DNA of 64,000 bases from Candidatus Nitrospira allomarina (GTDB taxonomy: Bacteria > Nitrospirota > Nitrospiria > Nitrospirales > UBA8639). The notes below the pieces were generated by a model. The model saw nothing but the letters and a program-made list of their open reading frames with translations. It was not told the DNA's origin and made no database searches. Positions 1 through 64,000 of the stretch are shown one piece after another. The position numbers and the translations under genes are program-made. Location of the stretch: positions 3,221,001-3,285,000 of the forward strand of contig NZ_CP116967.1 in assembly GCF_032050975.1 (NCBI RefSeq), written 5' to 3'. Within the stretch, counting starts at the first letter, position 1; each line of letters opens with the position of its first letter.

Positions 1-1440
1 ATCGACGATACTCCAGCCCACCTCGACGCTATCACTTCGCTGAAAAAGTGTTGCGTCCCCAGCCATCACGTCGTGCAGGAGCGTCTCATACCCCGTGCTC
101 GGGGCATCACCGAAATATTCCGCATATTGGAAATCCATATCCACCGTCCCGACCTTGACCTTGGGTCCTGGAATTTTGGCTCCAAAGCTTAGGGAAATGC
201 CTTCATCCGGTTGAATGCGAATGACCAGCACATTCGGTGTGAGCTTGTCGACTGGAGTCTTACGAAATAACATCAGCGGGGCTGATTTAAACTGAATGAC
301 CACTTCGGTCACTCGGGTGTGTAACCGTTTGCCGGTCCGAAGATAAAAGGGCACGCCTTCCCAGCGCCAACTTTCAATACCTAAGGTCATGGCGGCAAAG
401 GTTTCAGTCAGGGAGGCTGGATGGACATCCTTTTCCATTCGATAAGGAAGGACACTGTGACCATTAATCGATCCGGCCTCATATTGTCCGGCAACCGTTG
501 ATTGTAAGACCTCGACGGGGTTCATTGGCTGGATGGCACGGAGCACCTTGGCTTTCTCGTTCCTGACCGCTTCGGGATCAAACGTATTCGGTGGCTCCAT
601 CGCCACGAAAGCCAAGATCTGCAGAAGGTGATTGGAAACCATGTCTCGGAGCGCCCCGGCTTTTTCATAATAGGCCCCGCGATGCTCAACCCCTAAGGTT
701 TCCGCAACGGTGATTTGGACATGATCAATATATTGACGGTTCCAGATTGGTTCAAAAATGCCGTTCGCAAAGCGAAATATTAAAATATTTTGAACGGTTT
801 CTTTGCCAAGGTAATGATCGATCCGGTAAATCTGACTTTCATCGAGCACCTGTCTCAGGGCTTGATTGAGTGATCGAGCCGATGGCAAATCATGACCGAA
901 GGGTTTCTCAATGACGATACGACGGGAAAAATCTTTTCGATGTTCGACTAATCCTTTGGCGCCAAGTTGCGCAACGATTTCCGCAAAAAATGTTGGAGCC
1001 GTGGCCATGTAATAGAGGTAATTCCCCTGAGTCCCATGTGTGGTATTTAGCTGTGTCAGCAGAGACTGAAGGCGTTCGTAGGTTTGAGAATCCCTGAAAT
1101 CTCCTGCCAGATAATGCAGGCGATCAAGGAGCCATTCTTTGATGGTGACATCGATGGGACGGGGACATAATTCCTCGATGTCCTGACGGATCTTCTCCCG
1201 AAAGTCATCCGTATGCATGGGAATTCCATCTATCCCAAGGATGGCAAATTCTTGAGGGAGATGATGACTTGAGGCCAGGTTATATAAGGCGGGAATCAAT
1301 TTTCTCTTCGTGAGATCTCCCTGGGCCCCAAATATGATAAATAACGTCGGCGGTCGCGTTTGCCCATTACTGGGCTGTTGGAAGAGGGCACTTTCTTTTA
1401 GTTCATCGGCGTGGTCGAACACAGAATGGGACGTTTTCAC
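1..1440 (-). CDS. zwf: glucose-6-phosphate 1-dehydrogenase (3' end cut by window edge)
   Basis: The enzyme oxidises glucose 6-phosphate to 6-phosphogluconolactone with NAD(P)+, the first step of the oxidative pentose phosphate pathway, in the cytoplasm. The visible part is 480 codons. It has the N-terminal nucleotide-binding segment (FGAQGDL, where most family members read FGASGDL), the family signature RIDHYLGKE and the downstream [10 protein letters not shown] region. The family is usually about 490-510 residues, so roughly 20-30 C-terminal residues lie outside the window. The reading frame is closed by a TGA upstream. The GTG at 1440 is the best start, because it is preceded by a purine-rich GGAAAGGTAAGAGAG stretch. 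A strong terminator on the same strand lies about 105 bases upstream. Confidence 0.93.
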
Positions 1441-1544
1441 TGACTCTCTTACCTTTCCGGACGTGTCATTCGCATCAAGGGTCCATGGTGAACATCATCC
1501 ACCCGAGAAATGGTACTTGATTCCTCATATTGTCTTTGCCTGAT

Positions 1545-1576
1545 AAAAAAGGCTGCGACCATGCGTCGCAGCCTTT
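1545..1576 (-). terminator. intrinsic terminator upstream of zwf
   Basis: A perfect 12-bp inverted repeat (plus-strand arms 1548-1559 and 1565-1576) closes a 5-base loop. On the minus strand it is followed at once by six T residues. This is a textbook rho-independent terminator for minus-strand transcription arriving from above 1577. No convincing minus-strand gene ends just upstream, so it may end an unseen small transcript or act as a leader terminator for zwf. Confidence 0.75.
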
Positions 1577-1972
1577 ATAACCGTGACCGGTCTATTTATT
1601 ACTATACCATTTCCAGGGATAAGCGCTATCCACAAATGACTGTCCGGATACACCCTACGAAAGGGAGGAACACAGGCGTCTCTTAAATGGAGTGATCATT
1701 CCAAAATAAGCTAGTTCGACTGAAGAGCCATGGAAGTCTTAATAAGGTTCAGAAACGGGGGTGGTCAGATTCCCGGATTAGGAATAGATCTTTTTCTGTT
1801 GCCCGAGAAGATCGACCTGGTTACTCGTGGGTAGACCCAACAATTGCCATACAAGTTCCTATAGACAGGTGGCGAGGCGGGCAGGGTGCTATGATTCAGC
1901 CCCATGTTGGACATATGACACTTATGCTATGATAAGAAAAAAACTTTCTTTTACACGATTCTGTTTAGGCCT
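1577..1972. other. non-coding stretch between terminator and broken gene
   Basis: About 400 bases without a convincing reading frame on either strand. Short frames here are interrupted and match no family I recognise. The minus strand of this stretch feeds into the terminator at 1545-1576, so it could carry an untranslated RNA, but I see no 6S, SRP, tmRNA or RNase P signature. Confidence 0.4.
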
Positions 1973-2546
1973 ATGCCGCCTTTTCAGTCATTCTCTTTCC
2001 TTCCTGCCAAAACAGGCTTTTGGAACAACGCTTGGACGCATTCCAAATTATTCCCCGGCTATTTGAGTGCGTTAGCACTTGTAATTTTGCTTGGGGATTT
2101 CGTAGCAGGTCCCAACATTCAATTTCCCATTTTGTATCTTATTCCAGTGTCGGGGATTTTTATGGGGGCTGATATGTGCCGTGGCGTTGTCCCTGATCAG
2201 ATTACTTTTTAATATACAGTTTTGGTCGGTTTCCCTCACCCTGTTAGATGCCTCCATTAACACGGTGATCAGAATCCTTGTTCTTGGTGGGGCCGCTTTC
2301 CTTGTAAATCGAACCGCTATGCAAACACGAGCATTAGCCAACAGAGTCAATATATTAGAGGGTTGTCTTCCTATTTGCAGTTTTTGCAAAAAGATTCGTG
2401 ACGACAATAATAACTGGCAACCGCTCGAACGATTTATTAGTGATCGATCCAATGCCCAATTTACGCATGGGTTTTGTCCGGAGTGTGGCCTACGCCATTA
2501 CGGGGAATTTTTTAAAACGGGTGACGGACCGACAATAGACTCCTGA
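1973..2546 (+). pseudogene. frameshifted membrane sensor-like gene with CxxC-type C-terminal module
   Basis: Two overlapping frames together make one recognisable protein. The first (stop at 2212) carries a membrane segment with the motif GDFVAGPNIQFPILYLIPVS, typical of the N-terminal membrane part of some bacterial signalling proteins. The second (2181-2546) continues with another membrane stretch and then the module LPICSFCKKIRDD...FTHGFCPECG, which is common at the end of such sensors. Moving from the first frame to the second needs a net +1 change near 2150-2175, where runs of TTTTT and GGGGG occur. No kinase or cyclase domain follows. The true start is unclear: an ATG at 1929 opens another frame that stops at 2066. 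This is a decayed gene or a sequencing error. Confidence 0.6.
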
Positions 2547-2583
2547 GACGCAGGATGAGGATATCGAAAATAAGAGAGAGAAG

Positions 2584-3039
2584 ATGATCGGGATCATTTC
2601 TGATACGCATGGGCTGGTGCGCCCTCAAGTAATTGCGGCTTTGACCGGTGCGAAATTGATTATCCACGCCGGAGACATCGGAAGCCCTGAGGTCCTGAAG
2701 ACACTGGAGGCGATTGCTCCGGTGGTCGCCGTTCGAGGGAATAATGATCAGGACCCTTGGGCTGCGCGGATTCCCCTAACGAATGTCGTCGAACATCAGT
2801 CGTATGTTTTGTATGTTGTGCATGAACTGGATCATTTGGATTTAGATCCGGTTGCCGCGAAATTGTCTGCGGTCATTTTTGGGCATTCCCATCGTGCCTC
2901 TGCCGAGAAACGCAGGGGAGTGCTCTATCTCAATCCGGGCAGTGCCGGCCCTCGTCGATTTACTCTCCCAATTTCCGTGGCCCGTCTTCATTTGACGGAT
3001 TCCGGCCTTACTCCTGAAATCATCAAGATTGCCAAATAA
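2584..3039 (+). CDS. YfcE/MJ0936-type metallophosphoesterase
   Basis: A 151-residue protein of the calcineurin-like phosphoesterase superfamily, usual length for the small YfcE/MJ0936 group, which hydrolyses phosphodiesters using a two-metal site. The metal-binding motifs are present in order: SDTHG near residue 6, HAGDIG near residue 29, RGNND near residue 51, a single histidine around HELDHLD near 82, and FGHSHRA near 100, with NPGSAGPRR near 119. A purine-rich stretch precedes the ATG. It stands alone between a broken gene and a small hypothetical gene. The physiological substrate cannot be read from the sequence. Confidence 0.85.
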   Translation: MIGIISDTHGLVRPQVIAALTGAKLIIHAGDIGSPEVLKTLEAIAPVVAVRGNNDQDPWAARIPLTNVVEHQSYVLYVVHELDHLDLDPVAAKLSAVIFGHSHRASAEKRRGVLYLNPGSAGPRRFTLPISVARLHLTDSGLTPEIIKIAK

Positions 3040-3245
3040 AGCGATAGAGGGGATAAGTGATCAGTCTTCTGGGAGTGGCCTGGTCGACACTTAAAACCCT
3101 GGAGACTTGAGTGCTTTGCCGGTTGCTCTCTGAGGAATGGGGTTCGCTCTGCCAGAACCCTTGGAGATGTGAACATGAAACCAGGATAAGACCATAGAGT
3201 TGATCGATTGACGTAATACAAAAAGGCATTGAGGTGAATTCGTGA

Positions 3246-3446
3246 TTAGGTTTCTAGATATAAACGAAGGGTATTTTCATGTCCCAACGTGACATGTCCG
3301 ACTTTGCATTCTCCACTAAGGGAACAGGTGCGTTTGATCGCCAGCACGACTGCCGGGCTTTCATCAGAGCGATAAATGACATCTTCAATGCGAATTTCCA
3401 CCGCTTTTTCCTGATCTTCCTTGTCTAAGTATTCAGTTTCACTCAT
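3246..3446 (-). CDS. small acidic hypothetical protein
   Basis: A 66-residue protein beginning MSETEYLDKEDQ and ending NTLRLYLET. It is acidic at the N terminus and has a central EIRIEDVIYRSDESPAVVLAIKRT stretch followed by CSLSGECKVGH, with two closely spaced cysteines. The ATG at 3446 is preceded by AAGGGG at good spacing, which favours it over the upstream TTG at 3452. I do not recognise a family. The ribosome-binding site and protein-like composition argue that it is real. Its neighbours give no functional hint. Confidence 0.55.
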   Translation of the reverse strand: MSETEYLDKEDQEKAVEIRIEDVIYRSDESPAVVLAIKRTCSLSGECKVGHVTLGHENTLRLYLET

Positions 3447-4355
3447 GAACAACCCCTTGTTAATTTTGAACGTTTAACCATGTGTCTGTTTTCCAATAGA
3501 CCAAGAACCGTGCCAGAAATTCCTGAAAAGAAATAGGTGAAATACTTGAAAACCAGGTAAGTTTTAGCTTTTTTGTGCTGTGGGGATTTTGACACCGGGC
3601 AAGGACTGCCAGGGCTAGGTAAAAACGATTTGCTGGATTTTCCCTGGATAATGACAACAGGAAAAGAGGGCCGATATTCTCCTTTGCTCCGGAAGGAGAG
3701 AAATGAAATAGGGCATTCGACAGCAGTCTACCGGTTCAGTGTCCTTGGGTTCCTCATCAGGGGATGGAAAGTGGTTTGTCCCTAGGGGTCTTCAGCTTAA
3801 GGTGGTGCGGGTGCAGGGCTCCATCGGAATGCAACCTAATGCAGCAGACTGCCCTCCGCCCAAATGGGCTGAGGCATTGGCCCAGGTGTTTGCCACCCTG
3901 GCAAATGAGGATTGGACGTTTCGTTTGGTTATACAGTGAAAATCCGAGTAGAATCGTTGGACGTTTCAATATTATTTGTTGGTAGTCTCTCGATAGCTGA
4001 CCGTGTTTCCCTCTACCCGTTGGGTTGGTGTTCGTAACTGCGAATAATCAGTTGAAAAATGCAGGGCGCCCCTCACTGACTCCTTTCTTTCGGACCTTTG
4101 AGTGGAATGTTTGCGAAATTTTCCCTGGCGGATACTTGAAGGAAATACAATATCCCTGAGTTGGAAAGATCAGTCCAGGAATGAGGAAAGGGGTGATTCA
4201 GTTCCGAGACATTGTGGCAGTAAAAGCCGCGGAACATAAGAAGTGAGATATCGATATGAGAATTGAAGGTGTTAGTGGAAACCAGTTAGCATTTATGAAG
4301 GCCAGGGGACCTTATGCCTTTTGACTAAGCACGGGTGGCGATTTGCTGTGATAGG
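3447..4355. other. 900-base intergenic region with two hairpins, no supported gene
   Basis: No frame here matches a family or has a good ribosome-binding site. Short frames overlap on both strands between 3573 and 3985 but look random. Two adjacent hairpins are visible: TGGGC/GCCCA at 3865-3884, and TTTGCCA-CCC-TGGCAAA at 3889-3905. Neither is followed by a T run. The right end is the region downstream of trpA, where I found no convincing terminator. Confidence 0.4.
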
Positions 4356-5153
4356 CTAGAGGCCCGATTTCCATTGTTGTGCCATGCCCTGGATATCGGT
4401 GAGAAAAGTCTGGGCGGAATGGTGTTCATGAATGTATCGAACCAGGGCGCTTCCAATAATAACTCCATCCGCAAATTGTCCAACTTCTCTGGCTTGCTCG
4501 GCGGAAGAAATTCCAAATCCCACTGCCACAGGTTTTCGTGAGGCTCGTTGAAGCTGTTGGACGCTTTGGCGCACCACACTGAGATCGGTCAGCTTGGCAC
4601 CGGTAATACCGGTAAGAGAGACATAATAAATAAAGCCATGTGATCGCTTGATCACAGCACGTCGTCGTTCCGCCGTGCTGGTGGGAGCAAGCAGGAAAAT
4701 ACACACCGGTCCTCCCGCCGCTTGAGTGGCGTGATAAAGAAGGTCGGATTCTTCCGGAGGCAAATCCGGCACGATGAGTCCATCGACGCCCGCGTCAACG
4801 GCATTGGCACAAAAATCTTGGATCCCCATGGCCATGAGGCTGTTGTAATAGGTCATCAAAATAAGGGGAATAGACGTTGTTTTTCTCAGGTTGGCGACAG
4901 TGGCAAGGATATTTTTAAGCGTTGTCCCTGAGTGCAGGGCCCTTTCTGCTGCTTGTTGAATCACCGGACCATCGGCGATAGGATCCGAAAATGGCACACC
5001 CAATTCGATCAGGTCGGCACCCCCCTGTTCCAACGCTAATACAAGAGATTCGGTCATTGCCAAGGTCGGATCGCCAGCCATGATGTATGGGATAAAGGCT
5101 TTTTTGCCCTTGGAGTGGAGTTGTGCAAATGTGCCTTGAATGCGATTGCTCAT
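4356..5153 (-). CDS. trpA: tryptophan synthase alpha chain
   Basis: Cleaves indole-3-glycerol phosphate to indole and glyceraldehyde 3-phosphate, passing indole to TrpB through the alpha2beta2 tunnel. The 265-residue protein is the standard length. It shows the family signature LIELGVPFSDPIADGP, with the catalytic Glu and Asp, then GVDGLIVPDLPPEE, the glycine-rich phosphate-binding loop around VAVGFGISS, and GVIIGSALV near the C terminus. The ATG at 5153 gives the usual N terminus (MSNRIQGTFAQL); a TTG at 5168 is a less likely start. It is the last gene of the trp operon, 80 bases after trpB. Confidence 0.96.
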   Translation of the reverse strand: MSNRIQGTFAQLHSKGKKAFIPYIMAGDPTLAMTESLVLALEQGGADLIELGVPFSDPIADGPVIQQAAERALHSGTTLKNILATVANLRKTTSIPLILMTYYNSLMAMGIQDFCANAVDAGVDGLIVPDLPPEESDLLYHATQAAGGPVCIFLLAPTSTAERRRAVIKRSHGFIYYVSLTGITGAKLTDLSVVRQSVQQLQRASRKPVAVGFGISSAEQAREVGQFADGVIIGSALVRYIHEHHSAQTFLTDIQGMAQQWKSGL

Positions 5154-5233
5154 ATCAGAACATTTCAAATGTGATGGAAGACCTGGCGGCTTTCCTGGCC
5201 TGGTGATTCTCGGGCCACTGAGTTTGCCCGCTC

Positions 5234-6427
5234 CTAGAGAGGAATCCCGCGCATTTTGGCTAATTGTTGAACATCTTTATCTCCGCGCCCGGAGAGATTC
5301 ATGATTAAGATCTGTGACTTTTTCATCGTGGGCGCCAGCTTGACGACTTCTGCAATGGCATGGGCACTTTCTAGTGCGGGAATGATGCCTTCTTCCTTGG
5401 CGAGCAAGTCGAACGCGGCTAAGGCTTCAGCATCCGTTGCGAAGGTGTACCGGATTCGTCCGGTATCATGATAGTAACTGTGTTCAGGACCGACTGCCGG
5501 ATAGTCCAATCCGGCAGACACTGAATGTGTGGGATTGACTTGACCGTCCTCGTTTTGGAGAAGATAGGTCATCGTGCCATGTAAAACGCCGGGTATTCCT
5601 CCTGCAAAGCGCGCGGCATGTTTCCCGCTATCTATCCCGTACCCGCCGGCTTCCACGCCGACCATCTTGACTTGTGTATCATTGACAAACGGATAAAATA
5701 ATCCAATGCTATTGCTGCCACCGCCGACACAGGCAACAAGACAGTGAGGCAAACGACCTTCCAGTGCAAGGATTTGCTTTCGGGTTTCTCGACCAATCAC
5801 GGATTGAAAATCCCGAACCATCATGGGGTAGGGATGGGGGCCCAGGACCGATCCAAGCAAATAGTGAGTCGTGCTGACATTGGTGGTCCAGTCACGCATC
5901 GCTTCACTGATGGCATCCTTGAGTGTGCGGCTTCCGGAATTCACCCCCGTCACTTTTGATCCAAGTAACCGCATTCGGAAGACATTCAATGCCTGTCGTT
6001 CCATATCCTCGGTGCCCATATAAATTTCGGCCTCTAGACCGAACATGGCCGCTACCGTAGCCACCGCTACCCCATGTTGTCCGGCTCCGGTTTCGGCAAT
6101 GACGCGTTTCTTTTTCATTCGTCTGGTAAGCAAGGCTTGCCCGACGGTATTGTTGATCTTGTGCGCACCGGTATGACAGAGGTCTTCTCTTTTGAGGTAA
6201 ATCTTGGCTCCACCAAGTGTTTTGGTGAGACGTTCGGCGAAGAATAGGGAAGTCGGGCGACCGACAAATTGTTTCAAACAATTCAGAAATTCTTGTTGGA
6301 AGGGCCGGCTTTTTTTTGCGGCACGATACGCCTGTTCCAATTCATGGATGGCAGGCATCAGGATTTCCGGAGCATACTTGCCTCCAAACTGTCCGAAGCG
6401 CCCGTGTTTATCAGGTATGATTGCCAT
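5234..6427 (-). CDS. trpB: tryptophan synthase beta chain
   Basis: The PLP enzyme that condenses indole with serine to give tryptophan. It is 397 residues, the standard TrpB1 length. Visible motifs are [12 protein letters not shown] at the N terminus, HTGAHKINN with the PLP-binding lysine near residue 90, ETGAGQHG around 113, and the phosphate-binding [10 protein letters not shown] near 230. The C-terminal region contains LSGRGDKD. The start ATG is supported by an upstream purine-rich AAAGAGGAGG. It lies between trpF and trpA in the operon. Confidence 0.97.
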
Positions 6428-6481
6428 AAAATGTTCTACTGAAAGAGGAGGTAAAAAGAAAAGAGTATAGCGATGGAATGG

Positions 6482-7111
6482 CTAACACACAAGACGAACC
6501 GATTGGATAAAATCCCGAATTTTGGCCGGATCTTTACGCCCAGGACTCTGTTCCACACCGCTACTCACATCGACCCCATAAGGTTGCACTTGGCAAATGG
6601 CTTCTTGAACATTTTCAGGAGTTAATCCTCCTGCCAACAGCATGGGAACGGCTTTGGCTACTTCGCCCGCAAGCGACCAATCGGTCGTGTGCCCGGTTCC
6701 TCCGTACGCGGTAGTAGAAAATGCATCAATGATAAATCCTCTCACGCCTATCCGTCCTTTCCATTCTGCCAATGCGAGATAGCTGCTTTTATCTCTTAGC
6801 CGAATGGCGCGGAGCACCGGACGCTGTAACGATTCACAAAAATTGGGCGATTCGTCACCGTGAAGTTGTGCCAGACTTAATCCGCAATCATCGAATACGC
6901 GCCTCACCATATCGAGATCGTGATTGACGAAGACGCCCACCGTCACCACAAAAGGGGGAAGGCTGGCAATGATATGTTGGGCGATAGCAGGTTGGACATA
7001 TCGAGGGCTTTGGGCGTAAAACACAAAACCCAACGCGTCAGCTCCTTCCTGAACTGCGAATTCAGCGTCTTTCTGATTCGTGATGCCGCAAATTTTTATT
7101 TTGGGGGCCAT
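6482..7111 (-). CDS. trpF: phosphoribosylanthranilate isomerase
   Basis: Converts N-(5'-phosphoribosyl)anthranilate to CdRP by an Amadori rearrangement, the third step of the tryptophan branch. The 209-residue protein has the (beta/alpha)8 layout of the family, with KICGITN at the N terminus (catalytic cysteine), GFVFYAQSPRYV, LHGDE in the middle (general acid/base region), LLAGGLTPENV and the closing GVDVSSGVE. A 154-base gap separates it from trpC upstream, the largest spacer within the operon. That gap holds no gene I can support. Confidence 0.96.
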   Translation of the reverse strand: MAPKIKICGITNQKDAEFAVQEGADALGFVFYAQSPRYVQPAIAQHIIASLPPFVVTVGVFVNHDLDMVRRVFDDCGLSLAQLHGDESPNFCESLQRPVLRAIRLRDKSSYLALAEWKGRIGVRGFIIDAFSTTAYGGTGHTTDWSLAGEVAKAVPMLLAGGLTPENVQEAICQVQPYGVDVSSGVEQSPGRKDPAKIRDFIQSVRLVC

Positions 7112-7265
7112 GGGAAGATTCGCCGTTTGTTGGGGAGGTTCGTAGATACCACGGTATATGGCTTCAGGCTCATTTTTCTGTCTTGCCTAGAGAGGCTTCT
7201 CAATAAATTCGGCCGGTCTTTCGCAATAGAGAACCGGTGCAGTAGGATTTCCCCGCAATTGAATC

Positions 7266-8111
7266 CTAGACCCAACGAGTGGTGGATTCTTCTTTTTTGG
7301 GAGGTGACGGGGGATGTAATAATTCCTGAATTTTGGCTTGAATCGAGTCTGCGCGCAATAACGACTCACCGATCAACATGGCTTTAGCTCCGGCTTCCAG
7401 TACCCGCACAACATGCTCACGGTTGTGGATACCACTTTCACTGACAATTAGTGTGTCCGTCGGCAGACGTTTGGCCAGCCGCTCGGTGACACTCAAATCA
7501 GTCTGAAAGGTTTTGAGATCCCGGTTGTTGATGCCGATAAGTCTGGCCAAGGGCACCCGTTCAAGGACGGTATCTAATTCCCGTTCATTATGGATTTCAA
7601 TGAGCACATCAAGCGACAACTCTCGTGCAACTGTAAAAAAATCTTCAAGCTGAAATCGATCCAGCGCGGCCGCAATCAGCAACACACAGTCCGCTCCATA
7701 GGCCCGTGCTTCATAAAACTGAATTTCCTCAACCATAAATTCTTTATTGAGCGTAGGAAGGTGAACCGCCTCTTTGACCTTGTGCAAATACTCCAAGTTC
7801 CCCTGAAAAAAATCCTGATCGGTGAGGACGGATAAGGCACTTGCTCCATGATCTCGATATTGAGAGGCGATGGTCACTGGCTCAAATTGATCGTGAAATT
7901 CCGGTCGCATCAGGCCTTGACTGGGTGAAGCTTTTTTGACTTCAGCAATTAATGCCGGAGCTGTTGACGTCAGTCCTGTCTGTAATGCTTGAATAAAATC
8001 CAGAGGTCGAGTTCGATCAACAATGCGGCCTTTGAGTTCAGCCAGGTACCCCCGACTCTGTTTTCGACGCAATTCGGCTTTTTTATGTTCGAGAATGCGA
8101 GAAAGAATCAT
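7266..8111 (-). CDS. trpC: indole-3-glycerol-phosphate synthase
   Basis: Closes the indole ring of CdRP to give indole-3-glycerol phosphate. It is 281 residues. Characteristic stretches are MILSRILEHKKAEL at the N terminus, LIAEVKKASPSQG with a catalytic lysine, LSVLTDQDFFQG, INNRDLKTF and VSESGI. The last 15 or so residues are proline- and lysine-rich and extend past the normal end of the barrel. The start overlaps the trpD stop (ATGA, 8108-8111), suggesting coupled translation. Confidence 0.96.
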   Translation of the reverse strand: MILSRILEHKKAELRRKQSRGYLAELKGRIVDRTRPLDFIQALQTGLTSTAPALIAEVKKASPSQGLMRPEFHDQFEPVTIASQYRDHGASALSVLTDQDFFQGNLEYLHKVKEAVHLPTLNKEFMVEEIQFYEARAYGADCVLLIAAALDRFQLEDFFTVARELSLDVLIEIHNERELDTVLERVPLARLIGINNRDLKTFQTDLSVTERLAKRLPTDTLIVSESGIHNREHVVRVLEAGAKAMLIGESLLRADSIQAKIQELLHPPSPPKKEESTTRWV

Positions 8112-9133
8112 GCCGCCAACTTTTTGGTCAGGGAAATGAGTTTGTCCAACATTTCAAATGCGGCTCCGTTGTCTACCACACGACCGGCTTCTTCGAATCC
8201 TTCTTTCAGCGAGGCCGCTTTCTGGCAGGCGATAAAAGCAGGCGCGGCATTCATTAACACGATATCCCGTTTGGACCCCTTTCGTCCTCGAAAGATATCG
8301 CGAATGATCTGGGCATTGTCTTCCGGGTTTCCTCCCAACAGGTCTTTGGGCGAAACCGGGTGAAGACCGAAATCTTCAGGCCCGATGGAATAACTCAATA
8401 CTCGTCCTTTTTTCCCTTCAGCAATCCCTGTGCGACTGGTTAATGAAATTTCGTCCAACCCGTCCATCCCATGAAGGACAAAGCAATGCTGTGTGCCCAA
8501 TCGCAATAGAACCTGAGCCAACTTTTCATTGAGAGCGTGATCATACACTCCCAGAATCTGAATCGTAGCCCGTGCAGGATTGGCCAGCGGTCCCATGATA
8601 TTCATCAAGGTACGGATCCCCATTTCCGACCGAGGTTTGGCGCAATGCTTCATGGCTCCGTGGTAAAGCGGTGCAAAGAGAAACCCAATGCCAATTTCAT
8701 TGATGCAATCGGCAACCTTTTCAGGAGACAAGTCGATATTCACGCCAAGGGCGGCCAATACATCTGCGCTTCCTGATTGAGAGGACACGGAGCGATTTCC
8801 ATGCTTGGCAACCGTCATTCCCCCTCCAGCTACGACAAAGGCGGCAGCCGTCGAGATATTGAACGTGTGGCTTTTGTCCCCACCGGTTCCACACGTATCC
8901 ACCACCTGAGGATCGGCAATAGGGATCCGAATCGCCCGTTCGCGCATGGCTCGCACTGATCCGGTGATTTCATCGATCGTTTCGCCTTTCATGCGTAACC
9001 CCATTAAGTAGGCTGCAATTTGAGCCTCAGTGGCTTCTCCTTGCATGATTTCCCGCATGGCCTCTTCCGCTTCGAGTTCCGAGAGGTCGAGACCCTCGGC
9101 TAATTTGGCGATGTGGTCTTTGAGTAGGGGCAT
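8108..9133 (-). CDS. trpD: anthranilate phosphoribosyltransferase
   Basis: Transfers phosphoribose from PRPP to anthranilate. The 341-residue length is standard. The PRPP-binding glycine-rich loop DTCGTGGDKSHTFNIST is present near residue 80, followed by KHGNRSVSSQSGSADVLAALG and GIGFLFAPLYHGAMK. The protein is a separate polypeptide, not fused to trpG as in enteric bacteria. It follows trpG by 38 bases and overlaps trpC by 4. Confidence 0.96.
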   Translation of the reverse strand: MPLLKDHIAKLAEGLDLSELEAEEAMREIMQGEATEAQIAAYLMGLRMKGETIDEITGSVRAMRERAIRIPIADPQVVDTCGTGGDKSHTFNISTAAAFVVAGGGMTVAKHGNRSVSSQSGSADVLAALGVNIDLSPEKVADCINEIGIGFLFAPLYHGAMKHCAKPRSEMGIRTLMNIMGPLANPARATIQILGVYDHALNEKLAQVLLRLGTQHCFVLHGMDGLDEISLTSRTGIAEGKKGRVLSYSIGPEDFGLHPVSPKDLLGGNPEDNAQIIRDIFRGRKGSKRDIVLMNAAPAFIACQKAASLKEGFEEAGRVVDNGAAFEMLDKLISLTKKLAA

Positions 9134-9171
9134 GTGAACAGGCTCATGGACAGATGACTGGGAATCTTGGT

Positions 9172-9759
9172 CTAGTGGTCGGTTGAGGAGCAGACGGGTA
9201 ATAATAAAAAATTCCGCAAAAGGTCCATCCCTGACGTGGTGAGAATCGACTCAGGATGAAATTGCACGCCTTCCGCTCCGGTTGGGGTATGCCGAAGTCC
9301 CATGATTTCGCCTTCCACGGTTTCGGCTGAAATTTCAAAGTCCGTGGGTAAGGTTTCACGCTTGACGATTAAGGAATGATATCGGGTGGCTTCAAAGGGA
9401 TTTGGGAGGCCTTCAAAAATTGATTTTCCGTCATGATGGATCATGGAGGTTTTCCCGTGCATAAGCCTGGGGGCTCGAATAATTTGACCTCCAAAAGCAA
9501 AGGCCAGGGATTGATGCCCGAGACAGACGCCAAAGAGCGGAAGACGGCCGGCAAAGTGCTTGATGATGGCAACAGAAATGCCCGCCTCGTTAGGGGTACA
9601 GGGGCCGGGGGATATTAATATTCGCTCAGGTGCCAAGCGGTGAATGTCATCGATTGTGAGGGCATCATTTCGAAAAATCTTGAGATCGGCTCCCAACTCT
9701 CCAAGATATTGGACAAGATTGTAGGTAAACGAATCGTAATTGTCGATGACCAGGATCAT
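9172..9759 (-). CDS. trpG: anthranilate synthase glutaminase component (TrpG/PabA)
   Basis: The class I glutamine amidotransferase that supplies ammonia to TrpE, and in some bacteria also to PabB. It is 195 residues. The triad is visible: the nucleophile Cys in GVCLGHQSL and the His/Glu pair in [10 protein letters not shown]. The N terminus [14 protein letters not shown] is diagnostic. It starts 20 bases after the trpE stop. No separate pabA is visible in the window, so a double role in folate synthesis is possible but only inferred. Confidence 0.95.
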
Positions 9760-9779
9760 AGGGTCCTTCTCAAGCCTTT

Positions 9780-11276
9780 TTACGCTAGACCATGTTCGGC
9801 CATTTCAATGGCTCTCATCATGGCGCCGGCTTTTGTTCGAGTTTCTTCATATTCACGGGTAGGGTCAGAATCGGCGACAATTCCGGCACCGGCCTGAATA
9901 TAGGCCTTTTGTCCTTGAACGACCACCGTACGAATATTGATACAGGTATCCATATTCCCGGAAAAACTAAAATACCCGACCGCTCCGGCATAAGGTCCCC
10001 GACGAGTGGGTTCCAATTCCTCAATGATTTGCATGGCTCGGATTTTCGGCGCACCGGACACGGTCCCGGCCGGAAAACACGCCTTCATGACATCATAGGC
10101 GGTGTATCGCGGATCTAATTCTCCCTTGACTTGAGACACAATGTGCATGACATGGGAATACCGTTCAACTTTCTTGAACCGTTCAACTTTGACTGTTCCG
10201 GTTTTGGCCACCCGGCCCACATCATTGCGGCCTAAATCCACCAACATGACATGTTCGGCTAATTCCTTGTGATCGGATAAGAGATCCTGTTCCAATGCGT
10301 TGTCAGCTTGTGGCGTCTTTCCACGGGGACGGGTTCCGGCAATGGGTCGCACCACAATGCTGCCTTCTTCGCATCGCACTAGGATTTCCGGAGAGGATCC
10401 CACGAGTTCGATGCCGGCAATGCGCAAATAGAACATGTAGGGTGAGGGATTGAGCACCCTCAAGGCTCGATAAATCTCCAGGGGATCAGTGTGGATGGTA
10501 GTGTGCCAGCGTTGGGACATGACACCCTGGATGATGTCCCCAGCCTGAATATATTCTTTCGTCCGAAGCACCATTTTTTCAAAGTCCTCAGGAGACAGGT
10601 TGGATTGAAATTTGAGTGGTGCACGTCGAATCGAGGCCCTAGGTCGCCGGCTTGGTTTATGAAGTCTGGCAATGATTGATTCAATCCGCTTAATAGCATC
10701 CTGATAAATTTGGCGAAGTTGAGTCTTCTTTGCAGAAGTAATATGGGCATTGGCCACAACTTTGAGGGTATGGGCGACATTGTCAAAAATGAGTAGGGTG
10801 TCCGTAATGCAAAACGCAAAGAGGGGAGTGTTAATCCCGGGTTTTGCTCGAGACGGAACTGGCTCAAAAGACTTGACCACGTCATAACCCAAATAACCCA
10901 CCGCACCCCCCACAAATCGAGGCAACCCGGGAACGACAACCGGATGATACTCTGCCATGGTATTCTGAATATGGTCCAAAGGGGTGCCCTGCATGGGGAC
11001 GCGGTGCTGTTTCCGGCCTTTTTGGGTGACCACTTCGCCGTTCTCCTCCCACAACATGACGGAAGGGTGACTTCCCAGAAAGGAATAACGTGCCCAGTTT
11101 TCCCCCCCTTCAATACTTTCAAATAAAAAGGCATTGGGTCCCGTATTAATTTTGGAAAATGCGGATACAGGCGTCTCGAAATCCGCCAGAATTTCTCGAT
11201 AAAGGGGGACGAGGTTTCCTTGTGAGGCAAATTGGCAAAATTCCTCAAAACTCACTGAATAATAAGCATTTTTCAT
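9780..11276 (-). CDS. trpE: anthranilate synthase component I
   Basis: Converts chorismate plus ammonia to anthranilate, the committed step of tryptophan synthesis. With the ATG at 11276 it is 498 residues. The C-terminal chorismate-binding domain shows [54 protein letters not shown] and GAVGYFSF. The N-terminal regulatory half contains [19 protein letters not shown]. In enteric TrpE an LLES motif in this region binds feedback tryptophan, and LFES sits at the equivalent place here. A TTG at 11312 would add 12 residues but coincides with a -35-like box. No Shine-Dalgarno sequence precedes the ATG. Confidence 0.95.
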
Positions 11277-11282
11277 GATTTT

Positions 11283-11312
11283 GACGGTAGCATATGGCCT
11301 ATGGGGTGTCAA
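11283..11312 (-). promoter_or_regulatory. putative trp operon promoter leaving a leaderless trpE mRNA
   Basis: On the minus strand TTGACA (11312-11307) is followed after exactly 17 bases by TACCGT (11289-11284), a weak -10. The expected start point falls at or within a few bases of the trpE ATG at 11276. The ATG has no ribosome-binding site, which fits a leaderless message and leaves no room for a leader peptide or attenuator. The -35 is perfect; the -10 matches only at three positions. Confidence 0.45.
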
Positions 11313-11350
11313 CGAAAGTGCCAGTGAGACACACGTCTTCTCGAGGGTAG

Positions 11351-11389
11351 AACAAGAAAAGGCCGGAACCGAAGGAAGCGGCTTTCCTT
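11351..11389 (-). terminator. possible terminator of the LysM lipoprotein gene
   Basis: An imperfect hairpin (arms 11358-11365 and 11379-11385, one bulged base, 13-base loop) is followed on the minus strand by TTTTCTTGTT. It sits between the LysM gene and the trp operon, where a terminator is expected. The loop reads GAAGGAAGC and resembles part of the SRP RNA loop by chance only. Confidence 0.4.
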
Positions 11390-11429
11390 GGGATCCCGAC
11401 CTTAGCTTGAAGAATGAATGGAGCTGAAA

Positions 11430-12113
11430 TTACTGACCGCTGACGATAAGCTTTTGTCCAACGTGAATGGTGTTATCCGTCAACTGATTCCAGGCTTTGA
11501 GATCATTGATCGACACGCCGTACTCTTTGGAAATCCGGTAGAGGGTCTCGCCTTTAGCTACAATGTGTGACCCTTCATCGAGACTTCCCATGGTATCCAT
11601 ACTTGGTGAATCCAAAGGAATGGTGTCCCCCAAATTCAAGTCCGAATCAAGTTTCGTCATATCTGAATCTTTAAAGTCAAGATCATTCAGCCCAAATTCA
11701 GAGATCGAAGGTTCGGAAAGTTTCAAATCATCTGATTTTCCCATCCCTCCCTCTCTTACACGGGACAGTTCGTCATGGGAACGGTTCAATTGGTCGCGCA
11801 ACGCTTCTAATTCGGCATTTAAATCTCGGTTTTGCGATTCCAATGACCCCAGTTGTCGTTGCGTGTCTTGATACTTCACATTTAATTCACCGGTTCGTTT
11901 TTCTTCTTGCGCTAAAAGCCTTTGAAAATTTAACGCACGTGCCTTCTCGGCTTCGAACTTTTCTGTACTGACGCATCCGGTCAAGACTCCACTACAGACC
12001 AGTACGCCAGCTGCAATTTTCAGGTATCCAAACCAGCCCGATGATTGGGGATCTCCTTGATGTCCCCCGAACAATGGTTGCACCATATTACGCGTTCCTC
12101 CTCTGAGGTTCAT
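11430..12113 (-). CDS. LysM-domain lipoprotein with coiled coil
   Basis: A 227-residue exported protein. A hydrophobic segment at residues 31-46 ends in the lipobox VLTGC (Cys47), so it should be a lipid-anchored envelope protein, with a rather long 30-residue n-region. Residues 50-120 form a charged Glu/Lys/Gln-rich coiled coil. Residues 125-180 are Asp/Ser/Leu-rich low complexity. Residues 183-224 are one LysM domain (HIVAKGETLYRISKEYGV...), which binds peptidoglycan. The ATG at 12113 is chosen because AAAGGAGGG lies at ideal spacing upstream; the frame is open for 36 more codons. The likely role is a cell wall-associated structural or assembly protein, function unknown. Confidence 0.85.
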   Translation of the reverse strand: MNLRGGTRNMVQPLFGGHQGDPQSSGWFGYLKIAAGVLVCSGVLTGCVSTEKFEAEKARALNFQRLLAQEEKRTGELNVKYQDTQRQLGSLESQNRDLNAELEALRDQLNRSHDELSRVREGGMGKSDDLKLSEPSISEFGLNDLDFKDSDMTKLDSDLNLGDTIPLDSPSMDTMGSLDEGSHIVAKGETLYRISKEYGVSINDLKAWNQLTDNTIHVGQKLIVSGQ

Positions 12114-12188
12114 ATGTATCCCTCCTTTAGGGACAATGGTCAATAACGAGAAGGGGAAGATCTCTACGATCTGGTCACCTTTTGCTAC

Positions 12189-12217
12189 ACAATAATTCGG
12201 AATAGGGATAATGTCAA
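12189..12217 (-). promoter_or_regulatory. sigma-70-type promoter for the LysM lipoprotein gene
   Basis: On the minus strand TTGACA (12217-12212), a 17-base spacer and TATTGT (12194-12189) form a near-consensus promoter. The predicted start near 12182 gives a 5' untranslated region of about 70 bases before the ATG at 12113. Confidence 0.65.
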
Positions 12218-12262
12218 ACAACTATTTGCACACCGGTAGAAGTTACCGAACACCACGATTCA

Positions 12263-12290
12263 TTGACCATGGAAAAATGGCTGTGATAAT
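12263..12290 (+). promoter_or_regulatory. sigma-70-type promoter for the MoxR-like gene
   Basis: TTGACC (12263-12268), a 16-base spacer and GATAAT (12285-12290), five of six matches in both boxes. The predicted start near 12297 places the ATG at 12321 about 24 bases downstream. It is divergent from the LysM promoter. Confidence 0.55.
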
Positions 12291-12320
12291 TTCACTTACC
12301 ATTTGCCTTCGTCCTTTTCT

Positions 12321-13277
12321 ATGACCTCTCCATTTTCACATTCTGCAGATCCTTCGGTTATGCACATCGGGCAGGTTGCGCTTCGCCTGGCCCGTCCCCT
12401 CACACAGACACAAGCCTGGATGGGCAATCAAGAAATTCTACGTCAGCTTCTCGCCTGTTGGTTTATCGTGGATGAAAAAGATGTGCCTTTATCACCAAGA
12501 ATTATCGGTCAACCGGGGGTGGGGAAGACCACACTCGCCATGGCGGCCACTCAGGAGCGGAAGCAGGAACTCTTCATTTATCAATGTACGGCTGATACCA
12601 GACCTGAAGACCTTCTCGTGTCCCCGGTCATTTCCGAGGGAGGCACGATTACCTACCAAGCCTCTCCTTTAGTCACGGCTATGGTGACCGGCAATGTCTG
12701 TCTCCTCGATGAAGGCAACCGGATGAATGAAAAGAGTTGGGCCTCCCTTGCCTCCCTGCTTGATCATCGACGCTCGGTCGATTCGGTTGTGGCGGGTGTT
12801 CAAATTCATGCGCATGAGAATTTTCGATGTTGTGTCACGATGAATGAAGATGCCTCGACCTATGAGGTGCCGGATTATATCCTGTCCCGTCTCCAACCGA
12901 CGTTGAAAGTTGAATTCCCTAATAAGGAACATGAATTGGCCATTTTGCGGTATCACCTCCCGTTTGCGTCTGCGGAGTTAATCACACTTACGGTGAATTT
13001 TCTTCAAAAAGCGCATCAACTGGATCTCCCGTTTTCCATTCGGGACGGGATGCACATGGTGCAATACGCGATGAAACGGATGGCCCAAGACCCTCACCAT
13101 CCCGTGGCCCGTGATCCGGCTTGGCGGGAAGCCCTGATCAATGTTTTGGGAGAAGAAGCACAAGATCTGGATGTGTTAGCGAAACGCCGGTCCCAAACAT
13201 TGCACGGGCATGCTCTTCCGAAAGGATTGGGGGATTTCTTCTTTGAAGAGGATCATCCTCTGCACCCAGACCAGTAG
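12321..13277 (+). CDS. MoxR-like AAA+ ATPase
   Basis: A 318-residue AAA+ ATPase of the MoxR/AAA_5 type. Walker A is GQPGVGKT (residues 63-70), Walker B is VCLLDE (126-131), and sensor and arginine-finger type segments follow ([24 protein letters not shown]). MoxR proteins act as chaperones that insert cofactors or remodel partner complexes, usually with a von Willebrand A protein. Here the partner downstream is instead the unknown 631-residue protein at 13376. The ATG at 12321 is preferred over the TTG at 12303, which lies only six bases from the predicted transcription start. The substrate is unknown. Confidence 0.8.
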
Positions 13278-13375
13278 GCCGCCCTCAGACCTGTAACCCT
13301 TGGTGACCCTGATGCACGGCCCATCCTCTAATTCTTGAGTGGGAAAGCCTTTCCGCTTTTCCCCCAGGACGCACC

Positions 13376-15271
13376 ATGACTCTCTCCTCGTTGACCCCAG
13401 ACACGATCTTTGCTCTTTCTTCTAATATTCACGTCCTGCCTGTGGTGCATGGAAGTGGAGATATGGCTCATGTCGTCCGCGAGATTATTGTGTCCCGCCA
13501 CATTGATTGTGTGGTTCTTCCTCTACCACCATCGGTGCAATCCTTCGTAGAAAAGGGGATTGACCAGTTGCCTGTCATCAGTCTGGTGGCTCTTCCAGAA
13601 CAACATGACGATGGAACCTCGAGCTGCTCTTATGTGCCGATTGATCCGTGCCAACCGGTGATCATGGGGATTCGATCAGCCATGTCGGAAATGATCCCGC
13701 GAGCCTTTATAGATCGTGAGGTCCGGCGCTACCATCCCGTCTCTTGGGTCGGGCCTGATCCCTATTCTTTAAAGGCTATGCCTTTGGCAGCCTTCTCTGC
13801 TGCCACTATGCCTTTTTTGCCGCCTCCTCAAGACCCATCTTCTCGTTGGGAACGCATCCGTTGGATGGCATTTCGACTTCATGAACTCGAACTGGACTTT
13901 TCGGCCATTCTTTTTCTCTGCCCAATGACGGATTGGCCCTGGTTGCGTCAGGCCTATCATGAGCGGATGCCGTATATTTCACCCGAGCAGAACATTAGTC
14001 TTCCCGAGTGGTGGAAGGTCGAATCGTCTTCCCTCTACTTTGCGTTGAGCGAATTACCCTATGTCACCCATCTCTATGAACGACGACGGGAAGAAGCCCG
14101 TGCCGATACGCATTTGGCTATTGATGGCATCAAAGAACTGGTTTTGGAAGCACGGTCCAGGTGGCTGGCGTCTCGTTCCACCACCATCGCGCACGAAACA
14201 AATTGGGTCACTCCACAATTATTGCAACGCTATTTTCAATATGTGCGGAATCTGACACTTCTCGAGCATCGGCTGAAGCCGGATTTATATACCTTGGTTC
14301 TAGCTGCCAAGCAAATGGCTGGAGATGAATTTGCCCTCAGGTTATTGGAAACCGCCAAAACCTATGACTGCCAAACTCAACCATCCGTATTGGATACCAG
14401 GCCTGGTGTGTTAATGGGAATTGGCGAACTTCAAGACCCTGGGGGCAACATTCTCCCGGCTGTAAATCGGCTGCAAGGAGACCCTTTGATTTGGCGCCGT
14501 GTCACCCTCCGGCCTGATCCCTCAAGGCCCAAAGCACAGGCTTGGACACAACAATGGAATCCTTATCGGCAGTGTTCCTGGCCTCCGGAAGATCAGCGTA
14601 TTGAATCTTTTGCGGCGCATGTTCGACAACATAGTCGACAGGTTTTGGGGGCAGATTTAGGCAGGATTGAACGATTCAACAACTCGCTGGAAGATGGAAT
14701 TGATCTGCGGGCGACTTTGCGCCAGTGGGCTATTACCCCACAACGATCCGTGCGTGATATTCATGTTAAAGTGGTTCCTCCCGTGCGAGGAACCATTGAA
14801 TCGTTGGTGTTTTTCTTTGAGGTGCCGGCGGATCCTCAGAAGTTTTCCTGGCAAACGACCTGGTATGCCGAACATCAAGAAGAGTCCACTCTCAGTTTCT
14901 ACGCAACCCCCTTTTCGCCGAATATGGTCGGACCAGGAATCGGACAGGCATGCTATGGAGGCGCACTTTTCCTGTATCCCCCTCGGCTTATTCCTGATAT
15001 ATGGGAAAATCCCCTATTCGATTTTGCGACGTCGCTTGAAGAACGATTGCTGGCGGGAGCCTGCGCCCATTCACAAGAACCCGTTGTGGCTGTCGTCTCG
15101 CCGGTTCCGCTGACTTGGGCCTGGCGAAAGATGGCCCGTCGCTTCGGCCGGAAGCTCCTGCCCATTCCCTTACATCGGTTTTCAGGGCAAACAATTGCTC
15201 GTCTACGGCAGTTTCACGTGTTAAATGGGCACGAAATCCGAAGTTATGCAGCCAAATTTATTCGAGAATAA
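13376..15271 (+). CDS. unknown 631-residue protein, possibly TIKI/DUF5682-like at its N terminus
   Basis: A large soluble protein with no membrane segment. Its N terminus reads NIHVLPVVHGSGDMAHVVRE, then CVVLPLPPSVQ, then YVPIDPCQPVIMGIRSAM and PRAFIDRE (residues 86-115). This pattern resembles proteins of the DUF5682/TIKI-like fold, which are often encoded beside MoxR ATPases. I infer this from motif order only. The remaining 500 residues match nothing I recognise; the middle (residues 240-330) is helical and charged. It starts 98 bases after the MoxR gene and its end overlaps the start of ligA, so the two probably form one transcription unit. The pairing suggests a MoxR partner or substrate. 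Confidence 0.7.
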   Translation: MTLSSLTPDTIFALSSNIHVLPVVHGSGDMAHVVREIIVSRHIDCVVLPLPPSVQSFVEKGIDQLPVISLVALPEQHDDGTSSCSYVPIDPCQPVIMGIRSAMSEMIPRAFIDREVRRYHPVSWVGPDPYSLKAMPLAAFSAATMPFLPPPQDPSSRWERIRWMAFRLHELELDFSAILFLCPMTDWPWLRQAYHERMPYISPEQNISLPEWWKVESSSLYFALSELPYVTHLYERRREEARADTHLAIDGIKELVLEARSRWLASRSTTIAHETNWVTPQLLQRYFQYVRNLTLLEHRLKPDLYTLVLAAKQMAGDEFALRLLETAKTYDCQTQPSVLDTRPGVLMGIGELQDPGGNILPAVNRLQGDPLIWRRVTLRPDPSRPKAQAWTQQWNPYRQCSWPPEDQRIESFAAHVRQHSRQVLGADLGRIERFNNSLEDGIDLRATLRQWAITPQRSVRDIHVKVVPPVRGTIESLVFFFEVPADPQKFSWQTTWYAEHQEESTLSFYATPFSPNMVGPGIGQACYGGALFLYPPRLIPDIWENPLFDFATSLEERLLAGACAHSQEPVVAVVSPVPLTWAWRKMARRFGRKLLPIPLHRFSGQTIARLRQFHVLNGHEIRSYAAKFIRE

Positions 15272-17363
15272 TCCTGACGAGGCAAAAGTAGAGGATTCTT
15301 CCAAGGCTCCTCAATCTCGTGCTGTGCCATCCGCAAAGGTTCAACTGAAGCTTGAAAAGTTAAAACACGCCATTCGTCGACATGATGAATTGTATTATGT
15401 CCGAAGCCGACCGGAAATCTCTGATGCTGAATATGACCAACTCTTTCGAGAACTGCAATCCTTAGAGAGCCGCTACCCGGACCTCAGGACACCTGAGTCG
15501 CCAACCCAGCGGGTCGGGGGTGCGCCACTTGCCCAATTCAATAAAATTACACACGAATTTCCTCTTCTTAGTTTGGACTCGGAAATGGATGAATCGCGCG
15601 TTTTGGCGTTCGATCAGCGGGTTTCCCGGGAATTAGACGGGCAACAACCGAGCTATTCGGCTGAACCCAAATACGATGGATTATCTGTGGCCCTCACTTA
15701 CGACCATGGCATATTTGTACGAGGAGCTACGAGAGGAAATGGGGCTATAGGGGAGGACGTGACGCACAATCTTCGTACCATTCGTGCCTTGCCATTACAA
15801 TTGAAGGAAGGCGGGACTTTTCCCTCTCATATGGTGGTGCGGGGTGAGGTGTTTATGAAACTCCAGGATTTTCACACATTGAATCGACGCTTAACCGAAC
15901 AAGGGGAAGAACCCTTTGCCAATCCGCGCAATGCGTCATCCGGAACATTGCGCCAATTGGACCCGGCTATTACCGCGACCCGCCCGTTGACCATCACCTG
16001 CTACGATTTCATGAACTCGGGATCAATTAGACCCAGCACCCATTATAATGCGGTCACCTGCTTAGAAGCATGGGGATTGCCGATCCCTCAATTTCGTCGG
16101 CACTGCCCCTCCATCCAGGAAGCTCTGGAATTTCATCGGGAAATGTTTGAACGACGGGACGTCCTGCCGTTCGAAATTGACGGCATCGTCATTAAAATTG
16201 ACCGGTTCGATTGGCAAAAGGCTCTTGGCGAAAAGTCACGCAGTCCCCGATGGGCCATTGCCTTCAAATTTCCTGCAAGAAAGGAACTGACCAAAGTTCA
16301 GGAGATTGCCATGTCGGTCGGTCGGACCGGGGCGCTCACTCCCATTGCCCTACTGGATCCGGTGGAAATCGGTGGTGTGACGGTGAGTCGGGCCTCACTG
16401 CATAACGTGGAGGAAGTCGCCCGTAAAGATGTACGGGTGGGTGATACCGTAAAAGTCGAACGGGCAGGGGACGTCATTCCAGATGTGGTGGAACGAGTGC
16501 CTGTGCCGGGTGAAAAGCGTGGGGCTCCTTTTCAGCCGCCAACGACCTGTCCGGTGTGTCAGTCCCATACGATTCAGGAAGGGCCGATTCTGTATTGTAC
16601 TGGCCAAACGGTATGTTCCGCGCAACTCAAAGGATCACTTGAACATTTTGCGTCAAAAGGCGCCTTGAATATCGAAGGGCTTGGAAAAAAAACGGTAGCA
16701 CAATTGGTCGACAAGGGCTTCGTCAAGGACTTATCAGATCTTTATACATTAGGTATTGACGACCTTCTTCAATTAGAAGGCTTTGCAGATAAATCCGCGA
16801 GGCAACTTTTGGGAGAAATCGAGAGAAGTAAGGAGGTTCCCTTCGCGCGTCTTCTGATTGGCCTCGGCATACGTCATGTGGGGACTCATATCGCCAGAAT
16901 TTTGGCCCAAAATTTTGGTTCACTCGATAATTTGAAGAAGGCTACCGAAGAGGAACTTTTACAAATTCGTGACATTGGACCGGAGATTGCTGCGAGTGTG
17001 ACCCATTTTTTTCAAGAACCCCGTAATTTAAAGGTTTGGCAATGTATGGAGTCATTGGGAGTTCGGATTCAACAGGAAGCAAGTATGCCAAAGCCGCATG
17101 CTCAACCGTTGAGGGGGAAGATTTTTGTGTTAACCGGGACGTTGAACGGCTATTCCCGTCAGGAGGCGACACGCAAAATTGAAGAGTTAGGTGGACGTGT
17201 CACTGCCAGCGTCAGTAAACAGACAGATTACCTTATAGCCGGTGAAGACCCCGGCTCTAAATATGAAAGGGCCACCACATTAGGAGTTAAAATTTTAGAT
17301 GAAAATGAATTCTCTATAATCATTCAATCCGGGAACAGTCTATCTTCATCATCCAATCAGTAA
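15246..17363 (+). CDS. ligA: NAD-dependent DNA ligase
   Basis: Seals nicks in duplex DNA during replication and repair using NAD+. From the ATG at 15246 it has 705 residues. Domains in order: Ia (DELYYVRSRPEISDAEYD), adenylation domain with the active-site lysine in EPKYDGLSVAL, OB fold (FKFPARKE, VGRTGALTPIALLDPV), four-cysteine zinc finger (CPVCQSHT...CTGQTVC), helix-hairpin-helix repeats and a C-terminal BRCT domain (GKIFVLTGTL). About 40 extra charged residues precede domain Ia. An ATG at 15225 would add 7 residues. Either start lies inside the end of the upstream gene. Confidence 0.96.
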   Translation: MQPNLFENNPDEAKVEDSSKAPQSRAVPSAKVQLKLEKLKHAIRRHDELYYVRSRPEISDAEYDQLFRELQSLESRYPDLRTPESPTQRVGGAPLAQFNKITHEFPLLSLDSEMDESRVLAFDQRVSRELDGQQPSYSAEPKYDGLSVALTYDHGIFVRGATRGNGAIGEDVTHNLRTIRALPLQLKEGGTFPSHMVVRGEVFMKLQDFHTLNRRLTEQGEEPFANPRNASSGTLRQLDPAITATRPLTITCYDFMNSGSIRPSTHYNAVTCLEAWGLPIPQFRRHCPSIQEALEFHREMFERRDVLPFEIDGIVIKIDRFDWQKALGEKSRSPRWAIAFKFPARKELTKVQEIAMSVGRTGALTPIALLDPVEIGGVTVSRASLHNVEEVARKDVRVGDTVKVERAGDVIPDVVERVPVPGEKRGAPFQPPTTCPVCQSHTIQEGPILYCTGQTVCSAQLKGSLEHFASKGALNIEGLGKKTVAQLVDKGFVKDLSDLYTLGIDDLLQLEGFADKSARQLLGEIERSKEVPFARLLIGLGIRHVGTHIARILAQNFGSLDNLKKATEEELLQIRDIGPEIAASVTHFFQEPRNLKVWQCMESLGVRIQQEASMPKPHAQPLRGKIFVLTGTLNGYSRQEATRKIEELGGRVTASVSKQTDYLIAGEDPGSKYERATTLGVKILDENEFSIIIQSGNSLSSSSNQ

Positions 17364-17421
17364 GGTTTCTATCGAATAATTATTAATAAGGTTTTATCTC
17401 TTCATGAACTAAAGTGGGTAG

Positions 17422-17448
17422 CAAAGAATGGGCAGACCAATTTCTTTG
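17422..17448. terminator. possible bidirectional hairpin between ligA and the CNNM gene
   Basis: CAAAGAA (17422-17428) pairs with TTCTTTG (17442-17448), extended inward by TGG/CCA with bulges. It lies between convergent genes but lacks a good T run on either strand, so the terminator role is uncertain. Confidence 0.25.
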
Positions 17449-17519
17449 TTGGGATTGTAAGAGGGGAGATGATGTTAAATTTTATCAGCAGGACAAAGGA
17501 TACAACCGGGAAGTTTTTG

Positions 17520-18791
17520 TTAGGATTCTGAAGACACCGTAGACGGTTCGGTGGGAGGCGTTTCGGGAACAGGTTCTTCCTTAATGATCTGGACGCCTTT
17601 AATAGAACGTTCATCAGCTTCCTGGACAATTAAAAGACAATTGTCCGTTTGAACTTTCTCCCCGACAGCAGGTATATGGCCTAATTCTTCGAGGATAAGT
17701 CCGCTAATCGTATTTTGTTCTTCGTCGAGTTCAACCTTAAGAAATTCATTGATACGGCGGACTTCAGTGCGACCATCGACTAATATTTGATTTTTTCCCG
17801 TCCGGCGAATCCATTCTTCATGGAGATCGCCTTCGTCGAGAATCTCTCCAACTACCTCTTCAAGAAGATCTTCGACGGTAATTAGCCCCATCACGCCTCC
17901 AAACTCATTGACCACAATCGCAATATGTCGTTTTTCTTGCTGGAATTGTCTCAATAAATCATCAGCCGTTTTGGTAGAGGGGATGAATAATGCCGGTTTC
18001 GCTAAGGATTTGAGGGTGAGGTTTGTATGACTTTGAGCCAGTTCCATTAAGGCATGATTGCGATAGAGAATGGCGGTGATATTGTCCGGATTTCCTTCGT
18101 AAATGGGAATTCGTGAATATTTCGCTTTAAATAACTCTTCACGGGCTTCTCCAAGTGTTTGATTGCCATCGAGCGCGAACATATATATCCTCGGCGTCAT
18201 CGCATCTTCAGCCGTCACGTCATTGAAATCAAACACGTTTTTAATCATTTTTACTTCATCTGTTTCCAAGACCCCCGCTTTTCCTCCGGCATCGAGCATA
18301 ATTTTGAGTTCCTCTTCCGTAATAAACGGAACTGTTAAGCCACGACCACCTGTGAGTTTTAAAATAAACGGTTCCAAGAAATAGAGAAACGGAAAAAATA
18401 ATTGTTCGAGGAGATATATGGGGTATGCCAGTAATTGCACGGCCGTTTCAGAATATTTGGCGCAAAGCGTTTTCGGGACAATTTCACCGAATAACAGGAC
18501 CATAAAGGTCAAAAGACCCGTAGCCACAGCCACGGCCTCAGATCCAAACATGCGAATGGCAATCAAGGTTGCCATGGAGGCCGCCATGATATTGACTAAA
18601 TTATTGCCAATTAGAATTGTCGAGAGAAGGCGTTGTGGATTTGACCGTAATTTCAGGGCAAGTTTTGCCCCTTTATGGCCTTCATCGGCCAGGGCTTTCA
18701 ACCGGCTTTCCGTTATGGAAAAAAATGCGATCTCGGCCCCGGAGAAAAAAGCGGAAAGTCCTAGACAAATAAGGACGGCGATAAAATCCAT
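17520..18791 (-). CDS. CNNM/CorC-family membrane protein with CBS domains
   Basis: A 423-residue integral membrane protein. Residues 1-190 form the DUF21/CNNM membrane domain, starting with a hydrophobic helix and FFSGAEIAFFSITESRLKAL, then GEIVPKTL. The centre carries a CBS pair (MTPRIYMFAL, FKAKYSRIPIYEGN, VVNEFGGVMGLITVEDLLEEVVGEI). The C terminus is a CorC_HlyC domain (LVDGRTEVRRINEFLKVEL, LILEELGHIPAVGEKV). Family members are linked to Mg2+/Co2+ or Na+ transport; older 'hemolysin' labels are misleading. The tail is proline-, serine- and glutamate-rich. No clear Shine-Dalgarno sequence precedes the ATG. Confidence 0.88.
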   Translation of the reverse strand: MDFIAVLICLGLSAFFSGAEIAFFSITESRLKALADEGHKGAKLALKLRSNPQRLLSTILIGNNLVNIMAASMATLIAIRMFGSEAVAVATGLLTFMVLLFGEIVPKTLCAKYSETAVQLLAYPIYLLEQLFFPFLYFLEPFILKLTGGRGLTVPFITEEELKIMLDAGGKAGVLETDEVKMIKNVFDFNDVTAEDAMTPRIYMFALDGNQTLGEAREELFKAKYSRIPIYEGNPDNITAILYRNHALMELAQSHTNLTLKSLAKPALFIPSTKTADDLLRQFQQEKRHIAIVVNEFGGVMGLITVEDLLEEVVGEILDEGDLHEEWIRRTGKNQILVDGRTEVRRINEFLKVELDEEQNTISGLILEELGHIPAVGEKVQTDNCLLIVQEADERSIKGVQIIKEEPVPETPPTEPSTVSSES

Positions 18792-19000
18792 AGAGGGCTT
18801 AGCGAGCTCCGACGTGACAAAGATATGTCGTTACAGCAAAGCTAGCTGCAAGAGCTGGAAGTCTGGTCTTGGGGGAAGTTGGTATCAGAAGAGTTTGAGA
18901 GGGATTCATAATAAGGCCAAAAGTCTCATTGTTGATGAGAGGTTTTGAGCCCTCAATGCTTGATTGGGTCCAAGGTACCATAGGGTATTGGTTTAAGGCA

Positions 19001-19006
19001 ATTATA
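19001..19006 (-). promoter_or_regulatory. perfect -10 box upstream of the CNNM gene
   Basis: TATAAT occurs on the minus strand at 19006-19001, downstream of the rlpA stop codon and 210 bases upstream of the CNNM start. No good -35 accompanies it at 16-18 bases, so this is a candidate only. The long region between 18792 and 19000 holds no supported gene. Confidence 0.3.
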
Positions 19007-19041
19007 CCGGATTAATTCTAAGATTAGCTCTTTTATTTCAG

Positions 19042-19707
19042 TCAGTTACCTTGTATCAGAAGAGAATCAAGGTCGAATTGTTTTTCCAGTTCTATTGCCA
19101 CGATTTTGGCCTTCTCTTGAGAGGGAAATGTCCCAATTTGGACACGGTGCCATTGTCCAGATGGAAGGTCCACGGTCGTCAATCGTATATTGGGATAGTG
19201 GTAGGCCAGTTGTTTATGCAAGGCGACCGCTTGGGTTAAGGTCGTGAAAGAGCCTACCTGCACCCAGTAACTCTCAGGCCCTCCACCCGTATAGCCTGCA
19301 CTTGCGTTTGTCGCTTTGAGGATCGTTAAACTAACATTCGCCGTTCCTCTTCCAATCATGGCCAGCTCCCGGGCAGCTCCATAGGACAGATCAATGATCC
19401 GGCCCCGAATAAAAGGACCACGATCATTGATGCGAACAGTCACGGATTTCCCGGTATCGAGACTGTGAACAAGGACCCGTGTTCCAAAGGGTAGCGTACG
19501 ATGTGCGGCAGTGAGTGCCCACATGTCGTAGGGTTCACCGTTGGCAGTCCGATTACCATGAAAACTTGGGCCATACCAGGAAGCCTCTCCTCGTTGAAAC
19601 GTTTCCGAGATCATCGGCTCGGGACGGGATTGGCCCCCTGCACATCCAGCCGTGAGCAGGAAAGTCAGGATAAGACAAATCCTTTTGACTGGAATACCAT
19701 TATTCAT
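19042..19707 (-). CDS. rlpA: RlpA-like septal/lytic transglycosylase lipoprotein with SPOR domain
   Basis: A 221-residue lipoprotein. The signal sequence ends in the lipobox LTAGC (Cys22). A double-psi beta-barrel domain follows: [51 protein letters not shown]. The C-terminal SPOR domain begins around [15 protein letters not shown] and ends near residue 218; it binds denuded peptidoglycan at the septum. RlpA of Pseudomonas cleaves stripped glycan strands. GGAG just upstream supports the ATG start. Confidence 0.92.
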
Positions 19708-19792
19708 GCTCCGTAATCCCCGCCGGAGTGTGAAGGGAAGGTGTTTTTTCGAGGTTTATAATCTTGGGAAGCGCATGAGTCCCCTGGACTCA

Positions 19793-21046
19793 TCAGTTAG
19801 CCATGGATCCCTTGGGAGCCTGGTCCATCGTTCGGCGGTCGACAAAGCGGTAGCTCTGTCGATTGAACACCGGATATACTGAAAAGATCGGTGTTCCACA
19901 GGGGACAACGGCACTGTCAATGCCACGGCTTAATTGAAGATGGAGATTTATGAAGTTAAAACTCAACCCTTCTTGCCAGGGTTGAGATAAATTGTGCACA
20001 TATGATTCAACCTTATCGGAAGCATACGTTCTGGTCATGAGGCCCGCTCCTCCTTGCAATCCATAATCGGGGAGATCCGGCGCACCTTGAATGAGGAGTG
20101 AAACCAAAGAGGCATCGAACCACACCTTGATATTACAACTAACCTGAATAAAGGGTCCCAAACTACCGGTGTGTTCTAAGACGGCCATGGGGTAGACCAG
20201 TTCTGGTGGGAGAGAGGGGTCGGTTTGAGAGGCTTGGGTGATAAACTCTGGGTCCTTGATACCCGATACAGAGAAAAAGATAAGATTCGGATCGTGGAGA
20301 TCCACATCCAGTACTTGGCCGTCGTGGTAACTGCATAATTTTCCCATCTCATAGCGTAAAGGAAATGAATATCCCATTTTTCCATAGAAAATTCGAATCC
20401 CAGCTTCCAACGGGTCTTCCGGGCTTCGACTGATTTTTAAGTCAAAAGGTAAAACAATATGAAAAGCATTCGTCCGGGCATTGATAAATGGAGCGCAAGC
20501 ACCAGGAAATTCTTTATGGATTGCCAGATTGTCCGGTTCAAACTTTTTCGCCGCTCCACCAAAATGCTGGGCAGTTTTTGCCTCTTTGGTTAATCGATAT
20601 TTTTCTTGATAATAGGCCGAGGCCCGCTTTTGTGCGGTTTCGAGAAAATATTCAGGGATATCGGTTTCGACAATCAGGCTTTGTCGATCTGGTGATTGTG
20701 GCCGGGCAACCTTCATCGCTTCATTGTAGCGATGAAGATCACTTTGAGTTTTTCTGATTAAATGCTCAAGGTCCCGCCCTAATTCAGGATCGTGGTAGCG
20801 TGTTTGCGGTAGGAGTTGGTAGGCTTTTTGCAGTAATTCTAATTTCATGGTGTAACGTTTGGGTTCAGCTGAGAAGACCGTGGCTATGGCCATCAACAAA
20901 TTAAATTGTTCCTCAGGAAGGAGGGATAATTTGTTCAGGTCGTTCTCCTTGACAAATGCTAAACCCAACGGACCAAAAGCCTCCTCCTGGCGTAGATGGA
21001 GGGTAAGGAGATAGTTGAGATAGGCGCGAGCGTCTTCTTGAGTCAT
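19793..21046 (-). CDS. unknown 417-residue soluble protein
   Basis: From the ATG at 21046 (preceded by AAGGAT) the protein begins MTQEDARAYLNYLLTLH. The N-terminal 150 residues are predicted helical with many Gln, Glu and Leu. The C-terminal half is beta-rich with aromatic residues, including a region rich in Asp and His (YHDGQVLDVDLHDPN), DYGLQGGAGLMTR and a final PCGTPIFSVYPVFNRQSY. There is no signal peptide and no membrane segment. I recognise no family. It may be cotranscribed with rlpA, 85 bases downstream. Confidence 0.65.
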   Translation of the reverse strand: MTQEDARAYLNYLLTLHLRQEEAFGPLGLAFVKENDLNKLSLLPEEQFNLLMAIATVFSAEPKRYTMKLELLQKAYQLLPQTRYHDPELGRDLEHLIRKTQSDLHRYNEAMKVARPQSPDRQSLIVETDIPEYFLETAQKRASAYYQEKYRLTKEAKTAQHFGGAAKKFEPDNLAIHKEFPGACAPFINARTNAFHIVLPFDLKISRSPEDPLEAGIRIFYGKMGYSFPLRYEMGKLCSYHDGQVLDVDLHDPNLIFFSVSGIKDPEFITQASQTDPSLPPELVYPMAVLEHTGSLGPFIQVSCNIKVWFDASLVSLLIQGAPDLPDYGLQGGAGLMTRTYASDKVESYVHNLSQPWQEGLSFNFINLHLQLSRGIDSAVVPCGTPIFSVYPVFNRQSYRFVDRRTMDQAPKGSMAN

Positions 21047-21213
21047 ATGGATCCTTATTTTACGGGAGGGCATTCTAAGGTAAGTTTGTCATTGGAGCAA
21101 GGCATCGTGTCAATTTCCATGCAATTTTCGGAATCCTCGTTGCTTTCATTACCATGAGAATCATCAAATTTGAACTTGCGAGAAAACAAGGTTTTGGAAG
21201 GAAAGGATTTAAT

Positions 21214-21636
21214 ATGCACCAAGCCTTTTTGCTAAAAACCAGAGGTGCCGCCTCTATGCTGGGAATGGGATGGATTTTGGCCTGTCTGTTCCTGGGAAGC
21301 GGAGCGGCATTTGTTTCGGCAGAGAATACACCTGGCAAGAAAACGGGATCGGTTGCAGCGAGAGGAGATGAATTATCGACGGAAAGTCTGAATAAACAAA
21401 TTACTGATTTAGAAATACAAATTCAGAAACTTCGGGATCAAAGCATCGAGCTACAAGAAAAAACCCGAGCCAAACTTCAAGCCCAACTCGATAATTTTAA
21501 AAAGCAACAAGATACCCTCATCCCGCGTATTGAGCAACTTCGTGACAATAGTGAAACCGCTTGGCAGGACATCAAGGAAAACATTCAAAAGGCCATTGAA
21601 GATCTCAAGCTTTCGGTTGATTCTATGAAAAAATAA
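21214..21636 (+). CDS. exported coiled-coil hypothetical protein
   Basis: From the ATG at 21214, preceded by AGGAAAGGAT, the protein has 140 residues. It has an N-terminal signal peptide (hydrophobic run around MGWILACLFLGSGAAFVSA, probable cleavage after VSA). The mature part is a long amphipathic coiled coil of Leu/Gln/Glu/Lys heptads (residues 55-135). It resembles small periplasmic coiled-coil proteins in length and layout, but no named family is assigned. It could sit at the cell wall or bind a partner by its coil. It precedes mutS2 without an obvious functional link. Confidence 0.6.
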   Translation: MHQAFLLKTRGAASMLGMGWILACLFLGSGAAFVSAENTPGKKTGSVAARGDELSTESLNKQITDLEIQIQKLRDQSIELQEKTRAKLQAQLDNFKKQQDTLIPRIEQLRDNSETAWQDIKENIQKAIEDLKLSVDSMKK

Positions 21637-21814
21637 CGTTGCGCCGGACTCTCGGGTAGTCTTCACGTTTGCAGTAAATTACTTGCCAGGGACCCTTGGC
21701 TTTTATATCCTTCCCGTACAACTTGCTTATTCACTCTTTTTCCTGAAAATCTCACGGTTCAATCCAATGTTTGCATCGATTGGAACGTCTTTTTGACCTG
21801 ACGCGCTATAATAA

Positions 21815-24238
21815 ATGGTGCCTCGCATGGTTCAATACACAGAACAGGTTTTGGAATGGCCTGCTTTAATCGATTGTCTTGCCAATGAAGCCGCCTCCAC
21901 GATGGGGGCCGCACGCTGTCGTGCGCTCGTCTTCGCAGCTGACCTTCAGACTGCCCGTATTCAACAACAAGAAACCACAGAAATGGTTGATATCCTCGAA
22001 GGCACTCATCCTCTGCCTTCCATGGTGTTTCCCGATATCAGAAATGTGCTGGCACGGGCTGAAAAAGAAGGCGTTCTGGACGGGCCTGACCTTCGAGATA
22101 TTGCTTTGGTTATAGGCCTGGGGGATACGATCAGACGCCACATGGAAATTCATGGCTCCCTCTTTCCGATGATCAGAGCTCGTTGTGTAAACCTTCAAGA
22201 TCTGATGTGGATCAGGCAAGTGATTGATTCGTGCATTGATCTCAACGGCCGTCTGCGAGAATCCGCAAGTCCTGAGCTCTATCAATTGACACAGAAACGT
22301 CAGGGGCTCCGTCAAACCATGCGTCGACAGTTGGAAGGGATGTTGGCTTCTCAAGAATATGAGGATCTTCTTCAAGGACAATACTTTGCTGAACGTGAGA
22401 ATCGATACGTGATTCCGGTAAAAGCCGAACGACAACATGCGATTGATGGGATTGTCCATGACATTTCCGGTAGTGGAGCCACGGTATTTATTGAGCCCCG
22501 TCATCTCATAGAATTAAATAATTCCATTAAATTTGCCGATTTGCAGGTGGCTCAGGAAGAACGGCATATACTGCAAGATTTGTCCAGTCGTGTCGCAGAC
22601 CATGTTTGGGCCATCCGTGAAAACTTGTCCTGCTTGGCCGATGTCGATTGCCTGATGGCTAAAGCACGCTTAAGCATTAAAACTCAAGGCTCTCCCATTC
22701 ACCTGACCCAAGAACCTTGTATTGATCTGCAACAAGCCAGGCATCCACTCCTGGCGTTGACCAAGGAACACGTCATTCCCAATTCCATTCGTATTGAGGG
22801 CGATACCACAGTTCTCATCATTTCTGGACCAAATGCGGGTGGGAAGACGGTGTCATTGAAGCTGGTGGGATTATTCGCGATGATGGTGAAAGTTGGGCTT
22901 CTCCCGACTTGTGGCCCCGATTCTAAGATGGCCCTGTTTGGACAGGTGTATGCGGATATCGGGGATTCTCAAGATCTCCGTAAAGATGTATCCAGCTTTT
23001 CTGGCCATATTCTCAATATGATCGCCTTATTGAAAAATATTGGTTCCCCAACGAACGCAGCGAACAGGGATGTCCTTGTACTCTTGGACGAAGTCGGGAG
23101 CTCGACGGATCCCATTGAGGGCGCCGCGTTAGCGGAAGCCTTCTTAACCCGTCTTTGCGAATTCGGATGTATGATTATAGCGACCACTCATTATCCCACA
23201 TTGAAAACCCTTGCTTTTCGAAATCCTCATGTTCGGAATGCCAGTCAGGAATTCGATATGGTTACTCTTGCTCCAACATACCGGCTCATAGACGGAATTC
23301 CTGGGGGGTCTTCAGCCTTGGAGATTGCCGAACGATTAGGGTTGGATTCTTCAATCATTCAATCCGCCCAACTCTTGATACAAAGAGACGACCACGATCT
23401 TGATGCTATCTTCCGGGCTCTTCAAAACACACATACTCGATTAGAACGTGAATATGAGCAGGCCCAACACCTTCGTCAAAAGGCCCAACACTTGTTTGAT
23501 GAGGCGGAAGTCACTCGCAATCAATTGCAAGCCCAGGAACGAGAAGACCGGCAACGATATCGGAAGCAGTGGCAACAAGAATTTTCCAAAGCACAAAGGC
23601 AACTTAATCAAATCATCAATGACTTAAAAACGGACAAAACACTCTCGAAGGTTCGTTCTATCCAGCAAACCATTGGTTCGGTGAATCAAGAAATACTCTC
23701 CTGTCTCCCCAATAATTCCCTGGAATCATCTGAGCCTCCACAAAAAGGGGACCTTGTGGAAATTGATCCATTGGGGACGATAGGGATCTTGCAGGAAAGT
23801 CTTGAAGGGAAAAAGCAGGTATCCATTCGTGTGGGTACCCAGACAATTAAAACCGCTCCTTCAGCCGTACGTCGAGCCACGGCTTCTTCCAGCAATAAAT
23901 CTTTGTCAGGTCCACAACAATTGAGTCGGAAACGGTCTCTCTCCACAATTTCCACTGAGACAAGTCACCCAAGCTCTCATCAGGCAACCGGCCAATATCA
24001 ACAGGAACTGTGTATTCGTGGGTTCCGGTTGGACGATGCGATGGAGATGACACTTGCGGCCCTAGACCATGCCCTGGTCACCCAAGCCAAATATCTTAAA
24101 GTCATCCATGGCCAGGGTTCTGGCGCACTCAAAACAGGAATTCGAACTTTTTGTCAATCCTCTCCCTATATTCAAAGCTTTCGACCCGGTGATCCAGCGG
24201 AGGGAGGAGACGGTGTGACCGTGATCGAATTACGATAA
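21815..24238 (+). CDS. mutS2: MutS2 endonuclease / ribosome-rescue ATPase
   Basis: An 807-residue MutS2. The core ATPase shows Walker A SGPNAGGKTVSLK, then ADIGDSQDLRKDVSSFSGH and LVLLDEVGSSTDPIEGAALAEA (Walker B). The mismatch-recognition N-terminal domains of MutS1 are absent, as expected. A coiled-coil arm follows around residues 520-620. The C-terminal Smr nuclease domain is present (LCIRGFRLDDAMEMTLAAL, KVIHGQGSGALKTGIR). In other bacteria MutS2 acts against recombination intermediates and rescues collided ribosomes. The 3' end overlaps queG by 9 bases. Confidence 0.94.
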   Translation: MVPRMVQYTEQVLEWPALIDCLANEAASTMGAARCRALVFAADLQTARIQQQETTEMVDILEGTHPLPSMVFPDIRNVLARAEKEGVLDGPDLRDIALVIGLGDTIRRHMEIHGSLFPMIRARCVNLQDLMWIRQVIDSCIDLNGRLRESASPELYQLTQKRQGLRQTMRRQLEGMLASQEYEDLLQGQYFAERENRYVIPVKAERQHAIDGIVHDISGSGATVFIEPRHLIELNNSIKFADLQVAQEERHILQDLSSRVADHVWAIRENLSCLADVDCLMAKARLSIKTQGSPIHLTQEPCIDLQQARHPLLALTKEHVIPNSIRIEGDTTVLIISGPNAGGKTVSLKLVGLFAMMVKVGLLPTCGPDSKMALFGQVYADIGDSQDLRKDVSSFSGHILNMIALLKNIGSPTNAANRDVLVLLDEVGSSTDPIEGAALAEAFLTRLCEFGCMIIATTHYPTLKTLAFRNPHVRNASQEFDMVTLAPTYRLIDGIPGGSSALEIAERLGLDSSIIQSAQLLIQRDDHDLDAIFRALQNTHTRLEREYEQAQHLRQKAQHLFDEAEVTRNQLQAQEREDRQRYRKQWQQEFSKAQRQLNQIINDLKTDKTLSKVRSIQQTIGSVNQEILSCLPNNSLESSEPPQKGDLVEIDPLGTIGILQESLEGKKQVSIRVGTQTIKTAPSAVRRATASSSNKSLSGPQQLSRKRSLSTISTETSHPSSHQATGQYQQELCIRGFRLDDAMEMTLAALDHALVTQAKYLKVIHGQGSGALKTGIRTFCQSSPYIQSFRPGDPAEGGDGVTVIELR

Positions 24239-25258
24239 AGGAAACCGTGGGGGGTGATTATCGAGTCCCATCTGTACATTTCGGATAAAGCCCTCATGCT
24301 TAGGGCGCCGCAAGGGGCTCCCTGTCGTGAGTGATTGAAATTCATCCTTTGTCAGTTTAACCAATTCAGGTAATTGGGGATGTAATGTCCATGGAAATGG
24401 CTGGAATCCTGGCTCCGTAGTTGCTTTTGCATTCACATTAAACGGACAAATATCCAAACAATCGTCACAGCCAAAAATCCTATTGCCTATTTTTTTTCTC
24501 AGCTCGGCTGGCAGGTCATCTGCACTACCACGATATTCAATCGTCAAATACGAGATGCATCGTTCCGCATCCAGGAGATAGGGTTCCACGATAGCTCCAG
24601 TGGGACAAGCCTGAATACAGAGCGAGCATGTTCCACATAAATCCATGGCGGGTTCGTCACGATCCAACGGCATGGTCGTTAGAATTTCTCCGAGCAACAG
24701 CCAGGATCCAAACTCGGTGGAAACAAGATTAGTGTGTTTGCCGATCCAGCCAATGCCGGCCTCCTGGGCCCACGGTTTTTCCATGATGGGCCCGGTATCC
24801 ACATAGCTCCGGGTCTGAATATCCTGTACCTGTGAGTGAAGGAAACTTTCTAACTCTCTAAGCCGGTCCTTCATGAACCCGTGGTAGTCCTTCCCCCAGG
24901 CATATCGGGCAATTCGTCCAGCAGCCTTTGACTCATCCGGAGTATGCCCGGTGTAGTAATTCATCCCCACGACTATCAGGGATTGGCAACCTGGAAGAAC
25001 TTCCTCTGGGTTGGAGCGGCGTTTTGGATCTTTGGCAATCCATTCCATAGTTCCTTGAAAGCCTAAGTCCAGCCATTTTTTTAGGCGTTTCCATAAGCGC
25101 CAAGTAATCGATTCCTCTTCTTGGGAAATCGTATTTTGAGCTGGAGGGAAAGGTGTGTCGAGTAGAGGCGGTGGCAGACGAGCAATTCCAACCGAATCAA
25201 AACCTAAACGGATGGCCTCTTCTTTGATGGCATTGGTCGGGATCGAGTGAGGAGACAT
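24230..25258 (-). CDS. queG: epoxyqueuosine reductase
   Basis: Reduces epoxyqueuosine to queuosine in the wobble base of tRNAs for Asn, Asp, His and Tyr, using cobalamin and two [4Fe-4S] clusters. The 342-residue protein has the family's N-terminal GFDSVGIARL, the cobalamin-region RYAWGKDYHG, VDTGPIMEKPWAQEAGIGWIG with the catalytic Asp, and two cluster motifs (CGTCSLCIQACPTGAI and CDDCLDICPFN, with a separate CISYLTIEYRG). GGAGGAG lies upstream of the ATG. It converges on and overlaps mutS2. Confidence 0.95.
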   Translation of the reverse strand: MSPHSIPTNAIKEEAIRLGFDSVGIARLPPPLLDTPFPPAQNTISQEEESITWRLWKRLKKWLDLGFQGTMEWIAKDPKRRSNPEEVLPGCQSLIVVGMNYYTGHTPDESKAAGRIARYAWGKDYHGFMKDRLRELESFLHSQVQDIQTRSYVDTGPIMEKPWAQEAGIGWIGKHTNLVSTEFGSWLLLGEILTTMPLDRDEPAMDLCGTCSLCIQACPTGAIVEPYLLDAERCISYLTIEYRGSADDLPAELRKKIGNRIFGCDDCLDICPFNVNAKATTEPGFQPFPWTLHPQLPELVKLTKDEFQSLTTGSPLRRPKHEGFIRNVQMGLDNHPPRFPLS

Positions 25259-25291
25259 GAGTGCTACTTCTCCTCCGGATAAAAACGAGAT

Positions 25292-25741
25292 TTAATTTTG
25301 TCCGGGGGTTCCCGGATTAGCAGCAGGAACATTGTTCGCACAATTAAACATCACGATAAATCTTCCCGTACATTGCTCGGTGGTGCAAGCTTGACATGAA
25401 CCAACAATTGTAGTTTTCCAGTCGGTTTGTTTCTCGTCAAATTGGCAAAAGGTTCCCCCTCCTTTGGAGATATCCACCCACGGTTCGGGATATCCAGGAA
25501 ACTGAGCAACAGCGCAGCCATTGGGAATGGGAACTCGACATTCAGCCTTGGCCTCTCCTTTTACCATACCAATGGTACAATTCGTTTCTGTTCGCGACTG
25601 GGCATCGGTTGCTTCACCCTTATTGATAAGTCCAAGCAAGCCGTTCTCGGTCACGAGAAAAACCACAATTGCCCACATCAATATCCGATAGGTTTTTGTT
25701 TGACCAAAAATTAGCTTGATTGTGTTTGAGTATAAATTCAT
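25292..25741 (-). CDS. exported Cys-rich hypothetical protein
   Basis: A 149-residue protein with an N-terminal hydrophobic helix (residues 20-39, YRILMWAIVVFLVTENGLLG) that may be a signal anchor or an uncleaved signal. The remainder is predicted to lie outside the membrane and carries eight cysteines, including CQACTTEQC, which suggests disulfides or metal binding. The end is Pro/Gly/Asn-rich. I recognise no family. It has its own promoter at 25822-25852. Confidence 0.6.
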   Translation of the reverse strand: MNLYSNTIKLIFGQTKTYRILMWAIVVFLVTENGLLGLINKGEATDAQSRTETNCTIGMVKGEAKAECRVPIPNGCAVAQFPGYPEPWVDISKGGGTFCQFDEKQTDWKTTIVGSCQACTTEQCTGRFIVMFNCANNVPAANPGTPGQN

Positions 25742-25821
25742 AGTTTGCTGAAACTAGATCAACGGATGAGGAAAGCTACACCAATATAGAAAAGTTTCAT
25801 AATGTCATAATGATGGATTTC

Positions 25822-25852
25822 CTTATACCACATCACCCAAACAATCTGTCAA
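25822..25852 (-). promoter_or_regulatory. putative promoter for the Cys-rich exported protein
   Basis: On the minus strand TTGACA (25852-25847) and TATAAG (25827-25822) are separated by 19 bases, slightly longer than optimal. The predicted start is about 75 bases upstream of the ATG at 25741. Confidence 0.4.
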
Positions 25853-25930
25853 AAAAACTATTACTTTATGGAGTGCAATTATCAATTAACTTAGATGGTT
25901 ACTGGCTGACCGGCGAAGGAATTAAAGTTT

Positions 25931-25973
25931 CAGAAATAGAAACCCCCCTGCAGGATTGGATCCTGCAGGGGGG
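25931..25973 (-). terminator. groESL operon terminator
   Basis: A perfect 14-bp inverted repeat (arms 25943-25956 and 25960-25973) with a 3-base loop, GC-rich with six C/G pairs at its base, followed on the minus strand by TTTCTATTTCT. It lies just after the groEL stop codon. Confidence 0.85.
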
Positions 25974-25995
25974 CACTAAATTCGGGAGTCGGATT

Positions 25996-27657
<1,662 letters not shown>

Positions 27658-27722
27658 TTAAAAACATATTTTAGTGATGTGGAATGCCACTTAAAAAAGT
27701 GAGTTCGAACTTGATGGTGGTG

Positions 27723-28040
27723 TTAATTTTCGAAGACGCCCAAAATATCTTCTTCTTTCAAAATTAAACAGTCATCGTTTTCAACCTTAATTTTGGTCCC
27801 GGAATACTTATCAAACAGGACTTGATCGCCAACTTTCACATTTTCAACATCAGGCCCTGCGGCTTCGATAGTACCTCTTTGTGGTTTTTCACGAGCTGAA
27901 TCCGGCACGTAGATTCCGCCTGCTGTCCGCTCTAATTCTTCGGTGTAGGCTACGAACACACGATCCCCTAAAGGACGGAATCCCTTCGCGCTGCTACCTT
28001 CTTTGGCTTCCTTCTTTTCCTTCTCTTTTGTGGCTGCCAT
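27723..28040 (-). CDS. groES: co-chaperonin GroES with charged N-terminal extension
   Basis: The lid of the GroEL chamber. The core is canonical: FRPLGDRVFVAY, then the mobile loop ERTAGGIYVPDSAREKPQRG, and DDCLILKEEDILGV. At 105 residues it is about 10 longer than usual because of a 20-residue Lys/Glu/Ala-rich leader (MAATKEKEKKEAKEG...). The ATG at 28040 has a strong AAGGAGG Shine-Dalgarno sequence, and no Met or good start lies at the core, so the extension is likely translated. Confidence 0.95.
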   Translation of the reverse strand: MAATKEKEKKEAKEGSSAKGFRPLGDRVFVAYTEELERTAGGIYVPDSAREKPQRGTIEAAGPDVENVKVGDQVLFDKYSGTKIKVENDDCLILKEEDILGVFEN

Positions 28041-28144
28041 GTCTGCCTCCTTCTTTGGTTGTTGCTAATTGATTAAAAAAATGGTGAGTACTAACTTTTA
28101 GGGTGACGCACACCTGTTTGATAATTCAAAAATGTGTCAACTTG

Positions 28145-28192
28145 GAGGGAAAGATAAGTCTGGTTGAATTGAAGTCAAGAGGGAAAGATAAG
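28145..28192 (-). repeat. duplicated 14-bp box upstream of groES
   Basis: GAGGGAAAGATAAG occurs on the plus strand at 28145-28158 and again at 28179-28192, 34 bases apart (CTTATCTTTCCCTC on the coding strand). The copy nearer groES overlaps the putative -10 box. The spacing is about three helical turns. It could be an operator pair or a duplicated promoter element. No CIRCE element is present here. Confidence 0.5.
28151..28178 (-). promoter_or_regulatory. putative groESL promoter
   Basis: On the minus strand TTGACT (28178-28173), 16 bases and TATCTT (28156-28151). The predicted start near 28144 gives a leader of about 100 bases. The boxes look like sigma-70 rather than the CTTGAAA/CCCCAT of enteric sigma-32 promoters. 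Confidence 0.4.
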
Positions 28193-28293
28193 ATTTTCAA
28201 TAAGGACGAGAGGCGGAGGTCCCCCCTTTAAGATAAAGAAGGCACCTTTAATTTTTGAGATAAAAGATTTAGTACGTATATGAACTTAAAGCA

Positions 28294-29334
28294 CTATTTC
28301 CTGAGATGTTCAAAATCCTGAATATCTTTTTTCATAAGCTCTCGTAACTTCTTAATTATTTTAGCCTCCAGTTGACGAGTCCGCTCTTTGGTAATCAGAT
28401 ATTTTCTCCCTAAGTCTTCTAAAGTCACGGGAGATTCGGATAGGAGTCGATTGCGAAGAATATCCTCCTCTCGCTCTGATAGTGTTTGTGCAAATTCTGC
28501 TAACTTTTTTCGGAAGAGAAGACGCAACTGTGTATCAGCCAATTGGTCATCAATGGGAGCTTGGGTAGAGGGAAGTAAGTCATGAAAGGTGCCTTCTCCG
28601 TCCGAAGTCATTGGCTGATCGAGGGAAAGTTCCCAGCTTCCTAAACGTTGATCCATTTCCACAACATCTCGTTCACGCACATTTAACCGGTCTGCCAGTA
28701 ACTTTGGATCGGGGACATAGCCTTGTCGTTCCAGCTTGGCTTTTTCGCGACGAAGGTTATAGAAAAGGCGTCGTTGCTCCTGGGTTGTCCCTATTTTGAC
28801 AAGACGAAAATTATTGAGGAGATACCGCAGCACAAAGGCCCGAACCCACCAGGCTGCATAGGCATAAAAGCGAACATTTTTTGTCGGATCGAACTTCTTC
28901 ATGGCCTGCAAAAGCCCCACATTCCCTTCCTGGATCAGGTCCATTTGATCAATACCGGCAAGACCATATTCCGAGGCGATGGAGACACACACACGAAGGT
29001 TAGCTAAAATTAATTTCACCGCAGACTCCCGTGTCCCTAGCGTCTGATATTCATGAAAGAGTTGAAGTTCTTCCTCTTTCGAAAGGAATGGATACCGGCG
29101 GACTTCGGCCAAGTATCGACTGAGTGTTGTGGTCGGAGTCAGCGCCGTTGAGACTGGATCCCATTTCGACTGGTCTTTGGAGTTCTCTTCACTTTCAGGG
29201 TGGTTATCTTGTTCCTTGGCATCATCAAGAATGATTTCTTCACGGACCTCTTCATTAGGTAGTTCAGAAACCGATTTTTTGACCACGACATCGATCACAT
29301 CGGGATTCCGCTTTTTGGATGATTTCTGTGTCAT
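28294..29334 (-). CDS. rpoH: RpoH-type heat-shock sigma factor
   Basis: A 346-residue sigma-70 family protein. Residues 1-65 are charged and variable. Region 1.2/2 follows (LSRYLAEVRRYPFL, DLIQEGNVGLLQAMKKFDP, RFYAYAAWWVRAFVLRYLLNN). Residues 187-195 read QRRLFYNLR, close to the RpoH box QRKLFFNLR that marks heat-shock sigma factors. Region 4 includes REEDILRNRLLSE and the helix-turn-helix TLEDLGRKYLITKERTRQLE. I chose the ATG at 29334 because a promoter (29386-29414) lies within the longer open frame. It sits directly upstream of groES on the same strand, fitting control of its classical targets. Confidence 0.88.
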   Translation of the reverse strand: MTQKSSKKRNPDVIDVVVKKSVSELPNEEVREEIILDDAKEQDNHPESEENSKDQSKWDPVSTALTPTTTLSRYLAEVRRYPFLSKEEELQLFHEYQTLGTRESAVKLILANLRVCVSIASEYGLAGIDQMDLIQEGNVGLLQAMKKFDPTKNVRFYAYAAWWVRAFVLRYLLNNFRLVKIGTTQEQRRLFYNLRREKAKLERQGYVPDPKLLADRLNVRERDVVEMDQRLGSWELSLDQPMTSDGEGTFHDLLPSTQAPIDDQLADTQLRLLFRKKLAEFAQTLSEREEDILRNRLLSESPVTLEDLGRKYLITKERTRQLEAKIIKKLRELMKKDIQDFEHLRK

Positions 29335-29385
29335 GCTTTGGCTTACTGATCTAAGAAGGCAGGGTTTGCCGTATTCTTCTGATAT

Positions 29386-29414
29386 ATTGTAATGAATTTT
29401 TCTTGGATCACCAA
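29386..29414 (-). promoter_or_regulatory. putative rpoH promoter
   Basis: On the minus strand TTGGTG (29414-29409), 17 bases and TACAAT (29391-29386). The start point would be about 45 bases before the ATG at 29334. Confidence 0.45.
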
Positions 29415-29483
29415 ACGCATTGACGATTTTTTCCAATTCCGAGATGAAAAAAATGTCTCAGAAATTTCTAATTCAGAGAAATA

Positions 29484-29513
29484 TTGTCTATTTCAGGAAA
29501 ATCTTTTTATAGT
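29484..29513 (+). promoter_or_regulatory. putative narK promoter
   Basis: TTGTCT (29484-29489), an 18-base spacer and TATAGT (29508-29513). The predicted start lies about 55 bases before the ATG at 29576. Confidence 0.4.
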
Positions 29514-29575
29514 CTGGTCTTGCGTGCAGGTTTGAAAAATTCAACAGAAAGGCCTCCCATGCCCTTGAAAGAACT

Positions 29576-30799
29576 ATGTTAAAAGAGGTAAGCCAGTCAC
29601 TTCGTTCCGGGCATTGGCCAACTCTCCTTGGTGCGTGGCTCCACTTTGAAATAAGTTTTATGGTGTGGCTTCTTATTGGCGCCATGGGTATTGCCATATC
29701 TGAAGAATTTTCTCTTTCAGCGTCTCAAAAAGGCCTTTTAATCGGCTTCCCATTGCTGGGTGGCGCATTGCTTCGAATTATCGTGGGGCCGCTAGGGGAC
29801 AGATTCGGGGCTAAAGTTGTGGGATTAGGCATTCTGGGCTTGGAAGGTATCGGGCTACTGTTGGGATGGTTAGGTGGAACCAGTTTCGAGTCTATGCTGG
29901 GAATTGGACTCTTTTTAGGATTTGCGGGAGCCAGCTTTGCGATTGCTCTGCCTTTAGCTAGCCAAGCCTATCCCGCAGCCCATCAGGGGTTGGCCATGGG
30001 GGTTGTGGCGATTGGAAATAGTGGTGTGCTGTTGGCTGCGTTTATGGCCCCACGGCTTGCGGAAGGGGTTGGATGGCATCAGGTTTTCGGCATCATGCTC
30101 CTACCTGTTATGGGGACAGCGCTCCTGTTCTTCTGGTTGGTTCAATCAGTTCCGGTAAAGAATAAAACCGCTCCTTCAAAAACTGACAGCATTGGTGTAT
30201 TTTTGCGAAAAGGGATTCAGGACCCAGTCATGTACTGGTTATGTTTTTTGTATGGTGTGACCTTCGGAGGATTTGTAGGGCTTTCGAGTTATCTCCCGAT
30301 TTTTCTTCACGATCAATTTCACATCGGCATGGTAAAGGCTGGAACATTAACCGCACTTGGCGCTCTAGTAGGAAGTGTGGTCCGCCCTCTGGGAGGATTT
30401 CTTGCGGATCGCCACGGAGGCATTGCTTTATTGCAAGGGCTTTATCTGATAATAGCCGCCCTATGCCTGATATCGGGGAATCTTGATAGTTTTGTTTTGA
30501 GCTATGCCATGATTCTTCTAATTATGCTTTGCTTCGGATTTGGAAATGGAGCCATTTTTCAGGTTGTTTCCTATCGATTTAAATCCGTAATGGGTACGGC
30601 GTCCGGTTTTGTTGGTGCGGCAGGAGGCCTTGGAGGATTCCTCCTACCATACGGGTTTGGATGGTTGAAGGAACTAACCGGAACCTTCTCTTCAGGATTT
30701 TTTACCCTGGGCATGGTTTCGGGATTGGCAGGCATTAGTGTTATGATGTTTCAGCGTTTGACTCGGTTCACCAAACACAAATCCATTCCAGAAATTTAA
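29576..30799 (+). CDS. narK: NarK-family nitrate/nitrite transporter
   Basis: A 407-residue inner-membrane major facilitator protein with about 12 hydrophobic helices. NarK-type features are the early FHFEISFMVW-like stretch (actual HFEISFMVWLLIGAM), the loop motif RIIVGPLGDRFGAK, and GFGNGAIFQVVSYRF in the second half, where NarK proteins carry a nitrate signature. GGFLADRHGG is the matching loop of the second half. Family members move nitrate and nitrite by antiport or proton symport. In a nitrite oxidiser it would bring nitrite in or let nitrate out, which is an inference. It begins a plus-strand run that continues into ribBA. Confidence 0.85.
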   Translation: MLKEVSQSLRSGHWPTLLGAWLHFEISFMVWLLIGAMGIAISEEFSLSASQKGLLIGFPLLGGALLRIIVGPLGDRFGAKVVGLGILGLEGIGLLLGWLGGTSFESMLGIGLFLGFAGASFAIALPLASQAYPAAHQGLAMGVVAIGNSGVLLAAFMAPRLAEGVGWHQVFGIMLLPVMGTALLFFWLVQSVPVKNKTAPSKTDSIGVFLRKGIQDPVMYWLCFLYGVTFGGFVGLSSYLPIFLHDQFHIGMVKAGTLTALGALVGSVVRPLGGFLADRHGGIALLQGLYLIIAALCLISGNLDSFVLSYAMILLIMLCFGFGNGAIFQVVSYRFKSVMGTASGFVGAAGGLGGFLLPYGFGWLKELTGTFSSGFFTLGMVSGLAGISVMMFQRLTRFTKHKSIPEI

Positions 30800-30839
30800 C
30801 GAGCGTGCCTGAAACGTTTGCCCGTCAAGGGAGTTACCT

Positions 30840-32069
30840 ATGAAAAAAGAAACGGCCCCAATACACAAACCTCAATTTCACACCATTGCCGAAACTTTAC
30901 AGGATATTCAAGCTGGCAAATGCATCATTCTTGTTGACGATGAGGATCGCGAAAATGAGGGCGATTTGGTCATGGCAGCTGAAAAGGTCACGCCCGAACA
31001 TATTAACTTCATGGCGAAATACGGCCGAGGATTAATTTGCCTGGCCCTCACCCCCGATCGAGTTGAGGAGTTAAAACTTCCCCCACAGACGAATGAAAAT
31101 ACCGCACCTTATGGCACCGCCTTTACCGTATCGATTGATGCCGCCAAGAATATTACCACTGGGATCTCCGCTGCTGATCGAGCCACCACGATTCAGTTGG
31201 CCGTAGATCCAAGAGCCAAGCCAACTGATTTTGCCAGACCTGGGCACATCTTTCCTTTAAAAGCCAATAAAGGCGGAGTATTGCGCCGTGCCGGACAAAC
31301 CGAAGGGTCTGTCGATCTTGCCCGGCTGGCTGGGCTGTATCCCGCGGCAGTGATCTGCGAAATTATGAATGATGATGGCACGATGGCCCGGGTTCCCCAC
31401 TTAATGAAATTTGCAAAGCATCATGGCCTGAAAATCATCACAATTAAAGACCTGATTCAATATCGATTGCATCGAGAAACGTTTGTGAAGCAAGTTGCCA
31501 CCGCAAATCTTCCCACACGATTTGGTCATTTTCAGTCGGTCGTTTTTGAAAACGAACTTGATGCCGGAACACACATCGCCTTGGTGAAAGGGGAGATCGA
31601 TGATCTTCCAACGTTGGTGCGAGTCCATTCAGGTTGTCTGACAGCCGATGTTTTTGGGTCATTGCGCTGTGATTGTCGAGAGCAACTCCATCGAGCAATG
31701 GAAATAATTGAACGGGAAGGTAAAGGGGTCCTGTTGTATTTAAATCAGGAGGGACGGGGAATCGGACTCACCAATAAAATTCGGGCCTATCACCTTCAGG
31801 ACCAGGGCAGTGATACAGTCGAAGCCAATTTACAATTGGGGTTTAAGGCTGATTTACGGGATTACGGAATTGGCGCCCAAATTTTAGTTAATTTAGGTCT
31901 TAAAAAAATCAGACTCATCACCAACAATCCAAGGAAAATTGTGGGAATTGAGGGTTATGGGTTGGAAGTGGTGGAAAGAGTGTCCATTGAGATCACTCCC
32001 CAGGAGTCAAATGTGCACTACTTGCGCACGAAAAAGGCCAAATTAGGCCACCTCTTGAATAATGTGTAG
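30840..32069 (+). CDS. ribBA: bifunctional DHBP synthase / GTP cyclohydrolase II
   Basis: Catalyses both entry steps of riboflavin synthesis. Residues 1-205 are the RibB half, which makes 3,4-dihydroxy-2-butanone 4-phosphate, with [16 protein letters not shown] and HTEGSVDL-like [17 protein letters not shown]. Residues 206-409 are the RibA half, with [19 protein letters not shown] (zinc cysteines), [13 protein letters not shown] and LITNNPRKI. The 409-residue length is standard. The leader is only about 40 bases from narK, too short for an FMN riboswitch. ribH follows after about 110 bases. Confidence 0.97.
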
Positions 32070-32177
32070 TGGGGTCTTGCGGTTCTTTCTGGCAAGTGGT
32101 ACACACTGAATCGCGGATCGCAACTCTCTTGATTTTTGCAATGAGAGAGTGAGTTTCAAAGGAATAACTAAACCAAC

Positions 32178-32687
32178 ATGACGAATCAGGAGCGTGGTGA
32201 GGAGGCAGACTGTCAATTTGCGATCGTGGTCAGTACGTTTAACGAGATTGTGACCAGCCGCTTATTGGCTGCAGCTGAATCCACCTTGACCCAATTAGGC
32301 ACCCCACCAGACCACAGGCAGGTCATTCGGGTTCCTGGAGCCTTTGAGATTCCCTTAATTGCAAAAACACTGGCCCAATCTCATCGATTTGATGCCGTTA
32401 TCTGTTTAGGGGCAGTGATCCGCGGAGACACCCCACATTTCGAATATATTTGTGCCGAAACTAGTCGCGGCATCGGTCAAGCAGCTCTGGAAACTGGCAT
32501 TCCAATTATTTTCGGAGTGCTGACTACGGATACGGTTGATCAGGCAATGGAACGTTCTGGTTCACCTGAACGAAATAAAGGGGCTGATGCAGCACGTTCG
32601 GCTCTTGAAATGGCCGTCCTAATGAAACGTTTGAGTAAAACGAGCCTCCGTCAGTCTGGCTTTTTAAGGGAGTCCACCACATCATGA
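32178..32687 (+). CDS. ribH: 6,7-dimethyl-8-ribityllumazine synthase
   Basis: Condenses the RibB product with the pyrimidine from the RibA branch to give lumazine, the precursor of riboflavin. The 169-residue protein shows IVVSTFNEIVTSRLL, RVPGAFEIPLIAK, CLGAVIRGDTPHFEYI (with the catalytic His) and IIFGVLTTDTVDQA. The last 4 bases overlap the start of nusB. The short N-terminal region and a 12-residue tail are variable. The true riboflavin synthase gene is not in this window. Confidence 0.97.
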   Translation: MTNQERGEEADCQFAIVVSTFNEIVTSRLLAAAESTLTQLGTPPDHRQVIRVPGAFEIPLIAKTLAQSHRFDAVICLGAVIRGDTPHFEYICAETSRGIGQAALETGIPIIFGVLTTDTVDQAMERSGSPERNKGADAARSALEMAVLMKRLSKTSLRQSGFLRESTTS

Positions 32688-33211
32688 CCATGACTGTTCC
32701 ATCCGATACACCGCAAGCCAATCAAGCCCATGGGCGCCCATCCAGACGCCTGGCCCGCCAGCTTGCGTTGCAAATGCTTTTCCAACATGAATTCCAGGAT
32801 CAAAATCCTACATGGCAAGAAAAGTTTTGGGCAAGTCAATCGGCTTCACCGGAAGTCCAAACATTTACCTCTAACCTCTTTCTTGGTGTCATCACGAATC
32901 AGTCCGAAATTGACCGGATTATTCGTGATTTTGCCATCGGCTGGTCTTTGCAGCGGATGCCGGTCGTGGATAGGAATATTCTCAGATTTTCCATTTACGA
33001 ATTATTGTGGGAGCCCGATATTCCGGCCATGGTCACCATCAATGAAGCGGTTGAATTGGCTAAGTTATTTGCAGATGATGAGGCCAGACGATTCGTGAAT
33101 GGACTGTTAGACCATGTGCTCCGGGCTGAACCAAGGCTTGCCATCAAGCGAAGCCAGATTCAACAAAAAAATCCTGCGCCGAAATTCTCTGATCCGTCAC
33201 CTACCGCTTAA
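32684..33211 (+). CDS. nusB: transcription antitermination factor NusB
   Basis: Binds boxA RNA with NusE in rRNA antitermination. The protein has 175 residues, with SRRLARQLALQMLFQ at the N terminus, FAIGWSLQRMPVVDRNILRFSIYELLW in the centre and INEAVELAKLFADDEARRFVNGLLD near the end, all classic. About 20 residues before and 25 after the core are variable. The ribH-nusB pairing with a 4-base overlap is common among bacteria and indicates coupled translation. Confidence 0.95.
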   Translation: MTMTVPSDTPQANQAHGRPSRRLARQLALQMLFQHEFQDQNPTWQEKFWASQSASPEVQTFTSNLFLGVITNQSEIDRIIRDFAIGWSLQRMPVVDRNILRFSIYELLWEPDIPAMVTINEAVELAKLFADDEARRFVNGLLDHVLRAEPRLAIKRSQIQQKNPAPKFSDPSPTA

Positions 33212-33223
33212 TTACCCTGTCCC

Positions 33224-34594
33224 ATGATTGACCGCTACACGTTACCCCGTATGGGGGCCGTTTGGACTCAGATCCACAAATATGAGTTGTGGTTGCAGGT
33301 TGAACTTGCCGTGTGCGAAGCCATGGAACAGATGGGGCAGGTCCCTTATGGCGTGGCAACCCGCATTCGAAAAAAAGTCACGATTAATCCTTTACGAATC
33401 GCGGCGATCGAACAAGTTACTAAGCATGATGTTATTGCCTTTCTGGAATCGGTGTCCGAGCAGGCAGGGAAGGACAGTCGATTTCTCCATGTTGGGCTCA
33501 CCTCCTCGGACATTGTCGACACATCCCTTTCGTTGCAATTAGCAGAAGCAGCCCATGTGATTCGTGAGGATGTCGGGGGATTGCTCAGTGTCTTGCGGGA
33601 TTTAGCCTTTGCGCATCAGAATACTCTCATGGTGGGGCGTTCGCATGGGATCCATGGAGAGCCTATTTCCTTCGCATGGAAGGTGGCCATTTGGTATCAG
33701 GAGTTTCAAAGGCAGGAACTCCGCCTAAAAGCGGCAATAGCCGACATTGCAGTTGGCAAGCTTTCAGGGGCCATGGGAACATTTGCCCATCTTTCTCCCT
33801 CGATAGAAAAAACGGTATGTCAACGGTTAGGATTGAAGCCGGCGCCAATTTCAAATCAGGTGCTTCAGCGGGACCGGCACGCGGCCTTCCTTTCGGCGTT
33901 GGCCCTGATGGCGGCCAGTATTGAAAAGGTGGCTACGGAAATTCGTCATTTGCAACGAACGGAAGTCTTGGAAGCGGAAGAGTACTTTGAGCCTGGACAA
34001 AAAGGCTCGTCTGCCATGCCTCATAAACGAAACCCGATCAGCTCGGAAAATTTATGCGGTCTTGCTCGAGTGGTTCGCAGTAACAGTCTGGCTGCCATGG
34101 AAAATGTTGCTTTGTGGCATGAACGAGACATAAGTCATTCATCTGCGGAGCGGATCATCCTTCCCGATAGCACGATTCTGATCGATTACATGTTGGTCCG
34201 TTTAACGAACATGTTATCCAGACTGGTGGTCTATCCCGAACGAATGATGGCCACTCTCAATCAAACCGGTGGCCTCATCTATTCGCAACGACTACTGCTG
34301 GCGCTGGTGGATAAAGGTGCAATCAGAAAAGATGCCTATGAGCATGTGCAGCAACATGCCATGGCTGCCTGGAGGGGGGAGGGAAGTTTTCAAGGCCTTA
34401 TTGAGCAGGATCCCTTTATTGCCAAACATCTCAGTACCAAAGAGATTGCGACATGCTTTAATCCCAAAACCTACTTGCGCCATCAACAGCAGATTTTTAC
34501 GCGCGTGTTTGGGAGGCAAGTTCGACGAAAGAGCTCAACACCAATCCGGCTTACTCCTTCAAGGAAAACTTCAAAAAAGAGGAAAATACATTGA
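33224..34594 (+). CDS. purB: adenylosuccinate lyase
   Basis: Cleaves SAICAR and adenylosuccinate, releasing fumarate, so it acts in both the main purine path and AMP formation. It is 456 residues. The fumarase/aspartase superfamily signature GSSAMPHKRNP is present near residue 265, with VGLTSSDIVDTSLSLQL near residue 87, SHGIHGEPISFAWK near 144 and HERDISHSSAERIILPD near 300. The C-terminal tail is Lys/Ser-rich. It starts 12 bases after nusB and overlaps purC by 4 bases. Confidence 0.96.
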   Translation: MIDRYTLPRMGAVWTQIHKYELWLQVELAVCEAMEQMGQVPYGVATRIRKKVTINPLRIAAIEQVTKHDVIAFLESVSEQAGKDSRFLHVGLTSSDIVDTSLSLQLAEAAHVIREDVGGLLSVLRDLAFAHQNTLMVGRSHGIHGEPISFAWKVAIWYQEFQRQELRLKAAIADIAVGKLSGAMGTFAHLSPSIEKTVCQRLGLKPAPISNQVLQRDRHAAFLSALALMAASIEKVATEIRHLQRTEVLEAEEYFEPGQKGSSAMPHKRNPISSENLCGLARVVRSNSLAAMENVALWHERDISHSSAERIILPDSTILIDYMLVRLTNMLSRLVVYPERMMATLNQTGGLIYSQRLLLALVDKGAIRKDAYEHVQQHAMAAWRGEGSFQGLIEQDPFIAKHLSTKEIATCFNPKTYLRHQQQIFTRVFGRQVRRKSSTPIRLTPSRKTSKKRKIH

Positions 34595-35295
34595 CTAAAG
34601 GAAATATGCTTTACGAAGGAAAAGCCAAAAAGATTTTTCTGACCGAAAAGGACGACGAGCTCATTCAGTACTTCAAGGACGATGCCACTGCCTTTAACGC
34701 CGAAAAACGTGGAACGATTCTGGAAAAAGGCGTTGTCAATAATGCGATTTCCGCAAAATTGTTCCAACATCTTGCCGACGCCGGAATTCCAAGTCATTTC
34801 ATTCAGCAAATCAATGACCGGGAGATGTTAACGCGCCGGGTAAAAATTATTCCGGTTGAAGTGGTAGTGCGTAATCGAGCCACGGGCAGCATTGTTAAAC
34901 GTTTAGGTTTAGAAGAAGGCATGATTATTGATCCTCCCTTGATCGAGTTTTTCTATAAGGATGATTCACTGGGCGATCCTCTTATCTCTGAAGACCATAT
35001 TCGATTGTTGAAATTGGCCACACCCGGGCAAATCGAGGAACTCCGACACCAGGCTCTCAAAATCAACGAAGTGCTCAAACCTTTTTTTCAGAAAAAGGGC
35101 ATGTTTCTGGTGGATTTTAAGTTAGAATTTGGATTATGGAATGGTCAGATTATTTTAGCAGATGAAATTTCTCCGGACACATGCCGTTTTTGGGATATCC
35201 AAACCGGAGAACGCATGGATAAGGATCGTTTCCGAAAGGATTTGGGCCGGATCGAGGAAACCTATCAAGAAGTTCTCAAGCGTGTTTGCGGATAA
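34591..35295 (+). CDS. purC: SAICAR synthetase
   Basis: Joins CAIR and aspartate with ATP to form SAICAR. The 234-residue protein shows the diagnostic LYEGKAKKIF, YFKDDATAFN, VVRNRATGSIVKRLGLEEG, LVDFKLEFG and LADEISPDTCRFWD. The TTG at 34591 overlaps the purB stop and gives the usual N terminus (a few residues before LYEGKAKK). An ATG at 34606 would start right at LYEGK and is less typical. GAGGAAA lies upstream of the TTG. Confidence 0.95.
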   Translation: MTKGNMLYEGKAKKIFLTEKDDELIQYFKDDATAFNAEKRGTILEKGVVNNAISAKLFQHLADAGIPSHFIQQINDREMLTRRVKIIPVEVVVRNRATGSIVKRLGLEEGMIIDPPLIEFFYKDDSLGDPLISEDHIRLLKLATPGQIEELRHQALKINEVLKPFFQKKGMFLVDFKLEFGLWNGQIILADEISPDTCRFWDIQTGERMDKDRFRKDLGRIEETYQEVLKRVCG

Positions 35296-35406
35296 TTCAC
35301 GAAGTAGGGAGCCCTGTGTTCATGCTTTGCCACCGACTATCTTGGTGACAGATCTATATCGGAAAGCGTTTATTCACCGGGTGCATGTCACTTCTTCCGG
35401 AAAATT

Positions 35407-35652
35407 ATGAAAGCCAAAATTTACATCACACTCAAAAACGGTATTCTTGATCCCCAAGGTCGAGCTATTCAGCAATCTCTTCAAACCCTTGGTTTTGGAT
35501 CGGTTGGAGAGGTCCGAATTGGAAAATTTATCGAGGTGGATCTTTGTGAAACAGACGCGACGTCCGGTGAAACGACCATCAAAGCGATGTGCGAAAAACT
35601 TCTTGCCAATACGGTCATTGAAGAATATCAATACGAGATCCTTGAGGCATAA
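35407..35652 (+). CDS. purS: FGAM synthase subunit PurS
   Basis: The small subunit that links PurQ to PurL in three-part formylglycinamidine ribonucleotide synthase. It is 81 residues, normal for PurS, with the motifs AKIYITLKNGILDPQGRAIQ and FGSVGEVRIGKFIEVDL. It is found in bacteria with a split PurL, which fits purQ and purL downstream. Confidence 0.93.
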   Translation: MKAKIYITLKNGILDPQGRAIQQSLQTLGFGSVGEVRIGKFIEVDLCETDATSGETTIKAMCEKLLANTVIEEYQYEILEA

Positions 35653-35743
35653 TGGGCGCTGCATTGCTCCCTCTGATTACATGCGATCTTTTCTTTCCTG
35701 ATAGCTCTTATTTTATTATGAATGTCCACGAGCAGAGAGCGAT

Positions 35744-36460
35744 ATGAACATCGGCATCATTGTCTTTCCCGGATCCAATTGTGATCGGGATTGTGCGCAT
35801 GTTTTTTCGGAAATTATGGGACAAACGGCTGAGTTTATCTGGCATCAAGAAAGATCCGTCAAAGGCATGGATGCCATCATTCTGCCAGGGGGGTTTTCTT
35901 ATGGTGACTATCTACGCACGGGTGCCATAGCCAGATTTTCTCCCATCATGGAGGCCGTCGTTGATTTTGCTGGGCGGGGAGGAATGGTCCTCGGCATCTG
36001 TAATGGATTTCAGATGCTTTTAGAGCTTGGAATATTACCCGGTGCCATGTTGCGCAACAGGGATCTTTCCTTTATTTGTGAAGATCACTATATACGCGTA
36101 GAAAATGCGAATACTCCATTTACTCATGACTGTAAACCCGGACAGATTCTAAAGCTCCCGATTGCCCATGCTGAAGGAAACTATTATACCAACCCTGTGA
36201 CGTTGTCCGCTTTGCAGGCCAATGCGCAAATCGTCTTTCGATATTGTGATCGTGAAGGCAAAGTGACTTCTCAAGCCAATCCCAATGGATCGCTGGATAA
36301 TATTGCGGGAATTCGCAACGCGGCCGGCAACGTCCTTGGCCTGATGCCTCATCCAGAACGAGGCGCAGAACACCTGCTCAATAATGAGGATGGACGATAT
36401 ATTTTTCGATCCATGATTTCAGCGTTGGAAACACACAAAAAAACACCTCAACTGGTATAG
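35744..36460 (+). CDS. purQ: FGAM synthase glutaminase subunit PurQ
   Basis: Supplies ammonia from glutamine to PurL. The 238-residue protein has the nucleophile cysteine in [26 protein letters not shown] near the N terminus, and the His/Glu part GLMPHPERG near the C terminus. The N terminus [16 protein letters not shown] is typical. It lies 91 bases after purS and is separated from purL by a DUF433 gene. Confidence 0.95.
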
Positions 36461-36504
36461 ATTCGATTGCCATTATCCGCCCTCCTTTGTGGGTCAAAGC
36501 CATC

Positions 36505-36735
36505 ATGGAAGTTTTTCCAGGAATTACGATGACTCCAGACATCTGCCACGGAAAACCATGTGTGGCAGGCACAGCCGTTGATGTGGCTACCGTGGTCGGA
36601 ACCCTTGGGATCGGAAAATCTTTTCATGATGTTCAGGAAGCATTGAATCTGACATATGAACAAGTGCTCACGGCGTTGCGCTATGCTTCGTATGTCACGG
36701 ACCATTTGCCCCTTCGCCTCCCTTCAGGTCGTTAA
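36505..36735 (+). CDS. DUF433 protein inserted between purQ and purL
   Basis: A 76-residue protein with the DUF433 pattern: ITMTPDICHGKPCVAGTAVD, then GIGKSFHDVQEALNLTYEQV and ALRYASYV, which folds as a winged helix-like DNA-binding domain. DUF433 proteins often act as antitoxins beside a PIN-like DUF5615 toxin. No such partner is visible here. The ATG at 36505 is the likely start, the TTG at 36487 being weaker. Its place within a purine cluster is unexplained and may be incidental. Confidence 0.8.
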   Translation: MEVFPGITMTPDICHGKPCVAGTAVDVATVVGTLGIGKSFHDVQEALNLTYEQVLTALRYASYVTDHLPLRLPSGR

Positions 36736-36943
36736 CCCACAGGACAGTATGACGGTGTTTATGCTAAATTCTTTTTTATGGAAATAAGGACTCTCCTGAC
36801 TTTCCAATGTGCATTTCTGAACCATTAAGGGAGCCAACCTCGTGGATTTGTTCCGAAAATTATAGCGACCCATTCGATTTTCACCTCTTTCATCCCCTTT
36901 TTGCTCATTGGGAATGATTTTCACACAAAATGAGTTGTTTGCC

Positions 36944-39217
36944 ATGACCCCGGAATCAAAAGTCTTGCCACAGGTACCTCTTACCTCAAAAATTATTGAA
37001 CAGCATGGTCTGTCCGAGGATGAGTATCAGCAAATCCTCAAGCATCTTGGTCGTGAGCCGAATCTCACTGAGTTGGGTATCTTTTCTGTGATGTGGAGTG
37101 AACACTGCAGTTATAAGAGTTCACGCATTCATTTAAAACGATTTCCGACCGAGGGTGAGCGAGTGGTTCAAGGGCCGGGAGAAAATGCCGGTGCTGTGGA
37201 TATTGGAGAGGGACTTGCAGCAGTGTTTAAAATGGAATCGCACAATCACCCGTCATATATTGAGCCGTTTCAAGGGGCGGCAACAGGTGTGGGTGGCATT
37301 CTACGCGATATTTTTACCATGGGAGCACGCCCGATCGCATTATTGAATTCCCTGCGATTCGGTGAATTGGACCTTCCCAAAAATCAGCATATTCTTAAAG
37401 GAGTCGTTTCTGGAATTTCTTCCTATGGGAACTGTATGGGAGTGCCAACGGTTGGTGGAGAAATTACGTTTAACGATATTTATTCAAAAAATCCATTAGT
37501 TAATGTCTTTTGTCTGGGTATCGTGAAAAAAGATCGTCTCCTGCGTGGCTTAGCTAAAGGTACCGGAAATCAAGTGCTGTATATTGGTGCGAAAACAGGA
37601 CGAGACGGGATTCATGGCGCCACCATGGCCTCGGATAGTTTTGACGATGCATCTGACCGGAAGCGTCCGAATGTACAGGTCGGTGATCCCTTTTTAGAGA
37701 AGTTATTACTTGAAGCGTGCCTTGAATTTTTAGAACAGGACCTCTTAGTTGGGATTCAGGACATGGGGGCGGCCGGGCTGACCAGTTCCTCCTGCGAAAT
37801 GGCCTCACGCGCTGGAACCGGTATCGACATGGATTTGGCTAAGGTGCCTCGCCGTGAACCGCACATGACTCCTTATGAAATTTTACTATCGGAATCCCAG
37901 GAAAGGATGCTCCTGGTGGCTCAACCTGGAAAGGAAAAGTCAGTGCTCGCAATCTGCCGAAAATGGGGAATTGATGCCGCCGTGGTCGGGCAGGTGACAG
38001 ATGATGGATTCCTACGAATTAGAGAGGGCAACCAGATTGTGGCGGAAATACCCGCGCATGCTCTTGCTGAAGAAGGTCCACGCTATGAACGGCCTGCTGC
38101 GCCTCCTCCTTATCAAGAGTTTTTGCAATCCTTAAATATCGATACTCTTCCAGATGTCAAAAATCCTGCCGAGGTGCTATTGAAATTATTAGCCTCACCC
38201 ACTATTGCGAGCAAACGTTGGGTCTTTCGACAATACGATCATATGGTGGGAACCAATACCGTTGTCTGTCCCGGCTCCGACTCCGCCGTGGTTCGCATTA
38301 AAGGGACCACCAAAGCCTTGGCCATGACGACGGATGGCAATAGTCGCTACTGTCTGCTAAATCCCTATTTAGGAGGAGGATTAGCCGTGGCTGAAGCCGC
38401 GAGAAATTTGGTCTGTGCGGGTGCTCAACCGATCGGAGTAACAGACTGCCTAAATTTCGGCAACCCGGAGCGTCCCGACATTATGTGGCAATTCATTATG
38501 GCCGTCGAAGGTATCGCTGATGCCTGTCGAACATTCCAAATTCCTGTCGTGAGTGGAAACGTGAGCTTTTATAACGAGACCAATGGCCTGTCCATTTACC
38601 CAACACCGATTTTGGGAATGGTGGGACTTATTGAGCGCCCAGAGGACATTACCACTCAATGGTTCAAACAATCAGGCGATCATATTTTCCTGTTGGGGGA
38701 GACGAAAGAGGACTTAGGCGGGACGGAATATCTCAAGGTCATTCATTCTCGCGAACAAGGTAATCCCCCCTGGTTGGATGTGGATAGAGAAAAAGCTCTC
38801 TATTCATTTCTACTCACCTTAATCAAAAAGGGGTTTATACAATCAGCGCATGATTGCTCAGAAGGCGGGTTACTCGTGACATTAGCCGAATGCTGTCTGA
38901 CCAATCCTTCCGCCCTATTCGGAGCAACTGTTATACTAAAGCAGGATCGTTTGCGTCTAGATGCTTTACTTTTTGGAGAAAGTCCTTCACGGGTTGTCGT
39001 CTCGGTTAAATCGGAGCATGTCAAGCAATTGATGGAATTAGTTCAAGGGTCTGACGTGCCATGCACAGAATTAGGCCACGTCACTCAAGAAGATATGGAC
39101 ATTACTGTTCGCGGAGCTCATGACCAGCCAGTGTGTCAGATAAGCCTGCCCCTTTCAGAAATGGCAGACCAATGGCACCATGCTCTTGCACGACAACTTG
39201 GAGCGGAAGCATCATGA
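36944..39217 (+). CDS. purL: FGAM synthase large subunit PurL (small-type)
   Basis: The ATP-dependent synthetase subunit converting FGAR to FGAM. From the ATG at 36944 it is 757 residues. Visible: [37 protein letters not shown] (read in two parts), [39 protein letters not shown], and [14 protein letters not shown]. Counting from MTPESK, the conserved segment [11 protein letters not shown] begins at about the same residue number as in Bacillus subtilis PurL. This supports the 36944 start over ATG 36914 and TTG 36908. Confidence 0.96.
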
Positions 39218-39297
39218 GCAAGGATTGGTTATTCCTTAAATCTGAATTGGTCGGTTTTTAGGGCCGCTCAGAACGATCTGGCCTGTTTGAGGACACA

Positions 39298-40749
39298 ATG
39301 AAAAAGTTACCGATGGTAGAGTCTCTGCCTTCCCCGGACGGGTTTCATGAAGAATGTGCTGTCTTTGGAATTGCGGGATCGAAAGAAGCTGCGAATTTTA
39401 CGTACCTGGGCCTCTATGCCCTACAACATCGGGGGCAGGAAGGCTCAGGTATTGTTTCTTCCGATGGAGAGCAGTTCTTCCAAAAAAAAGGCCTAGGTCT
39501 TGTTGCTGATATTTATTCAAAAAAAACGTTACGCGAACTTCCGGGAACAAAGGCGATCGGGCACAACCGATATTCTACGGCAGGCAGTGGACAGTTGCAA
39601 AATGTTCAACCCTTGTCCGTCAACTTCGCGTTTGGCAATTTGGCGTTGGCCCACAATGGAAATTTAGTGAATGCCGGGGTGCTTCGAGGAGAACTCGAGG
39701 CCTATGGGGCTATTTTTCAATCGGACTCCGATAGCGAGGTCATCATTCACCTGGTTGCTCACTCCAAGGGAGATACAATTGTGAATCGGGTGATTGACGC
39801 ATTAAGTCTGGTTCGAGGGGCTTATTCCTTGGTGCTGTTGACAGATGATCAATTAATCGCCGCCCGGGATCCGTTTGGATTTCGCCCGCTGTGTTTAGGG
39901 CGGTATAAAAGCAGTTGGGTCGTGGCATCCGAGACGTGCGCCTTCGACCTGATTGATGCCAAGTTCGTCCGTGAAGTTGAACCGGGAGAAATTATTGTCA
40001 TTCAGGGTACCGAATTGACCTCCTATCATCCGTTTCTCCAACGTTCGCGTGCCCAATGTGTATTTGAATACGTCTATTTTGCGAGACCGGATTCGAAAAT
40101 TTTTGGGCCGAATGCCGTATATCCGGTTCGTAAAGCCTTTGGGCGTCAACTGGCTAAGGAGTGTCCAGCGGACGCAGACATGGTCATTCCTGTTCCGGAT
40201 TCCGGTGTTCCTGCCGCCTTGGGCTATGCCGAAGGCATGGGGTTACCGTTTGAGATCGGACTAACCCGAAATCACTATGTGGGACGGACCTTCATTGAGC
40301 CGCAACAAGCCATTCGCCATTTTGGCGTAAAGCTGAAACTGAATCCGGTCCCGGATGTCCTGGAAGGGAAACGGATTGTGGTTGTGGATGACTCCCTGGT
40401 TCGTGGCACCACCAGTCGGAAAATTGTCAAAATGCTTCGACAGGCCGGTGCTCGGGAAATTCATCTGCGCATCAGTTCTCCACCGGTCATTGCCCCATGT
40501 TATTATGGCATTGATACGCCGACTCAAAAAGAACTCATAGGATCAAATCTCACCATTGAAGAAATTCGTCGTTATGTGACGGCTGATAGTTTGGGGTACC
40601 TTAGTCTAGAAGGTATGTTGGCAATGGCTCCGGGCTTTTCCCATCATTATTGCAATGCCTGTTTTACTGATAACTATCCCATCATGTTGACCAAAGCCGA
40701 ACAACTGCAACTCGGATTATTTGAACCGGATCAACTTTCTCGCTCTTAA
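39298..40749 (+). CDS. purF: amidophosphoribosyltransferase (iron-sulfur, propeptide type)
   Basis: Makes phosphoribosylamine from PRPP and glutamine, the first purine-specific step. It is 483 residues. The nucleophile Cys lies at residue 20 in HEECAVFGI, so a propeptide of 19 residues is removed to expose it. The four cysteines known to hold a [4Fe-4S] cluster in the Bacillus subtilis enzyme all have counterparts: QCVFEYVYF, APCYYGIDTP and CNACFTDNYP (two). The PRPP-binding loop is VVVDDSLVRGTTSRK. PurF closes the purine run. Confidence 0.96.
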   Translation: MKKLPMVESLPSPDGFHEECAVFGIAGSKEAANFTYLGLYALQHRGQEGSGIVSSDGEQFFQKKGLGLVADIYSKKTLRELPGTKAIGHNRYSTAGSGQLQNVQPLSVNFAFGNLALAHNGNLVNAGVLRGELEAYGAIFQSDSDSEVIIHLVAHSKGDTIVNRVIDALSLVRGAYSLVLLTDDQLIAARDPFGFRPLCLGRYKSSWVVASETCAFDLIDAKFVREVEPGEIIVIQGTELTSYHPFLQRSRAQCVFEYVYFARPDSKIFGPNAVYPVRKAFGRQLAKECPADADMVIPVPDSGVPAALGYAEGMGLPFEIGLTRNHYVGRTFIEPQQAIRHFGVKLKLNPVPDVLEGKRIVVVDDSLVRGTTSRKIVKMLRQAGAREIHLRISSPPVIAPCYYGIDTPTQKELIGSNLTIEEIRRYVTADSLGYLSLEGMLAMAPGFSHHYCNACFTDNYPIMLTKAEQLQLGLFEPDQLSRS

Positions 40750-40839
40750 ATGTATTTCCCCTTTGTTGCCGCCCCAAAAATTCGTGTGTTAGGCTTTCAA
40801 GGAATTGAAGGTTCAATCTCTGGTTACAAGCCTTCGGAG

Positions 40840-40862
40840 GCACCATGAACAGGAGGAGCCTA
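40840..40862 (+). other. six-codon open frame overlapping the start of the redoxin gene
   Basis: GGAGG followed by ATGAACAGGAGGAGCCTATGA. A mini frame (Met-Asn-Arg-Arg-Ser-Leu-stop) has its own Shine-Dalgarno sequence, contains the next gene's AGGAGG as two Arg codons, and its TGA overlaps the next ATG. This could be a coupling peptide or chance. Confidence 0.35.
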
Positions 40863-41416
40863 TGAAAAGGAATATTCTTCAGGTATTGATCGTAATCATC
40901 TTAATACTGAGTGCCGGTTTTGTCGTACAGGCGGGAAGCTTCTTTAAAGTTGGGGAGTCCGCTCCTAATTTCTCACTGACAGGTCTGGATGGACAACCTC
41001 TCTCTCTTGACCAGTTTAAGGGTAAGGTGGTGGTTCTGGGACTCTTTCATATTTGCGAGCCGTGTTTAATCCAGAGCACTAATCTCCAGAGGGTACATGA
41101 TGCCATAAAAGACAAGCCTGTAGCGGTGATCGGAGTTAATTCATCTGGAGATTCGCTGGAAGATGTCCGGGAATTCCTACAAGGATTTCCCTTGAAAATT
41201 ACATATCCCTATCTTCTTGACCCCGAAAAGAAAACAGATAAACTCTATGGCGGGGGAAAATTTATTCCCAATGTGTATGTCATTGATCAAAATGGCCTGA
41301 TTCGTTGGCAGCGTGTTGGGAATTTCTTTACTGACGGTACATTAGCCGGACATGAAGCGATTCTTCAGGAAGTAGAGAAATTGTTGGAGGCACCGCCTGC
41401 ATCCTCGGCCATGTAG
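40862..41416 (+). CDS. TlpA-like thiol-disulfide redoxin, membrane-anchored or exported
   Basis: From the ATG at 40862, preceded by AGGAGG, the protein has 184 residues. Residues 5-23 form a hydrophobic signal or anchor. The redoxin/AhpC-TSA fold follows with GESAPNFSLTGLDGQPLSL and the active-site motif HICEPC, where thioredoxins have WCGPC. The later YPYLLDPEKKTDKLYGG and FIPNVYVIDQNGLIRW are family features. Its role is probably disulfide exchange or cytochrome maturation in the periplasm. The substrate is not evident. Confidence 0.85.
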   Translation: MKRNILQVLIVIILILSAGFVVQAGSFFKVGESAPNFSLTGLDGQPLSLDQFKGKVVVLGLFHICEPCLIQSTNLQRVHDAIKDKPVAVIGVNSSGDSLEDVREFLQGFPLKITYPYLLDPEKKTDKLYGGGKFIPNVYVIDQNGLIRWQRVGNFFTDGTLAGHEAILQEVEKLLEAPPASSAM

Positions 41417-41463
41417 GTCGAGGACTACTTTTTTCACATTCTTGACCCGAACGTTAGGGCACT

Positions 41464-41703
41464 ATGGACGAACTAGAAGACGGAAAACAAAAATTTCTTG
41501 AGATCGTGAAATCTCTTGATGCGGGCGTTGAGGTCGTTATTCCCACCACTCCTTCGCGCAGTCTTTTACTCATTTCCCTTACTAAAGGCTCCAATCGTAA
41601 ATTTATTACGGTCCATGAGGATGACATGTTGGATCTTCCAGAAGAACCAGGGGTCCAGGCCAAAACCACAGCCCTTCTCCAAGAAACACTGGAAACCTTA
41701 TGA
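41464..41703 (+). CDS. small hypothetical protein, translationally coupled to next gene
   Basis: A 79-residue protein with a helical N terminus (MDELEDGKQKFLEIVKSL), a short beta hairpin around GVEVVIPTTPSRSLLLISLT and an acidic end. I recognise no family. The stop overlaps the next start (ATGA), so the two products are probably made together. AGGG lies upstream of the ATG. Confidence 0.6.
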   Translation: MDELEDGKQKFLEIVKSLDAGVEVVIPTTPSRSLLLISLTKGSNRKFITVHEDDMLDLPEEPGVQAKTTALLQETLETL

Positions 41704-42299
41704 AAACCATTCTGCCCAATATTTCTGAATGGTCCTGGTTCTCTGAGGAAAAACAGCTTAATTTTAACGGTCATTTATTGGCCGTGGGGGAACATCGAAT
41801 ATTAGTCGACCCACCTCCCATGAATGACAGTGATAGGGCCATGACGCAGCGGGGAGGGGCTCTAGATTATATAATCTTGACCAATCGAGACCATGAACGG
41901 GAAGCAGCCAATTTCCGGAAAATGTTTAACTGTCAGGTAATGGCGCCGGAATTAGATGCCAAGGAGATGACCCTTCCCGTTGATAAAACCTTTAAAGATG
42001 GGGAATTGCTTCCAGGGGGAATTTGGGTTGTTCAGCTTTCGCATCAAAAATCTCCAGGAGAAAGTGCGTTATTTTTGCAGCAGGGTCAAGGGATACTTAT
42101 TGTGGGAGATGGAATTATTGGAGATCCTCCAGGTTCGCTCCGGCTTCTGCCTTCGGAAAAATATGTTGATATTGTTCAAGCCCGCGGCAGTCTTCGTCGA
42201 TTATTAAAGTATACCTTTGATAGCCTCCTGGTGGGAGATGGAACATCCCTGCTAACCGGAGCCAAGCCTGCACTTGAACAATTATTGGCAAATGAATGA
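41700..42299 (+). CDS. degenerate metallo-beta-lactamase-fold protein
   Basis: A 199-residue protein of metallo-beta-lactamase-like shape: HRILVDPPPMNDSD near residue 32, then ILTNRDHERE near residue 59 (the HxHxDH metal motif keeps only DH), then LSHQKSPGESALFL and GQGILIVGDGIIGDPPG (where HTPG and GD usually sit). The loss of several histidines suggests it binds at most one metal or acts without one. Its function is unknown. Its start overlaps the previous gene and the TPR gene follows after 63 bases. Confidence 0.7.
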   Translation: MKTILPNISEWSWFSEEKQLNFNGHLLAVGEHRILVDPPPMNDSDRAMTQRGGALDYIILTNRDHEREAANFRKMFNCQVMAPELDAKEMTLPVDKTFKDGELLPGGIWVVQLSHQKSPGESALFLQQGQGILIVGDGIIGDPPGSLRLLPSEKYVDIVQARGSLRRLLKYTFDSLLVGDGTSLLTGAKPALEQLLANE

Positions 42300-42362
42300 A
42301 TGGAAAACCTCAAAATGGCCTGCAAGGTTTTTCATCCGCACTGTGACCACACGTGAGCACCC

Positions 42363-43166
42363 ATGGCCTGGTCTCAATCCGCCAATCTCAACTCTTTAGG
42401 CAATCGCCATTTTTCCAAAGGTTTTTATACCGAGGCTTTTCAATGTTATGCGCAAGCACTAGAAGTTGATCGTCAAAATGGAGACCAACGGTCGTTGGCC
42501 ACCACACTGGGCAATTTGGGTAACATTTGCGCCGTGAGTGGTCGTCGGGAACAAGCCAGAGCCTATTATAGTGAGGTGTTAGAGCTGCAAAAAATTCTGG
42601 GTGATGAACGGGGGATTAGTACGACTTTAGCCAATTTGGGTAACCTGTCGGCCGATGCTGGCGAATGGGAACGCGCCCGGGCGTATTATCTTGAAGCTTT
42701 GGATTTAATGAATCAGTTGTCCGACTATGCCGGAAAGGCAGTGTTACTCTCCGATTTGGGATTAGTCGCGAGGGAAACGGGCAAGGAAGAGGATGCGCTC
42801 GCCTTTTACCAGGAATCCTTGATCTTAATGCGTCGGGTCGGGAATGAGGCCGGACAATCCGATGTCTTTCGTATGATGGCACGGTTATATTTAAGTCAAC
42901 GACGATTTGAGGAGGCGCAATCCTGTATCTTGACCAGCCTGGATGTTGCCAGACGGTTGAAAGATGAACTGCGAATGGGCGGTGCCTGGTATGTTCTTGC
43001 CAGTTGCCATGAAGCCCAAGGTCAATGGAGCCAAGCCGTGCATTACTTACAAAAAGTTGTACGCATAGACCAAAAATATCAACTGCCAAAACTCAACGAA
43101 AATACACAGCGACTACGGGCTTTAGAATTCCAGCTGAGCGCCAGAACTGGAACAACTCATGAGTGA
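42363..43166 (+). CDS. TPR repeat protein
   Basis: A 267-residue soluble protein built of about five to six tetratricopeptide repeats, 34-40 residues each, such as TLGNLGNICAVSGRREQARA and TLANLGNLSADAGEWERARA. TPR arrays mediate protein-protein contacts. There is no signal peptide. It overlaps the next gene by 8 bases, suggesting a shared role with the 146-residue protein. Confidence 0.85.
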   Translation: MAWSQSANLNSLGNRHFSKGFYTEAFQCYAQALEVDRQNGDQRSLATTLGNLGNICAVSGRREQARAYYSEVLELQKILGDERGISTTLANLGNLSADAGEWERARAYYLEALDLMNQLSDYAGKAVLLSDLGLVARETGKEEDALAFYQESLILMRRVGNEAGQSDVFRMMARLYLSQRRFEEAQSCILTSLDVARRLKDELRMGGAWYVLASCHEAQGQWSQAVHYLQKVVRIDQKYQLPKLNENTQRLRALEFQLSARTGTTHE

Positions 43167-43599
43167 GTCTTGCACTCCTTCAACTCTATGGCCTGATGCC
43201 AAAATTTATCTTGTGGATGAAATTCACGGGTGGATGGATATCGATGCTATGGAAGCTTTAACCCTTCCCTTACCGGACGAGGACTGGTTGCTTGAAATTA
43301 CTGCCGACGGCAAGCTGGTGTGCATGGCGGGATACGACCTGGAGGATATGAAAAGCATGCTGTCGGATGGGACGCCAGAGGATTTAGGAACCGACGAACT
43401 TGCCAAACAAGCCAAATTTTACCTACAACAGACTGTTTCCAAATACCGGCCAAAGCTCATGCGTCTCGGTTTCACCGAACGGATTGAGATGAATGAGTCG
43501 CATGTGGCCGCTTACTATGAACGCCCGGTGGACTTCGGAGACCTTGCTGACCTCCATCAACAAATCAAGACCTGTCTGACATGGTTCTCAACGCACTAA
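43159..43599 (+). CDS. hypothetical protein coupled to the TPR gene
   Basis: A 146-residue acidic protein without signal peptide or membrane segment. The centre (DEDWLLEITADGKLVCMAGY) looks like a beta-sheet domain and the end (LADLHQQIKTCLTWFSTH) is helical. I recognise no family. Its ATG lies 8 bases inside the TPR gene. Confidence 0.6.
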   Translation: MSESCTPSTLWPDAKIYLVDEIHGWMDIDAMEALTLPLPDEDWLLEITADGKLVCMAGYDLEDMKSMLSDGTPEDLGTDELAKQAKFYLQQTVSKYRPKLMRLGFTERIEMNESHVAAYYERPVDFGDLADLHQQIKTCLTWFSTH

Positions 43600-43651
43600 C
43601 TACATATCCGATTCGCACAGCGAGCCATTCACTCAGATTAGCCAAATCTCT

Positions 43652-44677
43652 GTGAAACCGATTCCAATTTCCATTAAATCCTTCAAGCAATTTCGAGAGG
43701 CCGTGTATGCCTTTCGATTGCCAAGAATTATTTTCTCAGCATTAGATTTAAATTTATTTACGAAGATGAATGATCGGGTTTGGACGATTCCGGAGTTAGC
43801 CAAACGAGTACGGGTGAGCCAACGTGGACTCGCAATCTTGTGCCGGAATCTTGCCAGTGTCGGATTATTGGTCAAGTCACAATCAGGATACCGTCTTGCT
43901 CCGTTTTCCAAACGCTATCTCCAGGAATCCAGCAGGGACTTTCAAGGAGACTATCTGGCGCTCATGCAGCGTCAATGGAGCGAATGGTCTCATTTAACGG
44001 AAGTGATTCGTGTCGGTCAGCCACTGGACAGCCAGGAACCGGAAACCACGGAATATCGACGATCGTTTTCCTGGGCCATGCATCACCGGTCGATCCAACC
44101 GGCCAGGGAGGTTGCCCAACAGATTTCTCTGAAGGCGGATCGCACCCTACTGGATTTAGGCGGGGGACCTGGCACCTATGCTCTGGCCTTCTTAGCGCAA
44201 AATCCAACACTTCACGTTACAGTGATGGATAGGCCTGCCGCTCTGGACGTCGCGCGTACGCTGGCGGAACAGTCTTCTTTGGGTAGTCGCTTGACCTATC
44301 AAGCTGGTGATTTTTTAACAGCACGCATCTCAGGAACCTATGATGTTGTCTGGTATTCCAATGTCCTTCATATCTATTCTCCTGCAGACAACTTGAAAAT
44401 TTTCAAAAAAATTAAACGAATTCTCAATCCTGGTGGACGGCTGCTCATTCAAGATACCTTTTTGCAGGATCCAAACGAACTTCAGCCCCTTGAAGCCAAT
44501 CTCTTTGCCGTCTCCATGTTGCTCTATACCCAACGGGGCAACACCTATTCCGTGCGAAATGTTCGAGAGTGGCTTCAAAGAGCTGGACTCACTCATTCAC
44601 GGCTTCTTCATCTGAAAAAGGGAACAGGGGATTGGGAGGGTCAATTGGTTGAAGGACGCCTTCCGCGTTCTGGATAG
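43652..44677 (+). CDS. SAM-dependent O-methyltransferase-like protein
   Basis: A 341-residue class I methyltransferase with the layout of the caffeate/hydroxyneurosporene O-methyltransferase family. An N-terminal winged-helix dimerisation domain (TIPELAKRVRVSQRGLAILCRNLASVGLL) is followed by a SAM-binding domain with motif I LLDLGGGPGTYALAF, VTVMDRP, and LLIQDTFL. It starts with GTG and lacks a clear Shine-Dalgarno sequence. The substrate is unknown. It is the last of a plus-strand run from 40862. Confidence 0.82.
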   Translation: MKPIPISIKSFKQFREAVYAFRLPRIIFSALDLNLFTKMNDRVWTIPELAKRVRVSQRGLAILCRNLASVGLLVKSQSGYRLAPFSKRYLQESSRDFQGDYLALMQRQWSEWSHLTEVIRVGQPLDSQEPETTEYRRSFSWAMHHRSIQPAREVAQQISLKADRTLLDLGGGPGTYALAFLAQNPTLHVTVMDRPAALDVARTLAEQSSLGSRLTYQAGDFLTARISGTYDVVWYSNVLHIYSPADNLKIFKKIKRILNPGGRLLIQDTFLQDPNELQPLEANLFAVSMLLYTQRGNTYSVRNVREWLQRAGLTHSRLLHLKKGTGDWEGQLVEGRLPRSG

Positions 44678-44778
44678 CCGTTCTGTATATCCATTCATAT
44701 CCCAATTCCTTATGGCCTATAAAGCGTGAATATGCCTTGATTCAGAGTCCTTCCCTCTCGTAATTTTATAGGGGTGTT

Positions 44779-46959
44779 TCAATCAAGATTGGGGAGTTCG
44801 GACGTTGGGGACACACTCTGGGCTGGAGAAACTGATGTGGGTGCTGGAGAACTTGGGAGATTCACAAGAAACGTGGTTCCCCCTCCTTTCACACTTTGGA
44901 CCTCAATACTTCCCCGATGTTCTTGAATGATTTGATGGGCAATGGCCAATCCTAAACCTGTTCCCTCATGTTCCTGACTCAAGTGCTTTGTGGTGAAAAA
45001 AGGATCAAATATATGGTCGATGTCTTCCGGATTTATCCCTTTCCCAGTATCGTGTATGTCCACCTGCACCCAACCCTGAGCCACACCTGATCCAATCTTT
45101 CGAGTCCGCACCGTTAACACCCCACCCTCCGGGAGCATGGCTTCCACGGCATTAAACAACAGATTGAGGAACACCTGCTTCAATTGCTGCCGATCGGCAA
45201 ATACCTTTGGCAACCCATGAGCCAAATCTGTCTCGACAACAATTAATTCATGAGAGGGTCGAATTCTGAGGGTATACAGACAGGATTCCACAATATCATT
45301 GAGATCTTCTTCCTTGAGAAACGGTTCGATGGGTTTGGCATAATCCAAGATCTCTCGAGTGAGCCGCTCAATTCGAAACACATCTTCTTTGACGACCTTA
45401 CTGAATCGAACCAGAAACTGTTCATCATCCTTTCGTTCAGGTGCCAGATCCACAAAGGCTTTAATCGAGGTCAAGGGATTTCTAATTTCGTGAGCCAATC
45501 CGCCGGCCATGGTCTCCAGAGAACGAAGGCGATCCGTTCGACGAACTAACGATTGGGAGCGCTTGAGCTCTTCATAAAGCAAGGCATTGTCTAACGCTAC
45601 GGACGCTTCTTGGGATAAGGTTGTTAATAAATTCAAATCCTGGGTCGTGTACCCCCCTCCACTTTTTGTATTAGGTCCAAACACACAAAAACCTAATAGC
45701 CGGGTTTTGTTAACCAAGGGCAAACAAACTTCTGTTCCAATATGGGCGAGCTGCGCGATGACGGCTTCCGAGTCGGAGTTGATGGTAGAGAGTTCCAATT
45801 CATGGATGACAAAACAGGACGTGCCTTGTCTCCACATTTCGAGCAACGTAGGCGTTTTATGCAAATAGAGAACTGGAAGATCTGTGGTGGATTTTCCAAA
45901 GCTGGATACCGGTCGATAATCCTGACTGCTGGAGCTTCGTAAATATAAAACTCCCCATTGCAATCCTAATGTGGGACAAATGGATTCCACGATAGTTGCC
46001 GTCAAATCTTTTAATTCCAAGATGGAGAGGAGGGACTTAGAGAAATGTACCACAGTTTCATGTCGATTATATCGTTCCTTGAACAGTGATTTCGTGATTA
46101 ATGTTTTTGCTTCCCGCTTCAAGGAGGACGCTCCAAGCACCAAGATGAGCAACACGGTAAGTTCTACAAAAGAATAGGCGATATTAATTTGTCCAAAATA
46201 CAGACTCTGGCCAAGGAGGAGGATCGGATAGGCAGGGAAAGCCACGAGTGCCAACAAGAGGCCTCCCGTGATGCTTCTTTCAACAGCCGTCCCGAGATCC
46301 ATGAGTCTGTATCGTAGGAGCGTATAGGCGACGACCGACGTATAAACCGTCAGTAGGATTGTGCCGTTTGGTGGGATTTCAATTCCATACCAGAGCGGAA
46401 AAGTCGTCATTCCCCCTAAGTATGCAATGACTGATCCGATAGTGAGAAGGAAAAATCGGGAACGTTCAGGACCAGTTCTGGTCCGAGCTCCCCGATAAAG
46501 CAACCACGTGCCATAAATAGTCGATAAGCCAAATCCCAGGAGATAGACATGAAAAAAGGGACCGGGTTTCGGCCAAAATGGAAAATCACCGACATGATGG
46601 ACATCAGCCACGAAATAGGTGGTAAAATTCGCGCCGAAATAAATAAGACTTGCTCCCCATCCAAAACGGATAATCCATCTGTTTGCTTCCACATCATCCA
46701 ATAAGGTCAGGACGTGCCACAGGTAGGCTGGGGGAAGAAAAATGGCTCCGGCCATTAACAATCGAACAAAGAGCAGGGCAAGGTCGTGAGTGGAGGAAAG
46801 GTGCCATGCGCAATACCCGTATCCCCAAATGGCGGCAGCTAAACAATACAGGGCATAGGCTTGATGCTTGGAGCTATGAGGATTTTTGGCATAGACAATA
46901 AGGCCGGAGGCTGTGGCGGCCAGACCATTCAGGAGTCCGCTGAAGGCGTAAAAATTCAC
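44779..46959 (-). CDS. 7TM-GAF histidine kinase
   Basis: A 726-residue membrane sensor kinase. Residues 1-220 form about seven transmembrane helices of the 7TM histidine kinase N-terminal type. Two further helices lie at residues 230-280. A GAF-like domain follows at 300-460. The HisKA dimerisation helix carries the phospho-accepting His490 in GGLAHEIRNPLTSIK. The ATPase domain has NLLFNAVEAM, DTGKGI and GTGLGLAIAHQII. The tail is Ser/Pro-rich. The start codon is GTG. No response regulator is adjacent, so its partner lies elsewhere or the kinase feeds a shared regulator. Confidence 0.88.
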   Translation of the reverse strand: MNFYAFSGLLNGLAATASGLIVYAKNPHSSKHQAYALYCLAAAIWGYGYCAWHLSSTHDLALLFVRLLMAGAIFLPPAYLWHVLTLLDDVEANRWIIRFGWGASLIYFGANFTTYFVADVHHVGDFPFWPKPGPFFHVYLLGFGLSTIYGTWLLYRGARTRTGPERSRFFLLTIGSVIAYLGGMTTFPLWYGIEIPPNGTILLTVYTSVVAYTLLRYRLMDLGTAVERSITGGLLLALVAFPAYPILLLGQSLYFGQINIAYSFVELTVLLILVLGASSLKREAKTLITKSLFKERYNRHETVVHFSKSLLSILELKDLTATIVESICPTLGLQWGVLYLRSSSSQDYRPVSSFGKSTTDLPVLYLHKTPTLLEMWRQGTSCFVIHELELSTINSDSEAVIAQLAHIGTEVCLPLVNKTRLLGFCVFGPNTKSGGGYTTQDLNLLTTLSQEASVALDNALLYEELKRSQSLVRRTDRLRSLETMAGGLAHEIRNPLTSIKAFVDLAPERKDDEQFLVRFSKVVKEDVFRIERLTREILDYAKPIEPFLKEEDLNDIVESCLYTLRIRPSHELIVVETDLAHGLPKVFADRQQLKQVFLNLLFNAVEAMLPEGGVLTVRTRKIGSGVAQGWVQVDIHDTGKGINPEDIDHIFDPFFTTKHLSQEHEGTGLGLAIAHQIIQEHRGSIEVQSVKGGGTTFLVNLPSSPAPTSVSPAQSVSPTSELPNLD

Positions 46960-46984
46960 GTCTAAAACAATGACAGATGAGAGA

Positions 46985-47146
46985 TTACCCTAGAATCATT
47001 GGCTCTGACATCTTTGAAGGCTTATTGGACAATAAATGCAGGCAGAAGTCAAAAGAGTGAAGTTCAGAAATGTCGTCGGGGGATGTCTCTTCTTTATACT
47101 TCCATGAACGACACTCTTCTGTACAATCAAAGGCCGTCATTGTCAT
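46985..47146 (-). CDS. possible small protein between kinase and hydrolase genes
   Basis: A 53-codon frame from the ATG at 47146 (MTMTAFDCTEECRSWKYKEE...) to 46985. It has three cysteines and an acidic start. There is no good Shine-Dalgarno sequence and no recognisable family, so this is a weak candidate. It lies in the spacer between the fusion gene and the kinase gene on the same strand. Confidence 0.25.
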   Translation of the reverse strand: MTMTAFDCTEECRSWKYKEETSPDDISELHSFDFCLHLLSNKPSKMSEPMILG

Positions 47147-47211
47147 ACTGAGGTCATATCCACGCCATGCGGTTCTCCTAAAAAATATTTGATAGATAGA
47201 AAGGGGCGATC

Positions 47212-49542
47212 TTATGCCACTTGCTTCAGAATCTCTGGCAGCTGGTTTCGGATAGAGCATGGTTCTGCATTTTGGATGATTGGCTTTTGCGCTGGTGTGC
47301 AGACAATAGGTTTGTCTAAAACAACGAGATACGCTTGTCCTGCAAAAGTTGAAAAAATACCCGCATTCGTACAGCCCAGGGTGGCGATGATCGATTCCCA
47401 TTGGGTTTGATCATAAAAACAAAATTGCCCTTCTTTTTCGGCCTGTCGGATTTTCCCGTAATTATTCAATAGATCCCGTGCTTCCTCTCGTTGTTGTGGG
47501 AGAACAGCACTACTGACCAGACTCTGGTAGATGCCGGAAAAGTCCCCATTCGGTTTTAAATTGGAAATAACGATTCGTCCCCCTGGAGCGAGAATACGAT
47601 ACAGTTCTCGTAAGGTAGCGCCTGGATCCTGGACATATCCAATCACCAGATTGGAGACAATCCGGTCGAATCGGTTGTCGGGAAAGGGGAGCGGCTGACC
47701 TAAATCTACGTGCGCCCATGCCTTTGAGACGAAGGGTGTCGGCGAGGTCATGCCATGTTGGCAATTTGTGGTGGCGGCACGCATGGCGTTGTTAGCCCGT
47801 TTCAACGCGTCAGGAACGACATCAATCCCCACATATTGAATGTACTTCTCTAGGAACGGGATCCCAGTCGAAATGGTAGAGGAAAGCCTATTCAAAAAAT
47901 ATAAGCCGGCATTGCCATTTCCACATCCGGCATCCAGAAACCGTTGGCCAGGAGTGATGGGGCCTAAGACATGAAATACATGATCAAGAAGTTTCACATA
48001 ATCCCGGCATTGGGCTACCGACTGGAAGTGGCCCAAGTAATCCTGCCAAAAGCCGGTGCCGACGTCGGTCTCGGCCTGTTGTTGTTGAGCAGATTTTTCC
48101 CGTCGATTTTGGCGTCCCAGGTCTAATCGATTGGGGGTGTGGATCACATCCGGCTTTGCTTTCTGATTCACTTGCTCATGGCATCGTGCAATGAGTCGTT
48201 GATAGGTTTCACGGGCTCTTTTGGGGTTTTCTTGTAGGCGATGCAAGGCATCTGGTACCACCATCCAATGCTCAAGATGTCGATCCAATGCATTCCGAAA
48301 CGCTTGAAGATCATCGGGAGCAACCCAGGCATCCTTTTCAGCGGAAACCAGGATGACAGGGGAGGTTAGGGATTTCGCATCAAACAGTGTGTGCTCAAGC
48401 GTGACAAATTTGTTGGCAATGGCATCACCCAAAAATTGATTGCCCACATTGAAGCCCAAAAAATTTGCCGAGGCAGGGCACTGCTCATTCCCATAGGCTG
48501 CAAAGAGATCTTCCTGATGAACCGTGGCTGCAGACCGTTGGACATTGACAATGCTCATGAGCATGATCAACAGGGATAATGATGGACATTCGGCCTCGGC
48601 TCTGAGAGCGACCCGCGAGGCCAAGCTGGCCGCCACACCGATTATGGCTGAGTGCGGCCAAGTAGCCTTCACATATCGGGTTACAGTCTGAAAATCATTT
48701 TTCATTGATGAAAGGGATACCTGATAGTGCAGTCCATCACTCTCGCCGACATGATTGGTATGGTCATAGCGCACGACTTGAAATCCATTACTGGCAAAGT
48801 AATACGCCAAGGTCAAATAATCCCGTTTTGTTTCCCCATACCCCGGGGCAATAACGACGACAGGTCTTTCTGTTGAATTTCCCTCAATCGGTTGGTCATG
48901 GTAGGCACTAATCCGCTGCCCATTGCCTTTTTTAATGGTGAGACGACTGCTGGATACGCCCGTTTTTTGAAGAATAAGGGACCCACCCTTCACTTCTTTT
49001 TCCTTCTCACGAAAAGAAACAATTGATATTGCGTCGGAGAGTTCGTGGTTAAGCATTTTCCAGGATGAATTGAACGAACCATTCAAAACATGTCCCTGTA
49101 CCATGAGACTCTCTTCTTCAGGGAGCAGAACTCTCGTACCGGACGAAAAGGAACCCATGGCATCATTCTCTGTTGGGCAGTCTAAAAGAATGTTAGTTGT
49201 CCCTTCCCAAGCGGTTTGACCTGGTTCCACCTGTATATCTTTAATCATTCCATGAAACTTTTTGAGAGGGAGATCTTGACCTGAAATGCCATATTCCAAC
49301 TCAATGATCTGCGAGAGTTCTATGGGAGGGAATCCGGTCAAACGCAATAGCATATTGTTTTTGTGCCCTCCAACAAGATACCCGTCCCAAACCCCTCCCA
49401 GGCAATGCAAAGAGAAGGGAAGTGGCGAGAGGTCACGTATTCCAGAAGGATCACCAGGAACTAACTCCTGAGATACCTGCTTCAATCCAGCAAATTGATG
49501 CATTGAAGTTATTCCTGCCAACTCTGGTGTCAATGTGCTCAT
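47212..49542 (-). CDS. LuxD-like acyl hydrolase fused to a SAM methyltransferase
   Basis: A 776-residue cytoplasmic fusion. Residues 1-200 are an uncharacterised N-terminal domain with beta-strand character. Residues 208-460 are an alpha/beta hydrolase resembling LuxD, the myristoyl-ACP thioesterase of bacterial luminescence: VVVIAPGYGETKRDYLTLA, NGFQVVRYDHTNHVGES, then GVAASLASRVA with nucleophile Ser306, Asp404 in SAEKDAW and His434 in DALHRLQEN. Residues 495-720 are a class I methyltransferase with FLDAGCGNGNAG (535 on), DRIVSNLVIGYV and APGGRIVIS. It may release and methylate an acyl or polyketide product, which is inference. No lux genes or carrier proteins are near. Confidence 0.75.
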   Translation of the reverse strand: MSTLTPELAGITSMHQFAGLKQVSQELVPGDPSGIRDLSPLPFSLHCLGGVWDGYLVGGHKNNMLLRLTGFPPIELSQIIELEYGISGQDLPLKKFHGMIKDIQVEPGQTAWEGTTNILLDCPTENDAMGSFSSGTRVLLPEEESLMVQGHVLNGSFNSSWKMLNHELSDAISIVSFREKEKEVKGGSLILQKTGVSSSRLTIKKGNGQRISAYHDQPIEGNSTERPVVVIAPGYGETKRDYLTLAYYFASNGFQVVRYDHTNHVGESDGLHYQVSLSSMKNDFQTVTRYVKATWPHSAIIGVAASLASRVALRAEAECPSLSLLIMLMSIVNVQRSAATVHQEDLFAAYGNEQCPASANFLGFNVGNQFLGDAIANKFVTLEHTLFDAKSLTSPVILVSAEKDAWVAPDDLQAFRNALDRHLEHWMVVPDALHRLQENPKRARETYQRLIARCHEQVNQKAKPDVIHTPNRLDLGRQNRREKSAQQQQAETDVGTGFWQDYLGHFQSVAQCRDYVKLLDHVFHVLGPITPGQRFLDAGCGNGNAGLYFLNRLSSTISTGIPFLEKYIQYVGIDVVPDALKRANNAMRAATTNCQHGMTSPTPFVSKAWAHVDLGQPLPFPDNRFDRIVSNLVIGYVQDPGATLRELYRILAPGGRIVISNLKPNGDFSGIYQSLVSSAVLPQQREEARDLLNNYGKIRQAEKEGQFCFYDQTQWESIIATLGCTNAGIFSTFAGQAYLVVLDKPIVCTPAQKPIIQNAEPCSIRNQLPEILKQVA

Positions 49543-49599
49543 GCGATCCCCCGCTGAAAATAAGTGTTATTACCTACTTTTTAAGGCAAGACTTTCCCT

Positions 49600-49694
49600 G
49601 GATCCCACTAGATCCTGATGTCTGCATCAGCCTGTACTAGTAGACAGGCGAGAGATGAAACGACTTACATCGTATCGTCATTGATACCGGTGTA
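49600..49694. repeat. four consecutive hairpins
   Basis: GGATC/GATCC (49600-49615, 6-base loop); CTGATG/CATCAG (49615-49630, 4-base loop); GCCTGT/ACAGGC (49630-49649, 8-base loop); and an 11-pair stem with one wobble and one bulge (49666-49694, 6-base loop). The first three share their boundary bases. Strand and function are unknown. It could be the 5' leader of the fusion gene on the minus strand or a small RNA. Confidence 0.6.
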
Positions 49695-49945
49695 TGGGCC
49701 ACCCCGGAATTGGCATCAATTTTACTCTCTTGGATACGACACTAGAGCAACCTGAATGCCAGAATTTTCGAACAAAAGGCTCGAATCCATTTTCAAGGGA
49801 AAATCTCAGAATTTACTAGGAAAATTTTGCCTGAATATTTTTTACCGCAAATCACCGTGCAGATTTTTTGAAGTCTTATCTGTCGGTCTACTGACGATAA
49901 AATCAAAAGAGCGTTGATCTCCTGACAGGACATTGTTCTTTTTCA

Positions 49946-49974
49946 TTGACACTCCTTCCTCTCCTACCTAAAAT
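49946..49974 (+). promoter_or_regulatory. promoter of the EF-G-like gene
   Basis: TTGACA (49946-49951), exactly 17 bases and TAAAAT (49969-49974). The start near 49982 leaves a leader of about 18 bases that still contains GAGAGGAGG before the ATG at 50000. Confidence 0.7.
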
Positions 49975-49999
49975 TCAAGGAAATTGAGAGGAGGTTCGC

Positions 50000-52096
50000 A
50001 TGCCACACGAATCCGCCCCACCCATCCGTAACGTGGTCATTTGTTCCTACCCGGGGGCAGGAAAGACCACCCTTTGTGAAGCACTAGCCTTTTCCACGGG
50101 AGTCATCCCGACCATGGGGTCCATTCCTCAGGGAAATACCATGGGTGATTTTGAACCCGAAGAGGTCCACAGGCATCATTCCATTAGTTCGACCATCTGC
50201 CAGTTCGAATGGCAGGGCACAAAAGTCAATATTATAGATACACCGGGAATGAGCGATTATGGCTTTGAGGTTCAATCCGCCCTCAGGGCGGTGGATGGCG
50301 TGGTGCTTGTTGTAGGGGCCAGTACAGGGCTACGGTCAGAAATCGAACGAGTCTGGGACCTTATTCAGGAACACGAACTTCCCTGTCTCCTGTTTGTTAA
50401 TGAACTGGATAAAGAACGAACAGACTATCGCTCGACTTTGGCAGAGTGTGAAAAAACATTGGGATTCACCGCAGTTCCAATCACCATTCCTGTTATAAAA
50501 GAAGGCACGCTGACTGGGGTAATTGATCTCATTTCGAGGAGTGTCATAACTCCGGCCTCCGGCACGCCCAAAACCCACCAAACAGAGATTTCTCCAGAAC
50601 ACCAATCCATGGCTAGTGAATTCCGGCGCCGAGCTATGGAACAGGTGGCAGAAACGAATGATCAATTGGTGGAAAAATATCTCTCCCAAGGTGAGATCTC
50701 AAATGAAGACTTACAGGATGGATTGACGCTCGGCACATTAGACGGGAAGTTTGTTCCGGTGTTGTGCGGATCTGCTATTCGCAATATTGGAACCACAACC
50801 CTATTCGATGCGATACAACGTTATCTCCCGTCTCCTTCCGATCGTTCCAGTCTTCATCCCAACATCGGCCTGCAACCTCAGACCCATGACGAAGGTCAAC
50901 GAAAATCTGATCCTCATGATCCATTTTCAGCCTTCGTCTTTAAAACCACCATCGATCCATTTATGGGGCGTCTATCATTTGTGCGAGTGCTGTCCGGGAC
51001 CTTACAGGCAGATTCAGGATTTTATAATGCCTCCCGGCAGACCAAGGAGAAGGGTGGACATCTTTTTTTCTCGGTGGGCAAGAAGCATCACCAGGTTAAT
51101 CAGGTCTCCGCCGGAGATATTGTGGCCATTGGTAAATTAAAAGATACTCAAACCGGCGATACCCTTTGCGATGAACGACATTCCATTATTTTCCCAGGAC
51201 TGAAAATAGCGCGGCCGGTCATGTCGTATGCCTTAGAGGTAAAAAGCAAGAATGAAATTGACAAAGTCAGTTTAGGTCTTCATAAATTAGTTGAAGAAGA
51301 TCCCTCTCTCGAGTTTCTCCGGAATGAAGAGACAAAGGAAATGCTGTTAAGTGGAGTAGGGCAGAGCCACATCGATGCCACTTTAGACAAACTGAGACGC
51401 AAGTATGGTGTTGAGGTGGACTTGCACATGCCGAAAGTCCCCTATAAGGAGACGATCCATCGTATGGCTCAGGCCCAAGGAAAATATAAAAAACAAACCG
51501 GTGGACATGGACAATATGGAGATTGTTGGCTACAAATTGAGCCTCTTCCCCGAGGGGCTGGATTTGAATTTCACAACAAAATTGTTGGTGGGGTCATACC
51601 ACGGAATTTCATCCCTGCGGTGGAAAAGGGAGTGATCGAGGCTCTGCAACATGGGATTGTTGCCGGATTTCCCATCGTGGACATTCGCGTGGCTGTCTAT
51701 GATGGATCTCACCATCCAGTTGATTCTTCGGAATTGGCCTTTAAAGTGGCCGGATCAATGGCCCTCAAGCATGCCCTGGAGGCCGCTCACTGCACGATTC
51801 TTGAACCCATCATGTCCGTAGATGTGCTAGTCCCGGATGATTTGGTAGGAACCGTGATTGGAGACCTTAACTCGCGCCGTGGACGCATACAGGGAATGGC
51901 GACTAAGGGACACAATCAAATTGTGAAGGCCTTTGTGCCGTTAGCGGAAATGCTGAAGTATGCTCCTTCCTTGACGTCCATGACGGCTGGAAAGGGTAGT
52001 TATGTGATGGAGTTTTCGGGCTACGAGGAGGTACCGAAGGATTGTCTTAATCGTATTGTGGAAGAACATAAAAAGGAAACTGTTTCGTCCCACTGA
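50000..52096 (+). CDS. EF-G-like GTPase (FusA2-type) with altered G motifs
   Basis: A 698-residue protein with the full EF-G domain order. The GTPase domain has a P loop SYPGAGKTT (residues 16-24). G3 reads DTPGM (80-84), where EF-G has DTPGH, so the catalytic histidine is missing. G4 reads NELD (134-137), where NKxD is the rule. Domain II (DPFMGRLSFVRVLSG) and domains III-V follow (GGHGQYGDCWLQI, GDLNSRRGRIQGM). It belongs to the EF-G2-like paralogues of unknown role, not the translocase. The start is strongly supported by GAGAGGAGG. It is divergent from the LuxD-like fusion. Confidence 0.85.
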   Translation: MPHESAPPIRNVVICSYPGAGKTTLCEALAFSTGVIPTMGSIPQGNTMGDFEPEEVHRHHSISSTICQFEWQGTKVNIIDTPGMSDYGFEVQSALRAVDGVVLVVGASTGLRSEIERVWDLIQEHELPCLLFVNELDKERTDYRSTLAECEKTLGFTAVPITIPVIKEGTLTGVIDLISRSVITPASGTPKTHQTEISPEHQSMASEFRRRAMEQVAETNDQLVEKYLSQGEISNEDLQDGLTLGTLDGKFVPVLCGSAIRNIGTTTLFDAIQRYLPSPSDRSSLHPNIGLQPQTHDEGQRKSDPHDPFSAFVFKTTIDPFMGRLSFVRVLSGTLQADSGFYNASRQTKEKGGHLFFSVGKKHHQVNQVSAGDIVAIGKLKDTQTGDTLCDERHSIIFPGLKIARPVMSYALEVKSKNEIDKVSLGLHKLVEEDPSLEFLRNEETKEMLLSGVGQSHIDATLDKLRRKYGVEVDLHMPKVPYKETIHRMAQAQGKYKKQTGGHGQYGDCWLQIEPLPRGAGFEFHNKIVGGVIPRNFIPAVEKGVIEALQHGIVAGFPIVDIRVAVYDGSHHPVDSSELAFKVAGSMALKHALEAAHCTILEPIMSVDVLVPDDLVGTVIGDLNSRRGRIQGMATKGHNQIVKAFVPLAEMLKYAPSLTSMTAGKGSYVMEFSGYEEVPKDCLNRIVEEHKKETVSSH

Positions 52097-52122
52097 CCCC
52101 CTGTCATACTGTGGGAGGTTTT
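52096..52122 (+). terminator. terminator of the EF-G-like gene
   Basis: ACCCCC (52096-52101) pairs with GGGAGGT (52113-52119) with one bulged base and an 11-base loop, followed by TTTT. It lies between convergent genes and overlaps the stop codon of the EF-G-like gene. Confidence 0.45.
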
Positions 52123-53494
52123 AAGGCAGCGTTTTGATCACAATGAAAAATGCCCTTGTCTTTCGAATAATTCGAAGTAATATAGTTTGACCGGGCTTCA
52201 CTTTGGCGACTTCCTCGGAAAATTGCGTAACGGTCCGGACCGTTTTCCGATTAACCTCGTTAATCAAATCTCCTTCCTGAATCCCCTCGGAGTTTGCGAG
52301 ACCACCTGGTTCAACTTTGGTCACAAGCACGCCCACGGTTTCTTCTAATTCAAATTGCTCAGCGAGTGCAGCTGTAAGCCCTTGGACGTCAAGCCCTAGG
52401 GAGACCTCTGATTTTTCCAAGGGGAGTGAGGCCAACGTGGATTTTTCCTGTCTTTCCACTATCGGCACCAAGTAGGTCAATTCTTTTCCGTCCCGTAACA
52501 CAAGAATTTTGGCATTCTCACCAGGTCCAACACGCGCAACAAGTCTCGACAGTTGGTTAGGCGAATCAACCGAGCTGTCGTCTACCGCTACAATGATATC
52601 CCCTGGTTTAATCCCGGCCACATGGGCGGGATCGTGTTCATACACTTCGTTGACGAGGACCCCATGGCCTTCCTTAATCCCAAATTGTTCCGCAAGTTCT
52701 TTCGTGAGAGATTGAATACCGACACCAAGCCACCCACGAACCACTCGTCCCCGGGACACCAGTTGATCCACCACCCGCGAAACCATATCGGCCGGAATGG
52801 AAAATCCTATGCCTTGTGCCATATGGATTATGGCGGTATTGATCCCGATCACTTCACCTCGAAGGTTAAAGAGCGGCCCTCCTGAATTCCCTGGATTGAT
52901 TGCGGCATCCGTTTGAATGAAATTTTCATACCGGGATAAATTGAGTCGTTCCCTTCCAATCCCACTGATCACACCTAAGGTCACTGTGCGGTCTAACCCC
53001 ATCGGATTTCCGACAGCCAATACCCATTGACCGACTTTTAAGGCATCGGAGTCCCCAAAATGAGCAACTGGAAATTTCCGGTCAGATTCAATTTTGAGGA
53101 CCGCTATATCGGTTTCTTTATCACGTCCAATCACCCGAGCAACCATGTTGGACTTATCGGATAGCCGGACATCTGCCTCCCTGGCGTCTTCCCCAACTAC
53201 ATGGTTGTTGGTTACGATAATGCCATCCTCCCTCACGATAACACCCGAGCCACTCCCTTGAGAAAATGGCGCCCGTCGCTGAAACCCTTGTCCCTGAGCG
53301 ATTTCACGAATCGGTGTAATATTGACTACCGTAGGGGTCACACGTTCAGCCAGGCTGGTGATGGCCTGTTCGATATCTTCAAGAAGCTCTAGTCCTCTAA
53401 GTTCTTTGGCTGTTTGACTGACTGCGGCTGACGGAGAAATACACAAAAGAAGACAACATAATGAAAATATTGGTGAAAAATAAACAAAATTCAT
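52121..53494 (-). CDS. HtrA/Deg-family serine protease
   Basis: A periplasmic protease/chaperone of 457 residues. An N-terminal signal peptide (IFSLCCLLLCISPSAA) is followed by the trypsin-like domain with the triad His (TNNHVVG), Asp (KETDIAVLKI) and Ser (NPGNSGGPL). Two PDZ domains follow (around residues 255-350 and 365-450: HVAGIKPGDIIVAVD and SEGIQEGDLINEVN). This is the Do/DegP layout, used in envelope quality control. It is the last gene of the long minus-strand envelope run. Confidence 0.94.
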   Translation of the reverse strand: MNFVYFSPIFSLCCLLLCISPSAAVSQTAKELRGLELLEDIEQAITSLAERVTPTVVNITPIREIAQGQGFQRRAPFSQGSGSGVIVREDGIIVTNNHVVGEDAREADVRLSDKSNMVARVIGRDKETDIAVLKIESDRKFPVAHFGDSDALKVGQWVLAVGNPMGLDRTVTLGVISGIGRERLNLSRYENFIQTDAAINPGNSGGPLFNLRGEVIGINTAIIHMAQGIGFSIPADMVSRVVDQLVSRGRVVRGWLGVGIQSLTKELAEQFGIKEGHGVLVNEVYEHDPAHVAGIKPGDIIVAVDDSSVDSPNQLSRLVARVGPGENAKILVLRDGKELTYLVPIVERQEKSTLASLPLEKSEVSLGLDVQGLTAALAEQFELEETVGVLVTKVEPGGLANSEGIQEGDLINEVNRKTVRTVTQFSEEVAKVKPGQTILLRIIRKTRAFFIVIKTLP

Positions 53495-53537
53495 GCTAAA
53501 CCTTACATTTGTGCAGAGTCGGATAATAAATATTATG

Positions 53538-54134
53538 TTAAATAGAAAATAGCCTCATTTTGCTTTCGGTCCCCTGCCTAAGACGGAGAATGTTTTCTTT
53601 GTGACAGAAAAAAATGACAGCAGACACTCCGAAAGCAAACAAGCAGAAATAGAAGTCGAAAGTCATGAAATAGGCCAAGAATGGAAATACACTAAAAGCC
53701 AGCAGTGCGCCACCTGAGGAATATCCAAAAACCAAGACTGCTCCTAACCATATACCAACAAGAAGCCATCCAATCAGAGGATGTATGCCAAGAATGGCTC
53801 CTAAGGCCGTTGCGACTCCTTTTCCCCCCTTAAATCCTAAAAAAATAGAAAAGATATGACCAAGAATGACCGAAAAGCCTATGACAAGAATCCAGAGCCA
53901 AGGAAATCCGACGAATCCAGCGACAACGGTCGCAACCGTTCCTTTCCCTAAATCCCCAATGAGAGTTAATATACCTACTTTTTTCCCTGAAACTCTCAGA
54001 ACATTGGTAAAACCGATGTTCTGGCTTCCATGTGTGCGGGGGTCATCTGCTCCGAAAATGCGAGAAATGACTAGGCCAAATGGGATAGATCCTAAGAGAT
54101 AGGCGCCGACCACTCCTAATAAATATAGTTCCAT
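53538..54134 (-). CDS. plsY: glycerol-3-phosphate acyltransferase
   Basis: Integral membrane enzyme that transfers an acyl group from acyl phosphate to glycerol 3-phosphate, starting phospholipid synthesis. From the ATG at 54134 the protein is 198 residues, normal for PlsY, with the family features MELYLLGVVGAYLLGSIPFG, GSQNIGFTNVLR, GDLGKGTVAT and FKGGKGVATALG. The open frame extends 79 codons further upstream, but the N terminus at 54134 fits the family. Confidence 0.93.
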   Translation of the reverse strand: MELYLLGVVGAYLLGSIPFGLVISRIFGADDPRTHGSQNIGFTNVLRVSGKKVGILTLIGDLGKGTVATVVAGFVGFPWLWILVIGFSVILGHIFSIFLGFKGGKGVATALGAILGIHPLIGWLLVGIWLGAVLVFGYSSGGALLAFSVFPFLAYFMTFDFYFCLFAFGVSAVIFFCHKENILRLRQGTESKMRLFSI

Positions 54135-54156
54135 TCCGAGCGACTTATGAACACTC

Positions 54157-54774
54157 CTACCAATATTGTGAACTAATTTTCTTAAAGATTTGCATGAGAT
54201 ATCGCCAGCCGGAAAATAAAGAGAAAAACAAGGCAATATACAAAAGTCCGGTTCCAATAGTAGCCAATGGTCCCTCACTTTGAGCCCAAACGCCTTGAAG
54301 AATAAGGCACAGAATCCCTCCGATTTGCCCGATGACTTTGAATTTCCCAAGAGAGTCCGCTGGAACCACAAATCCCTCTTTCGCTGCGACCACCCTGGCT
54401 CCTGTCACAATCATTTCGCGTGCAATCATCACAATAGCCAACCACACCGCAACACGCTGAAATTGCACAAGAAGAATAAGTCCAGAGGCCACCAGGAGTT
54501 TATCGGCGACCGGATCCAGCAATTTCCCTAAATTGGTGATCTGACCACTTTTTCTGGCCAAATACCCGTCAAGAAAATCCGTGAAAGCCGCACAAGCAAA
54601 CACAAGGGCCGCTGCCAGTGCCCGGTCAGGACTAGATTCAGAGAAAAGCCAGACAAAAACAGGAATTAACAGGATGCGCAAGAGAGTCAGAGAATTTGGA
54701 AGATTGAGATAGACTTCTCCCATAATTACATCATTTTGTTCAGATTTTTCTTTGACTACTTCAGATTGATTCAT
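54157..54774 (-). CDS. pgsA: CDP-diacylglycerol-glycerol-3-phosphate phosphatidyltransferase
   Basis: Makes phosphatidylglycerol phosphate. It has 205 residues with several membrane helices and the CDP-alcohol phosphotransferase motif DFLDGYLARKSGQITNLGKL-LDPVADK (Asp/Gly spacing D-G-x2-AR-x8-G-x3-D-x3-D). An ATG 17 codons in would give a shorter N terminus. It precedes plsY by 22 bases, so acyl transfer and head-group steps are neighbours. Confidence 0.94.
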   Translation of the reverse strand: MNQSEVVKEKSEQNDVIMGEVYLNLPNSLTLLRILLIPVFVWLFSESSPDRALAAALVFACAAFTDFLDGYLARKSGQITNLGKLLDPVADKLLVASGLILLVQFQRVAVWLAIVMIAREMIVTGARVVAAKEGFVVPADSLGKFKVIGQIGGILCLILQGVWAQSEGPLATIGTGLLYIALFFSLFSGWRYLMQIFKKISSQYW

Positions 54775-54802
54775 GAAATTTAAAAAATTTCTTTATAAAA
54801 AC

Positions 54803-55651
54803 TCAAGTAAGAGGAGAGATTTCTCCCTTTCCGGTTACCTGCCAAATGGCTTGAAGTTGTGCTAATAAACCTCGCAACTCACTCAATCTTATCATGTTTG
54901 GCCCATCAGATAGTGCCTCTTCAGGACGAGGATGGACTTCCATAAAGAATCCGTCACATCCAGCCGCAGCGGCTGCACGGGCTAATGGCGCCACAAATTC
55001 CCGTTGTCCTGAAGAAACCGTCCCCCCCCCACCAGGCAATTGCACGCTATGAGTGGCATCAAACACCACCGGATATCCCAGATTTCTCATAACGGGTAAT
55101 GAGCGCATATCGACGACAAGATTTTGATAGCCGAAGCTAGCCCCCCGCTCAGTTAAGAAAATTTTTCTACTCCCGGCCTCTTGCAGTTTATGGACAACAT
55201 TCGCCATATCCCAAGGGGATAGAAACTGTCCTTTTTTCACGTTGACCACCCGACCGGATTGTGCGGCAGCAATTAGCAAGTCGGTCTGTCGACATAAAAA
55301 AGCCGGAATTTGTAATACATCTACAATCTCAGCAACCTGAGACACGTCCTGAACTTCGTGAATATCCGTTAGAATGGGGATACTTAACTCCCGGCTAATT
55401 TTCTTGAGGATTTTCAATCCTTCCTTGAGGCCCAACCCCCGGAATGAAGAAATCGAAGTGCGATTGGCCTTATCATAGGACGCCTTAAAGATGTATGGGA
55501 TGCGGAGATCTTTGGCAATTTCCGCAATTGCAACAGCGGTCTCAATAACCAATTTCTCGCTTTCGATCACGCACGGTCCCGCAATTAAAAAATGGGGACA
55601 ACTCCCGCCCACGGAGAACGGGCCAATGTCGACTTGAGTTGGCTGAGCCAT
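54803..55651 (-). CDS. kdsA: KDO-8-phosphate synthase
   Basis: Condenses arabinose 5-phosphate with phosphoenolpyruvate to KDO 8-phosphate for lipopolysaccharide. It is 282 residues. Motifs: [11 protein letters not shown] at the N terminus, [59 protein letters not shown] and [11 protein letters not shown]. The metal site is relevant because KdsA exists in metal-dependent and metal-free forms that differ at a Cys/Asn near the N terminus (here PCVIES). Confidence 0.95.
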
Positions 55652-55666
55652 GATAAATCCAGTTCG

Positions 55667-57280
<1,614 letters not shown>

Positions 57281-57348
57281 TTAGTTGGATAATGACCCAC
57301 AGGGCCTTCCTTTGATCTGTCGACTCCACCATATTGTTCTATCTATTT

Positions 57349-58140
57349 TCAACCCTCTCTCCGGTCCAATAGTCTCTCTTTCGGCTCACAAAAGTTCTTG
57401 GATAAAAGACCCTCAGCAGTCAAAACATCTTCAGGAGTATCTATACGAATCGATTCGTGTTCCGTTTCCCAAACCATTATCGGAAGGCCATGTTCCAACG
57501 CCCGCAATTGTTCCAATTTTTCCGCCTCTTCTAGATATCCCGATGGCAGCCCGGCAAATCGTAATAGATCTGATTTTCTGAAAATATATACTCCCACATG
57601 CATATAGGCGATTTGATTATTCCCAGCAGGTACCCCATCGCGCCAGCAGGGTATCGGGCTCCGTGAGAAATACAGGGCCTGCCCGTTGATATCGGTTACC
57701 ACCTTTACGATTGACGGATTGGTTAGATCCTGTGTGCGGTGTAGCTGTCTTTTCAACGTCCCCATCCCTGCAGGAGAAGCTAAAAAAGGAAGAATGAGAT
57801 CATCCAGCAACCCAGGGTGTTGCGGAATTTCATCAGCTTGTAAGTTCACAATTACGTCATATTTCAATCGGGAAGCCACTTTCGCCACCCGGTCCGTTCC
57901 GGTTCGACAGAATTCCTTAACGAGACAGACTTCTCCACCAAAACTCTTAACCCCTTGTTCAATGGATTCCTGATCGGTAATAACCAGGATTTGCCCCACC
58001 TGCGAAACCTGTTGAACCCCTTCATAGACATGCTGGATAAGGGGCTTTCCAGCTATGAGGGCGAGTGGCTTCCCCGGAAATCGTGACGATCCGTAACGAG
58101 CAGGAATACACAGGCTGACGTGGGAATCATTTGTGGCCAT
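57349..58140 (-). CDS. kdsB: 3-deoxy-manno-octulosonate cytidylyltransferase
   Basis: Activates KDO with CTP to CMP-KDO. It is 263 residues with the nucleotide-binding start IPARYGSSRFPGKPLALI, TDQESIEQGV, NLQADEIPQHP and the typical HVGVYIFRKSDLLRFAGLP. The start overlaps the end of the rfaE-like gene by 14 bases. A C-terminal extension of about 15 residues follows the core. Confidence 0.95.
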   Translation of the reverse strand: MATNDSHVSLCIPARYGSSRFPGKPLALIAGKPLIQHVYEGVQQVSQVGQILVITDQESIEQGVKSFGGEVCLVKEFCRTGTDRVAKVASRLKYDVIVNLQADEIPQHPGLLDDLILPFLASPAGMGTLKRQLHRTQDLTNPSIVKVVTDINGQALYFSRSPIPCWRDGVPAGNNQIAYMHVGVYIFRKSDLLRFAGLPSGYLEEAEKLEQLRALEHGLPIMVWETEHESIRIDTPEDVLTAEGLLSKNFCEPKERLLDRREG

Positions 58141-59194
58141 GGAACAAAGCCTCTTGAAGTTGCGCCCGCGTCACTGTGGCGGTACCCACCATGCCCACCA
58201 CAATACCTGCAGCCTGATTGGCTAATACCGCAGCTTCAGGAAGTGGGGCTTTTGCACTTAACGCTAATGCAAGAGTACTGATGACCGTATCGCCTGCTCC
58301 GGTGACATCATAGACTTGTCGAGCCACGGCCGGGATGGTCCATGATTGGCCCGTCTTTTCAAAAATACTCATTCCCTCTTCTCCCCTCGTGACCACGACT
58401 GACTGGCACTGTAATTGTTGTTGGAGAGCCAGGCCGATTTGTTCAACCGGAACATCCTGGCTTGGAAGGAATCCTGCTGCCTGTTTGGCTTCGAAATGAT
58501 TGGGTGTGATAACTGTCACTCCCTGATAATACGCCATATGCTCAACCTTCGGATCCACTACGACCGGAACGCCGAATTGATTAGCCAGAACATGAATGGC
58601 TTTCATCAGGTCAACGGTGATCATGCCCTTCGCATAATCGGAAATCACCAGGCAGGAAACTTCAGGAAGACGGGAAGCCACATGTTTTATCATTTTCTTG
58701 GTCTGTCGAGACGAAATGTCATGGCGTTGTTCCACATCAAATCGAACAATTTGCTGATTGTGGGCTACCACTCTGGTTTTTTTAATGGTAGGGCGACTAG
58801 AGTCGACGAACACACCGGCAGTAAACGGGGACGATCGTCGAATGTCAGCAAGGAATTGTTTCCCAACATGATCCGCACCGACCATGCCGCACAATTCAGC
58901 TTGTCCACCTAATGTCAGAATATTATGATACACATTCGCTGCCCCACCCATTCTGTACGATTCAGAGTCCACATGAACAATCGGTACGGGCGCTTCCGGA
59001 GAGACGCGATGCACCTTTCCCCAGACATAATGATCGAGAATGAGATCTCCGATAACCAGAATGCGAGCACGGGAGAAGCGTTGAATATACTCCTTGAATT
59101 TCCGAGAGGAAATCGATGGGACAACAGATAGCGGTTTCATCCTTGAGTCAGCACAAGCCTGAAGTTTGGTTGAGTCGAGTGAGTTGGTCCTCAC
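58127..59194 (-). CDS. heptose-7-phosphate kinase (kinase domain only)
   Basis: A 355-residue PfkB-family kinase of the D-glycero-beta-D-manno-heptose 7-phosphate kinase type, used for heptose incorporation into lipopolysaccharide. Motifs: LVIGDLILDHYVWGKVHRVS, APVPIVHV, GGAANVYHNI, VVTRGEEGMSIF and DVTGAGDTVISTLAL with the catalytic Asp. The nucleotidyltransferase half of HldE is missing, so a separate adenylyltransferase should exist. The GTG at 59194 overlaps the lepB stop (TAGTG). The ATG at 59140 is an alternative. Confidence 0.88.
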   Translation of the reverse strand: MRTNSLDSTKLQACADSRMKPLSVVPSISSRKFKEYIQRFSRARILVIGDLILDHYVWGKVHRVSPEAPVPIVHVDSESYRMGGAANVYHNILTLGGQAELCGMVGADHVGKQFLADIRRSSPFTAGVFVDSSRPTIKKTRVVAHNQQIVRFDVEQRHDISSRQTKKMIKHVASRLPEVSCLVISDYAKGMITVDLMKAIHVLANQFGVPVVVDPKVEHMAYYQGVTVITPNHFEAKQAAGFLPSQDVPVEQIGLALQQQLQCQSVVVTRGEEGMSIFEKTGQSWTIPAVARQVYDVTGAGDTVISTLALALSAKAPLPEAAVLANQAAGIVVGMVGTATVTRAQLQEALFHGHK

Positions 59195-59955
59195 TATTCA
59201 ATGATCTTCCCGATTCGTTCCCATCGGATCCAATCGGTCCAAGCTCCCTGCCCATTCCATGACCAATACACGAGGAAGGCCCTGCCTTTAATTTTATCCA
59301 TTCGCACAAACCCCCAAAACCGACTGTCCAAACTTTGGTCACGGTTATCACCCATCACAAAGTAGGAGTCCGGAGGGACGGTTAGGGGCCCAAGATTATC
59401 CCGAGGATTGATGCGGCCATCAATAATTCCAGGGTCGACCCTCTGCGTGAAACCCTCATCCAACAAAGGCTGTCCATTCACAATCACGTGTTTATTTTGA
59501 ATATGAATGGTATCACCAGGAAGCCCGATCACCCGTTTGATAAAATCCTTATTTTCATCCTCCGGGTAACGAAACACGATGATATCTCCACGCGACGGAG
59601 GATCAAAATTCATCACGATCGTAGAAGAAAAACACGTCACAGGGGGGAACGAAACCTGAAACTCGCAGTCTTTTGGCACCTGAAACCCATAGGCCAGTTT
59701 GGAAACGAGGATATGATCGCCAATCATCAGAGTTGGAATCATCGACCCTGATGGGATTTTAAAGGCCTGGACTACAAAGACCCGAATGGTGAGTGCCAAA
59801 ATAATCGCAATGATTAAGGCCTCAGCATATTCTCGAAAAATGGATTTTTTGGATATCTCCATATCCTGTGAACTTGAAGTAACCGAAGATTCCTCTTGAA
59901 GATTTTTTTCGGAAGATTCGGTCATTTTGGGTTGTTGCGGATCTTGAGTGGTCAT
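59194..59955 (-). CDS. lepB: signal peptidase I
   Basis: Cleaves signal peptides of exported proteins at the membrane. It is 253 residues: a charged and polar N-terminal tail of 36 residues, one transmembrane helix (residues 44-62) and the catalytic Ser71 in PSGSM, with Lys140 in DFIKRVIGLPGD. Conserved box E GDNRDQSLDSRFWG is present. The middle has an insert with two cysteines (PKDCEF... PVTCFS). It is adjacent to lepA, a frequent pair. Confidence 0.95.
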   Translation of the reverse strand: MTTQDPQQPKMTESSEKNLQEESSVTSSSQDMEISKKSIFREYAEALIIAIILALTIRVFVVQAFKIPSGSMIPTLMIGDHILVSKLAYGFQVPKDCEFQVSFPPVTCFSSTIVMNFDPPSRGDIIVFRYPEDENKDFIKRVIGLPGDTIHIQNKHVIVNGQPLLDEGFTQRVDPGIIDGRINPRDNLGPLTVPPDSYFVMGDNRDQSLDSRFWGFVRMDKIKGRAFLVYWSWNGQGAWTDWIRWERIGKIIE

Positions 59956-59962
59956 CAGCGGT

Positions 59963-61777
59963 TCAATTCGGATCGGTCTTTAAAATAGCCAGAAAAGCTT
60001 CTTGAGGGACTTCGACACGTCCTAATTGTTTCATCCGTTTTTTTCCTTCTTTTTGCTTTTCCCACAATTTGCGTTTTCGGGAAATATCCCCACCATAGCA
60101 CTTGGCCGTCACATTTTTCTTGAGTGCGCCAATGGTTTCCCTGGCAATAATGCGTTTGCCTATGGTCGCCTGAATGACAATTTCAAACATTTGCTTGGGA
60201 ATGAGTTCTTTCATTTTTTCGGCTAATTGTCGCCCGCGGCTTTGCACTTTATCTTTATGTGCGATAATGGAGAGCGCATCTACTGTCTCCCCATTCAGCA
60301 ATAAGTCCAATTTCACCAATTCAGACTCGCGATAGCCGAGCAATTCATAGTCCAAGGATGCATACCCTTGCGTGCGAGATTTCAGGCGATCATAGAAGTC
60401 TAGCACAATTTCATTGAGCGGGATCTCATAGGTTAACATGGATCGGGTTGGATCCAGATATTGCAGCCCGACTTGAATGCCACGACGTTCCTGACACAAC
60501 TGAAGGACATTTCCGATATAGCGCTCAGGCGTAATCATGGTGGCTTTAATATAAGGCTCTTCAATCCGTTCGATCTGTGAAGGATCCGGAAGTTTTGAGG
60601 GATTGTCGATGACCAGGGTTTCGCCTTTGGTGGTCGTCACACGATAAACCACCGTCGGGGCGGTACTGATCAGATCCAGTCCATATTCCCGCTCCAAACG
60701 TTCTCGGATAATTTCCATGTGGAGAAGCCCTAAAAACCCACATCGAAACCCAAATCCCAAGGCCAGGGATGTTTCCGGTTCATAGACAAAGGAGGAATCA
60801 TTCAGCTGTAACTTCTCCAGAGAATCCCTCAGGTCCTCAAACTTGGCATTGTCGGTGGTATATAACCCGCAAAAGACTACCGGTTTGACGTCCCGGTACC
60901 CGGGCAAGGCCATGCTTGTTGGGCGCTTTGAATCCGTAATGGTATCGCCAATTTTAGTGTCAGATAGTTCTTTCATCCCGGCACAAATGTATCCGACTTC
61001 CCCAGGCCCCAGGCGATTCACCTTGGTTCGTTTCGGTGAAAAAACGCCCACCTCCAGGACTTCAAATTCGCGTCCGGAAAACATGAGCTTAATCATCATA
61101 TTGGGGGTGATTTCTCCATCCATGACTCGAAGAAGCACCACGGCGCCCTGGTAATTATCGAACCAGGAATCAAATATCAGGGCTTTTAATGGGTGATCAA
61201 TTGAACCGACGGGAGGCGGGATAATCTTCACCACTCCTTCAAGCACCTCCCTCACCCCTCGTCCATCTTTGGCACTGACTAAAAATGCCTCTTCACTCGA
61301 CAACCCCAACACATCTCGAATTTGGACTTTGACCCCTTCGACATCGGCGCTCGGCAAATCAATTTTATTAATGACAGGAATTATCACTAAATCATTCGAA
61401 ATTGCCAGATAGGCATTGGCGATCGTCTGGGCCTCCACTCCCTGGGTGGCATCGATTAACAGAAGTGCTCCTTCACAGGCAGCCAGGCTGCGTGAGACCT
61501 CATAGGCAAAATCTACATGTCCAGGAGTATCAATGAGGTTAAACTGGTATTCCTGTCCATCCGAACTCCGAAATCGTGTTGTGACAGCATGCGCTTTGAT
61601 CGTAATGCCGCGCTCACGCTCCAGGTCCATGGCATCCAGATATTGAGCACGGGCCTCGCGTGGAGACACGGCACCGGTGATCTCCAAAAACCGGTCGGCA
61701 AGAGTGGATTTGCCGTGGTCGATATGAGCAATAATTGAAAAATTGCGGATGTGGATTTGAGGAAAGGCTTTACTCAT
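59963..61777 (-). CDS. lepA: elongation factor 4 (LepA)
   Basis: A ribosome-associated GTPase that can back-translocate tRNAs. It is 604 residues with the GTPase domain [27 protein letters not shown] and [10 protein letters not shown], and the LepA-specific C-terminal domain ending in the basic [20 protein letters not shown]. The promoter predicted just upstream leaves a leader of only about 8 bases. It heads the minus-strand envelope run. Confidence 0.97.
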
Positions 61778-61791
61778 TCGAAGTGACTCTG

Positions 61792-61820
61792 ATTGTAATG
61801 AGACCCTAAAAGGTTGTCAA
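61792..61820 (-). promoter_or_regulatory. promoter of the lepA-lepB envelope run
   Basis: On the minus strand TTGACA (61820-61815), exactly 17 bases and TACAAT (61797-61792). The start near 61785 leaves a very short leader without a Shine-Dalgarno sequence. It overlaps the possible bioA promoter on the other strand. Confidence 0.65.
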
Positions 61821-61843
61821 AATTCAATGGATTCCGCTAGGTT
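61814..61843 (+). promoter_or_regulatory. possible bioA promoter overlapping the lepA promoter
   Basis: TTGTCA (61814-61819), 18 bases and TAGGTT (61838-61843). The -35 overlaps the lepA -35 on the opposite strand, so the two could compete. The -10 is weak. Confidence 0.3.
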
Positions 61844-61860
61844 ATTCCCTTAAAACAACC

Positions 61861-63282
61861 ATGACTCTCAAGACGACCCGCACAGCCTTAGAGAAAGACG
61901 ATCGCGAGTACGTGTGGCACCCTTTTACCCAAATGCAGGAATGGGAACGGCAGCCTCCTCTCATCATCAGACGCGGAAAAGGTTCGTATGTCTATGATAT
62001 GGATGGCAACCCCTATCTCGATGCAACAGCATCCATCTGGGTCAATATTCATGGGCATCGACATCCTCGCATTGATGAGGCCATTCGTCATCAACTTACC
62101 CAGGTAGCTCATACGACGTTGCTGGGACTTTCCAATCCACCGGCCATTCAATTGGCGAAGGCTCTTATTCGCCTGGCGCCCAAAGGGTTACAAAAAGTCT
62201 TCTATTCCGACAACGGCTCCACCGCTGTTGAAGTGGCGGCCAAAATGGCTATTCAGTATTGGCAACAATGTCCGAATCCCCAACCACAAAAAACCCGGTT
62301 TATCCATCTTGGCATGTCCTATCACGGGGACACGGTGGGAGGAATGAGCCTCAGCGGAGTCGAATTGTTCCGCAGATCTTTTTCTCCACTCCTTTTTGCA
62401 AGCCATGACGTGGAGCCCCCTTATTGCTATCGATGTCCCCTTCAATTGCATTTCCCTCACTGTCGGCTCGCCTGTCTTGAGCCGCTTGAAAAACTTCTTT
62501 CCACACAGCATCAAGAAATTGCAGGTCTCATTCTTGAGCCCATGGTGCAAGCGGTCGCCGGGATCATTCCTTCGCCTCCAGGATACTTGAAACGTGTCAG
62601 GGAGTTATGCACGCGGTACAATGTCCTATTCATTGCCGATGAGGTTGCCACCGGGTTTGGACGAACAGGTCGGATGTTTGCCTGTGAGCATGAAGGCATT
62701 TCTCCGGATATCATGGCTATTGCCAAAGGTTTAACGGGAGGCTATCTCCCATTGGCCGCCACACTGACGACAAACGCCATTTATGAGGCATTTTTGGGAG
62801 AAGGGCACGAAAACAAAACATTTTTCCATGGACACAGTTATGCGGGGAATCCCTTGGGATGCGCGGCGGCTCTGGCCAACCTTGCCATCTTTAAAAGTGA
62901 ACGAACTCTCGCAAAGCTTCAACGACGGATCCCTAAATTTCGCAGAGCTCTAGCCTCCCTGACCGAAGACCCTTGGGTTGGGGATATCCGGCAATGTGGC
63001 TTTATGGTTGGGATTGAATTAGTTCAACAAAAATCCCAAAAAATGCCGTTCCCGGCCTCCGAACGTATTGGCCAGAAAATAGCCATGACCGCGAGAACAT
63101 TAGGACTGCTGATCCGTCCCATCGGGACCATTATGATTCTCATTCCTCCCCTTTCGGCAAGTATCAAAGAACTCGATCAAATGGTGTCTATTTTAAGACT
63201 GGCCATATCAGTGGTCCGTGCATCCGGCACATCTTTCTCCATACCATCACCTCCGGAAGCATTGAAGCGGCCCTTGGACTAG
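61861..63282 (+). CDS. bioA: adenosylmethionine-8-amino-7-oxononanoate aminotransferase
   Basis: The PLP aminotransferase of biotin synthesis that converts KAPA to DAPA with SAM as amino donor. It is 473 residues, slightly long. Motifs: VWHPFTQMQEW at the N terminus, DATASIWVNIHGH, VFYSDNGSTAVEVAAKMA, SYHGDTVGGMSLSG, LFIADEVATGFGRTG and the PLP-lysine in IAKGLTGGYLPLAAT. The last 25 residues are extra. It lacks a Shine-Dalgarno sequence. No other bio genes are in the window. Confidence 0.94.
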   Translation: MTLKTTRTALEKDDREYVWHPFTQMQEWERQPPLIIRRGKGSYVYDMDGNPYLDATASIWVNIHGHRHPRIDEAIRHQLTQVAHTTLLGLSNPPAIQLAKALIRLAPKGLQKVFYSDNGSTAVEVAAKMAIQYWQQCPNPQPQKTRFIHLGMSYHGDTVGGMSLSGVELFRRSFSPLLFASHDVEPPYCYRCPLQLHFPHCRLACLEPLEKLLSTQHQEIAGLILEPMVQAVAGIIPSPPGYLKRVRELCTRYNVLFIADEVATGFGRTGRMFACEHEGISPDIMAIAKGLTGGYLPLAATLTTNAIYEAFLGEGHENKTFFHGHSYAGNPLGCAAALANLAIFKSERTLAKLQRRIPKFRRALASLTEDPWVGDIRQCGFMVGIELVQQKSQKMPFPASERIGQKIAMTARTLGLLIRPIGTIMILIPPLSASIKELDQMVSILRLAISVVRASGTSFSIPSPPEALKRPLD

Positions 63283-64000
63283 ATCAGCTCAACCGTCTGA
63301 CCAATGCGCAATTGACATCGGTCCACGGCCCGTCCCTGCTTCACAAAAATCTCGATATGCCCATTACTATTTATGAGACCTTCCGGGTATCCCAAGGCAC
63401 CTTCTTCGTAATGTGTTTTTATTCCCTTGATGACCACCTCTCCAATTTTGAGCCCGGAGTATTCTTTCTTGGTCACTGATCGAAACATCTCTATGTCGGT
63501 CAGGGTCACATTCGTTATGGCATTGCCAAAATGGTCAATATAGACAATTCGCCCATGTAGGGCATGCCCTTCCATACGTGGGGGATCAAGGGGAAGTCTG
63601 ACATAATCATGAATGAGGCGCCCGTACGAACCGGGAACCTGCCCCTTCGTCAACCAGGCTGCTGAAGGCGCAAATAAATCCCGTCCATCAAACGTCGCTC
63701 CCATGGAGTCCAATCGATATTGTTTATTTTCAATCGATCGAACTTGAACCGCGCTTTCCTCTTGAAGTACGTAGGTTAAGACCCCATTATCCGGAGCCAG
63801 GAAAAAATGCCTGGAAGTTGAGGCCAAAATTGGTCTTCGAGAGCTCCCCACCCCCGGGTCTACGACCACCACATGTACCGTTCCATCTGGAAAATATTGA
63901 TAGCATGATTTCAAAAAAAATGCCGCTTGTTCAACCCCATGCGCCGGAATTCGATGTGTCAGATCGACGATGCGTATTTGAGAATTTATGCCGAGCATTA
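63279..64000 (-). CDS. SAM hydroxide adenosyltransferase family protein (5' end cut)
   Basis: The gene runs out of the window, so the N terminus (about 20 residues, which in this family starts with a TDFG-type motif) is missing. The visible 240 residues show VDLTHRIPAHGVEQAAFFL, VVVDPGVGSSRRPI, FLAPDNGVLT and DGRDLFAPSAAWL, and in the C-terminal domain VYIDHFGNAITNVT. This is the DUF62/SAM hydroxide adenosyltransferase family, which mostly splits SAM to adenosine and methionine. An internal ATG at 63998 should not be taken as the start. It overlaps bioA by 4 bases. Confidence 0.88.
   Translation of the reverse strand, partial: MLGINSQIRIVDLTHRIPAHGVEQAAFFLKSCYQYFPDGTVHVVVVDPGVGSSRRPILASTSRHFFLAPDNGVLTYVLQEESAVQVRSIENKQYRLDSMGATFDGRDLFAPSAAWLTKGQVPGSYGRLIHDYVRLPLDPPRMEGHALHGRIVYIDHFGNAITNVTLTDIEMFRSVTKKEYSGLKIGEVVIKGIKTHYEEGALGYPEGLINSNGHIEIFVKQGRAVDRCQLRIGQTVELI

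Follow-up and report, generated by a model that had tools for sequence, protein, structure and literature searches.

LuxD is the acyl-ACP thioesterase/acyltransferase of luminous bacteria, and CheR and CheB carry out the reversible carboxyl methylation of chemoreceptors. BioG-BioC is a fusion of a hydrolase and a methyltransferase that acts on acyl-ACP (PMC3494674). In the 3-OH PAME/MAME quorum sensing of Ralstonia, the methyltransferase PhcB makes a fatty-acid methyl ester and the kinase PhcS, whose gene belongs to the same operon, senses the product (PMC8578825). The open-access papers searched contained no description of a LuxD-methyltransferase family in Nitrospira.

The locus described here lies in a 64,000-nucleotide stretch of the genome of Candidatus Nitrospira allomarina (hereafter the window; contig NZ_CP116967.1, positions 3,221,001 to 3,285,000). 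A sequence-only reading had recognised a LuxD-like acyl hydrolase fused to a SAM methyltransferase and had considered the enzyme on its own. That view overlooked a conserved membrane histidine kinase encoded immediately downstream, and this context is more informative than the fusion itself.

Results

The 776-codon frame lies exactly where the sequence-only reading had placed it; the strand, which that reading left out, is minus (Table 1), and an ORF check found the plus strand of the same interval crowded with stops. The frame is free of stops, and its product keeps about 60-90% identity over its whole length across many genomes of the genus, which marks it as a genuine gene and not a chance frame. 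The genome is a single 4.55-Mb contig with one full-length copy. Of 49 genomes in the window's family, 28 have relatives, as do 91 of the 396 Nitrospirota genomes sampled; the latter count takes in paralogues with a dead catalytic triad. Apparent plasmid-borne relatives were rejected as matches to the methyltransferase part only. A scan of the locus for promoters and terminators gave matches no more numerous than in shuffled sequence.

Table 1 Features of the fusion gene and its partner kinase (window coordinates)
Feature	Position	Strand	Basis or remark
Hydrolase/SAM methyltransferase fusion gene (P0001)	47212..49542	minus	776 aa; ATG at 49542, end at 47212
N-terminal beta-barrel, degenerate PilZ-type (probable), residues 36-153	49084..49437	minus	AlphaFold2 strands, HHalign chain
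LuxD-like alpha/beta hydrolase domain, residues 196-457	48172..48957	minus	family profiles, PDB sequence, AlphaFold2 model, Foldseek
Ser306, nucleophile candidate	48625..48627	minus	aligns with LuxD Ser114; invariant in triad-intact members
Asp404, putative triad acid	48331..48333	minus	aligns with LuxD Asp211
His434, putative triad base	48241..48243	minus	aligns with LuxD His241
Class I SAM methyltransferase domain, residues 472-743	47314..48129	minus	Pfam, AlphaFold2 model, fold search
SAM-binding motif I LDAGCGNG, residues 536-543	47914..47937	minus	glycines invariant in intact members
Partner histidine kinase, 726 aa, 7TM (PF16927)-GAF-HisKA-HATPase	44779..46959	minus	conserved same-strand neighbour
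7TM sensor region of partner kinase, residues 14-222	46294..46920	minus	PF16927 E=1e-11

An AlphaFold2 model of the full protein, built with 33 related sequences (pLDDT 77.5, pTM 0.76), is laid out as a beta barrel, an alpha/beta hydrolase and a Rossmann methyltransferase with the boundaries of Table 1. The nearest known relative of the hydrolase is LuxD, whether judged by family profiles, PDB sequence or predicted fold. The domain matches the Pfam family PF02273 (Acyl_transf_2) with E=1.8e-26 and 93.5 bits, passing the gathering cut-off of 20.3 bits, and the NCBIfam LuxD model NF052253 with E=3.1e-27 and 95.7 bits, a score that does not reach the 420-bit membership cut-off. On profile score, then, it falls outside the LuxD equivalog family. 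Residues 203-450 match the LuxD sequence of PDB 1tht (E=3.9e-20), and a Foldseek search of the whole PDB with the predicted hydrolase fold also returned 1tht first (E=5e-18, 23% identity; TM-score 0.83, normalised to 1tht), with feruloyl esterases and monoglyceride lipases ranking behind. The sequence-only reading would have been refuted had the closest homologues been ordinary hydrolases with no relation to LuxD. This was not so, for LuxD leads the hydrolase matches by family model, by PDB sequence and by PDB fold.

The LuxD triad spacings that the reading gave are correct, and a HMMER alignment puts Ser306, Asp404 and His434 in register with LuxD Ser114, Asp211 and His241. The three residues would form a LuxD-type triad, with the geometry that these alignments imply. 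Our survey covered 114 loci, 55 with an intact triad and 59 with a dead one. All 55 intact members preserve the triad; at two of these (L075 and L076) His434 falls in an alignment gap and another His lies nearby.

The fused methyltransferase also bears out the earlier proposal, matching PF13489 (E=7.4e-16) and PF08241 (E=5.6e-14). Both the Rossmann methyltransferase fold and a GxGxG motif I are present, as in class I SAM methyltransferases. Modelled alone (pLDDT 83.7), the domain has Coq5, PMT, SpnF, RebM, CouO and CmoA as its nearest folds. These are generic, and reading a substrate or a choice among O-, N- and C-methylation from the fold was rejected.

The N-terminal domain, previously listed as unknown, is probably a degenerate PilZ-type barrel, to judge from its AlphaFold2 strands and a chain of HHalign comparisons. 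The N-terminus of the window protein links to that of sister genera at 96%, and the sister genera link to a PilZ-bearing group at 97.6%; the direct comparison of the window protein with that group is weak (7%). Pfam does not recognise the window barrel, and the window protein lacks the motifs RxxxR and [DN]x[ST]xxG, as do all sampled members of its family. Both occur in many relatives outside the family, and Pfam PilZ domains precede the hydrolase-methyltransferase module in other genera (L063, L081, L069, L074, L064 and L062). These transitive profile links indicate that the window barrel is probably PilZ-derived and has probably lost c-di-GMP binding. Since the c-di-GMP motifs are gone in the window's family, the role of the barrel in the window organism is probably structural; c-di-GMP control of the enzyme there was rejected for a barrel that carries neither motif. 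The canonical motifs of many relatives suggest c-di-GMP gating of their enzymes.

Directly downstream of the fusion gene, on the same strand and across a gap of 252 nt, lies the gene of a membrane histidine kinase. The gap is about 150-250 nt in the window's genus and only 3-33 nt in several lineages, and in one genome (G323) fusion enzyme and kinase form a single protein of 1641 aa. The kinase is retained beside the fusion gene though the surrounding gene order varies among Nitrospirota lineages. Pairing of the hydrolase-methyltransferase with a membrane kinase is well supported as a conserved feature across Nitrospirota. A multi-pass membrane kinase accompanies all 51 intact proteins that have an adjacent kinase; 49 match the 7TM profile, and the other two (L075 and L076) carry another kind of multi-pass region, as assessed from a hydropathy count and visual inspection. 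The remaining four of the 55 comprise three loci at or near contig ends and one genome, G017, in which no kinase adjoins the fusion gene.

Within the window the fusion gene has no immediate neighbour that encodes a carrier protein, an exporter or a response regulator. The earlier statement that no lux genes are near extends further, as no LuxC (PF05893) was found anywhere in the genome. In another genome (G273) an NtrC-type regulator and a REC-HD-GYP regulator follow. NtrC-type regulators in the window genome are too many for a partner of the kinase to be singled out among them. A stand-alone REC-HD-GYP protein is encoded at about 3.42 Mb of the same genome (L185 7714-8733, plus strand); its REC domain and the one in the regulator of the L080 operon are 55% identical, and on this resemblance it is a candidate response regulator for the window kinase, as a lead only.

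Other features of the neighbourhood may be recorded here. In genus g12 the partner kinase (L063 8342-11350, plus strand) is about 1002 aa long and apparently has two tandem 7TM regions. Convergent to the window kinase are genes, all on the plus strand, for a BchU-like O-methyltransferase (43652-44677), a 146-aa protein without a Pfam match (43159-43599) and a TPR protein (42363-43166), and the three are kept together in this orientation throughout family f1. Divergent from the fusion gene is the gene of an EF-G-type protein (50000-52096, plus strand) that scores just over the TIGR00484 cut-off and has PRK12740.1-5 as its best model; this neighbourhood is conserved across the family.

None of the 59 triad-dead paralogues has a membrane kinase. 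A soluble kinase of about 425 aa comes directly after 56 of them (at the other three it is not next), and it is usually followed by a sigma-54 regulator and then a REC-HD-GYP protein. The dead paralogues are about 1200-1450 aa long, with REC-PAS-PilZ in front. Their triad Ser is replaced by Asp or Gly and fold-forming residues are retained; in the methyltransferase, changes are frequent at positions that include G543, Y502, E702 and F709. The full architecture, REC-PAS-PilZ-PilZ-(dead LuxD)-(eroded methyltransferase), belongs to a widely conserved pseudoenzyme signalling operon in Nitrospira (loci include L062, L064-L068, L073, L078, L079 and L098-L103).

Catalytic residues and membrane sensor have been lost jointly. 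The link between triad and membrane kinase is essentially one event, because the tree needs a single change for the split between intact and dead proteins; independent repeats of the joint loss were rejected on the same ground. The result is one strong co-occurrence, to which L075 and L076 are partly independent. These two loci (3382-6201 and 4203-6917, both minus strand) come from other families and encode a hybrid kinase whose multi-pass region has no Pfam name.

In two distant relatives a FabF gene lies directly upstream of the fusion gene (L071 853-2091, plus strand, and L072 7927-9177, minus strand; genomes G264 and G363), at roughly 250-270 nt. Both proteins score above the TIGR03150 cut-off. 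They look like extra copies, because each genome has a stronger-scoring FabF elsewhere. This adjacency points to acyl-ACP substrates, and no other feature of the gene surroundings does so; it is confined to these two distant loci, with no further FabF-linked member in 31 and 149 additional genomes. The window genome has, at about 3.85 Mb, a second FabF (L187 8716-10349, plus strand) whose next gene resembles that of an acyl carrier protein and which may be a source of special acyl-ACP.

Discussion

The adjacency of fusion gene and kinase suggests, but does not prove, that a small lipid-like signal is made by the enzyme and detected by the kinase. We propose that the fusion protein may be the synthase of a methylated acyl signal and the partner kinase its sensor, an interpretation whose chances we put at about even. 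We infer the substrate, product and signalling of the pair as follows. The hydrolase would take over the acyl group of acyl-ACP (or acyl-CoA), forming an acyl-Ser306 intermediate on the way, and the methyltransferase would methylate the acyl product. The simplest outcome would be conversion of the carboxylate to a fatty-acid methyl ester, and C- or hydroxyl-methylation could also occur. Carboxyl methylation is only a guess, because the methyltransferase fold resembles Coq5, RebM, CouO and CmoA about equally. The lipophilic product would arrive at the membrane, where the 7TM part of the partner kinase would detect it. The kinase would then signal to a response regulator, whose gene adjoins the pair in some relatives and lies elsewhere in the window genome. 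The LuxD and methyltransferase domains could also act on unrelated substrates.

The close pairing of the genes and their fusion in G323 would suit a sensing or adaptation module with no diffusible signal, in which the fusion protein either modifies its partner kinase by reversible carboxyl methylation, in the manner of CheR and CheB, or binds and tunes it according to acyl metabolism. A Ser-Asp-His hydrolase and a SAM methyltransferase formally make a methylating and demethylating pair, and the dead branch, which keeps the fold and a kinase partner, implies that part of the role is non-catalytic. However, opposing activities held one to one in the same protein would form a futile cycle if left unregulated, the closest relative of the hydrolase is an acyl-ACP thioesterase (LuxD) and not CheB, the methyltransferase has no CheR match in Pfam, and the FabF adjacency leads to acyl chains. 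We consider this explanation unlikely, if worth keeping in view.

The fusion protein might instead be an ordinary tailoring enzyme, expressed under the control of the neighbouring kinase, that acts in lipid or secondary metabolism, for example in making a methylated fatty acid or polyketide. Natural-product and quinone enzymes are indeed the nearest methyltransferase folds, and the window genome has the extra FabF with an ACP gene elsewhere. Yet no biosynthetic cluster surrounds the gene in the genomes viewed, and the conserved partner is a kinase rather than a biosynthetic gene; we hold such a role to be improbable.

A part in pimelate (biotin) synthesis, in which a BioH/BioG-BioC-type fusion would methylate malonyl-ACP and later cleave the pimeloyl-ACP methyl ester, is disfavoured and has very little chance of being right. 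In its favour, Bacteroides fragilis has a comparable hydrolase-methyltransferase fusion (PMC3494674), the window contains a bioA-like gene at a distance of 12 kb, and no BioC in the genome passes the cut-off. Against these points, the methyltransferase ranks only 14th among the BioC matches of its own genome, at about 30-31 bits against a TIGR02072 cut-off of 184.95, and the neighbour is a kinase. Moreover, bioF lies elsewhere and is found both in close relatives that lack the fusion gene and in genera whose sole version of it is the dead one. A LuxD in the original sense, supplying fatty acids to the LuxCE aldehyde pathway of luminescence, has homology to LuxD in its favour and is scarcely credible for a protein that scores far under the LuxD equivalog cut-off in a genome without a LuxC family protein.

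Extending the signal-synthase proposal to the phylum, Nitrospirota, marine nitrite oxidisers among them, may have a cell-signalling system of their own, made up of a LuxD-methyltransferase synthase (c-di-GMP-gated in most lineages outside the window's family) and a 7TM kinase. The large dead branch in Nitrospira would then be a soluble receptor-like pseudoenzyme whose signalling partners are a cytoplasmic kinase, a sigma-54 regulator and a c-di-GMP phosphodiesterase. Taken as a whole, this larger picture is tentative and rather doubtful.

Nitrite oxidation in oceans, soils and treatment plants is driven by Nitrospira-type bacteria, which form dense aggregates. If they have a signal of their own derived from acyl chains, it would give a handle on coordination among these nitrite oxidisers. 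The family forms a natural series from an active enzyme with a membrane receptor to a dead enzyme with a soluble kinase, and within one protein family it links lipid metabolism, c-di-GMP and two-component signalling.

The locus has several described counterparts, from each of which it also departs. The hydrolase has the fold of LuxD (1tht, NF052253, PF02273), about 23% identity to it, the Ser-Asp-His residues in register and a common RYDxxxHVGxSxG segment; unlike LuxD, the fusion protein adds a probable PilZ-type domain and a methyltransferase domain, lies apart from lux genes and has a kinase partner. BioG-BioC likewise joins an alpha/beta hydrolase and a SAM methyltransferase in one chain. 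It differs in that the window hydrolase is nearest to LuxD, the methyltransferase falls below the BioC cut-off, and the context holds a kinase partner and nothing of biotin synthesis. Relatives of the fusion protein resemble PilZ proteins (PF07238) in having one or two PilZ domains, many with both motifs, whereas the barrel of the window's family has lost both. The partner kinase shares its 7TM region with PF16927 7TM kinases and matches PrsK (XrtA/PEP-CTERM, TIGR02916) over GAF-HisKA-HATPase, but at 144.7 bits against a cut-off of 300 bits. To our knowledge, PhcB has no hydrolase or PilZ domain. PhcB-PhcS nevertheless offers a parallel for the pair, a methyltransferase and a histidine kinase in one gene cluster, and the likeness is one of idea and gene arrangement.

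Follow-up and report, generated by a model that had tools for sequence, protein, structure and literature searches.

The row of four hairpins at positions 49600–49694 of the window (the whole 64,000-nucleotide stretch of the Candidatus Nitrospira allomarina genome analysed here) probably belongs to a structured, cis-acting 5′ leader that is transcribed from a sigma-54-type promoter and tunes the translation or the stability of a LuxD-like message, a reading to which we give a probability of about 0.6. The putative promoter and one hairpin of the row, HP1, rest on their conservation in related genomes, and from them we infer the control step.

Genomic context of the hairpin row

The row sits within the 457 bases that separate a minus-strand LuxD-like gene (47212–49542) from a plus-strand paralogue of EF-G (50000–52096), in a genome assembled as a single contig of 4,553,057 bases (G000 in our set). 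The minus-strand gene encodes a 776-aa fusion of a LuxD-like acyl transferase/hydrolase (Pfam PF02273 at 1.8e-26) with methyltransferase families. Against the NCBIfam LuxD model the fusion protein scores 95.7 bits, far below the cut-off of 420, and its N-terminal 179 residues (49006–49542, minus strand) match no Pfam family at E 1. A protein search with the fusion found relatives in 117 of the 196 genomes of the order. Larger fusions may exist, since many of the LuxD-like open frames in family f3 are of about 1,400 aa; one genome (G024) carries a second LuxD-like match, on contig C42.

The LuxD-like gene is followed on the same strand by a sensor histidine kinase gene (44779–46959, minus strand), whose best families, AtoS, ZraS and PrsK, all remain below their cut-offs (144.7 bits against the PrsK model, where 300 are required). 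The two genes adjoin in the same order in locus L003 too. Convergent to the kinase gene lies a second methyltransferase gene (43652–44677, plus strand), which is BchU/FlxJ-like, again below cut-offs.

On the other side of the interval, the EF-G paralogue has a separate sigma-70-type promoter-like site (49946–49974, plus strand) that agrees with the consensus at 11 of 12 positions. It is the one such site that a scan of 49500–50050 returned, compared with 0.9 expected in shuffles, and it is conserved in those rows of alignment A1 that are in register. Because the EF-G gene has this promoter-like site of its own, the hairpins are probably outside the EF-G leader.

A sigma-54-type promoter site and the predicted leader

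On the minus strand, the LuxD-like gene is preceded by a sigma-54-type −24/−12 site, CTGGCATTCAGGTTGCTCT (49744–49762), with GG at −24, GC at −12 and 10 bases between them. With the first nucleotide placed 12 nt after the −12 GC, transcription is predicted to start at 49735 and to produce a 5′ leader of 193 nt (49543–49735, minus strand), the position of which is derived from that of the sigma-54-type site. In 21 loci the leader length predicted in this way is 187–230 nt; in G016, a further locus, the leader would have about 99 nt.

By DNA similarity, the interval could be traced in 12 of the 48 genomes of the family, our own included and all from one genus, and each of the 12 carries the site on the minus strand. 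Among the 30 loci obtained by protein search, a strict pattern located it in 21, at 213–256 bases before the start codon, and looser patterns recovered it in five more genomes of the family (G016, G017, G026, G027 and G028). In the family, 27 genomes have a protein match, and the site stands before the gene in 26 of them; the contig of the remaining one, G034, begins inside the gene. Within the genome of the window, the pattern YTGGCAY-N5-TTGCTCT occurs three times and its reversed control not at all. The genome also encodes sigma-54 itself (one Sigma54_DBD match, 201.3 bits) and returned 30 matches to the sigma-54 activator domain, 27 of them above 200 bits; since all 14 control genomes matched as well, the weak activator-domain matches mean little. 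Taken together, these data support a conserved sigma-54-type promoter, predicted from its motif, before the LuxD-like/methyltransferase gene. In family f3 the site was found in 0 of 12 stretches before homologues, a weak negative because the true gene starts there are uncertain.

Near the end of the predicted leader, a Shine-Dalgarno-like GGGGGA (49547–49552, minus strand) could be read by eye. Just before this ribosome-binding site, the leader alignments contain an AU-rich near-palindrome, TAGGTAATAACACTTA (TAGGTA..ACTTA; 49561–49576, minus strand); it has drifted but can still be recognised in the 20 leaders of alignment A6 and in those of A7.

Candidate DNA sites upstream of the promoter

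A candidate activator (enhancer) site of the form YGT-N10-ACA (49881–49896, minus strand) recurs upstream of the −24 element. It is found 107–154 bases upstream of that element in 21 of 23 loci, with a spacing mostly of 125–136 bases before the promoter, and is missing in G017 and G026. In G016 it stands at 192 bases, and in G027 and G028 the half-sites are 11 bases apart. Counted in its exact form within 260 bases, the site is present in 22 of 26 loci and missing in four of the five distant ones.

The NifA-type upstream activating sequence is TGT-N10-ACA. Our candidate has the same spacing and begins with TGT in 8 of 21 loci, which is a resemblance only; in the 13 others, this genome included, the first half-site differs and is CGT. 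About 31 bases further upstream there is a possible second, degenerate copy, TGTCAGGAGATCAACG (49912–49927, minus strand), read by eye. Between the activator candidate and the promoter, alignment A3 (12 genomes) displays a strongly conserved block, AGGCAAAATTTTCCTAGTAAATTCT (49808–49832, minus strand), which could be a DNA-bending site or the site of a second regulator. For the hairpins, the DNA-binding array that the earlier note had considered finds no support; both candidate sites on the DNA (49744–49762 and 49881–49896) are upstream of them.

Four hairpins in this genome

The four hairpins announced for this interval are all present. HP1 (49600–49615, minus strand) shares one boundary with HP2 (49615–49630, minus strand) and HP2 another with HP3 (49630–49649), as had been described, and the fourth, HP4, occupies 49666–49694. 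The largest hairpin had been given 11 pairs, close to the 12 pairs and one bulge that we obtained by folding HP4 on the plus strand. The row is also unusually dense, in line with the claim of a density above chance. Scanning for perfect stems of at least 5 pairs with at most one G-T, we obtained hairpins covering 68 of the 95 bases, an extent equalled in 1 of 2557 overlapping 95-base segments of the 64 kb (possibly the row itself), while four such hairpins are present in 21 of these 2557 segments. The earlier note saw no T run on any of the hairpins, and a search for intrinsic terminators, defined as a GC-rich hairpin followed by a T run, gave 0 in 49500–50050, where 0.5 were expected.

HP1 is kept by compensatory change

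Comparison with relatives shows HP1 to be under selection, its predicted pairs being kept while the sequence changes between clades. A hairpin of at least 5 pairs is found at this place in 17 of 17 leaders of the same genus, with its 3′ end 58–63 nt before the start codon. The letters of the arms differ among these leaders (GGATCT/AGATCC, GGGTCC, GGGTTC/GAACCC), and genera g9 and g10 have yet other arms (GGCAG/CTGCC, GCCTG/CAGGC, GTCCG/CGGGC). In the 17 same-genus leaders 94.1% of the cells are paired and 17 show a double change. These two counts and the covariation score were each as high in 0 of 500 shuffles, which ignore the relatedness of the genomes; two further measures, the number of pairs with a double change (as high in 139/500) and of further pair types (499/500), do not exceed the shuffles.

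Adding g9 and g10 (22 loci, 18 distinct rows) gave 95.6% paired cells, 28 double-change cells and a covariation of 0.858 versus 0.190, values that are inflated because the hairpin frames of these two genera were chosen by eye. In this larger set the same three measures were again as high in 0 of 500 shuffles and lay above every slid control, the numbers of pairs with a double change (123/500) and of pair types (20/500) being again less extreme. When the leaders were scanned 55–100 nt before the start for 16-nt hairpins of a defined quality, a criterion fixed after the hairpin had been seen, 16 of 21 had one, against 0.92 expected. Minimum-energy folding of the leaders of G017, G026 (with four pairs), G027 and G028 likewise yields HP1. 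It is present in 24 of the 26 leaders examined, from four genera, and absent in those of G019 and G016, which have no HP1 row in any alignment. Two leaders that form the hairpin, G046 (15 nt) and G017 (17 nt), are left out of alignment A8, and in alignment A4 the row of G046 is shifted by one base through an alignment error.

HP2 to HP4 are private or decaying

Covariation in relatives, the check proposed in the earlier note, singles out HP1; the row of four as such does not carry evolutionary support. Judged from the alignments, the other three hairpins are private or decaying folds inside the predicted leader. HP2, with the core stem TGATG/CATCA, has 81.8% of its cells paired in the 11 leaders of clade 1 and is whole in 4 of them. 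HP3, a 20-bp palindrome that looks like a lux box, is whole only here among 11 genomes: 56.3% of its cells are paired in the 11 leaders, and two of its six pairs, the fourth and the fifth, form only in this genome. HP4 has decayed in relatives, with 5 to 11 of its 12 plus-strand pairs kept in 10 of them, and part of its sequence is used instead by a minus-strand helix of the consensus. G030, with a leader that looks like those of the other clade, is not part of the alignment of 11 leaders (A2).

A suggested 5′ domain and the choice of strand

Upstream of HP1, the leader is suggested, not proved, to form a 5′ domain. Its closing helix would pair a 5′ arm GAGAG (49725–49729, minus strand) with a 3′ arm CUCUC (49650–49654, minus strand) that lies within a pyrimidine-rich stretch; 96.4% of the cells are paired in the 11 leaders, with no double change. 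A second helix, with its 5′ arm at 49712–49720 (minus strand), pairs with 49680–49688 in the fold of this leader and reaches 94.7% paired cells in the consensus, also with no double change. The full set of clade 1, composed of the closing helix, the inner helix and HP1, has 94.8% of its cells paired and one double-change cell. In clade 2 (six leaders), the corresponding set is formed by a closing stem with 11+6 pairs, an inner hairpin and HP1; it is 93.5% paired, likewise with one double-change cell, and the alignment energy is −29.0 versus −5.5 for column shuffles. Apart from HP1, the helices are almost free of variation, so that covariation is hardly informative for them.

Folding energy alone does not settle the strand, since antisense sequences, too, are more stable than their shuffles: alignment z-scores are −2.1 for sense versus −1.96 for antisense, and −10.3 versus −7.3 in a second alignment. 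Over 21 individual leaders, the mean folding z is −1.46 for the sense strand, −0.62 for the antisense strand, −0.08 for the DNA upstream of the promoter and −0.03 for coding sequence. Values of −2 or below are reached by only 8 of the 21 in sense, with the leaders of G023 and G024 above 0, and by 2 of the 21 in antisense; the whole predicted minus-strand leader of this genome folds with a z of −2.59. The wobbles of HP1 across the 22 loci comprise five cells that are G-U on the minus strand versus one A-C, which would be the plus-strand wobble. We favour the minus-strand reading because of the promoter site, the leader z-scores and these wobbles. The structured RNA leader of the earlier note gains support through HP1, and is corrected to a minus-strand leader of about 193 nt with nearly invariant helices that extend past the noted row to 49729.

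Searches beyond the training leaders

A covariance model, R1, was built from 17 leaders, from HP1 to the start codon. Run against the 196 genomes, it recovered the 17 training leaders plus 17 further matches, with E-values of 0.03–0.84. Two of these (G017, E 0.055; G026, E 0.48) come from two genera that the training set does not cover, and fall in the leader of the LuxD-like gene. The remaining 15 lie on contigs other than that of the gene, or in genomes that the protein search did not return, and we take them for chance after inspecting four. Nine genomes of the family carry the gene but did not contribute to the training set, and in seven of these R1 missed the leader (G016, G019, G021, G023, G024, G027 and G028). 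No second copy of the leader was found in its own genome, either by DNA similarity (next E 0.86) or with R1 (next E 2.6).

No Rfam family exceeded its gathering score in 49500–50050, the best match having 23.8 bits versus 44; two sub-threshold matches are on the plus strand, outside the leader. A literature search for Nitrospira with LuxD gave no paper, and among the titles listed for Nitrospira with sigma-54 or riboswitch none concerns the leader, which is not proof of absence. In the survey of sigma-54 regulons PMC12316311, the main text as available contains no word beginning with “Nitrospir”.

Proposed mechanism and alternative readings

Mechanistically, sigma-54 RNA polymerase would start at about 49735 on the minus strand, driven by an enhancer-binding protein that is possibly bound at 49881–49896. 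The leader of about 193 nt would fold into a 5′ stem-loop domain followed by the 16-nt HP1, the latter indicated by compensatory change and the former only suggested. Acting in cis after transcription, it would affect translation initiation or mRNA stability, with a protein or a small RNA most likely binding to HP1 and its conserved 3′ flank. Tentatively, the leader might even represent a novel type of cis-regulatory RNA, so far observed in this one family of Nitrospirales; HP1, its conserved flank and the 5′ domain would then sense a metabolite, a protein or a small RNA and thereby gate production of the enzyme.

We consider it unlikely that the leader is a passive spacer that senses nothing, with HP1 serving only to protect the mRNA or to leave the ribosome site accessible. 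Such a spacer would agree with the drift, between genera, of the leader sequence outside the kept elements, and with the lack of a match to any known RNA family. However, the length is held within the 187–230 nt range in the 21 loci (though G016, outside these, would have about 99 nt), and both the unpaired blocks that follow HP1 and the TAGGTA..ACTTA motif are partly conserved among leaders.

The odds are rather poor, too, for a masking of the Shine-Dalgarno sequence, in which the pyrimidine tract (approximately 49645–49657) would pair with GGGGGA/GAGGGA until a signal frees the site. Several single-sequence folds do pair CCCUC with GAGGG before the start, and in this genome the duplex reaches −13.3 kcal/mol. 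Nevertheless, when tracts picked by an automatic rule were combined with their own or with swapped partners in 21 loci, the energies were −10.1 and −9.9 kcal/mol, respectively (P 0.33), and the pairing is weak in the three g9 loci (−5.9 to −6.4). Masking by the tract is therefore unsupported by the partner-swap test.

An element of the plus strand, either a leader or a small RNA heading towards the EF-G gene, appears very improbable. Folded alone, the 95 bases of the row have a z of −2.88 on the plus strand versus −1.32 on the minus strand, so that these bases by themselves would have pointed to the other strand. Yet the EF-G promoter-like site is about 250 bases further on, with no other sigma-70-type site in 49500–50050, HP4 is not kept in relatives, and the wobble cells of HP1 fit the minus strand.

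We give hardly any credit to control of the gene by a leader peptide, encoded in a short upstream frame from GTG or TTG: 10 of 11 leaders have a GTG at column 38 of A2, and a 12-codon frame runs to a stop in 8 of the 11 (one of the 8 without the start codon), but the same frame has 21 codons in this genome and 20 in G043, and none of the ATG codons is shared by more than 9 of the 11. Binding of the leader by CsrA, to which we attach just as little weight, was dropped: csrA is present in the genome, but A(N)GGA motifs outside the Shine-Dalgarno sequence are not enriched (30 in 21 leaders versus 26.7 expected) and are lacking in 6 of the 21.

Quorum-sensing control of the LuxD-like gene, with a LuxR-type receptor bound to HP3 (GCCTGTACTAGTAGACAGGC), is close to refuted: the palindrome resembles the lux-box consensus, and with no mismatch allowed the pattern has two matches in the genome, HP3 being one, but the palindrome is private to this genome, it lies downstream of where transcription is predicted to start, and the genome has 0 matches to the autoinducer-binding domain PF03472 (one control genome, E. 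coli, matched) and none to LuxI (though all controls were silent as well).

Relation to known systems and significance

Returning to the preferred reading, a sigma-54-dependent structured leader, the nearest described layout that we found is the PEP-CTERM box, the PrsK-PrsR sigma-54 regulon of Proteobacteria, which combines a sigma-54 site with an activator motif according to the available part of Haft et al. (2006, PMC1569441). In both, the region upstream of the gene is long and has a recurrent putative activator site ahead of the −24/−12 site; here the next gene on the same strand is the sensor kinase that matches PrsK below the cut-off. In the wording of that source, on the other hand, the PEP-CTERM motif ends with TTTACA about 63 bases before the promoter, whereas here YGT-N10-ACA is mostly at 125–136 bases; comparing by eye with the same wording, we saw no motif 1 ending in TTTACA upstream of this gene. 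The gene controlled is different as well, being a LuxD-like enzyme here. As the activator motif differs, we do not assign the locus to the PEP-CTERM box regulon. Sigma-54 dependence of one PEP-CTERM box gene has been shown in Aquincola, as stated in the available part of PMC9850573.

With cis-acting structured 5′ leaders in general (riboswitches and protein- or sRNA-bound leaders), the locus shares a covarying hairpin at a steady distance, conserved flanks and association with one gene, differing in that no Rfam family is over the gathering score here. With respect to the LuxD acyl transferase of luminous bacteria, the likeness lies in the acyl-transferase domain match; here, in contrast, the domain is fused to a methyltransferase, and the LuxD model scores far below its cut-off. 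The product of the LuxD-like/methyltransferase enzyme may be a fatty-acid-derived compound. Overall, a structured leader behind a sigma-54-type promoter is ordinary in kind and new in detail.

Genetic tools are absent for Nitrospirales, according to the available part of a paper describing newly cultured marine members of the order (PMC10579370); consequently, a practical way in is a surrogate host, where the putative promoter, activator site and leader are testable. The locus also illustrates that, where one genome packs hairpins densely in a row, most of them can be private to it: of the four here, one is clearly under selection. If our reading is true, a LuxD-like/methyltransferase gene of marine nitrite oxidisers would be under two layers of control, sigma-54 with its activator and a structured leader.
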